Below, piece by piece: positions 1-34,271 of a stretch of 34,271 nt of DNA. Within the stretch, counting starts at the first letter, position 1. Each line of letters opens with the position of its first letter. The position numbers and the translations under genes were made by a program. This DNA is from a virus: IMG/VR virus record IMGVR_UViG_3300029907_000025, positions 1 through 34,271 of that record. One strand, 5' to 3'. The notes under the pieces were generated by a model. The model had not been told where the DNA came from and did no database searches. It worked only from the letters and a program-made list of their open reading frames with translations.

Positions 1-244
1 GTCCATGCGCGACATGCGGGCGGATGACGATGGCGATACTGGCATGCTCGCTCAGCGCCGGACGCAGTTCTTCCATCCATCGCACTGTCCATTGCGGATA
101 TTCCTGCTCAACAATTCCCCCGTACTGGGCTTTGCGCTGATCCGCATAGGGTGGGGAAGTGATTACGGCGGCAATTGAACATTTGGGTAATTCTTTGAGC
201 CGATCAAATAGATCGCCCTGGAGTAACGTCGGCAAAATTTCCAT
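1..244 (-). CDS. DNA methyltransferase, N-terminal part (runs off window)
   Basis: The minus strand encodes 81 codons with no stop before the window edge. Starting at the ATG at 244-242, the product opens with MEILPTLLQGDLFDRLKELP, followed by a TSPPYAD motif. SPPY is motif IV of the N4-cytosine/N6-adenine amino-methyltransferases, where it positions the target base. The early position of this motif fits the beta class, in which the catalytic region precedes the AdoMet-binding FxGxG, which would lie outside the window. The following WMEELRPAL and IAIVIRPH stretches match the usual helix and strand after motif IV. A GAAGG sequence 11-12 bases upstream could serve as ribosome binding site. It is divergent from the sheath gene. 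It may protect phage DNA from host restriction; specificity cannot be read from this fragment. Confidence 0.8.
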   Translation of the reverse strand, partial: MEILPTLLQGDLFDRLKELPKCSIAAVITSPPYADQRKAQYGGIVEQEYPQWTVRWMEELRPALSEHASIAIVIRPHVAHG

Positions 245-313
245 CAATTCTAATACCTTCGGGTTTAAATATACAGTAACCGACACGATACGCCTCGCAA
301 TTACGCTCTCGAA

Positions 314-321
314 CTAAATAT
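314..321 (+). promoter_or_regulatory. Late-promoter-like box CTAAATAT before the sheath gene
   Basis: CTAAATAT lies 24 bases before the sheath start codon and resembles the T4 late promoter TATAAATA read by the gp55 sigma factor. The implied transcript start near 328 would leave the ribosome binding site GAGGG (333-337) in the leader. The same box precedes several other genes in this window. Confidence 0.5.
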
Positions 322-344
322 CCTCACAATGCGAGGGACTTTTC

Positions 345-3300
345 GTGGCAACTCTTTTATCTCCCGGCGTCTCCGTCACCGTCACCGACGAGAGCTTTTA
401 TAATACGGCGGGGCAGGGCACGGTTCCGCTCATCCTCATCGCGACCGCTTCTAACAAAGCGTCGCCAGTTGCGGGTGCGGGTATCGCACCTTCAACCGCT
501 CCGGCGCAGGCAAACAAGTTATACCTTGCGACGAGTCAGCGTGACCTGATTCAAAACTTTGGTGCACCAATATTCTATAGCACCCAAGGGACACCTCTTA
601 ACGGTTTCGAACTGAACGAATACGGGCTGTTCGCTGCGTATTCGTATCTAGGTGTTAAAAATCAAGCCTACATCCTGCGCGCGGATATCGATCTGTCGGC
701 GCTCGCCGCCACCACCACCCCACCCACCGGGCCGCCGCTGGCTGGCACCTATTGGTTCGATTTGGCAAACTCGACTTATGGTGTGTTTCGCGCCAATGGC
801 AGTACGTCACCAGGATCAGCCTGGAACCCGGTCACCGTCCTCGTCGCGCTCGCCGCCAATGTTTCCACGACAACAACAACCGAGACGCTGACGAATGGCG
901 ATGTCCTCGTCTATAATCTACCAAGTCCCGGATTTGGGGTTAGCGGCAATGTCGCCATCGCACCACTGACTTCGTCTGGTTATTTGGCTCAGATTTATCT
1001 GTACGAGAATATCAGTGGCATTTGGTATCGCATCGGCAGTATTGCCACCTCCATCTATAGTCTCCAACCTCCTACTGGCGCGCCGTCGGTCGCTAATCCA
1101 GCCACTGTAGCCTGGGCGTCGCAACGTCCAACGATTGTGACCGGAACGGCGACACGCACCGTCATTCCATCAGCCAACACCATAGTCATCAATAACGTTT
1201 CGGTACCCATTTTAGCAAATGCCACGATCGGCGATGTTATCACGGATATCAACAATGCGACTATCCCCTACATCGTCGCAAGCCCAGCGACCAATGGCGC
1301 GTTGACGCTGACCAATACGATTGGCGGATCGATTGCGATCGATGGCAACGCGCTGAACCTTCTTGGAATTACCGAAGGCACAACTCTAGGCGTGACGTTG
1401 TTCCCAAGCAATGGGGCCGCCTATCCGAGCGGAGCAGTGGCCAACTCATTTTGGCTTAAAGGCAACCCGGCCAACAACGGCGCGAATTGGGTGATCAAAT
1501 ATTATAATGCTTCGCTGGCCCAGTTCACCATTCTCACCGCACCGTTCTACCCGTTTGTTTCTACCCTGCCCGAAGGCAATCCGGCCAAAGATATGGCAAT
1601 CGGCCTTGTTCTTGGCACCCCGGTCACAGGCAACGTTTATGTCGGCTATGATACAACGACGTATGAACTGGAATTGCGGCGCTGGTCAGGTCCTTCCTTG
1701 ACTTATCCTACGGGCAGTTGGCTGAGTTTGAATGTCTTGCCCGATGAGGTCGCGCCCTCGACCCCACCTGTAGCCGGAACGATGTTCTTCAATACGAATT
1801 TCACCGTCGATATCATGTATGGAAACGGTTCGAACTGGATCGGCTATAACCACCAATTTCCGGCTACTGATCCAAACGGCCCGCAAATTGCTGGCAGTGC
1901 TCCCCTCACGCATAGCGATGGCGTGACCGCGTTGGCCAATGGTGATCTGTGGATCGATAGCACCAATCTGGAAAATTATCCGGCGCTCTATATCTACAAC
2001 ACGCAGACCCAGATTTGGACACTCGTCGATAACACCGATCAGACGACCCCGTATGGTATCGTGTTCGCTGATGCCCGTGCTGATTCGGGCATCCCCTTTA
2101 CCGGCATTCCCAACCCAGGCTCCTTCACCCCCGACCAGGGCTCCTACCTCTATCGGTCATCCAACGCAGCAGATTTGGCGCAGTCTGATTTCGTCGATCC
2201 TGATGCCCCTGATCCGCGCACTTTCCCCGCTGGCATGATGCTATGGAACACCCGTGTCTCGACTTACAACGTGAAAGAATATCAGCCATCCTGGTTTACT
2301 GCCGGAAACTATTCGACCACAACGGATTACACCACCGTTGGCTATACTGTCGGTGCCCCAGGGTACAGCTTTGCCTCCCTTAGCACCGCCAATCAGGAAA
2401 CGCCCGATCGCTGGGTCACCAAGTCCGGCAACAAGATCGATGGCTCACCCTATATGGGACGCAAGGCGCAGCGTATCGTCATCGTCGAAGCATTGTCGTC
2501 CGCCATCATCGAGAATCAGGATATTCGTTCGGAAATCGTGTTCTTCAATCTGACAGCGGTTCCTGGCTATCCGGAACTCATTCCAGAAATGATTTCTCTC
2601 AACACTGACATGAATAACATCGCGCTGAATGTTGGCGATACCCCGGCCCGACTGGCGGCCGATGGCACGTCGATCCAGAACTGGGCGAAAAACGCAGCGG
2701 ACGCCACGGTGACCGGCGAAGATGCCTTGACGGTGTCTGACCCATATACCGCGATCTACTACCCATGGGGCCTCGGTGTCAATCTTGACGGCAGCGAAAT
2801 CATGATCCCGCCATCGACGATGGCGTTGAACACGATCGCCTATAACGATCAGGTGGCTTACCCGTGGTACGCCCCAGCGGGGTTCAACCGAGGCTTGGTC
2901 AGTAACGCCACGTCGGTCGGCTATCTCAACAGCACCACCGGGGAATTTACCGCAACGATCCTTAATCAGGGGCAGCGCGATACGATCTACGTGAACAGTA
3001 TCAATCCGATCGCTTACATTCCAGGGCGCGGACTGGTTGTTTACGGCCAGAAGACGCTCGATCCGATCAGCAGCGCGCTCGACCGCATCAATGTGGCACG
3101 GCTGATCAACTATATCAACTACAACCTGGATATCATCTTCAAGCCGTTCCTGTTTGAACCCAACACCACCACGGTGCGGAAAACCGTTACCGCAACGGCC
3201 GAACGCTTCTTCGATTCGCTGGTCGGATTGAACGGTCTTTACGATTATGCAGTGGTTTGTGATGGAACTAATAACACTCCAGATAGAATCGATCAAAACC

Positions 3301-3392
3301 AACTTTGGGTTGATTGCGCGATCCAACCGGTCAAGGCGATTGAGTTCATCTTCGTGCCGGTACGCATTCTGTCAACCCAAGCGACCAGTTAA
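345..3392 (+). CDS. Contractile tail sheath protein, unusually long (T4 gp18-like)
   Basis: This 1015-residue protein forms the contractile sheath around the tail tube. The N-terminus LLSPGVSVTVTDES and the C-terminal part from about residue 800, with YYPWGLGVNL, PPSTMALNTIAYND, FNRGL, the helix SALDRINVARLINYINYNL and FEPNTTTVRKTVTATAERFF, match the conserved ends of T4-like sheath proteins. T4 gp18 has about 660 residues, so roughly 350 extra residues sit in the middle (about 120-600). They are rich in Thr, Ser, Asn, Gly and Pro, with repeated GTYWFD/GTMFFN/GDLWID-type modules, which look like surface domains decorating the tail. The start is GTG with GAGGG 8 bases upstream. A late-type promoter box precedes it and an intrinsic terminator follows, so it is probably a single-gene late transcript, as expected for a protein needed in hundreds of copies. 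Confidence 0.95.
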   Translation: MATLLSPGVSVTVTDESFYNTAGQGTVPLILIATASNKASPVAGAGIAPSTAPAQANKLYLATSQRDLIQNFGAPIFYSTQGTPLNGFELNEYGLFAAYSYLGVKNQAYILRADIDLSALAATTTPPTGPPLAGTYWFDLANSTYGVFRANGSTSPGSAWNPVTVLVALAANVSTTTTTETLTNGDVLVYNLPSPGFGVSGNVAIAPLTSSGYLAQIYLYENISGIWYRIGSIATSIYSLQPPTGAPSVANPATVAWASQRPTIVTGTATRTVIPSANTIVINNVSVPILANATIGDVITDINNATIPYIVASPATNGALTLTNTIGGSIAIDGNALNLLGITEGTTLGVTLFPSNGAAYPSGAVANSFWLKGNPANNGANWVIKYYNASLAQFTILTAPFYPFVSTLPEGNPAKDMAIGLVLGTPVTGNVYVGYDTTTYELELRRWSGPSLTYPTGSWLSLNVLPDEVAPSTPPVAGTMFFNTNFTVDIMYGNGSNWIGYNHQFPATDPNGPQIAGSAPLTHSDGVTALANGDLWIDSTNLENYPALYIYNTQTQIWTLVDNTDQTTPYGIVFADARADSGIPFTGIPNPGSFTPDQGSYLYRSSNAADLAQSDFVDPDAPDPRTFPAGMMLWNTRVSTYNVKEYQPSWFTAGNYSTTTDYTTVGYTVGAPGYSFASLSTANQETPDRWVTKSGNKIDGSPYMGRKAQRIVIVEALSSAIIENQDIRSEIVFFNLTAVPGYPELIPEMISLNTDMNNIALNVGDTPARLAADGTSIQNWAKNAADATVTGEDALTVSDPYTAIYYPWGLGVNLDGSEIMIPPSTMALNTIAYNDQVAYPWYAPAGFNRGLVSNATSVGYLNSTTGEFTATILNQGQRDTIYVNSINPIAYIPGRGLVVYGQKTLDPISSALDRINVARLINYINYNLDIIFKPFLFEPNTTTVRKTVTATAERFFDSLVGLNGLYDYAVVCDGTNNTPDRIDQNQLWVDCAIQPVKAIEFIFVPVRILSTQATS

Positions 3393-3420
3393 AACTTCAT
3401 TCCACGGTATCATCTGAGCA

Positions 3421-3446
3421 AGGGCGGAACGCACAGTTCCGCCTTT
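3421..3446 (+). terminator. Intrinsic terminator after the sheath gene
   Basis: The arms GGCGGAAC (3423-3430) and GTTCCGCC (3436-3443) form a perfect 8-bp stem with a 5-base loop, followed by TTTCT. It lies 31 bases after the sheath stop codon. Confidence 0.85.
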
Positions 3447-3584
3447 CTCATGTGTAATGGATTTCACAAGCTCGTTTAGCTAAGAACTTACGGTTGTCAT
3501 ATGTTTTGCATGGCGTATCTTGAGACCGGCCAGCCATCGTGGCTGTCTGCGAACATTCGCGATTTTATGTTTGAGGCTCCCATC

Positions 3585-4151
3585 ATGAACCTTTTGAGAA
3601 TCGAACGGACAGCATTTTTCATAGACGGCAATCATCTGTACGCCGCTTCGCGCAATCTGGGTTTTGAAGTGGACTATCGCGATCTGCTGAAATATTTTCA
3701 GGAGCAAAGCGGCTTCGTGCGGGCACACTATTATTCCGCAGTGATCGAGACCGAGGCCTACACCCCGCTCAAACCGTTGATTGATTGGCTGGCCTACAAT
3801 GGCTACACCGTAGTGACCAAAACAGTGAAAGATTATACCGATGCCACCGGACGGCGGCGGGTCCGGACCAGTATGGATGTGGAGATCGCCGTGGACATGC
3901 TGGAACTTAGCGAGGTGGTCAGCACGATCGTTGTGATTGCCGGTGAAGGCACCCTGCGTCGGGCGATCGAGGCCGTCCAGCGCCGAGGCGTCAAGGTGGT
4001 GGTCATTTCCTCTTTGCACACCACACCGTTGATGGCCTCGGATGAACTGCGGCGCCAATGTGACGCCTTTATCGAGCTTGCCGACATCGCCCCAAAGTTC
4101 ACCCGGCGACTGGTCGATCCTCGGACTGTTCGGACATCAGAGGCTGCGTAG
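3585..4151 (+). CDS. NYN-domain (LabA/DUF88-like, PIN-like nuclease fold) protein
   Basis: This 188-residue protein has the layout of the NYN/LabA family, which adopts a PIN-like RNase fold. The first strand carries TAFFIDGNHLY with Asp14. A central TSMDVEIAVDML supplies two more acidic residues, and VVIAGEGTLRRAIEAVQRRG follows. In active family members that last segment usually reads SGDxDF; here it is GEGTL, so one acid is conservatively changed and another lost, and activity may be weak or altered. The ATG at 3585 is preferred because GAGG lies 8 bases upstream and family members begin shortly before the first strand; upstream in-frame starts exist. It sits between two terminators as its own unit. 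RNA or tRNA processing during infection is an inference from the family. Confidence 0.8.
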   Translation: MNLLRIERTAFFIDGNHLYAASRNLGFEVDYRDLLKYFQEQSGFVRAHYYSAVIETEAYTPLKPLIDWLAYNGYTVVTKTVKDYTDATGRRRVRTSMDVEIAVDMLELSEVVSTIVVIAGEGTLRRAIEAVQRRGVKVVVISSLHTTPLMASDELRRQCDAFIELADIAPKFTRRLVDPRTVRTSEAA

Positions 4152-4174
4152 AAGGATCAAGAATGCAAGTCTAC

Positions 4175-4200
4175 AAAGGCATCTTCGGATGCCTTTTTTT
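4175..4200 (+). terminator. Intrinsic terminator after the NYN gene
   Basis: AAGGCATC and GATGCCTT pair around a TTCG tetraloop (4184-4187) and run into seven T residues. This is a textbook rho-independent terminator 24 bases after the stop codon. Confidence 0.93.
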
Positions 4201-4258
4201 GTCGCTACCCTGCGAAACAGACTGATAGATCGATTATGTATGTCGATAATCATTGCTC

Positions 4259-4266
4259 CTAAATAA
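4259..4266 (+). promoter_or_regulatory. Late-promoter-like box CTAAATAA before the tail tube gene
   Basis: CTAAATAA lies between the NYN terminator and the tail tube start. It sits inside a short imperfect dyad (CCTA ... TAGG). The leader would be about 60 bases and ends in a strong AGGAG at 4319-4323. Confidence 0.5.
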
Positions 4267-4333
4267 CTATAGGAAAGTGCTAGGGAGATAATAATCCTGA
4301 CTTCCTTCATTTTTACTTAGGAGATAGGAAATC

Positions 4334-4915
4334 ATGTCTACGCTGTCCAATTTTGGTGTCCCTCTCGGGGGTGGAAGCGGTCGCGGAGGCATTTTGATGC
4401 CCAAGGTCAAGAACCGCTTCCGTGTAACCGTCATGAATTTTGGTATTCCTTCGGGTTCCATTGCCTTGACTCAACAGGTGGTCACGGTCGGTCGGCCGCA
4501 TGTGACGTTTGCGCCGCAGCCGGTGCATTCCTACAACTCGATCGCTTATTTCGCGGGTAAGGCGGAATGGGAAGTGCTGACGATGACGGTGCGTGATGAT
4601 GTGACCAACTCGGTCTCATCATTGGTTGGCGCCCAAGTACAGAAGCAGATGAATTTCTTCGATGAAACGGTTCCGTTGGCCGCGTCGAACTTCAAGTTCG
4701 GCATGATTGTCGAGGCCTTGGATGGCGGCAATGATGTGGTGCTGGAAGAATGGGACCTGGAAGGTTGCTTTCTATCGGATGTAAACTATCAGAGCAATGA
4801 TTATTCATCCTCCGATGCGATGACCATTGAAATGACGATACGCTTCGACAACTGTACCCAGGCCGGTGGGTTGATGCCGTTTAATCCGTCGCTATTGGAT
4901 GGGCCGTGGACTTAA
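4334..4915 (+). CDS. Tail tube protein (T4 gp19-like)
   Basis: This 193-residue protein is predicted to form the inner tail tube through which DNA passes. Its length is close to T4 gp19 (163 residues) and to cyanophage homologues (about 200). Typical tail-tube features are visible: an N-terminal strand KNRFRVTVMNFG, central TVGRPHVTFAPQPVHSYNS, and alternating hydrophobic strands such as WEVLTMTVRDD and MTIEMTIRFDNC that form the hexameric beta barrel. A helix-like FFDE segment lies at about residue 116. The position after the sheath gene matches the gp18-gp19 order of T4-like phages. Start is ATG with AGGAG 10 bases upstream; the next gene begins one base after its stop codon. Confidence 0.88.
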   Translation: MSTLSNFGVPLGGGSGRGGILMPKVKNRFRVTVMNFGIPSGSIALTQQVVTVGRPHVTFAPQPVHSYNSIAYFAGKAEWEVLTMTVRDDVTNSVSSLVGAQVQKQMNFFDETVPLAASNFKFGMIVEALDGGNDVVLEEWDLEGCFLSDVNYQSNDYSSSDAMTIEMTIRFDNCTQAGGLMPFNPSLLDGPWT

Positions 4916-4916
4916 T

Positions 4917-6191
4917 ATGTCTCAAACGATTTCATCACCGATTCAGGCGGCCCGAACGTTTGCTAATGCGGGCGGATTTCCACGGCAGAAACACCTGTTT
5001 CTGGCGCGTTTTCTGTCTCCGGGTCGAATTTCCAACAATGTGACAAACCTGACTTTCGCGATGAAGTCGATTGACCGGCCGAAAATCCAGCCGAAAACTG
5101 AATTGCTCAACCAGTACAATAAGAAGCGGCAGATTTACACCGGCTATACGATCGAGCCGATCCGCGCCCAACTGATTGATAGCAAGGACGGCGCCGCGCA
5201 GAACATGTGGGCGAACTACTCGCGATTTTACTTTGGTGATTTTGCCACCACCACCAAATACAACTATGACGTGACCACACCCCAGTTCAATTCTGGTAGT
5301 TACGGTTACACTGCATCCAATAACGGTGCGGCGGTCAGTCTCGTCGATGCGCAGTTCTATTTTCATGCCATCGAAATCTATCATTTTTATGATGGTGTGG
5401 TGGACCAATACAATCTGATTAATCCGCGCATCACGGCCTTTGAGCCGGACGATCTGGACTACGCCAACAGCGAAGTTTCGACCATCAACATAACCTTTGC
5501 CTGTGAAAACGTGCAATATAAGCAGCAGCAAAAGGTGTCTCCTGCTAACTTTCCGGAGTTCACATCGGGGCGTTTCTGGGGCAATCCGCTGGAGGTTAGT
5601 AGCAGCGGAAGCAGTCCCTATCCGGCCAGTTTTTCCGACGACCCAAACGACTACGATCAGTCAGACGATGGCGAAGAAGATGGCGGCGGGTTTTTTGGTG
5701 GTAGCAATCCCCTCGGTACGCTTGGTGACATCTTCAGCACCGTCCAGAAGGTCACCGGCGTCGTCAACAATTTCCGTTCAGGCAACATTACCCATGCCCT
5801 GGGATCACTGTCACAGTTTGGCAATTTCTCCTTTGGCGGCATTACGGGCGGTGGTAGCTTAGCATCCCTGGCGGATGGCAATCCATCCTTGGCCCACATC
5901 ATGGCATTGGGAAGTGGCGCAGTCCAATACGGCATCAACAGCCAGCAATATGCGAATGCGGCGGCGGCGATCCAGGGGCAGAGTTCGGGCTATGGGTCCG
6001 GGCCGACTGCCTTCAGTACTGCCGTTGCGGCAGCCCAGCAGATCACGCGACAGGAGTCCTACGCCGCAGGACCCGATGGAGTGGTTCTCTCACCGACCGC
6101 CTATGCTGCTGTCAACGTCCAGCAGACCGGCACCGCGCAATACGGCTACAACCCCAGTGATCCCAATACCGATGAATATGCCGGACAATAG
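4917..6191 (+). CDS. Second tail-tube-fold protein with Gly/Ser-rich tail (tube or baseplate component)
   Basis: This 424-residue protein begins directly after the gp19 gene. Residues about 15-195 look like another tail-tube-type domain: FPRQKHLFLARFL, then LTFAMKSIDRPKI and ELLNQYNKKRQIYTGYTIEP, and a late INITFACENVQYKQQ strand. The last 200 residues are low-complexity, rich in Gly, Ser, Asn, Ala and Asp, with DDGEEDGGGFFGGSNPLG near residue 255. A similar two-tube-gene arrangement occurs in other T4-like phages, where such proteins are tube or tube-baseplate junction components (family knowledge). The exact role is inferred. ATG at 4917 is preferred over an in-frame ATG 18 bases upstream because it follows the previous stop with no overlap; neither has a strong ribosome binding site. 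Confidence 0.6.
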   Translation: MSQTISSPIQAARTFANAGGFPRQKHLFLARFLSPGRISNNVTNLTFAMKSIDRPKIQPKTELLNQYNKKRQIYTGYTIEPIRAQLIDSKDGAAQNMWANYSRFYFGDFATTTKYNYDVTTPQFNSGSYGYTASNNGAAVSLVDAQFYFHAIEIYHFYDGVVDQYNLINPRITAFEPDDLDYANSEVSTINITFACENVQYKQQQKVSPANFPEFTSGRFWGNPLEVSSSGSSPYPASFSDDPNDYDQSDDGEEDGGGFFGGSNPLGTLGDIFSTVQKVTGVVNNFRSGNITHALGSLSQFGNFSFGGITGGGSLASLADGNPSLAHIMALGSGAVQYGINSQQYANAAAAIQGQSSGYGSGPTAFSTAVAAAQQITRQESYAAGPDGVVLSPTAYAAVNVQQTGTAQYGYNPSDPNTDEYAGQ

Positions 6192-6195
6192 CTAG

Positions 6196-6690
6196 ATGGC
6201 TCGCCCGGCGGTATCTTCCTACACGGTCAAAAACCGCAGCAAGTATATTGGCTCGAACCTGCATCAAGTCGTCCTGCGATCAAGCTGGGAACGCACGGCC
6301 GCGCTTGAATTTGATACCAATCCAGCGATTCTCGGTTGGAGCAGCGAGAGCATTTCGGTCGCCTATTTCCATCCGTTCAAACAGAAATGGACGATCTACA
6401 AGCCGGACTTTTTCGTTGTCTATGTGGACAACACCGGGCGCACCCACAAGGCGATGATGGAGGTCAAACCGCGCAAGGAAGCCGCCCGCGAATTCATGGC
6501 CAATCCAGCCCTGATCGGCGGCAAGAACCCCCGCGCCACCAAAGCCATGGCGGCGATTCTCGCGGTCAACGCGGCGAAATGGAAAGCCGCTTTGTACTAT
6601 TGTCAAAAACAAGGCTGGGAGTTTGTGTTGTTGACCGAAGATGAGATTTTTCAGCAGCGCATGGTGCCGAGTGGGGCGAAGCGTAATTAA
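6196..6690 (+). CDS. Head completion nuclease, T4 gp4-like (TnsA-type fold)
   Basis: This 164-residue protein matches T4 gp4, which acts at the portal vertex after packaging so that tails can join. The motif RSSWERTAALEFDTNPAILGW is the family hallmark. The nuclease core is visible as Glu in SWER, Asp in YKPDFFVVY and the pair in MMEVKPR, giving the E...D...ExK pattern of TnsA/PD-(D/E)xK endonucleases. The gene starts 4 bases after the preceding tail gene, so it is likely co-transcribed. It is slightly longer than T4 gp4 (150 residues). No strong ribosome binding site is visible, which suggests translational coupling. Confidence 0.88.
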   Translation: MARPAVSSYTVKNRSKYIGSNLHQVVLRSSWERTAALEFDTNPAILGWSSESISVAYFHPFKQKWTIYKPDFFVVYVDNTGRTHKAMMEVKPRKEAAREFMANPALIGGKNPRATKAMAAILAVNAAKWKAALYYCQKQGWEFVLLTEDEIFQQRMVPSGAKRN

Positions 6691-6763
6691 ATCCATTTGT
6701 CAAGATGGTTGTAAACCCCGCAGTTCATCCTCAATCTGACGATCAGACACAGGAGGACAGCGA

Positions 6764-7174
6764 ATGGCAAGAACCGGACAATGGGTGCGCGTGATGGCCG
6801 ATTACGGCACGGAAGGACTTTGGACGCGCGAGGGTTACATGATGCTGGGCAATGCGCTTCCGGTCAGCACAGCGCTTATGGCTCGGCTTCGTTGCTGGTG
6901 TCGCTGGTATGAAACCAACACTGATTATTGCATCGCCGATAGCACATTCGATTATGTCGATTTCGCTGCCACCGGGTTGGAGATCGCAAAAGCCATCAAA
7001 CGCGAACTGCCCAACTGGACCATCATCTATTTCGATGAAGCCATCCTCCATCAACTGATCCTGACCGGAGCCTTCATCGGTGACGAGACCACTCACCCGC
7101 CGCAACATCTCTGGGATTACGAGATCACCACAGACAATAATCTAAATATACCTCATGACCCAGCGCCTCCGTGA
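6764..7174 (+). CDS. Conserved hypothetical protein
   Basis: This 136-residue protein is not assigned to a known function. It has a very good ribosome binding site, AGGAGG at 6750-6755, 8 bases before the ATG. The sequence shows GLWTREGYMMLGNALPVSTA, a Cys/Trp-rich RLRCWCRWYETN, and IKRELPNWTIIYFDE. It appears to be a small alpha/beta protein with no signal peptide or membrane helix. Proteins with a similar xELPxWTxxYFDE segment are, to my knowledge, found as orphan proteins in Proteobacteria, but I cannot name a family. Its end overlaps the next gene by 20 bases. In T4 a baseplate wedge gene (53) follows gene 4, but no similarity to gp53 is evident. Confidence 0.75.
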   Translation: MARTGQWVRVMADYGTEGLWTREGYMMLGNALPVSTALMARLRCWCRWYETNTDYCIADSTFDYVDFAATGLEIAKAIKRELPNWTIIYFDEAILHQLILTGAFIGDETTHPPQHLWDYEITTDNNLNIPHDPAPP

Positions 7175-7673
7175 ATTCCTCGATATCCCGCCGCCGCCCG
7201 AACCTGATCCCGAGGCGGCCATCGACGAGCAAGGCCAGCAATTGCGCTATCGCGGCCAGCAATTGCTGGCGCAATTGAATGACGGGACGGATCATGCGAT
7301 CGGTCTCGATACGGTTTATACCGAGGTGCTGGGCCACGCGCGCGATCTGATGGCCTATGGTTATAACGTGGACGGTCCTCGGGCCAGGGGGTTCTTCGAA
7401 ATCGCCGCATCCATGTACGGGCATGCGGTCAGTGCCAAAAACACCAAACGCGAGGCGCAATTGAAAACCCTGCGTCTCGCCTTGGAGGCCCGCAAGATTG
7501 ATTTGGAAGAAAAACGAACCAATCACACCGTGGGCCAGATGGCGGCGACCATTGATCCAGACGGAGCAACCATCGTCGTCGAAGATCGGAATCAACTTCT
7601 AGCGCGCTTGCGTCAACAGCTAGTCGATGAAGCCGCTGGCCCGCTCACGCCGTCCGCGCGTGTTCCGGAGTAA
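7155..7673 (+). CDS. Probable small terminase subunit (T4 gp16-like)
   Basis: This 172-residue protein has the size and architecture of T4-type small terminases (gp16, 164 residues). There is a variable acidic/Pro-rich N-terminus, a segment HARDLMAYGYNVDGPRARGF, and a long central charged helix (about residues 75-115, with SAKNTKREAQLKTL and EARKIDLEEKRT) that would form the coiled-coil core of the ring. A C-terminal tail follows with NQLLARLRQQL. The small terminase recognises phage DNA and stimulates the large ATPase/nuclease, which is not in this window. Assignment rests on architecture and context beside gp4, not on a decisive motif. A coiled-coil scaffold or regulator is the alternative. 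The start overlaps the preceding gene. Confidence 0.55.
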   Translation: MTQRLREFLDIPPPPEPDPEAAIDEQGQQLRYRGQQLLAQLNDGTDHAIGLDTVYTEVLGHARDLMAYGYNVDGPRARGFFEIAASMYGHAVSAKNTKREAQLKTLRLALEARKIDLEEKRTNHTVGQMAATIDPDGATIVVEDRNQLLARLRQQLVDEAAGPLTPSARVPE

Positions 7674-7677
7674 ATAC
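7670..7677 (+). promoter_or_regulatory. Late-promoter-like box GTAAATAC
   Basis: GTAAATAC overlaps the stop codon of the terminase-like gene and lies 25 bases before the next ATG. A transcript starting near 7684 would include the ribosome binding site AAGGTAGG. Confidence 0.35.
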
Positions 7678-7702
7678 CAGATATAGCGCCGAAGGTAGGT
7701 CA

Positions 7703-8470
7703 ATGGCATTACAGAAATATATCGAGGACGCTGCCAAACAGTATTCTTTTCGTCTCAAAGCGGTCGTTCCAATTGATGATACAGCGATGGATCGCATCGA
7801 AATGGTGCTGGCAAAGTATGATCTGTTAACAATCTCCAAACCGTATAAGACGATCGTGCAGCGCGCGCCGCTCGACTTTCCGCAGCTTCGCGCCGCCGAG
7901 GTCTACATCCTCGACCTCACGCTTGGTCTGCCGGTCGCCCCGCATATCCTGAAAAACGATATTCGCGATGTGCTCAATGCGCCCGAGGATTCCATTGTGT
8001 TGCGAACGCGCAGCGAACCGGGCGAGATCGAGAGTGAAAACCTCAATGCCTTGGCTGATATTGCGGTCGAAGCGGAACGCCGGGGATTGAAGCCTGCCGC
8101 GTTGTTGAACGATACCGCCTATGATGACGCCGATCCTATGGACAGCGAGCATCAACTGTATGGTAACGGTTACAACAGTGCGTTTCTGTCTCATCTGCAA
8201 TCGGTTCGCCAGGAGCGAGACGATCTGCGGCAGCGCGTGGCCAATGCGCCATTCCAGTGGCTTGATCTGCCTGACCGTAAGGACCCACAGGATTTCAACG
8301 CTGCGATTGCGGATGCGCCGAAGGTTTACACCAAGGCGGTCAAACGCACGGAACCGATTATGAGTCTGTTGGGGAATACGGCGCCAGCAAGAACCGAAAT
8401 CCGTAAAGTCTATATCGATGACAAGGGAGACCGCGTTGTCCTGACGAGGAAGTTGGCCGATGCGCGCTGA
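7703..8470 (+). CDS. Conserved hypothetical, probable virion-associated protein
   Basis: This 255-residue protein starts MALQKYIEDAAKQYSFRLKA, with AAGGTAGG just upstream. The N-terminal 100 residues contain a predicted ferredoxin-like alternation, including LDFPQLRAAEVYILDLTLGL and VAPHILKNDIRDVL, then a linker and SEHQLYGNGYNSAFLSHLQS. Similar proteins occur, to my recollection, in the structural regions of cyanophage- and pelagiphage-type T4-like viruses, without a known role. Context between the terminase-like gene and another putative virion protein supports a structural or assembly function. It overlaps the following start codon by 11 bases, suggesting translational coupling. Confidence 0.7.
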   Translation: MALQKYIEDAAKQYSFRLKAVVPIDDTAMDRIEMVLAKYDLLTISKPYKTIVQRAPLDFPQLRAAEVYILDLTLGLPVAPHILKNDIRDVLNAPEDSIVLRTRSEPGEIESENLNALADIAVEAERRGLKPAALLNDTAYDDADPMDSEHQLYGNGYNSAFLSHLQSVRQERDDLRQRVANAPFQWLDLPDRKDPQDFNAAIADAPKVYTKAVKRTEPIMSLLGNTAPARTEIRKVYIDDKGDRVVLTRKLADAR

Positions 8471-9311
8471 TATGAGAGACTACATCCGGATCGTTGAGAA
8501 CGCCGATTTCGATTACGGCCATCGCGACGCTTCGATTGGGGTGACCAGTCCGGGCATCGAGGCGTTTGGCAAGCATGGGCCGCATTACGCGATCAAGCCG
8601 AATGATCCGCGTTTTGCTGACAATCCGTTGGAAAACCAGCCGCTGCTGGACGGGGATGAAAGCTCAACGATCGAGCGGTTGCATATCATGCTGAACAAAG
8701 CCGGGGTGGGTGATGAAGAAATCAAAGACCATGTCACCTTGACGAAGCTCGGTCTGAATAAGGTGGCGGCTCGATTGGGTATTGGTCCGCACGATGTGAC
8801 TGTCTTGTTAGGGTCGCTGGAGCAGAGTCTGAAAGACGCCGACGCCGAGATGGTCGAAGCCTATCAGGGGTTTATGGAGGCAGATGACGACACGGGCGGC
8901 CCTTTTTCTGAGCCTTACACGGTCGAACCCGACGCCTTGGGCAGCCAAACAATTCGGTCCGCGAAGACCGGCAAGACCCGCTTCCTGCAAGGCAGTGCGG
9001 CCACCGCCTTAGCTGCCAAACTGGCCCAGCCGGGGGCTGATCAGCAGACGATTCTGCGCGGCCAGATGATGGAGGCTGAGCCTGCGCCGTCATTCAAACA
9101 GCAAATCAGCGCGGAGTCGGGATCGTACAATTTTCCCTGGAATCTGCATGGCAAGACCGGGTTCGCCGTGGCGTTTTATCGGACCGATACGGCCAAGCCC
9201 AAGCTTGCGTTATCGGGGGTGCGGGATCAGGACGGCAAGGACATCAGTATGTCAGATGCCGATCAAAAGTCCTTGAAAGACCAAGCCATGAGGTTTATTA
9301 AGGACGCATGA
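8460..9311 (+). CDS. Putative internal virion protein with capsid-targeting-like N-terminus
   Basis: This 283-residue protein is unrecognised by fold. The N-terminus MRADMRDYIRIVENAD contains IVE, which fits the (L/I)xE cleavage consensus of the T4 prohead protease gp21. T4 internal proteins use a similar short amphipathic leader (for example MKTYQEFIAE). Processing after Glu13 is therefore an inference. The middle, with ERLHIMLNKAGVGDEEIKDH, looks like a small helical domain. The C-terminal 70 residues (NFPWNLHGKTGFAVAFYR, then a basic/acidic tail) may be a separate module. GAGGAAG lies about 9 bases before the ATG at 8460, favouring it over the ATG at 8472. It overlaps the Nudix gene by 4 bases (ATGA). 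Confidence 0.65.
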   Translation: MRADMRDYIRIVENADFDYGHRDASIGVTSPGIEAFGKHGPHYAIKPNDPRFADNPLENQPLLDGDESSTIERLHIMLNKAGVGDEEIKDHVTLTKLGLNKVAARLGIGPHDVTVLLGSLEQSLKDADAEMVEAYQGFMEADDDTGGPFSEPYTVEPDALGSQTIRSAKTGKTRFLQGSAATALAAKLAQPGADQQTILRGQMMEAEPAPSFKQQISAESGSYNFPWNLHGKTGFAVAFYRTDTAKPKLALSGVRDQDGKDISMSDADQKSLKDQAMRFIKDA

Positions 9312-9835
9312 ACCTCGACCATCTCTTTGAGAACGATCCCGAACAGGCCCATTGGGATAGTTTAAAGAACACTGGGTATTATGGCGCTCAGGGCGCTGGG
9401 TGTCTGTTCTATGCCCGGTCCACCGGTCGTCTACTCTTGGCACTGCGCTCGCGCTATGTCGAGCAATCCGGCACATGGGGGACAATCGGCGGCGCGATCG
9501 ATCCGCATGAATCGCCCGAGGTCGCCGCGCGTCGGGAAGCCGAAGAGGAAGCCGGTGCCACCGGCAAAATCGATCTTGTGCCGATTTACGTGTTTCGCGA
9601 CAAGAAATTCCGGTATTCCAACTTCCTAGCTATTGTGGATGAGGAATTCGAGGCCCATGACACGCAACGGCTTGGGTTTCGCGAGACCGATCGCTTCCAA
9701 TGGTTCGAATTCGGCCATTGGCCAAGTCCCTTGCATTTCGGAGTCAAGGCGATTCTGGCTGATCCGACCAGCATCACTTTTATCCAAGACCTGCGTGCCG
9801 CCCGCGCGCATAAACTGGCGGGGTCTGCGTCGTAG
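9308..9835 (+). CDS. Nudix hydrolase
   Basis: This 175-residue enzyme carries an exact Nudix box, Gx5Ex7REUxEExGU, at about residues 62-84: GAIDPHE, then seven residues, then REAEEEAGA. The acidic residues bind the divalent metal that hydrolyses nucleoside diphosphates linked to another moiety. The strands before it (GCLFYARSTGRLLLALRS) and a TWGTIGGAID approach are typical. Substrate cannot be deduced. Phage Nudix enzymes include T4 NudE, which acts on ADP-ribose and Ap3A, and RNA-decapping types (family knowledge). The gene overlaps the preceding virion gene by four bases and ends 49 bases before the convergent csf3 gene, so it marks the border of the CRISPR module. Macrodomain and SLOG proteins elsewhere in the window may act on related nucleotides. 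Confidence 0.93.
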   Translation: MNLDHLFENDPEQAHWDSLKNTGYYGAQGAGCLFYARSTGRLLLALRSRYVEQSGTWGTIGGAIDPHESPEVAARREAEEEAGATGKIDLVPIYVFRDKKFRYSNFLAIVDEEFEAHDTQRLGFRETDRFQWFEFGHWPSPLHFGVKAILADPTSITFIQDLRAARAHKLAGSAS

Positions 9836-9860
9836 CCACTCGGGGTGACTGTTAACTCTC

Positions 9861-10657
9861 ACACTGTTTAGGTCGCCGTAGCCATCATAGATGGCCTAGC
9901 ATATTGATGGTCGCCGCGCTGAACCCTTCGCCAGGAACGAAGTTAGGGGTCAGACAATCCTCAACCACCGCCGTCTCGTGGCCCGGCCAATAGGGGTTAT
10001 GCCACGTAGCCCGTCTCGTGACATGTTTTAGGTCCTCGGGCAAGTGCTGGCGCAACCGCTTCGGCACCGGCCGCAGCACCGCCGTCCGGCCGTAGTGCCG
10101 CCCCACGATGCCGTAGAACGGATTGTTCGACTGGACGGTCCAGGCATCCACATGTTCCACCTCACCGAACCCTTTGGCTCTCTGAGGGCCGAGAAACGGC
10201 ACCTCATCGAACGCCGCCTTGACCAGGGTCAGATTGCCCCGGCCGAGAAAATACACTTTCGGAATGTCATACACGGTATAGCTGCTGCTGATGTTGGATA
10301 AGTCGCCCGAATCGGGGCGCAGGGCTGAGCGCGTCGGCATGGCGCCCAGCATCGTCGCCATCTGCGGATTATGATCCATATCGCGCATGAAACTGCGGAT
10401 CAGGGTGACATGTTCGGCCGCCCTGGTGGCATAGGTATAGGGTAGCACCACCGACATATGGGGGACCCCTTCCCAGGTCGCGAGCGGCAATTCGGCGATC
10501 GCCCGCATCCAATCGCCGTGTTCCTGGAAGGCAATCCCGGCGAGGATTCCGTCACCGGTCAGACGCGGTGAGGCAATCATGGGGGTTTTGAACGAAATCT
10601 CGATCACAAAGTTTTCTGTCATTTGGTCTCCTCTTGTCGCAGTCCGCTAAACAGTGT
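9861..10657. repeat. 11-bp inverted repeat flanking csf3
   Basis: ACACTGTTTAG at 9861-9871 is the exact reverse complement of CTAAACAGTGT at 10647-10657. The two copies bracket csf3, one just past its stop and one in the csf3/csf1 divergent promoter region. They could be binding sites of one regulator or the footprints of an inversion. At 11 bp, chance is not excluded. Confidence 0.4.
9885..10622 (-). CDS. csf3: Type IV CRISPR Cas5-family protein Csf3
   Basis: This 245-residue protein is the probable Cas5-like subunit that caps the 5' handle of the crRNA in the type IV effector complex. The N-terminus ENFVIEISFKTPMIA is a RAMP/RRM first strand. LGPQRAKGFGEVEHVDAW is the Gly-rich loop (residues about 147-164) seen as a KxxGFG motif in Csf3 and other RAMP proteins. 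Size is normal for Csf3. AGAGGAG lies 7 bases before the ATG. It is transcribed divergently from csf1, whereas type IV-A operons usually carry csf3 in line with csf1 and csf2. A hairpin (GCCATC/GATGGC, 9881-9894) overlaps its stop codon. Assignment relies on both motif and neighbours. Confidence 0.8.
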   Translation of the reverse strand: MTENFVIEISFKTPMIASPRLTGDGILAGIAFQEHGDWMRAIAELPLATWEGVPHMSVVLPYTYATRAAEHVTLIRSFMRDMDHNPQMATMLGAMPTRSALRPDSGDLSNISSSYTVYDIPKVYFLGRGNLTLVKAAFDEVPFLGPQRAKGFGEVEHVDAWTVQSNNPFYGIVGRHYGRTAVLRPVPKRLRQHLPEDLKHVTRRATWHNPYWPGHETAVVEDCLTPNFVPGEGFSAATINMLGHL

Positions 10658-10686
10658 AGTTCTGATTGGGCCAGGGAGGGAAGTGA
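10623..10686. promoter_or_regulatory. Divergent control region between csf3 and csf1
   Basis: These 64 bases separate the two CRISPR transcription units. They hold the ribosome binding sites of both (AGAGGAG for csf3, AGGGAGGG for csf1) and the inner copy of the 11-bp inverted repeat (10647-10657). A weak sigma70-like pair for csf1 is TTGTCG (10634-10639) and TAGTTC with 17-base spacing. No late-type CTAAATA box is present, so the module may be expressed early. Confidence 0.4.
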
Positions 10687-11364
10687 ATGTTTGACGGAGC
10701 GCGCTTTTTCAACACCTACAGCCATCTCTCGCCGCTGCACCAACAACCGGCTGGCGATGGCCGGTGCCTGTGTCGGCCGAATGTTCTTCAACCGGTGTTC
10801 AAACACGGGTCGATCCGGCGTTGTGCGGCATGCACGACCTTGTCGCAAGCATATCCGATCGAGCATGGAAAGCAGAATCGGCTGGTGTTTTCTTATCTTT
10901 TGGTCACCGAATCGGCGGTCACGTTTTGGGGCAAAAACAAGCTCAACGAAATCGATTCGCGTATCACCTGCCATCCCTCGTCCGGCATGATGCGGCAAGT
11001 GATGCGTGATCTCGTTTTGACCCCGCCGAAGCCGCCTTGGATGTTCATCAGCTTCACGCAAACCCCGATCGCGGCGACTGGATTGCGGGTGACGACCGAC
11101 AATGCGATGATCCAGTTTTCGGGCAAAACCTTGATCCAAACGATCCCGGTCAACGAAATCGATCGGGATTATGTGCTGCGACTGCATGCCCTCGGGATAC
11201 CGGCCAAGACGTGGCGCCGCTATCTTGGCGCGGCGATCGAACTGCGTGATCTGAAGATCGTTCGGGAAACCGAAACTGAATACCCCGGCTTGCGCCAGAT
11301 CAAATGGCTGCCGCCCTATGGGTCCAGCGAAATGGCCGCATTGCTTCTCACGGCGGGCGAATAA
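10687..11364 (+). CDS. csf1: Type IV CRISPR protein Csf1 (Cas8-like, zinc-ribbon)
   Basis: This 225-residue protein fits Csf1, the small Cas8-like subunit at the base of the type IV complex. Csf1 proteins characteristically carry a four-Cys zinc ribbon near the N-terminus; here the Cys pairs are Cys27/Cys29 (CLC) and Cys46/Cys49 (CAAC), separated by QPVFKHGSIRR. The first pair is CxC rather than the usual CxxC. The remaining sequence, with a FSYLLVTE strand and TPPKPPWMFISFTQ, has the length and character expected. The ATG is preceded by AGGGAGGG at good spacing. It is followed four bases later by cas6. Without neighbours the call would be weak; with csf2, csf3, cas6 and csf4 around it, it is reasonably firm. 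Confidence 0.72.
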   Translation: MFDGARFFNTYSHLSPLHQQPAGDGRCLCRPNVLQPVFKHGSIRRCAACTTLSQAYPIEHGKQNRLVFSYLLVTESAVTFWGKNKLNEIDSRITCHPSSGMMRQVMRDLVLTPPKPPWMFISFTQTPIAATGLRVTTDNAMIQFSGKTLIQTIPVNEIDRDYVLRLHALGIPAKTWRRYLGAAIELRDLKIVRETETEYPGLRQIKWLPPYGSSEMAALLLTAGE

Positions 11365-11368
11365 ATCC

Positions 11369-11911
11369 ATGTTATTTCAGGTTAAAATACGCGCGCCCGT
11401 GCGCGGACGCTATCCCCAGCATGCGTGGCTGGATGCCATTTTCAAGCCGCCGCTAGAGGACGTGACGCGGGATTTCACATGGCGCGCGGAAGACGGGTAT
11501 CTGTATGTGCGTTCGCCCAATCGCCGCCCCGGTTATTGGCAGGAGGTGGAAATTCCGCCGGTTGGGACGCAGATTCAATTCAAGTTGGACGCCCATGTTC
11601 GGCGCAACAACCTGCCCGGCACCAGCACGAGCCGACTGGTAGCGCGCAATCGCGCAGTGGTCGATCCCAAGGCGAATATCGCATGGTTGCATCGACAAGC
11701 CAACAAAATGGGTTTACACATCGAGCGCAGCACCTTCGCCAGTCAGCCAGAATTGATCGAAAAACTGGAACGCCCGTTTCTCATGTATGCGTCGGTCTTC
11801 GAAGGCATTGCGACCGTGACAGACGAAGAAAGTTTCACCGCCAAACTGACCACTGGTGTCGGCAACGCGAAAGCCTACGGATTTGGCTTCCTGGCGTTCC
11901 AGCCGATCTGA
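11369..11911 (+). CDS. cas6: Cas6-type crRNA-processing endoribonuclease (Cas6e/Csf5-like)
   Basis: This 180-residue protein should cut the CRISPR transcript at the foot of each repeat hairpin. Two hallmarks are visible. The N-terminal YPQHAWLDAIF places Tyr15 and His18 in the YxxH spacing of the Cas6e active site. The C-terminal GVGNAKAYGFGFLAFQPI is the Gly-rich RAMP loop in the GxGxxKxxGxGxL form typical of Cas6e. The ATG at 11369 is chosen because it opens directly on the first RAMP strand (MLFQVKIRAP) four bases after csf1; a longer reading would overlap csf1. It is slightly shorter than most Cas6e proteins. Its cognate RNA could be the hairpin at 15320-15348. Confidence 0.82.
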   Translation: MLFQVKIRAPVRGRYPQHAWLDAIFKPPLEDVTRDFTWRAEDGYLYVRSPNRRPGYWQEVEIPPVGTQIQFKLDAHVRRNNLPGTSTSRLVARNRAVVDPKANIAWLHRQANKMGLHIERSTFASQPELIEKLERPFLMYASVFEGIATVTDEESFTAKLTTGVGNAKAYGFGFLAFQPI

Positions 11912-11939
11912 TCCACCCCGCCAAGTATGGAGGCACATC

Positions 11940-13139
11940 ATGGCCAAAACAGCAGCAGTCCTATCCAACTCGCATCCGCCTTTGCGCACCGTTCACCTGA
12001 AATTCCAGGGCACCGGGGTCAATGACGCCCAGATATCGATTTCCTCGCCGGACCAGCCGCGTAATGAACCCCCGATGACCATCAGCTATGGCGTGCGGAA
12101 GTATAAAGTCGCGTCAAGCACCCTGCGCGGGCGGTGGCGGCGGCAGATCGCCGTCGAGGTGTATGACAAGCTGCGCGAGATCGATCCGAATTTCAAATAC
12201 ACTGTCGATGAGGCCCGATTGGCGATCAGCGGCGGCGTCAAAGGCAGCGACGCCTCGGTCCATCTCAATCCGCGCCAAACCGAAACAATCCGGGCAATGC
12301 GACCGGACCTGGACGCTTTGGGCATGAGCGATCCGGTGTTTTTCGGCGGCAGGCTCAATATGGGCCACATGATCTCGCAGCAACCGGCGCTGTACGAAAA
12401 TGGCAAACCCGCGCCCAGCACTATTTTGCCGATCGTTCGCCGGGCCTTGGTCAATGATACCCTGGTGACCACGGACTTTGTCAGTGATCTCGAAAAGCTG
12501 ACCGAATATGCGGCGATGAATCGCGAGCGTTCCAAACTGGAAGCCACAATCAAGACGCTGCGGCGATTGGAGGGTCGCGCCACCCGCACGCCAAAGGAAG
12601 AAGCCACTTATCGCACGACGCTCGATGAATTGGGTGCCGAAATCGGCATCCCGTTTGCCAATGCAGGCGAGGTTGACGGCTACCTTAGTCAGTTCAAGAC
12701 GACCATGCGTGAGGGCGGCCATAGCGATGTGAGCGACGCCAATCTGCAATCGATCGCGGTAATCCCGGCTGGGGTGATCTTCGACCACAAATTCTACCTG
12801 CCCAATATTACCCGCGCCGGAGCCGGTTTGTTGCTTACCGCATGGCATAATAATATGATCATCAACCCGGTCATCGGCGGCCTTGCCGCGCGCGGCTGTG
12901 GGGGGTATATTACGGCCACCTACAAAGTGCAGCGCCGCGTTGATCTGACCTGGATCGACGATTGCACGGTGACCAGTACTCCCGATACCGGCCTGACCTT
13001 CACCAATGATAGTGATTCGGAGGTGCGGCGTCTGCTCGACGAATGGGAGGGCGTTGACATCCGGCAGTTTGAGTTTGCCTATGGCGCTCTGTTGAAGGTC
13101 ATCCGGGGTGAACCGAAAGGGGATACCAATGGTGGTTAG
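11940..13139 (+). CDS. csf2: Type IV CRISPR Cas7-family backbone protein Csf2
   Basis: This 399-residue protein is the probable Cas7-like subunit that polymerises along the crRNA. Supporting points are the order between cas6 and csf4, the first RAMP strand LRTVHLKFQGTGVNDAQ, a basic STLRGRWRRQIAVEVY helix expected to contact RNA, and HNNMIINPVIGGLAARGCGGY, a Gly-rich segment in the C-terminal third. A charged helical insertion (about residues 180-250, with ERSKLEATIKTLRRLEGR) may form the thumb. Csf2 proteins are usually around 330-350 residues, so this one is somewhat long. GGAGG lies 6 bases before the ATG. It overlaps the csf4 start by 11 bases, showing tight operon structure. Confidence 0.8.
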   Translation: MAKTAAVLSNSHPPLRTVHLKFQGTGVNDAQISISSPDQPRNEPPMTISYGVRKYKVASSTLRGRWRRQIAVEVYDKLREIDPNFKYTVDEARLAISGGVKGSDASVHLNPRQTETIRAMRPDLDALGMSDPVFFGGRLNMGHMISQQPALYENGKPAPSTILPIVRRALVNDTLVTTDFVSDLEKLTEYAAMNRERSKLEATIKTLRRLEGRATRTPKEEATYRTTLDELGAEIGIPFANAGEVDGYLSQFKTTMREGGHSDVSDANLQSIAVIPAGVIFDHKFYLPNITRAGAGLLLTAWHNNMIINPVIGGLAARGCGGYITATYKVQRRVDLTWIDDCTVTSTPDTGLTFTNDSDSEVRRLLDEWEGVDIRQFEFAYGALLKVIRGEPKGDTNGG

Positions 13140-15306
13140 CGTCCGCGAAGTCATAGATCGGGCTTTTGCGGAGAACGGCGCGGTGCATCGTCTGAAAGGC
13201 GAGCACCGGCCCCTGCAATACGAATTCGCCCTCCGCTTTGGCCAGTATATCGAGATCGGCACGCTCCCCTGGATTCAGGAGGCGCGCGCCGGGGTCGGCA
13301 AGACGCTGCCATTGCTGATCGGCCTGATGCTCGATAAAATGCTGAATAATCGCAACGGCCTGATCTCGACCTTGACGCGTGCGTTGCGAGAAACCTACGT
13401 GACCGAAACAGAAATCGCCCTGCGGATCGTGCAGGAGACGCTGCACGAGATGCATGAGGATGATGCGTTTCAAATCGTCTCGGTGGAAGAATTCAAGAGC
13501 ATCACGTCCTATTTGTCGCCGACCAAACTCCGCCTGCTACGGCAACGCTGGAGCGAAGCCGATGAAACGGAACGTCGGTTGGTTGAGTTTTTTCTGGATA
13601 CGGTCTATCAAGGCGAGGCGCCGGAATTCACTGAATATTACGGCACGGGTGGGATACTCCCGGCCAATACTACCGAACTCGACTGGTGTCTGTGCAGCGA
13701 AGATCGCGATCACCCGGTCGGCGAGGCGGTCTTTGCGGCTCGCGAGATCACGCGGGATACTGCCGCGATCTTACTGATCACCCATGCGCTGTTCATTCGC
13801 AACAATCTGAGCAGTGGCAAATTGCTGCAAACCGGCCCGGCGTGGAACATGCGAAACGGGCTGGCGGTTATCGATGAGGCGGATAAATTGCCACCGGTCG
13901 CGGCTGATGCGGTGACCTATTCGGTCTCGCACAACGGCATCGCCATGCTGGCGCACCTAAAACACGTATCGGTCGCGTCATCACGCGCCTATCACTCGGC
14001 ACGTGACCTGATCCTCAGCGGCTTGCAGATTTTGTCCAATGAACTCATGTTCGACGACGCTGGGTTTCTGATCCGTTCTCAGAGCATCCTTGATGATCCG
14101 GACGCCCCCACGCTGAAGGCCCTACAAACGATTTATGACGGTCTGCAAGGCCTGCAATCGGTCGCCGCAGGGCAGTTCAATCGCGCCGATCGCGATATCA
14201 TCCAGCACGATATGCTGCGCCGCGAACGCGAGGAAATTCGCGCCATCCTCGCGGGTCGGCAATATAATCCGGCCCAAGTGGCGCAATATAGCAAGTTTGA
14301 CCGCGAGGGCAATCCTGATCTCGAACTGACGGTCAATTTCAGCAGTGGCCGCAACATGATGAATCAGCTTTGGCGATCGCCAGTGCATACCTACTCGGGG
14401 GTGGCGCTGATCTCGGCGACCCTGAGTGATCGGCCGCCGAGTGATCGCAGCTATCGTAAATTTCTGCGGGCAATTGGGTTCGATCCGCTGATCGATACTA
14501 TACTTGAACAAAAACCCTTGCCGTCCAGTCGCCGGGATCAATACGGGGGCATTGCGCATGTGCTGGTCGTCGATCGTGATCTGACGCTCTACCCGATCGA
14601 TCCAGCGCAACCCAGTTTCAACAGCCATGAATTTGTCAAATTCGTCGCCAAGGCTCTCATGGTCATCGCCGAATCACAGGCGCCGGAGCAGCGTATGTTG
14701 GTGCTGTTCCAGCAATACGCCCTATTGGAGGCGGTGTGGGCATTGGTGCCAGGGCTGCACCCGCTGATCAGCAAACGCCAGCGCGAAAACAACATGACAA
14801 CCGCGCTACAAGGATATGCCGCCCGGCCGGGCGGCATCTGGTTCGGTGTCGAGTGGGAGGGCGTCAATTTCGTGTCCGAGACGGGCAAAACCCTGGCTGA
14901 TATCGTCGTCATTCCCCGTATTCCCCAACCGCCGATCGATATCATGCGGCGATCGCGGCTGAATTACATGTTTGAGGGCGCCCACACCGAGCAAAGGGCT
15001 GAGGGCATTGCCCTCAACGAGGCAGTCGATTACGCCTATCAGCGGATGGTCCAGGGCATCGCCCGTGGCATCCGGCACAGTCACGACACCATCCAGTTGC
15101 TGGCGATCCTTGATGTGCGGTTCCCGGTTCCTGCGCATGTTGCCGATACCCGACTGATCGCGCGCAGCATTGGCGATTCGGGCAAATTGTTTCACAGTTT
15201 CGATCAGATGCTCGATCCCTACGACGTGCGGCAATGGTCGCAGATCACCAAGGACGGCACCATCACCACCATTCTGGACGATCGCGAATGGTATGACGCG
15301 GGCTAA
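13129..15306 (+). CDS. csf4: Type IV-A CRISPR-associated DinG-like helicase Csf4
   Basis: This 725-residue SF2 helicase of the DinG/XPD family is the signature of subtype IV-A, where it unwinds DNA in a 5'-3' direction at the crRNA target. Motifs are in order: RPLQ (27-30), Walker A EARAGVGKT (51-59), Walker B VIDEADKL with DEAD at 249-252, motif III-like ISATLSD (about 428-434) and motif VI QGIARGIR (642-649). Only two close Cys residues (CLC) occur in the region where E. coli DinG binds an iron-sulphur cluster, so no cluster is expected, as is usual for Csf4. The ATG at 13129 has AAAGGGG just upstream and is preferred over a GTG at 13108. It is the last gene of the operon. Confidence 0.9.
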   Translation: MVVSVREVIDRAFAENGAVHRLKGEHRPLQYEFALRFGQYIEIGTLPWIQEARAGVGKTLPLLIGLMLDKMLNNRNGLISTLTRALRETYVTETEIALRIVQETLHEMHEDDAFQIVSVEEFKSITSYLSPTKLRLLRQRWSEADETERRLVEFFLDTVYQGEAPEFTEYYGTGGILPANTTELDWCLCSEDRDHPVGEAVFAAREITRDTAAILLITHALFIRNNLSSGKLLQTGPAWNMRNGLAVIDEADKLPPVAADAVTYSVSHNGIAMLAHLKHVSVASSRAYHSARDLILSGLQILSNELMFDDAGFLIRSQSILDDPDAPTLKALQTIYDGLQGLQSVAAGQFNRADRDIIQHDMLRREREEIRAILAGRQYNPAQVAQYSKFDREGNPDLELTVNFSSGRNMMNQLWRSPVHTYSGVALISATLSDRPPSDRSYRKFLRAIGFDPLIDTILEQKPLPSSRRDQYGGIAHVLVVDRDLTLYPIDPAQPSFNSHEFVKFVAKALMVIAESQAPEQRMLVLFQQYALLEAVWALVPGLHPLISKRQRENNMTTALQGYAARPGGIWFGVEWEGVNFVSETGKTLADIVVIPRIPQPPIDIMRRSRLNYMFEGAHTEQRAEGIALNEAVDYAYQRMVQGIARGIRHSHDTIQLLAILDVRFPVPAHVADTRLIARSIGDSGKLFHSFDQMLDPYDVRQWSQITKDGTITTILDDREWYDAG

Positions 15307-15319
15307 CAAACCAACGGTT

Positions 15320-15348
15320 GACACTCGCCTGTAGGCGAGTAGGTTCCG
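15320..15348. repeat. Solitary CRISPR-repeat-like hairpin after csf4
   Basis: Fourteen bases after csf4 lies ACTCGCC-TGTA-GGCGAGT (15323-15340), a perfect 7-bp stem with a 4-base loop, the size and shape of repeats cut by Cas6e-type enzymes. Taken as a 29-base unit it ends in an 8-base tail after the stem. On the minus strand the tail after the stem reads GTCAACCG, close to the common type I-E/IV-A 3' handle ending AACCG. No second copy follows at 60-61 bases, so this is not an array. It could be a degenerate last repeat, a regulatory repeat mimic, or part of the csf4 terminator. Confidence 0.4.
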
Positions 15349-15378
15349 ATCGGCCTTGGGTAGGAGCGGAAGGAATGC

Positions 15379-15411
15379 GGTTGCCGCCAAATGGAGGTTC
15401 TGGCGGCAACC
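15379..15411. terminator. Bidirectional hairpin between csf4 and the convergent gene
   Basis: GGTTGCCGCC (15379-15388) and GGCGGCAACC (15402-15411) form a perfect 10-bp stem with a 13-base loop in the gap between convergent genes. There is no T-tract on either strand, so it may block read-through by structure rather than act as a classic intrinsic terminator. Confidence 0.5.
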
Positions 15412-15414
15412 ACT

Positions 15415-15735
15415 TCACCCCGGTTGAATCGTCTCGATCATTGCATTGGCGCCATCCATCAGCACGAATAAAGCGGCGTCTTGCTGGCGCGCAAAGGCGA
15501 TGATGAGTTGCAGTCCCTGAATGGTCTGATGGGAAATCACCGCCCATTCTCCGTCGAAATGTTCCCCCAGCCACTCATTCACCCGCCACATCTCGATCCC
15601 GTAGCTATCGAGAACCGGGACCGCAACGTAACGCAAACTCCAATCGCATGGCACCACCCCCCGATTTAAGCGCGGCCGTAGAAGATCATCCGGTTCAACC
15701 GTCAAACCAGCAAACTGCACCGGGCCATAGAGCAT
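15415..15735 (-). CDS. Hypothetical protein downstream of the VWA gene
   Basis: This 106-residue protein has no recognised family. It starts MLYGPVQFAGLTVEPDDLLR and contains YVAVPVLDSYGIEMWRVNEW and LIIAFARQQDAALFVLMD, suggesting a small alpha/beta domain. GGAGAAAG lies just before the ATG. It begins 13 bases after the VWA/peptidase-like gene on the same strand and is the last gene of the MoxR-VWA transcript, so it may work with that pair. Its stop lies four bases from the convergent hairpin behind csf4. Confidence 0.65.
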   Translation of the reverse strand: MLYGPVQFAGLTVEPDDLLRPRLNRGVVPCDWSLRYVAVPVLDSYGIEMWRVNEWLGEHFDGEWAVISHQTIQGLQLIIAFARQQDAALFVLMDGANAMIETIQPG

Positions 15736-15748
15736 TGACTTTCTCCGG

Positions 15749-16927
15749 CTAGAAGGAGGCGTGAATCGTCAGCCCGTGGGGCGCGGTCACCTTTGGATTG
15801 CTATGGACGATGAACAGGGTGTCGGCCAGTTCCGCATCGCCCCAATCATTACCCACCAGCCCATCAGTGAACACCAAAATTCGATCCGGCTGCATCTGCT
15901 GCTCGCGCATATAGGTCCAGCAGACGCTTGGCGCTGTGCCCCCACCGCCTTTGAACGGATAGCTGGTGATTTCATTGGCGTTGAACGGGGTGAATACCTG
16001 GACGCTGTAGACGGCGGTATCGAACGTGCCGATAGTCAAGGAGAAATCCTTGAAGGTCGCCATGATGGCCGCGCATTCGCTGAGGAAGGCGGTGATCATC
16101 GCCTGGGTGGTCGAGGCCGAGCCGTCGAGCCACGCCACGGCCTCCACCCGCTCCATGACATCCTGCCCCGGCAAAAACAGATTACTCGTCCAGGCCCGCC
16201 TGGAAAGCCGCGCATAGGTATAATCAAAGCGCACCACCGATCGCAGGTTGCTACAGATGATCTGGCGCCAGTTGAACTGGGGCGCGGTGAGCCGATCGAT
16301 GAGGCGCTGCATCCCGAGCGGCAGCTTACCCGGCTCAATGGTGCGGGCCGCGCGCAGCAGGTCGGCGATAAATTCGTCGTGAATCTCATCCAGTTCCTTC
16401 GGCGACGGGGCAAGGACACTATCGGGATCGGCGGTCCTATCGCCATGCCCGGCCTCCAGATGCATATCCAGCGACGATTTGATCACCACCGCATCTTTGA
16501 TCAGCAAGTCATAGACTTCTTCACTGGTCAGGTCATCGGTATAGCGCGGATCGTACAGACCACATTTCGGCATCTGGCCGATGCCATCCTTGACCAGCCC
16601 ATAATTGCAGATGAAATCGATCGCCATGTTCCAGAAGTCTTTCAGCCGAGTGCCCCGCCGACCGATATGATCGAAGATCACATGGCGCACCTCATGCGCC
16701 ATGACGAAAATCAGTTCCGCCGGTTCCAGCCGGTCCACGAATGTGCGATTATAGAACATTTTGCGACCATCGGTGGCCATCGTTGGACACCATTTACTGG
16801 CGTCCTCCAAATCCAATCGCATGGTCAATTGCCCGAATAACGGTTCCTCCAACAGCATTTTAACGCGTGTTTTAAACAGTTTCAACACAATGGGGTCGTC
16901 AAAATCGGTCTGCATGATCCCGTTCAC
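15749..16927 (-). CDS. VWA-like protein with metallopeptidase-like N-terminal domain
   Basis: This 392-residue protein combines two domains. The N-terminal half carries HEVRHVIFDH (His78, Glu79, His82), the HExxH zinc signature found in DUF2201-type putative metallopeptidases. The C-terminal part has VAWLDGSAS (DxSxS, a MIDAS metal site), then FKGGGGTAPSVCWTYM and ILVFTDGLVG, which are VWA-like motifs. Such proteins pair with MoxR-type AAA+ ATPases, and here the MoxR gene lies directly upstream, overlapping by the four bases GTGA. The pair probably acts as a chaperone or metal-insertion/remodelling machine; the target is unknown. An in-frame ATG at 16915 is an alternative start. A phage role in maturation of a structural complex or in host takeover is inference. 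Confidence 0.85.
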   Translation of the reverse strand: MNGIMQTDFDDPIVLKLFKTRVKMLLEEPLFGQLTMRLDLEDASKWCPTMATDGRKMFYNRTFVDRLEPAELIFVMAHEVRHVIFDHIGRRGTRLKDFWNMAIDFICNYGLVKDGIGQMPKCGLYDPRYTDDLTSEEVYDLLIKDAVVIKSSLDMHLEAGHGDRTADPDSVLAPSPKELDEIHDEFIADLLRAARTIEPGKLPLGMQRLIDRLTAPQFNWRQIICSNLRSVVRFDYTYARLSRRAWTSNLFLPGQDVMERVEAVAWLDGSASTTQAMITAFLSECAAIMATFKDFSLTIGTFDTAVYSVQVFTPFNANEITSYPFKGGGGTAPSVCWTYMREQQMQPDRILVFTDGLVGNDWGDAELADTLFIVHSNPKVTAPHGLTIHASF

Positions 16928-18288
16928 AGTACGACCGTGCTGTATAGTTTCAGGAATTTGCTAAAATGCGGCATCCGCTTTTGGAGGAACCGCAGCTTGT
17001 GACCGGTGAGCGCCATGGTCGCCGCCATCACTGCCACGTCGGGACGGAAATTGGCCATGATATAGGCAAAGGCGGCGTCACATTGGGCAAACCATGCGAG
17101 GCGCGGCGCATATTCGTTAAAATCGCGCTCCGCGCCATAATAATCGGCTTCGATGGCTTCGGCGCGACGTTGGACTTCGTACCACAATTGCACACTCACA
17201 CTGTAGGCGATTTGCGTCTCAAACTGTTTGTTGACCGGTGAGAAGGTCCGTAGCGAGCCATCCAAGATGCGCCGGATGTTGGGCATATCCTCCATGAACT
17301 TGCGGTGTTGCAAGAATTCATTGCCGAGCACGTCGCCGATCGCGCCACAGATTAAGGCCCGCAGCACGACCGGCTCGGGTGGGCGAACGGCGGTGATCTG
17401 CCGCGAGACGAATTCCCAAGTGCGTGGCGTGGCAAAACTCAGTTCGACCGAGTCCGGCCGGAAGTCATTTGTCTTGTTTGGAAAACTGGTTAGGAAGCCG
17501 ATCACCTCAGCGGCGATGGCATGCGTCGAGGCCCAGCGGAACCAATCATCCCAGTTAAATTCCATTTCCACGTGGATGAACCGATTGGCCACTGGTTTGG
17601 AGATTTGATAGGTCACCCCGCGATCGATATCCCGGTTGCCCATCGCCAGAATCATCACCTCGTTCGGCACCACATAATCGCCGATCCGGCGATCGAGGAT
17701 CAATTGATAAGCTGCCACCATTACCGAGGGTGGCGCCGAGTTGAATTCCTCCAACGCCAGGATGGCGCGCACCGTGCCTGTCACCCGCCATTTGATCTTG
17801 CCGCGTACCGGTTGCTGATCCTGACCAACTAATGACACAGTGAAATTATTGGCCTTGCGTGTGACCAAGACGGCGATTTGATCGGGCGCCAGGGCGAACA
17901 CCTCAATCAGCGGATCGGTGCAATAGGCCACCCCATTGTTGCCGCACGGATTGTAGAACCGAAACACGGCGGCCCCATCGACTTCATCGATCTTGTCGAA
18001 ATCCAGGTCACGCGGAAACACCAGGGGGGGCGTCCAAATCACGCCCTTCATGTTGTCCACTTCGCCCATCATGGGCACGCCGCGAATATCCTCGGGCAGC
18101 ATCTGGCTGAGACGCACATCGATAAAAGCGATGCCCAGCGCATCCGCGCATTGGCGGGCTATGGCGCTCTTGGAAATGCCCGGTGAGCCATGGACATAGA
18201 GTGATATTTTTGTTTCGAAGCTAGCACAGATCGCCGCAGCGATCTGCGATGGCGACAGCTTGTTGAGGCCCGTTTTCGAGATTTGCAT
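16924..18288 (-). CDS. MoxR-family AAA+ ATPase
   Basis: This 454-residue ATPase has Walker A GSPGISKS at residues 34-41 and Walker B LALEEFNSAP at about 177-186. The stretch FIDVRLSQMLPEDIRGVP is typical of MoxR proteins, as are MGNRDIDRG and ISKPVANRFIHVEM (arginine-finger region). MoxR proteins remodel or activate partners that carry VWA domains, and the overlapping downstream gene encodes such a partner. Walker A and B are about 140 residues apart, more than in ordinary MoxR proteins. An extra segment of about 60-70 residues (roughly 110-172) includes a putative beta-rich piece and may give partner specificity. A good sigma70-type promoter lies just upstream. Confidence 0.9.
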   Translation of the reverse strand: MQISKTGLNKLSPSQIAAAICASFETKISLYVHGSPGISKSAIARQCADALGIAFIDVRLSQMLPEDIRGVPMMGEVDNMKGVIWTPPLVFPRDLDFDKIDEVDGAAVFRFYNPCGNNGVAYCTDPLIEVFALAPDQIAVLVTRKANNFTVSLVGQDQQPVRGKIKWRVTGTVRAILALEEFNSAPPSVMVAAYQLILDRRIGDYVVPNEVMILAMGNRDIDRGVTYQISKPVANRFIHVEMEFNWDDWFRWASTHAIAAEVIGFLTSFPNKTNDFRPDSVELSFATPRTWEFVSRQITAVRPPEPVVLRALICGAIGDVLGNEFLQHRKFMEDMPNIRRILDGSLRTFSPVNKQFETQIAYSVSVQLWYEVQRRAEAIEADYYGAERDFNEYAPRLAWFAQCDAAFAYIMANFRPDVAVMAATMALTGHKLRFLQKRMPHFSKFLKLYSTVVL

Positions 18289-18318
18289 TTCGGAAGGATA
18301 TCCTCGTTTCTATCCCGG

Positions 18319-18347
18319 TTTATAACCAACAGGTTTATCGTGGTCAA
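18319..18347 (-). promoter_or_regulatory. Sigma70-like promoter of the MoxR-VWA operon
   Basis: On the minus strand TTGACC (18347-18342) and TATAAA (18324-18319) are separated by exactly 17 bases. The implied start near 18312 is about 24 bases before the MoxR ATG. This host-type promoter contrasts with the late-type boxes before virion genes and suggests early expression. Confidence 0.65.
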
Positions 18348-18365
18348 TCAATAATCGCGGAGATA

Positions 18366-18722
18366 TCAAGTATTTCTGATGAACGTTCTCAGATCGCCTT
18401 TGGTTAGACGCAACAGAACTGCCGCTTCTTCTTCAAATAGCACGATCCGTTTGTCATTAACGAAGTATGGCATGGTCAGCCGGGATTCAAGCTGCGCGAT
18501 GTCGGTCGCGCGCACCGCCGTAAGCGCTATTTTGTAATGAAATGCCAATGGCTCCAATAATGCCAGTCCAAACAACGTGAGGCGCAACCCGCAGCCGTGC
18601 CGGTAGTTCAAGAACAGGGCGCTTAGCGCCACTTCATCGGGTGCTGCTAAGACCTTTTCAGTCGCGACTTCGCGCAGCCGCCGTAGAACCGCTGCATGAA
18701 CTGCGAGTGACGAGTGCGGCAC
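18366..18722 (-). CDS. Conserved hypothetical protein of T4-like phages
   Basis: This 118-residue protein contains DEVALSALFLNYRHGCGLRL, a hydrophobic TLFGLALLEPLAFHY segment, LESRLTMPYFVNDKRIVLFE and a final AVLLRLTKGDLRTFI. I recall similar short proteins with a LxxRxxMPYxxxxxxxVxFE pattern in cyanophage-type T4-like viruses, where function is unknown. No membrane helix is certain. The start is GTG, nearly touching the stop of the upstream minus-strand gene, consistent with translational coupling because no ribosome binding site is obvious. Confidence 0.7.
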   Translation of the reverse strand: MPHSSLAVHAAVLRRLREVATEKVLAAPDEVALSALFLNYRHGCGLRLTLFGLALLEPLAFHYKIALTAVRATDIAQLESRLTMPYFVNDKRIVLFEEEAAVLLRLTKGDLRTFIRNT

Positions 18723-18725
18723 CGG

Positions 18726-19022
18726 TCAGGTCGGCTTGGCTTCCTCGACAACCACACCCGAGGTCAATTTTACCACCGTGAAGCGATCGGTGCGAAACAG
18801 TTGACGGAGTTTGTCGCGCAGGTTATGGGCATGTCCGGCGTTCGAAAACGAACATTTCTTGTACTTGGGTCCCTCATCGATCGCCGTGTGAAGGGTTCTA
18901 AGATTCACCGGGGAGTCATCGAGAAACACGGCGAAGATCGCTTCCGACCGCAGCACCTGTTCAGCTTTGAAGGTCTTCGGATCGGTAACGGATAAAATAA
19001 CAGTGGGCTTGGGACGTGACAT
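18726..19022 (-). CDS. Conserved hypothetical protein
   Basis: This 98-residue protein begins MSRPKPTVILSVTDPKTF. The central AIFAVFLDDSPVNLRTLHTA and KKCSFSNAGHAHNLRDKLRQ, followed by FRTDRFTVVKLTSG, suggest a small alpha/beta protein conserved in T4-like phages; I cannot give a function. The ATG at 19022 is chosen over an upstream in-frame start at 19085 because the late-type box at 19054-19047 would leave the longer form outside the transcript. It forms a two-gene unit with the next minus-strand gene. Confidence 0.7.
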   Translation of the reverse strand: MSRPKPTVILSVTDPKTFKAEQVLRSEAIFAVFLDDSPVNLRTLHTAIDEGPKYKKCSFSNAGHAHNLRDKLRQLFRTDRFTVVKLTSGVVVEEAKPT

Positions 19023-19046
19023 TGGCCATCTTTTTGTTGATTCGAC

Positions 19047-19054
19047 GTATTTAT
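19047..19054 (-). promoter_or_regulatory. Late-promoter-like box ATAAATAC
   Basis: The minus strand reads ATAAATAC here, 25 bases before the ATG at 19022. It is seven of eight bases like the T4 late box when aligned on ATAAATA. Confidence 0.4.
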
Positions 19055-19083
19055 TCTCTATAGACTGAACTGGTTTGGGTGCC

Positions 19084-19272
19084 ATGGTAGCTGAGTTAGA
19101 GACGATCGCGCGGACGCGTTTCGAGCGTCACATCGCTGGCTTGGAGGGGCATCATTGTCCTTCCTGGGAAGGCTTGTCGGCGTTGATGCGCGAACACCTC
19201 ATCGGCTTGGCCAGAACCGTTCCGAGTGAACCCAGGCATCATCCGCCTGAGGTTTTGGATGCTTGCGCATGA
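19084..19272 (+). CDS. Possible small protein (62 residues)
   Basis: An ATG-started frame of 62 codons begins MVAELETIARTRFERHIAGL and contains SWEGLSALMREHLIGLAR. Composition is plausible for a small helical protein and no longer gene occupies this stretch on either strand. The ribosome binding site is poor (GGGTG). No family is recognised. It could be a chance frame between the minus-strand gene and the repeat region that follows. Confidence 0.35.
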   Translation: MVAELETIARTRFERHIAGLEGHHCPSWEGLSALMREHLIGLARTVPSEPRHHPPEVLDACA

Positions 19273-19302
19273 CCATAAAACAAATTATTGGTCAATGCTG
19301 TT

Positions 19303-19600
19303 CAGCCCATTCGTTCGTTGGGCTACGAAAAAAAAGGAGGACGAGGACACAGCAACGTTCAGCCAGTCAGCCTTCATGGCTACGAAAAAATGGCTACAAA
19401 AATGCGCATTACAGTAGCACCGAGGACAAGCTTCCACTCCCTCGTTCGTTGGGCTACAAAAAATGGCTACAAAAACAACCGCGTCGCCAGGGTCACCTCG
19501 GCAATGGCTTCAGTCCTCGTTGGGAGGGCTACGAAAACGATGTTTCTGCCATCGGTGCGCCGTGCGCCAGCCAGTCCTCATTCACAGGGCTACGAAAAAG
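19303..19600. repeat. Five imperfect hairpin repeats ending GGGCTACGAAAAA
   Basis: This stretch (part of a gene-poor region 19273-19641) contains GGCTACGAAAA or GGCTACAAAA at 19321, 19378, 19452, 19527 and 19588, with extra half-copies at 19392 and 19465. Spacing is 57, 74, 75 and 61 bases. Upstream of each core is a related 15-18 bases; in copies 1, 4 and 5 these pair with the core, for example AGTCCTC-GTTGG-GAGGGCT at 19514-19532. Copies 2 and 3 pair weakly. Reading frames through the copies are not conserved, so the signal is not protein-coding. Candidate roles are protein- or RNA-binding sites, replication iterons, or a decayed CRISPR-like array. Confidence 0.6.
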
Positions 19601-19609
19601 TCAAGGAAT

Positions 19610-19632
19610 GGGGGTATCGATTCGATACCCCC
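19610..19632 (-). terminator. Hairpin terminator of the Hsp20 gene
   Basis: GGGGGTATCGA and TCGATACCCCC form an 11-bp stem around one central base, nine bases after the Hsp20 stop on the minus strand. The downstream minus strand has only CATTCCTTGACTTTTT, so the T-tract is delayed and termination may be partial. Confidence 0.6.
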
Positions 19633-19641
19633 GTCATGTCG

Positions 19642-20058
19642 TTAGGACAGAGCGATCTGCCGTGCCTTCATCACTTCCGGTATCTCGCGGACAAGCTCGA
19701 TTTGCAACAGACCGTTGACGAGTGACGCGCGTTCGACAGAGACATGCTCGCCGATTTTGAACGAACGGGAAAAGTTACGCATGGCGATGCCCTTATACAG
19801 CATCGGGCGGCCGTTCGCTGCGGTGAGGGCAGAGTTGGTGCCTTCCACCATCAGCAAGTCGTTCTGCAAGGTGATTGTGATATCCTCCTTGGCGAAACCG
19901 GCGATCGCCAGGGTGACGCGGAACCGATCTTCGGCAAGCTCTTCGATGTTGTGGGGCGGGAACCCGGTGTTTTCGGCGGCGACGCGCTCAAAAAATCGAC
20001 CATCGATGCCGATCCCGTGCCGTAATATCGCATTCTCTAGCTGCGTAAGTGCATTCAT
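19642..20058 (-). CDS. Small heat shock protein (Hsp20/IbpA-like)
   Basis: This 138-residue chaperone has the alpha-crystallin domain: NIEELAEDRFRVTLAIAGFA, then KEDITITLQNDLLMVEG, a GIAMRNFSRSFKIGEHV strand typical of IbpA, and NGLLQIELVREIPE with the conserved GLL/IxL ending. Small heat shock proteins hold unfolding proteins in a refoldable state. Hsp20 genes are a common feature of cyanophage-type T4-like viruses, so this supports the phage's affiliation. The ATG at 20058 has GGAGAT 7 bases upstream. It is divergent from the gene at 20162, and an inverted repeat lies in the shared control region. Confidence 0.93.
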   Translation of the reverse strand: MNALTQLENAILRHGIGIDGRFFERVAAENTGFPPHNIEELAEDRFRVTLAIAGFAKEDITITLQNDLLMVEGTNSALTAANGRPMLYKGIAMRNFSRSFKIGEHVSVERASLVNGLLQIELVREIPEVMKARQIALS

Positions 20059-20108
20059 TGTAAATCTCCATAAAGCGAAATTCGTTGGCCCGATCTGGCA
20101 CCAACTGA

Positions 20109-20130
20109 GAACTGTCATAATTGATAGTTC
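20109..20130. promoter_or_regulatory. Inverted repeat, possible operator in the Hsp20 divergent region
   Basis: GAACTGTCA (20109-20117) and TGATAGTTC (20122-20130) form a 9-bp dyad with one G-T mismatch and four central bases. It lies midway between divergent genes and could bind a dimeric regulator of both. Confidence 0.4.
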
Positions 20131-20161
20131 CTGCCGATATATATGACAAAAGGATATCTGA

Positions 20162-21451
20162 ATGCGGTTCGCAGAAATCATCAATGAGATGATGTGGCAG
20201 GATAGTTTCGGTGCCGCAGCGGAGGCGCGGCGTTATCCGAATGCCTGGATTCACTTCTCGAACGTGCAAAAACTCGGCGTCAATCCGCAGAAAACGCATC
20301 GTGATCCACCCGGCATCTACTTCTATCCGGTCAAATGGCTGTTCACCGACGATCCCTCGCTCAGCCAGTTCGGTACCGAATGGCCATACTACTACATCGT
20401 CAAGCTCAATCGCGCAGCCAAGATCATCAATCTCGGCAAAATCAAGGCCGAGGAAGTTGTCAGCATCGCCCAACGCAATGGCTGGTACGCTGAGCTTCAA
20501 GCCATACAGGCCGATCCGGCGATCCTGACCAGCAAAGACAATCCGATGGAGAAAAGACTGCTCCGCAAACCGGGCGGCTTGTTCTATGCCACGCTCGACT
20601 ATTTGGCCAACGTCAAAGGGCAGTCCTGGTTGAAAATGCTGCACGGCTATAATGGCTTGTTTGATCCAAACTTCGGCATCATTTCAAAGGGCGAAATCAG
20701 CCAGATGGTGGTGTTCGGACGGCAGAACTTCACGGTGCTCGCGCATGGCGACAATAAGGACAATACCGCCAAAGCCTATGCCAGTATCCTCAAGCAGGTG
20801 GCGACCGACCTGGGCGGCCAGTTTTTCTTCAAATATCAAACCCCGCAAATCGACTTTGCCAATGACGGTAGGCCCTTTCACGTGGCATTCAATCTCCAAC
20901 GCGGCGTCATCGAATTTTCGTTCTACAACGACGCTTACTGGATGACGGAAACCGAGCGCTACGACACCCAGGGCGGCGATTATGCTCACCATGCCCGTAG
21001 TATCAAGCGCATGATTCAAAGCCGCTTGACGCAAGCAGGCCCCAAGGGCAATGATTTCTTCTGGAATGGCAGCACCGTGGCCACCGCCCTGCATCTGATT
21101 TCACCGGGCAAGACCAATCAAAAGGTCGATGTTGATGGACTGCATGTGTGGACCTCGATCAACAGTTTGGGAGGCACCTATGCGCATTTGCGCGGGATCG
21201 TGGATCATCAGGGCCGCCTGACGATCGGCGCCTCCATCGAAAGCTATAGTGAGCGCAAATCCGACTGGAAAGTCGAAACCGAAAAATCCTTTGCCGACCG
21301 CAGCGCCTCGCCGCAGGATGTGGCCGACGCGATTTTGGATGCCCTGGCGGCCGAGTTGATCGACAAACTGCCGAACCCGGCCGCGCTGGGCAAACGTGAA
21401 GAGGTGTTTGGCTTTCGGTTCGGAAACCGGTTTCGCTTGTCGCAGCCGTGA
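20162..21451 (+). CDS. Large conserved hypothetical, possible internal virion protein/ADP-ribosyltransferase-like
   Basis: This 429-residue protein begins MRFAEIINEMMWQDS. INE fits the (L/I)xE prohead-protease consensus, so the leader may be a capsid-targeting signal removed after Glu9. Residues about 29-70 contain AWIHFSNVQKLGVNP and RDPPGIYFYPVKWLF followed by YYYIVKLN. The H-x-S...GIYxYP pattern is reminiscent of ADP-ribosyltransferase-like toxin folds carried in phage virions, such as T4 Alt, but I cannot identify the catalytic Glu, so this is a hypothesis. The C-terminal half has a DGLHVWTSINSLGGTYAH segment. The ribosome binding site AAGGATAT is moderate. An unknown structural or DNA-injected protein is the cautious reading. 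Confidence 0.6.
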   Translation: MRFAEIINEMMWQDSFGAAAEARRYPNAWIHFSNVQKLGVNPQKTHRDPPGIYFYPVKWLFTDDPSLSQFGTEWPYYYIVKLNRAAKIINLGKIKAEEVVSIAQRNGWYAELQAIQADPAILTSKDNPMEKRLLRKPGGLFYATLDYLANVKGQSWLKMLHGYNGLFDPNFGIISKGEISQMVVFGRQNFTVLAHGDNKDNTAKAYASILKQVATDLGGQFFFKYQTPQIDFANDGRPFHVAFNLQRGVIEFSFYNDAYWMTETERYDTQGGDYAHHARSIKRMIQSRLTQAGPKGNDFFWNGSTVATALHLISPGKTNQKVDVDGLHVWTSINSLGGTYAHLRGIVDHQGRLTIGASIESYSERKSDWKVETEKSFADRSASPQDVADAILDALAAELIDKLPNPAALGKREEVFGFRFGNRFRLSQP

Positions 21452-21470
21452 TTTCAGCGGAGAGGGTCGG

Positions 21471-22001
21471 CTAGCGTGACTTCATCAAATCGATTTTTGA
21501 GATCACCGACGCGAGAATGATGGTGGTATCAGAATCACCATCCGATACCTGCCGCTCGATCCGATGATCCCCGACTTCAGAGACGAAGCGATCAATCATC
21601 GCCCGGCCGTATTCGCGATGGGACCGTTCCCGACCGCGAAACCGGACAATCACTTTGACGCGATCGCCTTCGCACAGGAAACCCTTGGCGCGCCGTGCCT
21701 TGATCAGCAGGTCATTGTGATCGGTCACCGGCCGTAACTGGATTTCCTTGGTGGTGATGGTCAGTGCGCGTTGTCGTTTGGCACTCTCCCGTTCGGAACG
21801 TTTGCGTTCGTAACGAAAACGCGCCGCGTCAAGCATGCGACAGACCGGCGGATCACCGTGCGCGACGATTACCAAATCAAGACCAGATCGGCGGGCGGTA
21901 GCCAAAGCGTCGTAAATCGATACGACATGGGTATCTTGTCCGTCATTGAGCAGGCGGACAGTGCGAGCGTGAATCTGCTCGTTGATTACTAGATCATCCA
22001 T
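21471..22001 (-). CDS. infC: Translation initiation factor IF-3
   Basis: This protein (176 residues from the ATG at 22001) aligns along the whole of bacterial IF3. The N-domain shows LVINEQIHARTVRLLNDGQD, VVSIYDALATARRSGLDLV and DPPVCRMLDAARFRYERKRS. The C-domain shows ALTITTKEIQLRPVTDHNDL, ARRAKGFLCEGDRVKVIVRF and RGRERSHREYGRAMIDRF. These include the linker and the basic residues that contact 16S rRNA. IF3 checks start-codon pairing and splits ribosomes. The usual bacterial C-terminus is followed here by about 20 extra residues. A GTG at 22049 would add 16 residues; neither start has a good ribosome binding site. Phage IF3 is rare and known chiefly from very large phages. Confidence 0.93.
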   Translation of the reverse strand: MDDLVINEQIHARTVRLLNDGQDTHVVSIYDALATARRSGLDLVIVAHGDPPVCRMLDAARFRYERKRSERESAKRQRALTITTKEIQLRPVTDHNDLLIKARRAKGFLCEGDRVKVIVRFRGRERSHREYGRAMIDRFVSEVGDHRIERQVSDGDSDTTIILASVISKIDLMKSR

Positions 22002-22097
22002 GAATAGAAAACTAAATCCTACAAGTTGCGAAAGATTGATTTCTTCCACCTCTTGTAGTTATCCCGCGCCGAAACCGCACGCTGGCCTAAGCCCCGA

Positions 22098-22409
22098 TTA
22101 CGTGGCGCCGTTCGGCACAGTCGTCTCGGCTTGCGTGATATCTTGCAACACCATGCCAAGCTGCCTGTGCAGATCGACCACCGCACCCAGGGGCATGATT
22201 AACCGTCCACTTACCACCCGTTCGGCCGGACCATCATTCGGATTGCCGAGACGCAATCGACAAGTCGCCACGGTGAACACGACGTTGCCGTTGAAGCTGT
22301 GAATGTTGGCACATAAATCAGCGTAAATTTCCGGCACATCTCGATCGCGCAATGGTAACTCATTTACTGCAATGACACGATTTGAGACGCCTTGTATTTT
22401 TTTCGGCAT
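22098..22409 (-). CDS. DUF3467-like small protein
   Basis: This 103-residue protein has EIYADLCANIHSFNGNVVFT, RLIMPLGAVVDLHRQLG and MVLQDI, the pattern of DUF3467-type proteins: an N-terminal strand with a YA(N/D) motif and a final R(I/L)xMxP...L...L helix. Function of that family is not established. A strong GGGGAG lies 7-8 bases before the ATG. It lies upstream of IF3 on the same strand with a gap of about 50-100 bases, so the two may share a transcript and be co-expressed. Confidence 0.65.
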   Translation of the reverse strand: MPKKIQGVSNRVIAVNELPLRDRDVPEIYADLCANIHSFNGNVVFTVATCRLRLGNPNDGPAERVVSGRLIMPLGAVVDLHRQLGMVLQDITQAETTVPNGAT

Positions 22410-22490
22410 AACACGCTCCCCCCGTTCACAAAAGCTTAACGAAGGGTGCCATACTTTGGAAAGACAGGCAAATTAAATCATTTGTGTTTT

Positions 22491-22538
22491 GGAAAAAAAG
22501 AAATCCGCGCCGGTCCTCCGAGGATCATAGAGGACCGG
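22491..22538 (-). terminator. Terminator of the secreted Cys-rich protein gene
   Basis: On the minus strand CCGGTCCTC and GAGGACCGG (22538-22510) form a 9-bp stem with an 11-base loop, followed after eight bases by TTTCTTTTTTT. It lies 11 bases after the stop codon. Confidence 0.8.
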
Positions 22539-22549
22539 GGACGGGATGG

Positions 22550-22909
22550 TTACCGCCCGGCGTTGGGGAGGTAATCGTTCGGTAGTTGCTGCGGCGAGCC
22601 GCCCCGCGCACACGCGCCATGCTGCTTCAACGCCTCCCGGCTGCATGCCACAGGGTCGGCGTACCCACACACCGCAGCGCCTTGGCTCGTGACCACGCAA
22701 TAGGCATTCGTCCCACTGGCGGGCAGCACAACCTCGTTAAGATTGAGCGTGCATTCACCATTCGCAGCACTCGCATCATGGGCACAGGCCGTGCCATCAA
22801 AATACATGCAATGGCTAGCGCCGCCCTGGGTCAGGCAGAACGGCGCCGCCAGCGCACCAGCCATCGTCATCCCAGTCATCACTGCGGCTATCGTCAGGGT
22901 TTTCAGCAT
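22550..22909 (-). CDS. Secreted Cys-rich small protein
   Basis: This 119-residue protein has a clear Sec signal peptide, MLKTLTIAAVMTGMTMAGAL, with probable cleavage after ALA near residue 22. The mature part has eight or so Cys in repeating units (FCLTQGGASHCMYFDGTACA, YCVVTSQGAAVCGYADPVAC), suggesting two disulphide-bonded repeats. Repeats with a C-x-GG-xxC-xF pattern resemble small periplasmic proteins of Alphaproteobacteria (DUF3551-like). It has its own ribosome binding site (GGAGAT) and terminator, so it looks like an independently acquired gene (moron). A role at the cell envelope, such as changing host properties, is inference. Confidence 0.75.
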   Translation of the reverse strand: MLKTLTIAAVMTGMTMAGALAAPFCLTQGGASHCMYFDGTACAHDASAANGECTLNLNEVVLPASGTNAYCVVTSQGAAVCGYADPVACSREALKQHGACARGGSPQQLPNDYLPNAGR

Positions 22910-22992
22910 GAATCATCTCCGTTGCCACTTGACTCTAAGCCGATTTGGGGGAATCATGCAAATCAATGTTGCGCCAGTCGCATTCACACTGC

Positions 22993-24240
22993 TTAGCTGA
23001 CCGCCGCCAACTTGGTATAGATCAATTCAGGCGCGGTCTGCGCCGTCACGGTGCTTTCGTGGATAATCACCTGCTCGACGCCCCCAGCATGCAGGTCAGG
23101 CAGCAGGAATTGCACATGGTTCAGGATATCTTCCATGACCCCGCGCAACGCCCGGCCGTTGGTTTTCCGCAAGACCGCGATACGCGCCATGGCGCGTAAC
23201 GCACCTTCGTCAAAGTGCAGGCGCACACCGTCGATAAAGAACAGCTTCACGTATTGCTTGACCAGCGCATTCTTCGGCAACGTCAAGACTTCGACCAACT
23301 GATCTTCGCTAAGATCGTCCAATATCGCGTAAACCGGGATGCGGCCGACCAATTCCGGGATAAAGCCGAATTTGATCAAGTGTTCCGGTTGCAGCCGCCG
23401 TAACCAATCGGCGGCGGTGCGGGGCGAACGCTCGATTTTCGCGCCATAGCCGATGCTGCCCATCGAATCCAGTTCCCGTTCGATGATCTTGTCGAGGCCG
23501 GTAAATGACCCCGCCAGGATAAACAGGATATTGCGGGTATTGACCTTCACCAGATCGACGTTTGGCCCGCGCCGCATACCAGAGGGCACCATCACGTCGG
23601 AGCCTTCCAGCAGTTTCAACAAGGCTTGCTGCACGCCTTCTCCGCCCACATCACGGGTGGTGCTGCCGGTGGCATCGCGCGAGCGTTTCTTATCGATCTC
23701 GTCAAGAAAGATGATGCCGCGCTCGCATTTCTGCACATCCCCATCAGCGGCTTGCAGCAAGCGCGCGACGATATCCTCCACGTCCGATCCGACAAAACCG
23801 GCCTCGGTCAACGAGGTGGTATCGTAACACACGATCGGCAGGTCCAAAAACCGTGCCACGGTGCTGACCAACTCGGTTTTGCCGACGCCAGACGAGCCGA
23901 TCAACGCCAGATTGGACTTGTCGATCTCGACCCCGTCCATAATCGGATTTGCAATGCGTTTGTAATGATTATACACCGCCACCGCCAATTTCTCTTTGGC
24001 ATCATTCTGGCCGATGACAAATTGATCCAGGAACTCCTTGATCGAACGCGGGGTGGGCGTCGCGGTGACCTTGTCACGACTCTGGGCGAGGGTTTCTTTG
24101 GTGGCAATTTCGGCCAGGATTTCAACACATTGCGAAACACATGTGTCGCAGATGAAAATATCACCCGGTCCGGCAACCAATCGTTTAATTTGTTTCGCGG
24201 ACTTCGCGCAAAACGAACAATGCAACTGCTGAGGATTCAT
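22993..24240 (-). CDS. clpX: ClpX-like ATP-dependent unfoldase with zinc-binding domain
   Basis: This 415-residue protein is a full-length ClpX. The N-terminal zinc domain has Cys8, Cys11, Cys31 and Cys34 (CSFCAKS and ICDTC). The AAA+ core has IGQNDAKEKLAVAVYNHYKR, Walker A GSSGVGKT (115-122), TTSLTEAGFVGSDVEDIV, Walker B IIFLDEID (176-183), the VGGEGVQQALLKLLEG sensor stretch and LAGSFTGLDKII. ClpX normally feeds proteins to ClpP; no clpP is visible here, so it may recruit the host ClpP or act alone as an unfoldase. The IGF-type loop that docks ClpP is not obvious. The ATG at 24240 has AAAGGTGG upstream and is preferred over a TTG at 24255. A late-type box lies at 24265-24258. Confidence 0.93.
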   Translation of the reverse strand: MNPQQLHCSFCAKSAKQIKRLVAGPGDIFICDTCVSQCVEILAEIATKETLAQSRDKVTATPTPRSIKEFLDQFVIGQNDAKEKLAVAVYNHYKRIANPIMDGVEIDKSNLALIGSSGVGKTELVSTVARFLDLPIVCYDTTSLTEAGFVGSDVEDIVARLLQAADGDVQKCERGIIFLDEIDKKRSRDATGSTTRDVGGEGVQQALLKLLEGSDVMVPSGMRRGPNVDLVKVNTRNILFILAGSFTGLDKIIERELDSMGSIGYGAKIERSPRTAADWLRRLQPEHLIKFGFIPELVGRIPVYAILDDLSEDQLVEVLTLPKNALVKQYVKLFFIDGVRLHFDEGALRAMARIAVLRKTNGRALRGVMEDILNHVQFLLPDLHAGGVEQVIIHESTVTAQTAPELIYTKLAAVS

Positions 24241-24257
24241 AACCACCTTTCCCAAGC

Positions 24258-24265
24258 CTATTTAC
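24258..24265 (-). promoter_or_regulatory. Late-promoter-like box GTAAATAG before clpX
   Basis: The minus strand reads GTAAATAG 18 bases upstream of the clpX ATG. The region farther upstream (24266-24397) has no gene; it holds a small palindrome GAGAAT-T-ATTCTC near 24300 and a T/A-rich stretch that may include other promoter elements. Confidence 0.35.
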
Positions 24266-24397
24266 TTTGATTTAAAAGTTATCGCACAGACACGATCTGA
24301 GAATTATTCTCTGAAACAGTTTATCGCCTGCCGAACGCTCCAGAGATAGGTGGAATCACAGGTTTGTGCAAGGCTCGCGCGGCACGAATGTGTGGCT

Positions 24398-24748
24398 CTA
24401 GAGCGCCTGATCGAGCAAGGGTGACACCTTGAACTCAACCATCAAGGTGTGCTGCCCTGCCGTCAGTGTGAACTGGTCGGACAACCCAGACTTAAACAAC
24501 CGGGTCAACAACCGCAAGTCAGCGTCATTGTCATCCAGCGTGACATGCGCCTCGCGATCGGGAGTCTCGTCATAGTAGACGCCATCCACTTCGACATCCA
24601 GACCGATTCGTTTAAACGCAGAAACGATTAGGCGGACGATCTTATCACTGCGGGCGTGACGCTGTTCCCAATCGTCGTCATCGTCAACCGGAACCATTTG
24701 GGCCTCGTTCAGGCCAGCCAAGGACAACAATCGGGATATAGGGCGCAT
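24398..24748 (-). CDS. Hypothetical acidic protein with capsid-targeting-like N-terminus
   Basis: This 116-residue protein begins MRPISRLLSLAGLNEAQMVP, then VDDDDDWEQR. LNE fits the prohead-protease (L/I)xE consensus, so the short basic amphipathic leader may be a capsid-targeting peptide removed after Glu15. The rest has VRLIVSAFKRIGLDVEVDG and HTLMVEFKVSPLL, a small alpha/beta domain of unknown function. CTAAATAG lies only four bases before the ATG, leaving no room for a ribosome binding site. Either the box is not a promoter, or translation begins at a later start. Confidence 0.55.
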   Translation of the reverse strand: MRPISRLLSLAGLNEAQMVPVDDDDDWEQRHARSDKIVRLIVSAFKRIGLDVEVDGVYYDETPDREAHVTLDDNDADLRLLTRLFKSGLSDQFTLTAGQHTLMVEFKVSPLLDQAL

Positions 24749-24764
24749 CGGCTATTTAGAGAAA

Positions 24765-24789
24765 GCGCCAGAAACCCGCGACCTCTTTA
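24765..24789 (-). repeat. Dispersed element TAAAGAGG...CGGGTTTCTGGCGC, copy 1
   Basis: The minus strand carries TAAAGAGG, TCG, CGGGTTTCTGGCGC. The plus strand at 28488-28509 has the same 22 bases without TCG. Here it follows the macrodomain gene and includes a short CCGC/CGCGG hairpin followed by TTTCT; the other copy is the 3' half of a strong terminator. It may be a shared terminator or transcript-start module. The gene-free flank 24790-24889 shows nothing else convincing. Confidence 0.5.
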
Positions 24790-24889
24790 GCGGATGAATG
24801 GTGCTTTTGAGCCGACTAAGACGAGGCATTTGGTTGGTGGTTGTCTTTGCTGCTAAGGTGAGATGGAAAACCAGATATCTGATGGCCTG

Positions 24890-25405
24890 TCACGGCACCT
24901 TGCCATCCAGCAGATATACCACAGGAGTGAAATCCACAGCCTCATTCTCGATAATCGAAGCGATGGTCGGCCAGTCCCCGTTGCCCAATCCGCAGCCCAC
25001 CAAGGGCATGCCGACCTCATGCAATTCCGGCAGTTCAGCGATGTTTAGATGGCCGCTACGGACCCGGCGCACGAACGCATTGACCTTTTGCAGAGCCACC
25101 GTAATGGCATCATAATTGACATATTGTTTGGCGGCATCGCGCCCGAAATCCTGTTGCGTGATCATATTGCCGACGATCCGGGGACGCTTGCCGCCGAGAT
25201 CGAAGGCCCATATGACTTCGCCCAAGGCGAGCAACCCGTCCGATGCTGCCTCAAAGGCTTTGCGATAGGCCTCATAGACAAACGGCATTTCACGCCGGAA
25301 GTGACCCGCGACGCCCGCCCCGAAAGTGCCTCGGGCATTGCAACCATGAACCACGACAGCGTGGTCACCTCGCAGCAAATCGCCCGTCTTATAAATGATC
25401 TTCAT
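24890..25405 (-). CDS. Macrodomain protein (ADP-ribose binding/hydrolysing)
   Basis: This 171-residue protein is essentially a single macrodomain. VVHGCNARGTFGAGVAGHF (about residues 18-36) is the ADP-ribose-binding loop with the conserved Asn23, followed by YVNYDAITVAL and a second loop VGMPLVGCGLGNGDW. This resembles the ALC1/DarG-like type that removes ADP-ribose from DNA, protein or O-acetyl-ADP-ribose. The ATG at 25405 has GGAGAGAG upstream and opens directly on strand one (MKIIYKTGDLL). It follows the gene at 25420-25746 with a 14-base gap, so the two are probably an operon. In a phage it could reverse host ADP-ribosylation defences such as DarTG or handle ADP-ribose with the Nudix enzyme (inference). 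Confidence 0.9.
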   Translation of the reverse strand: MKIIYKTGDLLRGDHAVVVHGCNARGTFGAGVAGHFRREMPFVYEAYRKAFEAASDGLLALGEVIWAFDLGGKRPRIVGNMITQQDFGRDAAKQYVNYDAITVALQKVNAFVRRVRSGHLNIAELPELHEVGMPLVGCGLGNGDWPTIASIIENEAVDFTPVVYLLDGKVP

Positions 25406-25419
25406 CGTCAATCTCTCTC

Positions 25420-25746
25420 CTAGCTTACGGCGCTCCACCAGACGCCAGTGGATGAATCACTTTGTATTCGCACCATGACCTCGTGATCTTTGATCAAGGT
25501 CTTGGTCAGACTGCGCATCCGATTGACCAGATCACCGATCTGCTCGGAGGCGAGCTTGGTATCATCGGGGATCGGACTGCCAAAATCAACCGCCAAGACG
25601 GCAGTGGCAAAATTCGGGCCATTGATGTGCAGCTTGGGCGAATTGGCCAAGGTGACCAGCCATGCCTGGAAGACCTCGATGTCAGTGAATTTGGCCTTAC
25701 GCGGCCGACGCGGACGTTGCAGAGTGGTATCGGAAGATTCGCTCAT
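25420..25746 (-). CDS. Hypothetical protein upstream of the macrodomain gene
   Basis: This 108-residue protein starts with a basic disordered stretch (MSESSDTTLQRPRRPRKAKF), then FQAWLVTLANSPKLHINGPN and IGDLVNRMRSLTKTLIKDHE, and ends VWWSAVS. It has no recognised family. It shares a strand with the macrodomain gene, separated by only 14 bases, so a joint function is possible. A CTAAATAA box lies 72 bases upstream. Confidence 0.6.
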   Translation of the reverse strand: MSESSDTTLQRPRRPRKAKFTDIEVFQAWLVTLANSPKLHINGPNFATAVLAVDFGSPIPDDTKLASEQIGDLVNRMRSLTKTLIKDHEVMVRIQSDSSTGVWWSAVS

Positions 25747-25817
25747 GATATGCCTAAATCATATGAATACACAGATGACGACAGAACGCATTTCAATGCG
25801 CAGCGCCGCCGTCGCGA

Positions 25818-25825
25818 TTATTTAG
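25818..25825 (-). promoter_or_regulatory. Late-promoter-like box CTAAATAA
   Basis: The minus strand reads CTAAATAA in the divergent gap between the gene at 25746 (minus) and the SleB-like gene at 25830 (plus). The implied leader is about 65 bases. Confidence 0.4.
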
Positions 25826-25829
25826 AACG

Positions 25830-26441
25830 ATGAAGTTTAGCAATATTGGGGCGATAAGCATGGTGATCATCGGCTTGGCAGGGCCAGCTTGCGCCGAGCC
25901 GCGTTCGGATGGGATTGTTCAGAGCACAGTCCCGATCGCACACCAAGTCCAGACCATCCTGCGGCTACTCGACCTGATCCCGGACCTCGCCCATAGCGTC
26001 CCGCCCCTCCGCGCGCAAGCTGTCTGCCTTGCCCTGGGGCTCTATCATGAGGCGCGTGGGCAATCCGCCAATGAACGCATTGCGGTCGCGCAGGTGGTGT
26101 TTAACCGCATGACGGAATCTGGCGATTCAATTTGCGGCACGCTCTGGGCGCACAGCGGCCGGTACTTTCAATGGGTAAAACGTCCGGTCAGCCAAATTCT
26201 GCCGCACGAAGGCGCCGTGTGGGCGTCCCTCCAGCACTTGGCGCTCGCTTTGATCGCTCATCGCCCAGCGGATATCACGCACGGGGCAACCTACTTCTAC
26301 AATCCCAAACTGTGCGCGCCAGCCTGGGCAGATACGGGAACGGTGACTGCACGGTTCGAAAACGTGTTCCTACGCCTCGACCCTAAATCACCTCACTCCC
26401 ACGACACGCGCGGAGCATCCGCATCGCACGGGCGCAAATAG
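25830..26441 (+). CDS. SleB/CwlJ-type cell wall hydrolase, secreted
   Basis: This 203-residue protein has an N-terminal signal-like segment, MKFSNIGAISMVIIGLAGPA, ending CAEP, and a SleB (Hydrolase_2) domain from about residue 68. That domain shows AVCLALGLYHEARGQ with the catalytic-type Glu, ERIAVAQVVFNRM, then SICGTLW, YFQW and DITHGATYFYNP, PAWADTGTVTARFENVF. These enzymes cleave peptidoglycan glycan strands. A signal peptide on a phage lysin implies Sec export of the enzyme to the periplasm, with lysis controlled differently from holin-dependent endolysins. The 15 C-terminal residues are polar. The gene has no clear ribosome binding site and overlaps the end of a convergent gene. Confidence 0.88.
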   Translation: MKFSNIGAISMVIIGLAGPACAEPRSDGIVQSTVPIAHQVQTILRLLDLIPDLAHSVPPLRAQAVCLALGLYHEARGQSANERIAVAQVVFNRMTESGDSICGTLWAHSGRYFQWVKRPVSQILPHEGAVWASLQHLALALIAHRPADITHGATYFYNPKLCAPAWADTGTVTARFENVFLRLDPKSPHSHDTRGASASHGRK

Positions 26442-26671
26442 CGCCAACTCGCGTCATACATCGCCCTGGCGGTCAGTGGAGTTCCGGACCGGACCCAATA
26501 GCCGCCCTCGTCCGGCCGTCCATGATGCACCCGTCCAAGGGCGATGGCCTCAGCATGAGAGAGCCATTCCATCCGCTCGATCACCTGATTCAGGTCGGCC
26601 CGTAATTGATGCCACCGACAGGACCGCAATTCCGCTGGTGGTTGGGTCAGTTCCCTGTCCATTTGCTGCAC
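26393..26671 (-). CDS. Hypothetical small protein
   Basis: This 92-residue frame uses GTG at 26671 or ATG at 26662. It contains LRSCRWHQLRADLNQVIERM and a HAEAIALGRVHHGRPDEGGY segment. AAGGTG lies 6 bases before the ATG. It follows the 26966-26685 gene closely on the same strand. Its end overlaps the end of the convergent SleB-like gene by 49 bases, and no family is recognised. Confidence 0.5.
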   Translation of the reverse strand: MQQMDRELTQPPAELRSCRWHQLRADLNQVIERMEWLSHAEAIALGRVHHGRPDEGGYWVRSGTPLTARAMYDASWRYLRPCDADAPRVSWE

Positions 26672-26684
26672 CTTCGTCGTCCTC

Positions 26685-26966
26685 TCAGATCGGGTGGATC
26701 AGCGTCTCATAGCTCTGTCCATCCCACATCAGCGCCGCAGCGGCCCGCGCCTGATCAGGATGCATGCCCCGGCGACCATCGCGAGCATCGTGAGCCTCCG
26801 CACGCCAGCCAACTATCATGTTCATATGGCGAATTTTGGTTTGGGTGACGGTGCCAACCTCAGTGCGCACACCATCGGGCGCGATCGCGGTCACCGCAAA
26901 CGCACGATCCGCTTTAACCCTGGACGGGATACTGCGGAATTCGAAGGTGCCATGAAACTTTGCCAT
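26685..26966 (-). CDS. Hypothetical small protein
   Basis: This 93-residue protein begins MAKFHGTFEFRSIPSRVKAD and continues FAVTAIAPDGVRTEVGTVTQ, TKIRHMNMIVGWRAEAHDAR and DQARAAAALMWDGQSYETLI. The alternating pattern suggests a small beta domain. No family is recognised and the ribosome binding site is weak. It is divergent from the J-domain gene and forms a pair with the next minus-strand gene. Confidence 0.55.
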   Translation of the reverse strand: MAKFHGTFEFRSIPSRVKADRAFAVTAIAPDGVRTEVGTVTQTKIRHMNMIVGWRAEAHDARDGRRGMHPDQARAAAALMWDGQSYETLIHPI

Positions 26967-27008
26967 AGCGAGACCATATCACGAAAATCAGTTTCGTCAA
27001 GTGATTTC

Positions 27009-27016
27009 GTAAATAA
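27009..27016 (+). promoter_or_regulatory. Late-promoter-like box GTAAATAA before the J-domain gene
   Basis: GTAAATAA lies 23 bases before the chosen GTG start. A transcript beginning near 27023 would include the ribosome binding site GGAGGGG at 27027-27033. Confidence 0.4.
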
Positions 27017-27038
27017 CCGATCAGCCGGAGGGGCGCGG

Positions 27039-27971
27039 GTGCAGATTTATCAATTCCTTTATGAGATGACTTATGCCGATGCCGCTGCCATCTGGCGCAA
27101 GGTTGGAGTTGATCCAAGCACGTTGACCCCCAAAGAACTGTTCACGGCTCGCCGTACACTGGCCAAAACCTATCATGCCGACGCGGGTGGCAGTGGCGAG
27201 ACGATGGCCGATATCAATGCCGCGTACGATGTGTTGACCAGTGCGAAACCCACGTCCCGAACCGGCTCACACCGAGCCGGACCAGACGAGGACCCGGATG
27301 CGGCAATCTGGGCTCACGCGGGATGGTCGGGCGGCATGCAGAATTCGACTCGGATCAATCGCAACGATTACACCGATATGAATTTCATCAAAAAACGCAT
27401 GTGGGAACTATCCAAGCACTCGACCCAGGAATGGACGATCAGCGGCTTCGATGGCTATTTCCTGCGGAATTCGCTCACCGTCTATGGCTCGCCGGAGATT
27501 TTCGACGAGATGGCCAAGGCCATGGTGGATTGGCAAACCAAAGGCGGCAATCCCTACAAATGCCGGGCGGTGCTGGTGAGCGCCAGACGGTCCAAGGAAC
27601 TCCGGTTGATTTGGGCGGATGGGCGCTCATATGCGCGTAAACCGATTGTGGTGACCTCAGACTCGTTCAACGACAATCCAAGCAATGATCACACATTCAA
27701 CGATCGCTTGCGCAAGCTGATCGATCAACTGGACGAAAATGGCGGACCGCTGCCCGATCAAGATGATCTGGGCCTGGGCGGGGCTGCGAACCAGACGGAA
27801 CGCCCGATCGAGGTCGGCGACCATGTGAGCCATCCGAAATTCGGCAATGGGATCGTGATCAACACCAATGTTCGCCGCAATATGAGCCGGGTTAATTTCG
27901 ACGGGGACAACCGCAACGTCAAATCCGATTCGTTGCGTAAACTGAAGCGTTGGTCCGGCGGCTGGCATTAA
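27039..27971 (+). CDS. J-domain protein with UvrD-C-terminal-like Tudor domain
   Basis: This 310-residue protein has an N-terminal J-like domain (about residues 17-70): AAAIWRKVGVDPSTLTPKEL, then TLAKTYHADAGGSGETMADI and NAAYDVLTSA. The canonical HPD tripeptide that activates DnaK is HAD (His46-Ala47-Asp48), so activation of host DnaK may be altered. A middle domain of about 150 residues (DMNFIKKRMWELSKHSTQEW, IFDEMAKAMVDWQ) is unrecognised. The C-terminus, EVGDHVSHPKFGNGIVINTN with FDG and LRKLKRW, resembles the small Tudor-like domain at the end of UvrD/PcrA helicases, which contacts RNA polymerase. The GTG start is chosen because GGAGGGG lies just upstream; an open frame extends farther but overlaps divergent genes. 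Confidence 0.78.
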   Translation: MQIYQFLYEMTYADAAAIWRKVGVDPSTLTPKELFTARRTLAKTYHADAGGSGETMADINAAYDVLTSAKPTSRTGSHRAGPDEDPDAAIWAHAGWSGGMQNSTRINRNDYTDMNFIKKRMWELSKHSTQEWTISGFDGYFLRNSLTVYGSPEIFDEMAKAMVDWQTKGGNPYKCRAVLVSARRSKELRLIWADGRSYARKPIVVTSDSFNDNPSNDHTFNDRLRKLIDQLDENGGPLPDQDDLGLGGAANQTERPIEVGDHVSHPKFGNGIVINTNVRRNMSRVNFDGDNRNVKSDSLRKLKRWSGGWH

Positions 27972-28027
27972 CATTTCGAGACCGTCCGAAAAGACGATTA
28001 CCCAGTACTGCATCGTCCCCCCCCTCA

Positions 28028-28035
28028 CTAAATAT
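28028..28035 (+). promoter_or_regulatory. Late-promoter-like box CTAAATAT
   Basis: CTAAATAT lies 30 bases before the ATG at 28065, in a 93-base gap. AGGACA follows as a weak ribosome binding site. Confidence 0.5.
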
Positions 28036-28064
28036 GTCCAGTGTTAATCACAACAGGACATTTT

Positions 28065-28490
28065 ATGACAGAATCAAAACGCACCAACATTTTCACCGTC
28101 ACCTTCGACGGGTTTGCCGGATTATCAGAGCAGGCCAATGCTGATCTATCCAGACTGGTGCTCTCTGCGACCCGGCCGGTGTATCATGTGACTGGCGCGA
28201 ACGAAGGCAAAATCACGTTTGCGAATGATCTGGCCAATGTGGCATTGACCAAGGTCCGGGACCAAGTGCGGCGCCAGACGCGAGACAAGCAGTCCAGTTT
28301 CCTTCTCAGCATGCATGATGTGACGGTGCAGGGCATGCGGATCAGTGCCCTGATCTTCGTCACGTGTTTCATCACCACAGTCGAACTGACGCCGCTGGAT
28401 TATCTTACGCCAGACACGCAGCGAATCGAACTGACCTATACCTACGCCGACATCGATATCAGCTTGTTGTCGCCCAGCGCCCCGCCTTAA
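28065..28490 (+). CDS. Small putative tail-tube-like structural protein
   Basis: This 141-residue protein begins MTESKRTNIFTVTFDGFAGL. It contains FLLSMHDVTVQGMRISALIF and ends with a polar strand, DTQRIELTYTYADIDISLL. The alternating beta pattern and the final ELTYTY strand are reminiscent of gp19-type tail tube folds, so a tail or baseplate role is possible; this is a fold impression, not a firm match. The ATG at 28065 is preferred over a GTG at 28041 that lies too close to the late-type box. A strong terminator overlaps its stop codon. Confidence 0.55.
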   Translation: MTESKRTNIFTVTFDGFAGLSEQANADLSRLVLSATRPVYHVTGANEGKITFANDLANVALTKVRDQVRRQTRDKQSSFLLSMHDVTVQGMRISALIFVTCFITTVELTPLDYLTPDTQRIELTYTYADIDISLLSPSAPP

Positions 28491-28502
28491 AGAGGCGGGT
28501 TT
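28481..28502 (+). terminator. Intrinsic terminator overlapping the stop codon
   Basis: CCCGCCT (28481-28487) and AGGCGGG (28493-28499) pair around TAAAG and run into TTTCT. The stop codon TAA lies in the loop. The 3' half belongs to the dispersed 22-base element also found at 24765-24789. Confidence 0.85.
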
Positions 28503-29200
28503 CTGGCGCGAAGATGATAAATCATCGCCAGATTGAAATAGGCCTTGACTGGCGAAACATCATTCCTATGTGCCGTTCTCGACGCAGGACATTACTATCG
28601 GGGTCATGTTCGCCCCAATCAGGGAGGCCGGGAGTAGACCGGTAGTACCATTAGGCAGCGTCGGCTGGCGAGACGGGCATCACGGGTGGTATGTGCATCA
28701 AAGCTCACCGCGTGAGTAACGGCTGCTCGGCTTCTTCGGAAGCGAAAGGCATCATTCAAAGAGGATAGCGCTGTCTAGTTGACATCTATCCGCTCATACC
28801 GGGTCCCCCAACTTGCTCGGTATGAGAGCGTCTTCCCTGGAATGGGAAGATAACCGTTGATCCGTTTAAAGCAAACTACGAAGCACAAGGCGTCGCTTCA
28901 CCGCATAGGGCTTGGAAACTCCCCTATTCCCCCTGGCAACAGGAAGGGTGATAAGTCGTGGCGATCAAACCCCAAAGCTTCCCCGTTAACCAGTAGGTTG
29001 GTTACGGCACATGTGTTGCCAGGATCGCGATATGGGCTGCTATATGCTGGTCTCGGGAAACCGCCAGCACCCAATAACATGGGTCGTGGCTTTGTGGGCA
29101 AAGTGCTGGGTTCATCATTTTGATAATCATTCGTCCCTCTGTGCAGTCGAGATTGTTGTTCTCGATTTCACAGGGGGCAAAATGCTATCGGCATGGGCAT
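28503..29200 (+). ncRNA. Candidate giant structured phage RNA (GOLLD/ROOL-like class)
   Basis: Nearly 700 bases without a convincing gene contain a dense series of stems. Examples: 28503-28531 (CTGGC...GCCAG enclosing GATGAT/ATCATC); 28704-28716; GCTTC-TTCG-GAAGC (28730-28743); GGATAG/CTATCC (28763-28791); CTCATACCG/CGGTATGAG (28793-28826); TCTTCCC/GGGAAGA (28831-28850); ATAGGG/CCCTAT (28905-28927); long-range CTGGCAACA/TGTTGCCAG (28933-28941 with 29014-29022); GCTGG-TCT-CGG-GAAA-CCG-CCAGC (29046-29068); CCCTCTGTG/CACAGGGGG (29135-29177). UUCG and GAAA tetraloops occur in this sense only on the plus strand. Length and phage setting resemble the ornate large RNAs GOLLD and ROOL; membership is not proven. 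Ends are approximate. Confidence 0.6.
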
Positions 29201-29325
29201 CACGCAGCAGCGCTTCAAAAAATGCGTCGCGACCCAACGCGCAGAGCGATCGCGAACATCCCCACGAAAACGCGAACCATGCAAACAAAAACCAATCCTA
29301 TCTGACATCAACAGCCTGCGGCTGA
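29182..29325 (+). CDS. Possible 47-residue protein with a sequestered ribosome binding site
   Basis: An ATG preceded by AGGGGG opens a frame beginning MLSAWASRSSASKNASRPNA, polar and rich in Ser, Asn, His and Lys. The AGGGGG forms the 3' arm of the stem 29135-29177, so translation would be blocked unless the stem opens. It could equally be a chance frame within the structured RNA. No homology is recognised. Confidence 0.25.
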   Translation: MLSAWASRSSASKNASRPNAQSDREHPHENANHANKNQSYLTSTACG

Positions 29326-29428
29326 GAGAAGATTAAATCTAAGCCGAATTAGGCGTGAAATTCCATCAAGCTGATTGCTCAGAACAAGGGCTTGCGCTAT
29401 GACAGCGTGGTCATGCTCATCCGGCTTG

Positions 29429-29450
29429 ACACATCAACTTGTGTAGGAGG
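29429..29450 (+). promoter_or_regulatory. Hairpin abutting the ribosome binding site of the membrane protein gene
   Basis: ACACA-TCAACT-TGTGT (29429-29444) forms a 5-bp hairpin that ends directly at AGGAGG (29445-29450), six bases before... the ATG at 29456. It may tune translation. The preceding stretch 29326-29428 shows no gene and no clear late-type promoter box. Confidence 0.35.
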
Positions 29451-29455
29451 TTTCC

Positions 29456-30040
29456 ATGCCTTTGGATGGAGTTGAATTCCATAACCAGTTTCGATCAGTC
29501 GGCTTGACGGAAGCGCTAACGCGTCTCGGCATTCGTAGCGTCGATCCCGATATCCTGAACGCCCACAAAGCCGAACAAGTGGCGTTGCATCCGGCTAATT
29601 TCGCCAGTCGGCACCAAACCATAATCTTGATGATGTTTTCGTTGATTCCCGCGACCTGCTTGGTCACTGCGATCTACCTGTTCATCGCGGTCGGCGGACC
29701 ATCGGCCGTGTTCGGGATATTAGTACTGCTCGGCGTTCTCATCGGCATCGTGGTCGCGTCTGAACATGTCGTCATACGTCGAGAGGCGGTCTGGACTGAA
29801 AAGGTCTTTGGGTTATACTCGCATGAGTTGACGTGGCGTGTGCCCCACCAGATCATCACCCTGCTACGTCGGTTGCGGACCGAGGTCGGTGCGAACTCAG
29901 CGATCAGACTGATCTACGGGGAATTGTCCCAAGGCGCGGCCGTTCTCGATCCCTATCTGATCATCATCGATCGGAAAACCGGTGCCCGCTGCATCCTGGG
30001 GATTTGGAATGACGACACAATACTGCATATCGCGAGCTAG
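29456..30040 (+). CDS. Small membrane protein of unknown function
   Basis: This 194-residue protein has two adjacent hydrophobic helices, at about residues 60-79 (LMMFSLIPATCLVTAIYLFI) and 82-101 (GPSAVFGILVLLGVLIGIVV), with soluble N- and C-terminal parts. The C-terminal domain has VFGLYSHELTWRVPHQIITL and VLDPYLIIIDRKTGARCILG. No family is recognised. The ribosome binding site AGGAGG is very strong. A holin-like role is possible from the helix hairpin, but the large soluble domains are unlike most holins, so a host-membrane modifier is equally likely. Confidence 0.7.
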   Translation: MPLDGVEFHNQFRSVGLTEALTRLGIRSVDPDILNAHKAEQVALHPANFASRHQTIILMMFSLIPATCLVTAIYLFIAVGGPSAVFGILVLLGVLIGIVVASEHVVIRREAVWTEKVFGLYSHELTWRVPHQIITLLRRLRTEVGANSAIRLIYGELSQGAAVLDPYLIIIDRKTGARCILGIWNDDTILHIAS

Positions 30041-30079
30041 AAAAACGGGGCACCCAGCCCCCGTAACTACCTGCCAATG

Positions 30080-30105
30080 AAAAGGGCCTTGCGGCCCTTT
30101 TTTTT
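30080..30105. terminator. Strong terminator between convergent genes
   Basis: AAAAGGGCC and GGCCCTTTT pair around TTGC, followed by T residues on the plus strand and TTTTCATT on the minus strand, so it can serve both convergent genes. A second hairpin, ACGGGG-CACCCAG-CCCCCGT, lies just before it (30044-30063). Confidence 0.92.
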
Positions 30106-30271
30106 AGTTCTTGCGCTCAATCTCCCGCACCTCGATCTTGGCGCCCTTTGGAAAGGGGTGATTGATCCGCACCAATTCCTTCGCCGCCGCATCCGTTTCA
30201 GCTTCGGTGAAAAAACTGCGTTTGGGGGTTTTCGCCGTGGCGGCTATTTCGATCACCCAGAGCCGATTCAC
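30104..30271 (-). CDS. Small protein (55 residues), coupled pair member
   Basis: This GTG-started frame gives 55 residues beginning MNRLWVIEIAATAKTPKRSF and ending AKIEVREIERKN. It reads as a compact beta-alpha-beta peptide: strand LWVIEIA, helix TEAETDAAAKELVRIN, strand KIEVREI. The pattern resembles a small ferredoxin-like half domain. The start overlaps the stop of the upstream gene by one base (TAGTG), a sign of translational coupling, with GAGGCG nearby. Its stop lies at the edge of the bidirectional terminator. Confidence 0.65.
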   Translation of the reverse strand: MNRLWVIEIAATAKTPKRSFFTEAETDAAAKELVRINHPFPKGAKIEVREIERKN

Positions 30272-30435
30272 TACGCCGCCTCATCCAGCACCACCGCATA
30301 GTCACCGATCGCATAGCGGGGCGGGCCGCTCCTTGGACGATTGGCCGCATTGGTGTCTGCGATCGTGACGATATCAAAGGATTTGCTGGCCGGTCGCACG
30401 ACGCGCGCCATGCAAGCGCGAACTTGTTCACTCAT
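30271..30435 (-). CDS. Small protein (54 residues), coupled pair member
   Basis: This 54-residue frame begins MSEQVRACMARVVRPASKSF and continues DIVTIADTN and PRYAIGDYAVVLDEAA. AAGGAG lies 7-8 bases before the ATG, a good ribosome binding site. It overlaps the next small gene by one base. Function is unknown; size and operon structure suggest an accessory early phage protein. Confidence 0.65.
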   Translation of the reverse strand: MSEQVRACMARVVRPASKSFDIVTIADTNAANRPRSGPPRYAIGDYAVVLDEAA

Positions 30436-30495
30436 CGGATACTCCTTTCACGGGCTGTTATCGACCAGCAATGCGGCGGGGTCAATCAACCTGTA

Positions 30496-31158
30496 TTATA
30501 GCATCGTCGGCCCGGAGCGGCTGTCTACGCTGGGCAGACGGACCATGGAACCGGTCCAAGGCATCACTGTGGGATGGTAACTGATCATCGGTTGCTGGGC
30601 CTGCCGCCGGAGGGTCGCGACCATCATTTGCGTGGTTGGCACAGGAACCGCGCAGGCCAGTTTGAGAGCAGCGGCTTCCCGATCGGCTAAGCGATTAAGC
30701 CAGCCTTCGCCGAAGATCGCGAAATTGCCCCGTGTGCGGTAATAGGCGCCCTGCGCTGTGGTCAACGCATCGATGACCTGCATTGCATTGAGTTTAAGCA
30801 GACAAGCGATGGTATGGGCGCCGATCACCCCATCGACATTGGTCCCCAGCACGCCTTGCAGCAATTTCGCGCTGGCCGACACCCCGGCATTGACCGCCAT
30901 ATCGAATACACTCAACGCGATCCCGGCCGGTAGCTGATCGCCCCCGATGGGTGCCCAATACAGTTTCACGTAGACGCCAGAGACGTCGCTATCCGTGATC
31001 TGCGCCAGATCGCTACAGGTCAAACTGGCATTATGTTTGAACACGCGATAGACCGGCAGGGTGATTCCGTGCATCGTGCAGCCCCCGGTATCAGCCGGAT
31101 TGTTCGACCAACCGCCTTCACGCTGCAAAACGAAGTCCAGGCAATCGGGATACGACAC
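30496..31158 (-). CDS. GH108 endolysin (N-acetylmuramidase)
   Basis: This 220-residue enzyme has the glycoside hydrolase family 108 signature LQREGGWSNNPADTGGCTMH with catalytic Glu14, followed by GIT. A second region, FDMAVNAGVSASAKLLQGVL and VDGVIGAHTIACLL, corresponds to the rest of the catalytic domain and the PG_binding_3 domain (GxxG...T). It cuts the glycan backbone of peptidoglycan at lysis. No signal peptide is present, so it should depend on a holin. The start is GTG with a weak GGAA upstream. The C-terminal 45 residues (VPTTQMMVATLRRQAQQ onward) extend beyond the usual domain. With the SleB-like enzyme it gives the phage two wall hydrolases. Confidence 0.9.
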   Translation of the reverse strand: MSYPDCLDFVLQREGGWSNNPADTGGCTMHGITLPVYRVFKHNASLTCSDLAQITDSDVSGVYVKLYWAPIGGDQLPAGIALSVFDMAVNAGVSASAKLLQGVLGTNVDGVIGAHTIACLLKLNAMQVIDALTTAQGAYYRTRGNFAIFGEGWLNRLADREAAALKLACAVPVPTTQMMVATLRRQAQQPMISYHPTVMPWTGSMVRLPSVDSRSGPTML

Positions 31159-31250
31159 AGTTCATTCCAGAGGATCGACTATTTACTGGAACAGGGAAAT
31201 TGTCTTGCAGGTTTCTGCACAGATCACTAGATCAGATATGGTTGATTGGA

Positions 31251-31475
31251 GTGAAGCCTTTGTATTTTGTTTCTGACATCCCAGCATTATTGGTCCAAGG
31301 TCAGTGTCTGGTGGGCTGGCATGCCCGGCGGGATATCCGGCGCTACGAATTCTTCGGTCAGGATGTGACCGAGGTGTGTGTGCATTGTCATCAGCAACGG
31401 CATCGGGTGCGGTTTCTGCACCCCAAGTGTGATGCCTTGGTTATTTCATCCGAAGGAGTGTGGCGTGATGCTTGA
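31251..31475 (+). CDS. Small Cys-containing protein, possibly zinc-binding
   Basis: From a GTG at 31251 the product has 74 residues: KPLYFVSDIPALLVQGQCLV, GWHARRDIRRYEFFGQDVTE, then VCVHCHQQRHRVRFLHPKCD. Cys-His spacing (CVHCH ... HPKC) could bind zinc. It overlaps the next gene by 8 bases. The start is uncertain; a TTG at 31200 would lengthen it by 17 residues. No family is recognised. Confidence 0.5.
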   Translation: MKPLYFVSDIPALLVQGQCLVGWHARRDIRRYEFFGQDVTEVCVHCHQQRHRVRFLHPKCDALVISSEGVWRDA

Positions 31476-32094
31476 CGTGATCGTTGCCGATCCACCGCTG
31501 TTAGTGGCTGATTCGCCGGTATTACTCGAACCGCCAGTTGTGCTCAACGCTGAACCGGACGAATGCCGCAGTGGGGGGGCCGAAGGGTCCGATAGTCTCT
31601 GGGGCGATATGGCCTTAAAATACGGCCATCGGGTCACCCATTACAGTTTCGCGGGCCACAAGATCAGGGCCACCAGGGGGGATATCGTCACCCTGAGCGA
31701 CGCCCAACTGGCGCTGGCGGATACGCATTGTCATGCGGCGAACGTCCTCCTACAGCGCAGCTATCCGCCCAGCAGTCGCTATGTGCGCAATCTGTTGCGC
31801 CGCTCCTGGTATCAGGTTGAAGGCGCGACCTCGCTCTATGCGATCAGCAGTTTCGAAGGCGAACAGGTGGCCGGAGGAACCGCTTGGGCGGTGGCGATGT
31901 TTTTGATTAAACATGATCTGCATGCCTGTCCGGCGTATCTGTTCGACCAGACCGCTTGCCATTGGTTCGCATGGCGCGGGGTTTGGGTGTCGATCTACCA
32001 ACCGCCGCGCCCGTGTGGCGTCTATGCCGCGATCGGCAGGCGAAAGCTAAATCTGAATGGCAGACTGGCAATCAAAACAGCATTTGAGGGATGA
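31468..32094 (+). CDS. SLOG-like Rossmann-fold protein
   Basis: This 208-residue protein contains SGGAEGSDSLWGDMALKYGH (about residues 35-54), the GGxxGxD motif of the SLOG (DprA/LOG-like) nucleotide-binding superfamily, followed by VTHYSFAGHK. NLLRRSWYQVEGATSLYAIS and GEQVAGGTAWAVAMF fit the second half, where a GGTAWAV motif binds phosphate. Similar single-domain proteins are widespread in phages, with unproven function. SLOG domains bind nucleotides or nucleotide-derived signals, so it may sense or process such a molecule. The ATG at 31468 has AAGGAG upstream. The N-terminal 30 residues are hydrophobic and Pro-rich without being a clear signal peptide. Confidence 0.75.
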   Translation: MLDVIVADPPLLVADSPVLLEPPVVLNAEPDECRSGGAEGSDSLWGDMALKYGHRVTHYSFAGHKIRATRGDIVTLSDAQLALADTHCHAANVLLQRSYPPSSRYVRNLLRRSWYQVEGATSLYAISSFEGEQVAGGTAWAVAMFLIKHDLHACPAYLFDQTACHWFAWRGVWVSIYQPPRPCGVYAAIGRRKLNLNGRLAIKTAFEG

Positions 32095-32115
32095 GCATTA
32101 TGGGGAATGCGTTTG

Positions 32116-32646
32116 ATGCGCGATGAGGCGGCGCCGCGTGGCGAATTGGAGCAGATGGCGTTTGATCATTTCAACGAGCCGATGCTGTGCGGCTTTGAAT
32201 TGGTCCGGTGCATCGGCTATGGCGAGGATGCGTCGGATTGTTACGTGATCGCCCGGCGTCCTAATCCCCGCGCCGAGCGAATCTGGATTACCTGTGTGGG
32301 CGGCTACACGTTCCTCGACCGATTGAAAAATCAGCGCCACGTCAAAGCCCATAACGGCGAAGAGTGGGATGATCTCCGGCGACTGGATTATTATTTGGGG
32401 CTGAATGGAGTGCCACGCGAGGCCGAGTTCATCGTGGAACGGCGTCCCGAGGAATCCGCCCTTGACGCAGCGGATGGGTGCAAGCCTGATCTGATCGAAG
32501 ACCATGTAGCGGCGCGTATTGTCGCCAATTTCTGCTATCTCAAAGGCTGGACACAGGGGTGGGAGGCGATGAGCGGCGACGAGCAGGCGGAGATTATCAG
32601 GATGGTGGATTCGATCAAGCGACGCGAAATCATCCACCCTGTCTGA
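32116..32646 (+). CDS. Hypothetical protein
   Basis: This 176-residue protein begins MRDEAAPRGELEQMAFDHFN. It contains MLCGFELVRCIGYGEDASDC, IWITCVGGYTFLDRLKNQRH and ARIVANFCYLKGWTQGWEAM. No family is recognised. The ATG at 32116 has GGGGAA at better spacing than the in-frame ATG at 32107. It lies close behind the SLOG gene in a run of plus-strand genes and is probably co-transcribed. Confidence 0.6.
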   Translation: MRDEAAPRGELEQMAFDHFNEPMLCGFELVRCIGYGEDASDCYVIARRPNPRAERIWITCVGGYTFLDRLKNQRHVKAHNGEEWDDLRRLDYYLGLNGVPREAEFIVERRPEESALDAADGCKPDLIEDHVAARIVANFCYLKGWTQGWEAMSGDEQAEIIRMVDSIKRREIIHPV

Positions 32647-32871
32647 CCCGGCCACCCCACAGGATGGTGATTTTTTCGGCGATAAGCTGTACTTGATCGA
32701 ACGGTTGAAACAGGTTTATCACTGGGGCAAAGCCGACGTGCCGATCGGGGCCGCCGCTTGGGATACTTTGGCACAGCATATCTTGCGGTGTCTCGGTGAC
32801 TACACACATGGAAGTCATCGTCAACTAGGAGCGTCTGATGGCAGAAACCAGGGTGCCGAACCGGATAACTG
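32639..32871 (+). CDS. Possible short gene without a clear start codon
   Basis: A frame open from about 32639 reads SDPATPQDGDFFGDKLYLIE, RLKQVYHWGKADVPIGAAAW and DTLAQHILRCLGDYTHGSHR before stopping at 32871. It looks protein-like and fills the gap between two genes, but it has only a CTG near the front or an internal TTG. It overlaps the next gene by 34 bases. It may be a real small gene with an unusual start or a remnant. Confidence 0.3.
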
Positions 32872-33203
32872 AGGAAGGGCAGGAACTGGGTCGCCACATG
32901 GCCCGGTTATGCGATCGTGAACTGGCCGGAAAACCGGATGATCGTTGCCGAACCTGTGCATTTCGGGCGGGTGATCATCTGGCCAATGGCAGCCCGGAAA
33001 CACTCATGACGGCCGTTAAATGTCTTATGGAGCGCATCCCGTTCTGGTGTCACGAGGGCGATCATCCCTGCGCTGGATGGATGGCACTGCGCGTGGCCAA
33101 GGGCGATGAAGTGACGGTTCCCTGGGAGTGTGTCCCAGGGAGCGATTACAAGGCAGGCGATGTGATCCTACTGCCCGACGAAAGCGGGCGCGATCTTTTC
33201 TGA
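32838..33203 (+). CDS. Cys-rich, probably zinc-binding phage protein
   Basis: This 121-residue protein has AGKPDDRCRTCAFRAGDHLA, then LMTAVKCLMERIPFWCHEGD and PCAGWMALRV. The Cys/His arrangement (CxxC ... C ... CH ... C) suggests a structural zinc site; proteins with a CxTCAFxxG motif are common orphan phage genes. The C-terminus, VPGSDYKAGDVILLPDESGR, looks like a small beta domain. AGGAG lies 6 bases before the ATG. Function is unknown. The 208-base gap after it (33204-33411) holds no convincing gene; it shows several GGCTAC words but no clear terminator. Confidence 0.7.
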   Translation: MAETRVPNRITEEGQELGRHMARLCDRELAGKPDDRCRTCAFRAGDHLANGSPETLMTAVKCLMERIPFWCHEGDHPCAGWMALRVAKGDEVTVPWECVPGSDYKAGDVILLPDESGRDLF

Positions 33204-33411
33204 CCCGATCGCCCATGCCGGGCTACCTAAAGTGGCATGGCTACGGCATTACTTGCCGCGTAGGCCCCGATTCAGTCGTCAGATGAACGGCTACAACAAT
33301 GAAGACCGGCAGGATATGCGGGTGTTACAGCGAATGCCGCTATAACGGGGCTGGGAGGGGTCGCTGACGGCGTAGCGGCGTTTCGTGCAGGGGGATCATG
33401 CGGCAGGCGTC

Positions 33412-33993
33412 CTAGGGGCTGTAGCGGGCTGCTGGGAGGCTTGGCGTGGGTGTGCTAAGAGAAGCGTCCCTGAGAATCTCATTGCCTGTGCGCAGCATCA
33501 TCATCACGACGGCGGTAGAGACGATCTGCCCGGTGCCGATCGCGGCGGCGGCTGCCAGCAGGGCCAGAACGAAGGCTTGGCAGAGGGGATATTGCTTGGC
33601 GAAATCGCCGTATTTGCGCACCGCACTGGTACTGGCGGGGTGTTTGCGAGCCAGCGTGTCTTGAAGAGCGCGAAACCGCTGATCGAAATGCGGCACCTGC
33701 GGATCGGCCTTGAGCAATCGGGCCAGTGCGTGCACCTTTTGGCTGACCGAGGCAGACTGGTCCAAGGCGCCGTGGGCGGCGCGTTCGACGCCACGCCCAA
33801 CCCCTCGGAGGCGCTCGCCGAAAGCCCCTTCATCCAATCGGCCGCTGATCCGGGCACATAGCCAAATCACGGCACGTTCGTCGAGGACTTGCAGTTCATC
33901 TAGCTGTGTGATCAACCCTCGTCCGTCTACGAGCAAGTCATGCAGGATATCGGTGGTGTCGCGAGTAGTCTGCGGCATTATGAACTTGGACAA
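33412..33993 (-). CDS. Helical protein with C-terminal hydrophobic segment
   Basis: This 193-residue protein has a mainly helical N-terminal part (HDLLVDGRGLITQLDELQVL, VSQKVHALARLLKADPQ) and a C-terminal hydrophobic stretch at about residues 138-170 (FVLALLAAAAAIGTGQIVST, AVVMMML), likely one or two membrane helices. The preferred start is TTG at 33993, because GGAG lies 6 bases upstream; an ATG at 33978 is an alternative. A late-type box lies 24 bases before the TTG. A tail-anchored membrane protein, possibly for lysis or entry exclusion, is an inference. Confidence 0.6.
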   Translation of the reverse strand: MSKFIMPQTTRDTTDILHDLLVDGRGLITQLDELQVLDERAVIWLCARISGRLDEGAFGERLRGVGRGVERAAHGALDQSASVSQKVHALARLLKADPQVPHFDQRFRALQDTLARKHPASTSAVRKYGDFAKQYPLCQAFVLALLAAAAAIGTGQIVSTAVVMMMLRTGNEILRDASLSTPTPSLPAARYSP

Positions 33994-34016
33994 ATCGGAC
34001 TCCGTGGCCTTTTTCG

Positions 34017-34024
34017 TTATTTAG
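34017..34024 (-). promoter_or_regulatory. Late-promoter-like box CTAAATAA
   Basis: The minus strand reads CTAAATAA 24 bases before the TTG start at 33993. Just beyond it on the plus strand is a short tandem repeat, GAGTGATTCT twice (34024-34043), in the divergent gap. Confidence 0.5.
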
Positions 34025-34135
34025 AGTGATTCTGAGTGATTCTTGCTCACACTCACATGTCACAAGTTTCATCTTGCGATTCGGCCGTGTGTGCGGTCTT
34101 ATCGCGCGGTGCACTCAACAGGAAAGGGTGATCGC

Positions 34136-34271
34136 ATGCTCATCGACGGTGTAACGGTGTCTGGCCGTAATATGATGCTGGGCAATTTATTAATCGCACG
34201 TGTCGAATCAAGAATGGCAGCGCTCAGTGAGAAATATTTCGGCCGCTTGATCACCTGTCGCGTGGTCTTCA
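34136..34271 (+). CDS. Partial gene at the right edge
   Basis: An ATG with AGGAAAGG upstream opens a frame that is still open at the window end: MLIDGVTVSGRNMMLGNLLI, then ARVESRMAALSEKYFGRLIT. Forty-five residues are visible and no family is recognised. Confidence 0.5.
   Translation, partial: MLIDGVTVSGRNMMLGNLLIARVESRMAALSEKYFGRLITCRVVF

Follow-up and report, generated by a model that had tools for sequence, protein, structure and literature searches.

The viral sequence of 34,271 nt analysed here (IMG/VR record IMGVR_UViG_3300029907_000025, positions 1 to 34,271; hereafter the window) carries, on its plus strand, one copy of a large non-coding RNA of at least 640 bases with a conserved structure. 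Giant bacteriophages carry RNAs of this class, as do the chromosomes of related soil bacteria, and we consider it almost certain that the RNA in the window is real and belongs to a new family. We place it as a class unrelated to known ones within the large ornate phage-linked RNAs, since it is long, non-coding and phage-encoded, and has many covarying stems and a pseudoknot.

As a first step in collecting relatives, a five-sequence tail-sheath alignment (A1) led to 80 viral loci. When the window RNA was compared with those viral records, two matches were obtained in a 457-kb record (E 2.6e-6 and 4.8e-6); both fall in non-coding regions, and local alignment showed their conserved blocks to be collinear. 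Profiles built from four and then seven copies yielded further members among motif-pattern matches in viral_contigs and genome_contigs. A full-length copy is present in the chromosome of Microvirga sp. VF16 (NZ_CP069354; profile E 1.3e-49), and blastn across Microvirga detected copies in 9 of the 48 genomes of the genus. R1, a covariance model built on the central domain, extended the set by genomes G044 and G035 within the genus. At family level it contributed another two, for an overall 9/298; at order level G358 was new, the figure of 3/397 including VF16 and one unconfirmed weak match, and at class level VF16 itself was the sole match (1/385). Because the wide searches applied strict filters, these genus-to-class counts are lower bounds. 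Identical scores were seen for the G004 and G005 matches, and for one G032 match and the G034 match, which look like the same copy in each case. One candidate, G369 (28.9 bits by R1), was left out after the profile HMM gave no confirmation. Among viral records, R1 found four copies in the 457-kb phage, two each in a 415-kb and a 240-kb phage, and one each in five others; copies within one phage are deeply diverged from each other. In all, 25 divergent members were aligned (A3; 43–75% identity, mean 53%), 12 from seven viral records of the jumbo-phage type and 13 from bacterial genomes, mostly Microvirga.

The viral relatives were reached only through the tail-sheath alignment and conserved-motif patterns. 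Searches of viral_contigs with single proteins of four neighbouring genes gave no matches, nor did blastn searches of phages and plasmids that used four family members as queries, and the pattern TGTCT..TTGACA..GTCC returned only the known phage and chance matches. The cultured jumbo phages Phosso, Atu_ph07, Paride, Vibrio 2.275, SCTP-2 and SE_PL did not match R1. In locus L351, two apparently identical RNA copies (6294–6845 and 14975–15526) lie inverted about 8 kb apart, and the neighbouring ORFs are duplicated too.

In order to assess the structure, 17 helices were drawn from the VF16 sequence and counted over alignment A3 (Table 1). Standard pairs fill 82.2% of cells, compared with 68.2% after shuffling, and only 33–45% of cells remain paired when the partners are slid by 1–3 columns. 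Both partners changed in at least one member at 56 of the 78 pairs (38.5 in shuffles), giving 292 double-changed cells against 97 ± 9, and none of 500 shuffles reached the observed value for any of the three measures. Relatedness between members is left in by the shuffle control and removed by the slide control, and the two agree. Nearly all pairs of P6, P7 and P8 double-change, and a GNRA tetraloop caps P11 in 22 of the 25 members. Around P9 the alignment is loose; in a separate fixed-register test, the P9 stem forms with its own partner in 24 of 25 members and none of 5000 partner permutations scores as high, whereas the free-register version does not discriminate. Helix S2 of the 5' pseudoknot consists largely of unvarying G-C pairs and keeps its register in part only. 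An AACGG/CCGTT pairing was dropped from the model for want of covariation. We conclude that the 17-helix structure with its 5' pseudoknot is strongly supported, and the covariation that the original prediction named as its check is thus found among the homologues.

Single-sequence folding energy, only modestly below that of shuffles on both strands (plus, -263.7 kcal/mol, z -2.2; minus, -243.3 kcal/mol, z -2.9), would be compatible with chance folding of an untranscribed spacer, but the covariation in 25 divergent members, with its slide and shuffle controls, refutes that explanation, to which we assign practically no probability. It is this covariation, and not the fold energy, that indicates more than chance. 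The same energies show that one part of the original claim, a folding preference for the plus strand, does not hold; the strand itself is supported by an excess of G-U/U-G over A-C/C-A cells in paired columns (115 against 72), by the GNRA tetraloops and by the upstream motifs described below.

Table 1. Features of the window copy of the RNA and of its surroundings (window coordinates)
Feature	Position	Strand	Evidence or remark
Conserved neighbour gene	25420–25746	-	Opposite strand to the RNA in five jumbo phages
Endolysin gene	25830–26441	+	Homologues near the RNA in 240-kb and 415-kb phages
Possible promoter, TTGACT, 16 nt, TATGTG	28545–28572	+	Abuts the RNA; second hexamer weak; not called by a simple scan
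RNA core	28569–29210	+	Full-length profile HMM, alignment A3, counted structure
5' H-type pseudoknot	28585–28616	+	Covariation count
Pseudoknot S1	28587–28590 with 28608–28611	+	93% paired; double changes at 3/4 pairs
Pseudoknot S2	28601–28603 with 28614–28616	+	
P2 hairpin, CCGG/CCGG	28628–28642	+	98% of cells paired; 3/4 pairs double-changed
P4 helix, CGAG/CTCG	28669–28672 with 28726–28729	+	94% paired, covaries
P5 hairpin, GCTTC-UUCG-GAAGC	28730–28743	+	UUCG cap in window copy; helix present in other members
P6 hairpin, GGATAG/CTATCC plus TGTC/GACA	28763–28791	+	Lower helix: 7/7 pairs double-changed
P7 hairpin, conserved GTCC-x-CAA type loop	28793–28826	+	9/10 pairs double-changed
P8 hairpin	28830–28851	+	6/6 pairs double-changed
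P9, GATCC/GGATC	28859–28863 with 29022–29026	+	Closes variable domain; own-partner test
9-bp pairing, CCTGGCAAC/GTTGCCAGG	28932–28940 with 29015–29023	+	Inside P9 domain; specific to window copy
P10–P12 three-way junction	29034–29090	+	Covariation count
P11 hairpin, GAAA cap, 3-base bulge	29046–29068	+	GNRA in most members
Long 3' hairpin, TCCCTCTGTG...CACAGGGGG	29134–29177	+	Alignment counterparts; sequence very variable; pairs outside the count

The individual elements that had drawn attention to the region fared differently. Both the UUCG-capped stem (P5) and the GAAA-capped stem with a 3-base bulge (P11) are present as described. The 9-bp long-range pairing exists, one base off the predicted 28933–28941/29014–29022, but has no covariation support because its domain varies between homologues; this P9-closed domain is absent in three bacterial copies. 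P2 bears an additional insertion in other members. With respect to its boundaries, the window RNA may begin slightly upstream of 28569 and may continue beyond 29210. Most members extend past the core with a long hairpin, which often contains a GAAC-GAGC...GCGA-GUGA motif that we read as tandem G-A mismatches alternating with pairs, and then with a final GC-rich hairpin, so that the full RNA measures about 730–780 nt in several bacterial copies; since the window copy has diverged in this 3' continuation, the extension is claimed for the other members only. Imperfect direct repeats (ACTCAGG-x / ATCTAGG-x) flank the long 3' hairpin in the 3' part of A3 (about 29120–29205 in the window). Their variable part often agrees within one member, as with GGGTACGAGA, which occurs twice in VF16, and no pairing partner was found for the repeats.

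Searches with known RNA models place the family apart. With Rfam 15, no family matched the RNA, either at the gathering score in the window or at relaxed E in the RNA region; the matches that appeared at these thresholds were to miRNA and snoRNA families only and were judged spurious. The models for GOLLD and ROOL, which had been proposed as the families to search, gave no match in the window at the gathering score, none up to E = 10 in the RNA region and none up to E = 1 at the loci of 11 other members. Thus, of the two options put forward originally, a GOLLD/ROOL member or a new class, membership is not supported, whereas a new class agrees with the covariation and with the lack of a shared reading frame. 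No description of the RNA occurs in the titles and abstracts retrieved by literature searches on giant RNAs of phages, on jumbo phages and on RNAs of Rhizobiales. ARAGORN found no tRNA in the 34-kb window; tRNAs are present in the 13-kb stretches around 4 of 11 other phage loci.

Across the loci, 40 open reading frames of at least 70 aa lie mostly inside the RNA. Significant matches between loci join close relatives only and are mostly antisense to the RNA; the window appears in none of the best ORF matches, and the loci as a set share no conserved protein frame. The original description of about 700 bases without a credible gene is therefore borne out, the region having no known RNA family, tRNA or conserved ORF. 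Among the outcomes that had been named as grounds for rejection, neither a lack of covarying pairs nor a conserved reading frame was found in the homologues.

The first gene of the window is a tail-sheath gene (phrog_10581); its nearest annotated relatives belong to the jumbo phages Sinorhizobium phage Phosso (47% identity) and Agrobacterium phage Atu_ph07 (43%). The genes at 28041–28490 and 29456–30040, which neighbour the RNA, matched nothing in the phage collection or viral_contigs. Since an endolysin gene and a conserved opposite-strand gene recur near the RNA in other jumbo phages (Table 1), the window copy probably occupies a locus shared with them, the other copies being paralogues. A second endolysin-like gene (phrog_315) lies at 30496–31158 on the minus strand, so that two lysis genes flank the window RNA. 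Elsewhere in the window, adjacent minus-strand genes at 15749–18288 encode an AAA ATPase (phrog_1297) and a DUF2201 metallopeptidase/VWA-like protein (phrog_1314), and a ClpX-like AAA protein with a C4 zinc finger is encoded at 22993–24255. In Phosso (L002), where the RNA was not found, an annotated Ro-like RNA-binding protein is encoded among the tail genes (6302–7966).

A position between two plus-strand genes would suit a long structured leader or 3' UTR of an adjacent gene. However, adjacent genes differ between copies, the non-coding gaps measure about 1 kb and the RNA has upstream motifs of its own, making this explanation highly improbable. The bacterial copies lie near site-specific recombinases, namely a convergent serine resolvase in G062, G044, G067 and G078 and an integrase or large serine recombinase in others. 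Together with the multiple dispersed copies per phage and an inverted pair of copies in G078, this raises the possibility of a catalytic or intron-like mobile element, either a relative of self-splicing introns or the RNA of an RNA-guided nuclease, that spreads in phage genomes. We regard such an element as unlikely: the Rfam models for group I and II introns and HEARO were unmatched in the window, its RNA region and the loci of 11 other members, as were those for other mobile-element RNAs; the window copy is placed between two complete plus-strand genes and does not split one; the scanned loci show neither a reverse transcriptase nor a TnpB/IscB-type protein as neighbour; and the deep divergence of copies in one phage argues against recent insertion.

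Upstream of the RNA, phage and bacterial copies carry different motifs. TYGAC lies within 80 nt upstream of 11 of the 12 phage copies (3.2 in shuffles), with a second hexamer 18 nt beyond it in J457a–c, J240b and J86. The strong terminator that had been placed before the RNA is not borne out, as the hairpin at 28481–28499 overlaps the upstream stop codon and the terminator scan made no call there. All 13 bacterial copies have [AC]TAAATA 10–64 nt upstream (0.7 in shuffles), and the surrounding 11–19-kb loci contain 26 such motifs against 10.8 expected, about half of them being the boxes upstream of the RNA. The same motif precedes the tail-sheath gene in 18 of the 18 related viral loci tested (2.2 expected) and the window's own sheath gene, and it is enriched in the Phosso region (9 against 2.9 expected), with matches just upstream of annotated genes. 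In the jumbo phage CBB, which encodes a gp55-like sigma factor, ATAAATA is a proposed late promoter and resembles TATAAATA of T4 (PMC5259590). Since the box of the bacterial copies also stands before sheath genes and resembles a T4-type late promoter, the chromosomal copies may be switched on by an infecting phage. Most phage copies lack the box, so this reading is limited to the chromosomal ones. Alternatively, [AC]TAAATA could be part of a host sigma-70 promoter, since TYGAC is also present upstream of nine bacterial copies, in several cases with a spacing like that of sigma-70 promoters.

The carriers of the family are jumbo phages related to Phosso and Atu_ph07 and elements in the chromosomes of Microvirga and its relatives. 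We put at about even the chances that the RNA represents a new class of large architectural RNAs, transcribed independently, acting in trans and working in the manner of GOLLD and ROOL. Such an RNA would be made during infection and would fold, through its pseudoknot, three-way junction and GNRA loop, into a compact particle; by analogy with GOLLD, ROOL and the ICP1 RNA, it would act structurally and in trans late in infection, perhaps in the form of homo-oligomers binding or enclosing some component of the phage or of the host. On infection by a T4-type phage, its late transcription system would turn on the chromosomal copies through [AC]TAAATA. It is conceivable, and in our view improbable, that the RNA forms an assembly in phage-infected cells and that these copies, driven by the late promoter of the invader, produce during infection a variant which poisons or parasitises the RNA of the phage, in which case jumbo phages and satellites or defence islands would be engaged in an RNA-versus-RNA conflict.

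If the RNA instead served as a regulator or decoy, binding a factor of the host or phage such as the ribosome or an RNA-binding protein, the conservation of single-stranded loops in the alignment would be accounted for, and chromosomal copies competing for that partner would hinder the phage. Their [AC]TAAATA boxes are as expected of an infection-triggered parasite or defence element, and the VF16 copy adjoins a candidate defence pair of the ABC-3C/PDC-M68 type. However, no partner was identified, and the members have no protein partner or neighbour that all of them share. Among the loci scanned, only VF16 is clearly beside candidate defence genes, G061 having an orphan methyltransferase. We therefore consider a decoy a tentative and somewhat unlikely explanation.

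To our knowledge, the giant phage-linked RNAs described so far number no more than a handful, and a function has been established for none of them. The RNA resembles GOLLD in size (many GOLLD RNAs exceed 800 nt), in its association with phages, in having variable domains beside a conserved core and in that the function of both is unknown; it differs in lacking an Rfam match and a tRNA in the window (GOLLD is often near tRNA genes), in having several copies per genome and in its chromosomal copies with a late-promoter-like box. Likewise, ROOL is a large intergenic phage or prophage RNA with pseudoknots and no known protein partner, but the window RNA does not match it in Rfam and its locus lacks the tRNA island often near ROOL, although tRNAs do lie near 4 of 11 other phage loci. 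OLE RNA is also large, ornate and bacterial with extensive covariation, but it occurs in Gram-positive extremophiles and has protein partners, and here too the window RNA has no Rfam match. GOLLD and ROOL form RNA-only cages of unknown function, and GOLLD expression rises during lysis (PMC12286853); the locus in the window, known here from DNA alone, is lysis-adjacent. In the Vibrio phage ICP1, the most abundant transcript is a non-coding RNA of about 800 nt at the lysis cluster, and ICP1 satellites also make an abundant non-coding RNA (PMC7567579). Both the ICP1 RNA and the window RNA occupy a long non-coding gap at the lysis cluster of a lytic phage; the former was seen by RNA-seq, unlike the latter, and the family HMM did not match the ICP1 region.

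The new family would enlarge the group of giant phage RNAs by an unrelated class whose structure is well supported, which has several copies per phage and a lysis-adjacent locus, and whose chromosomal copies sit in soil bacteria that can be cultured, for example Microvirga sp. VF16. As the promoter link predicts that the chromosomal RNA is transcribed on infection, the role of giant phage RNAs would become testable.
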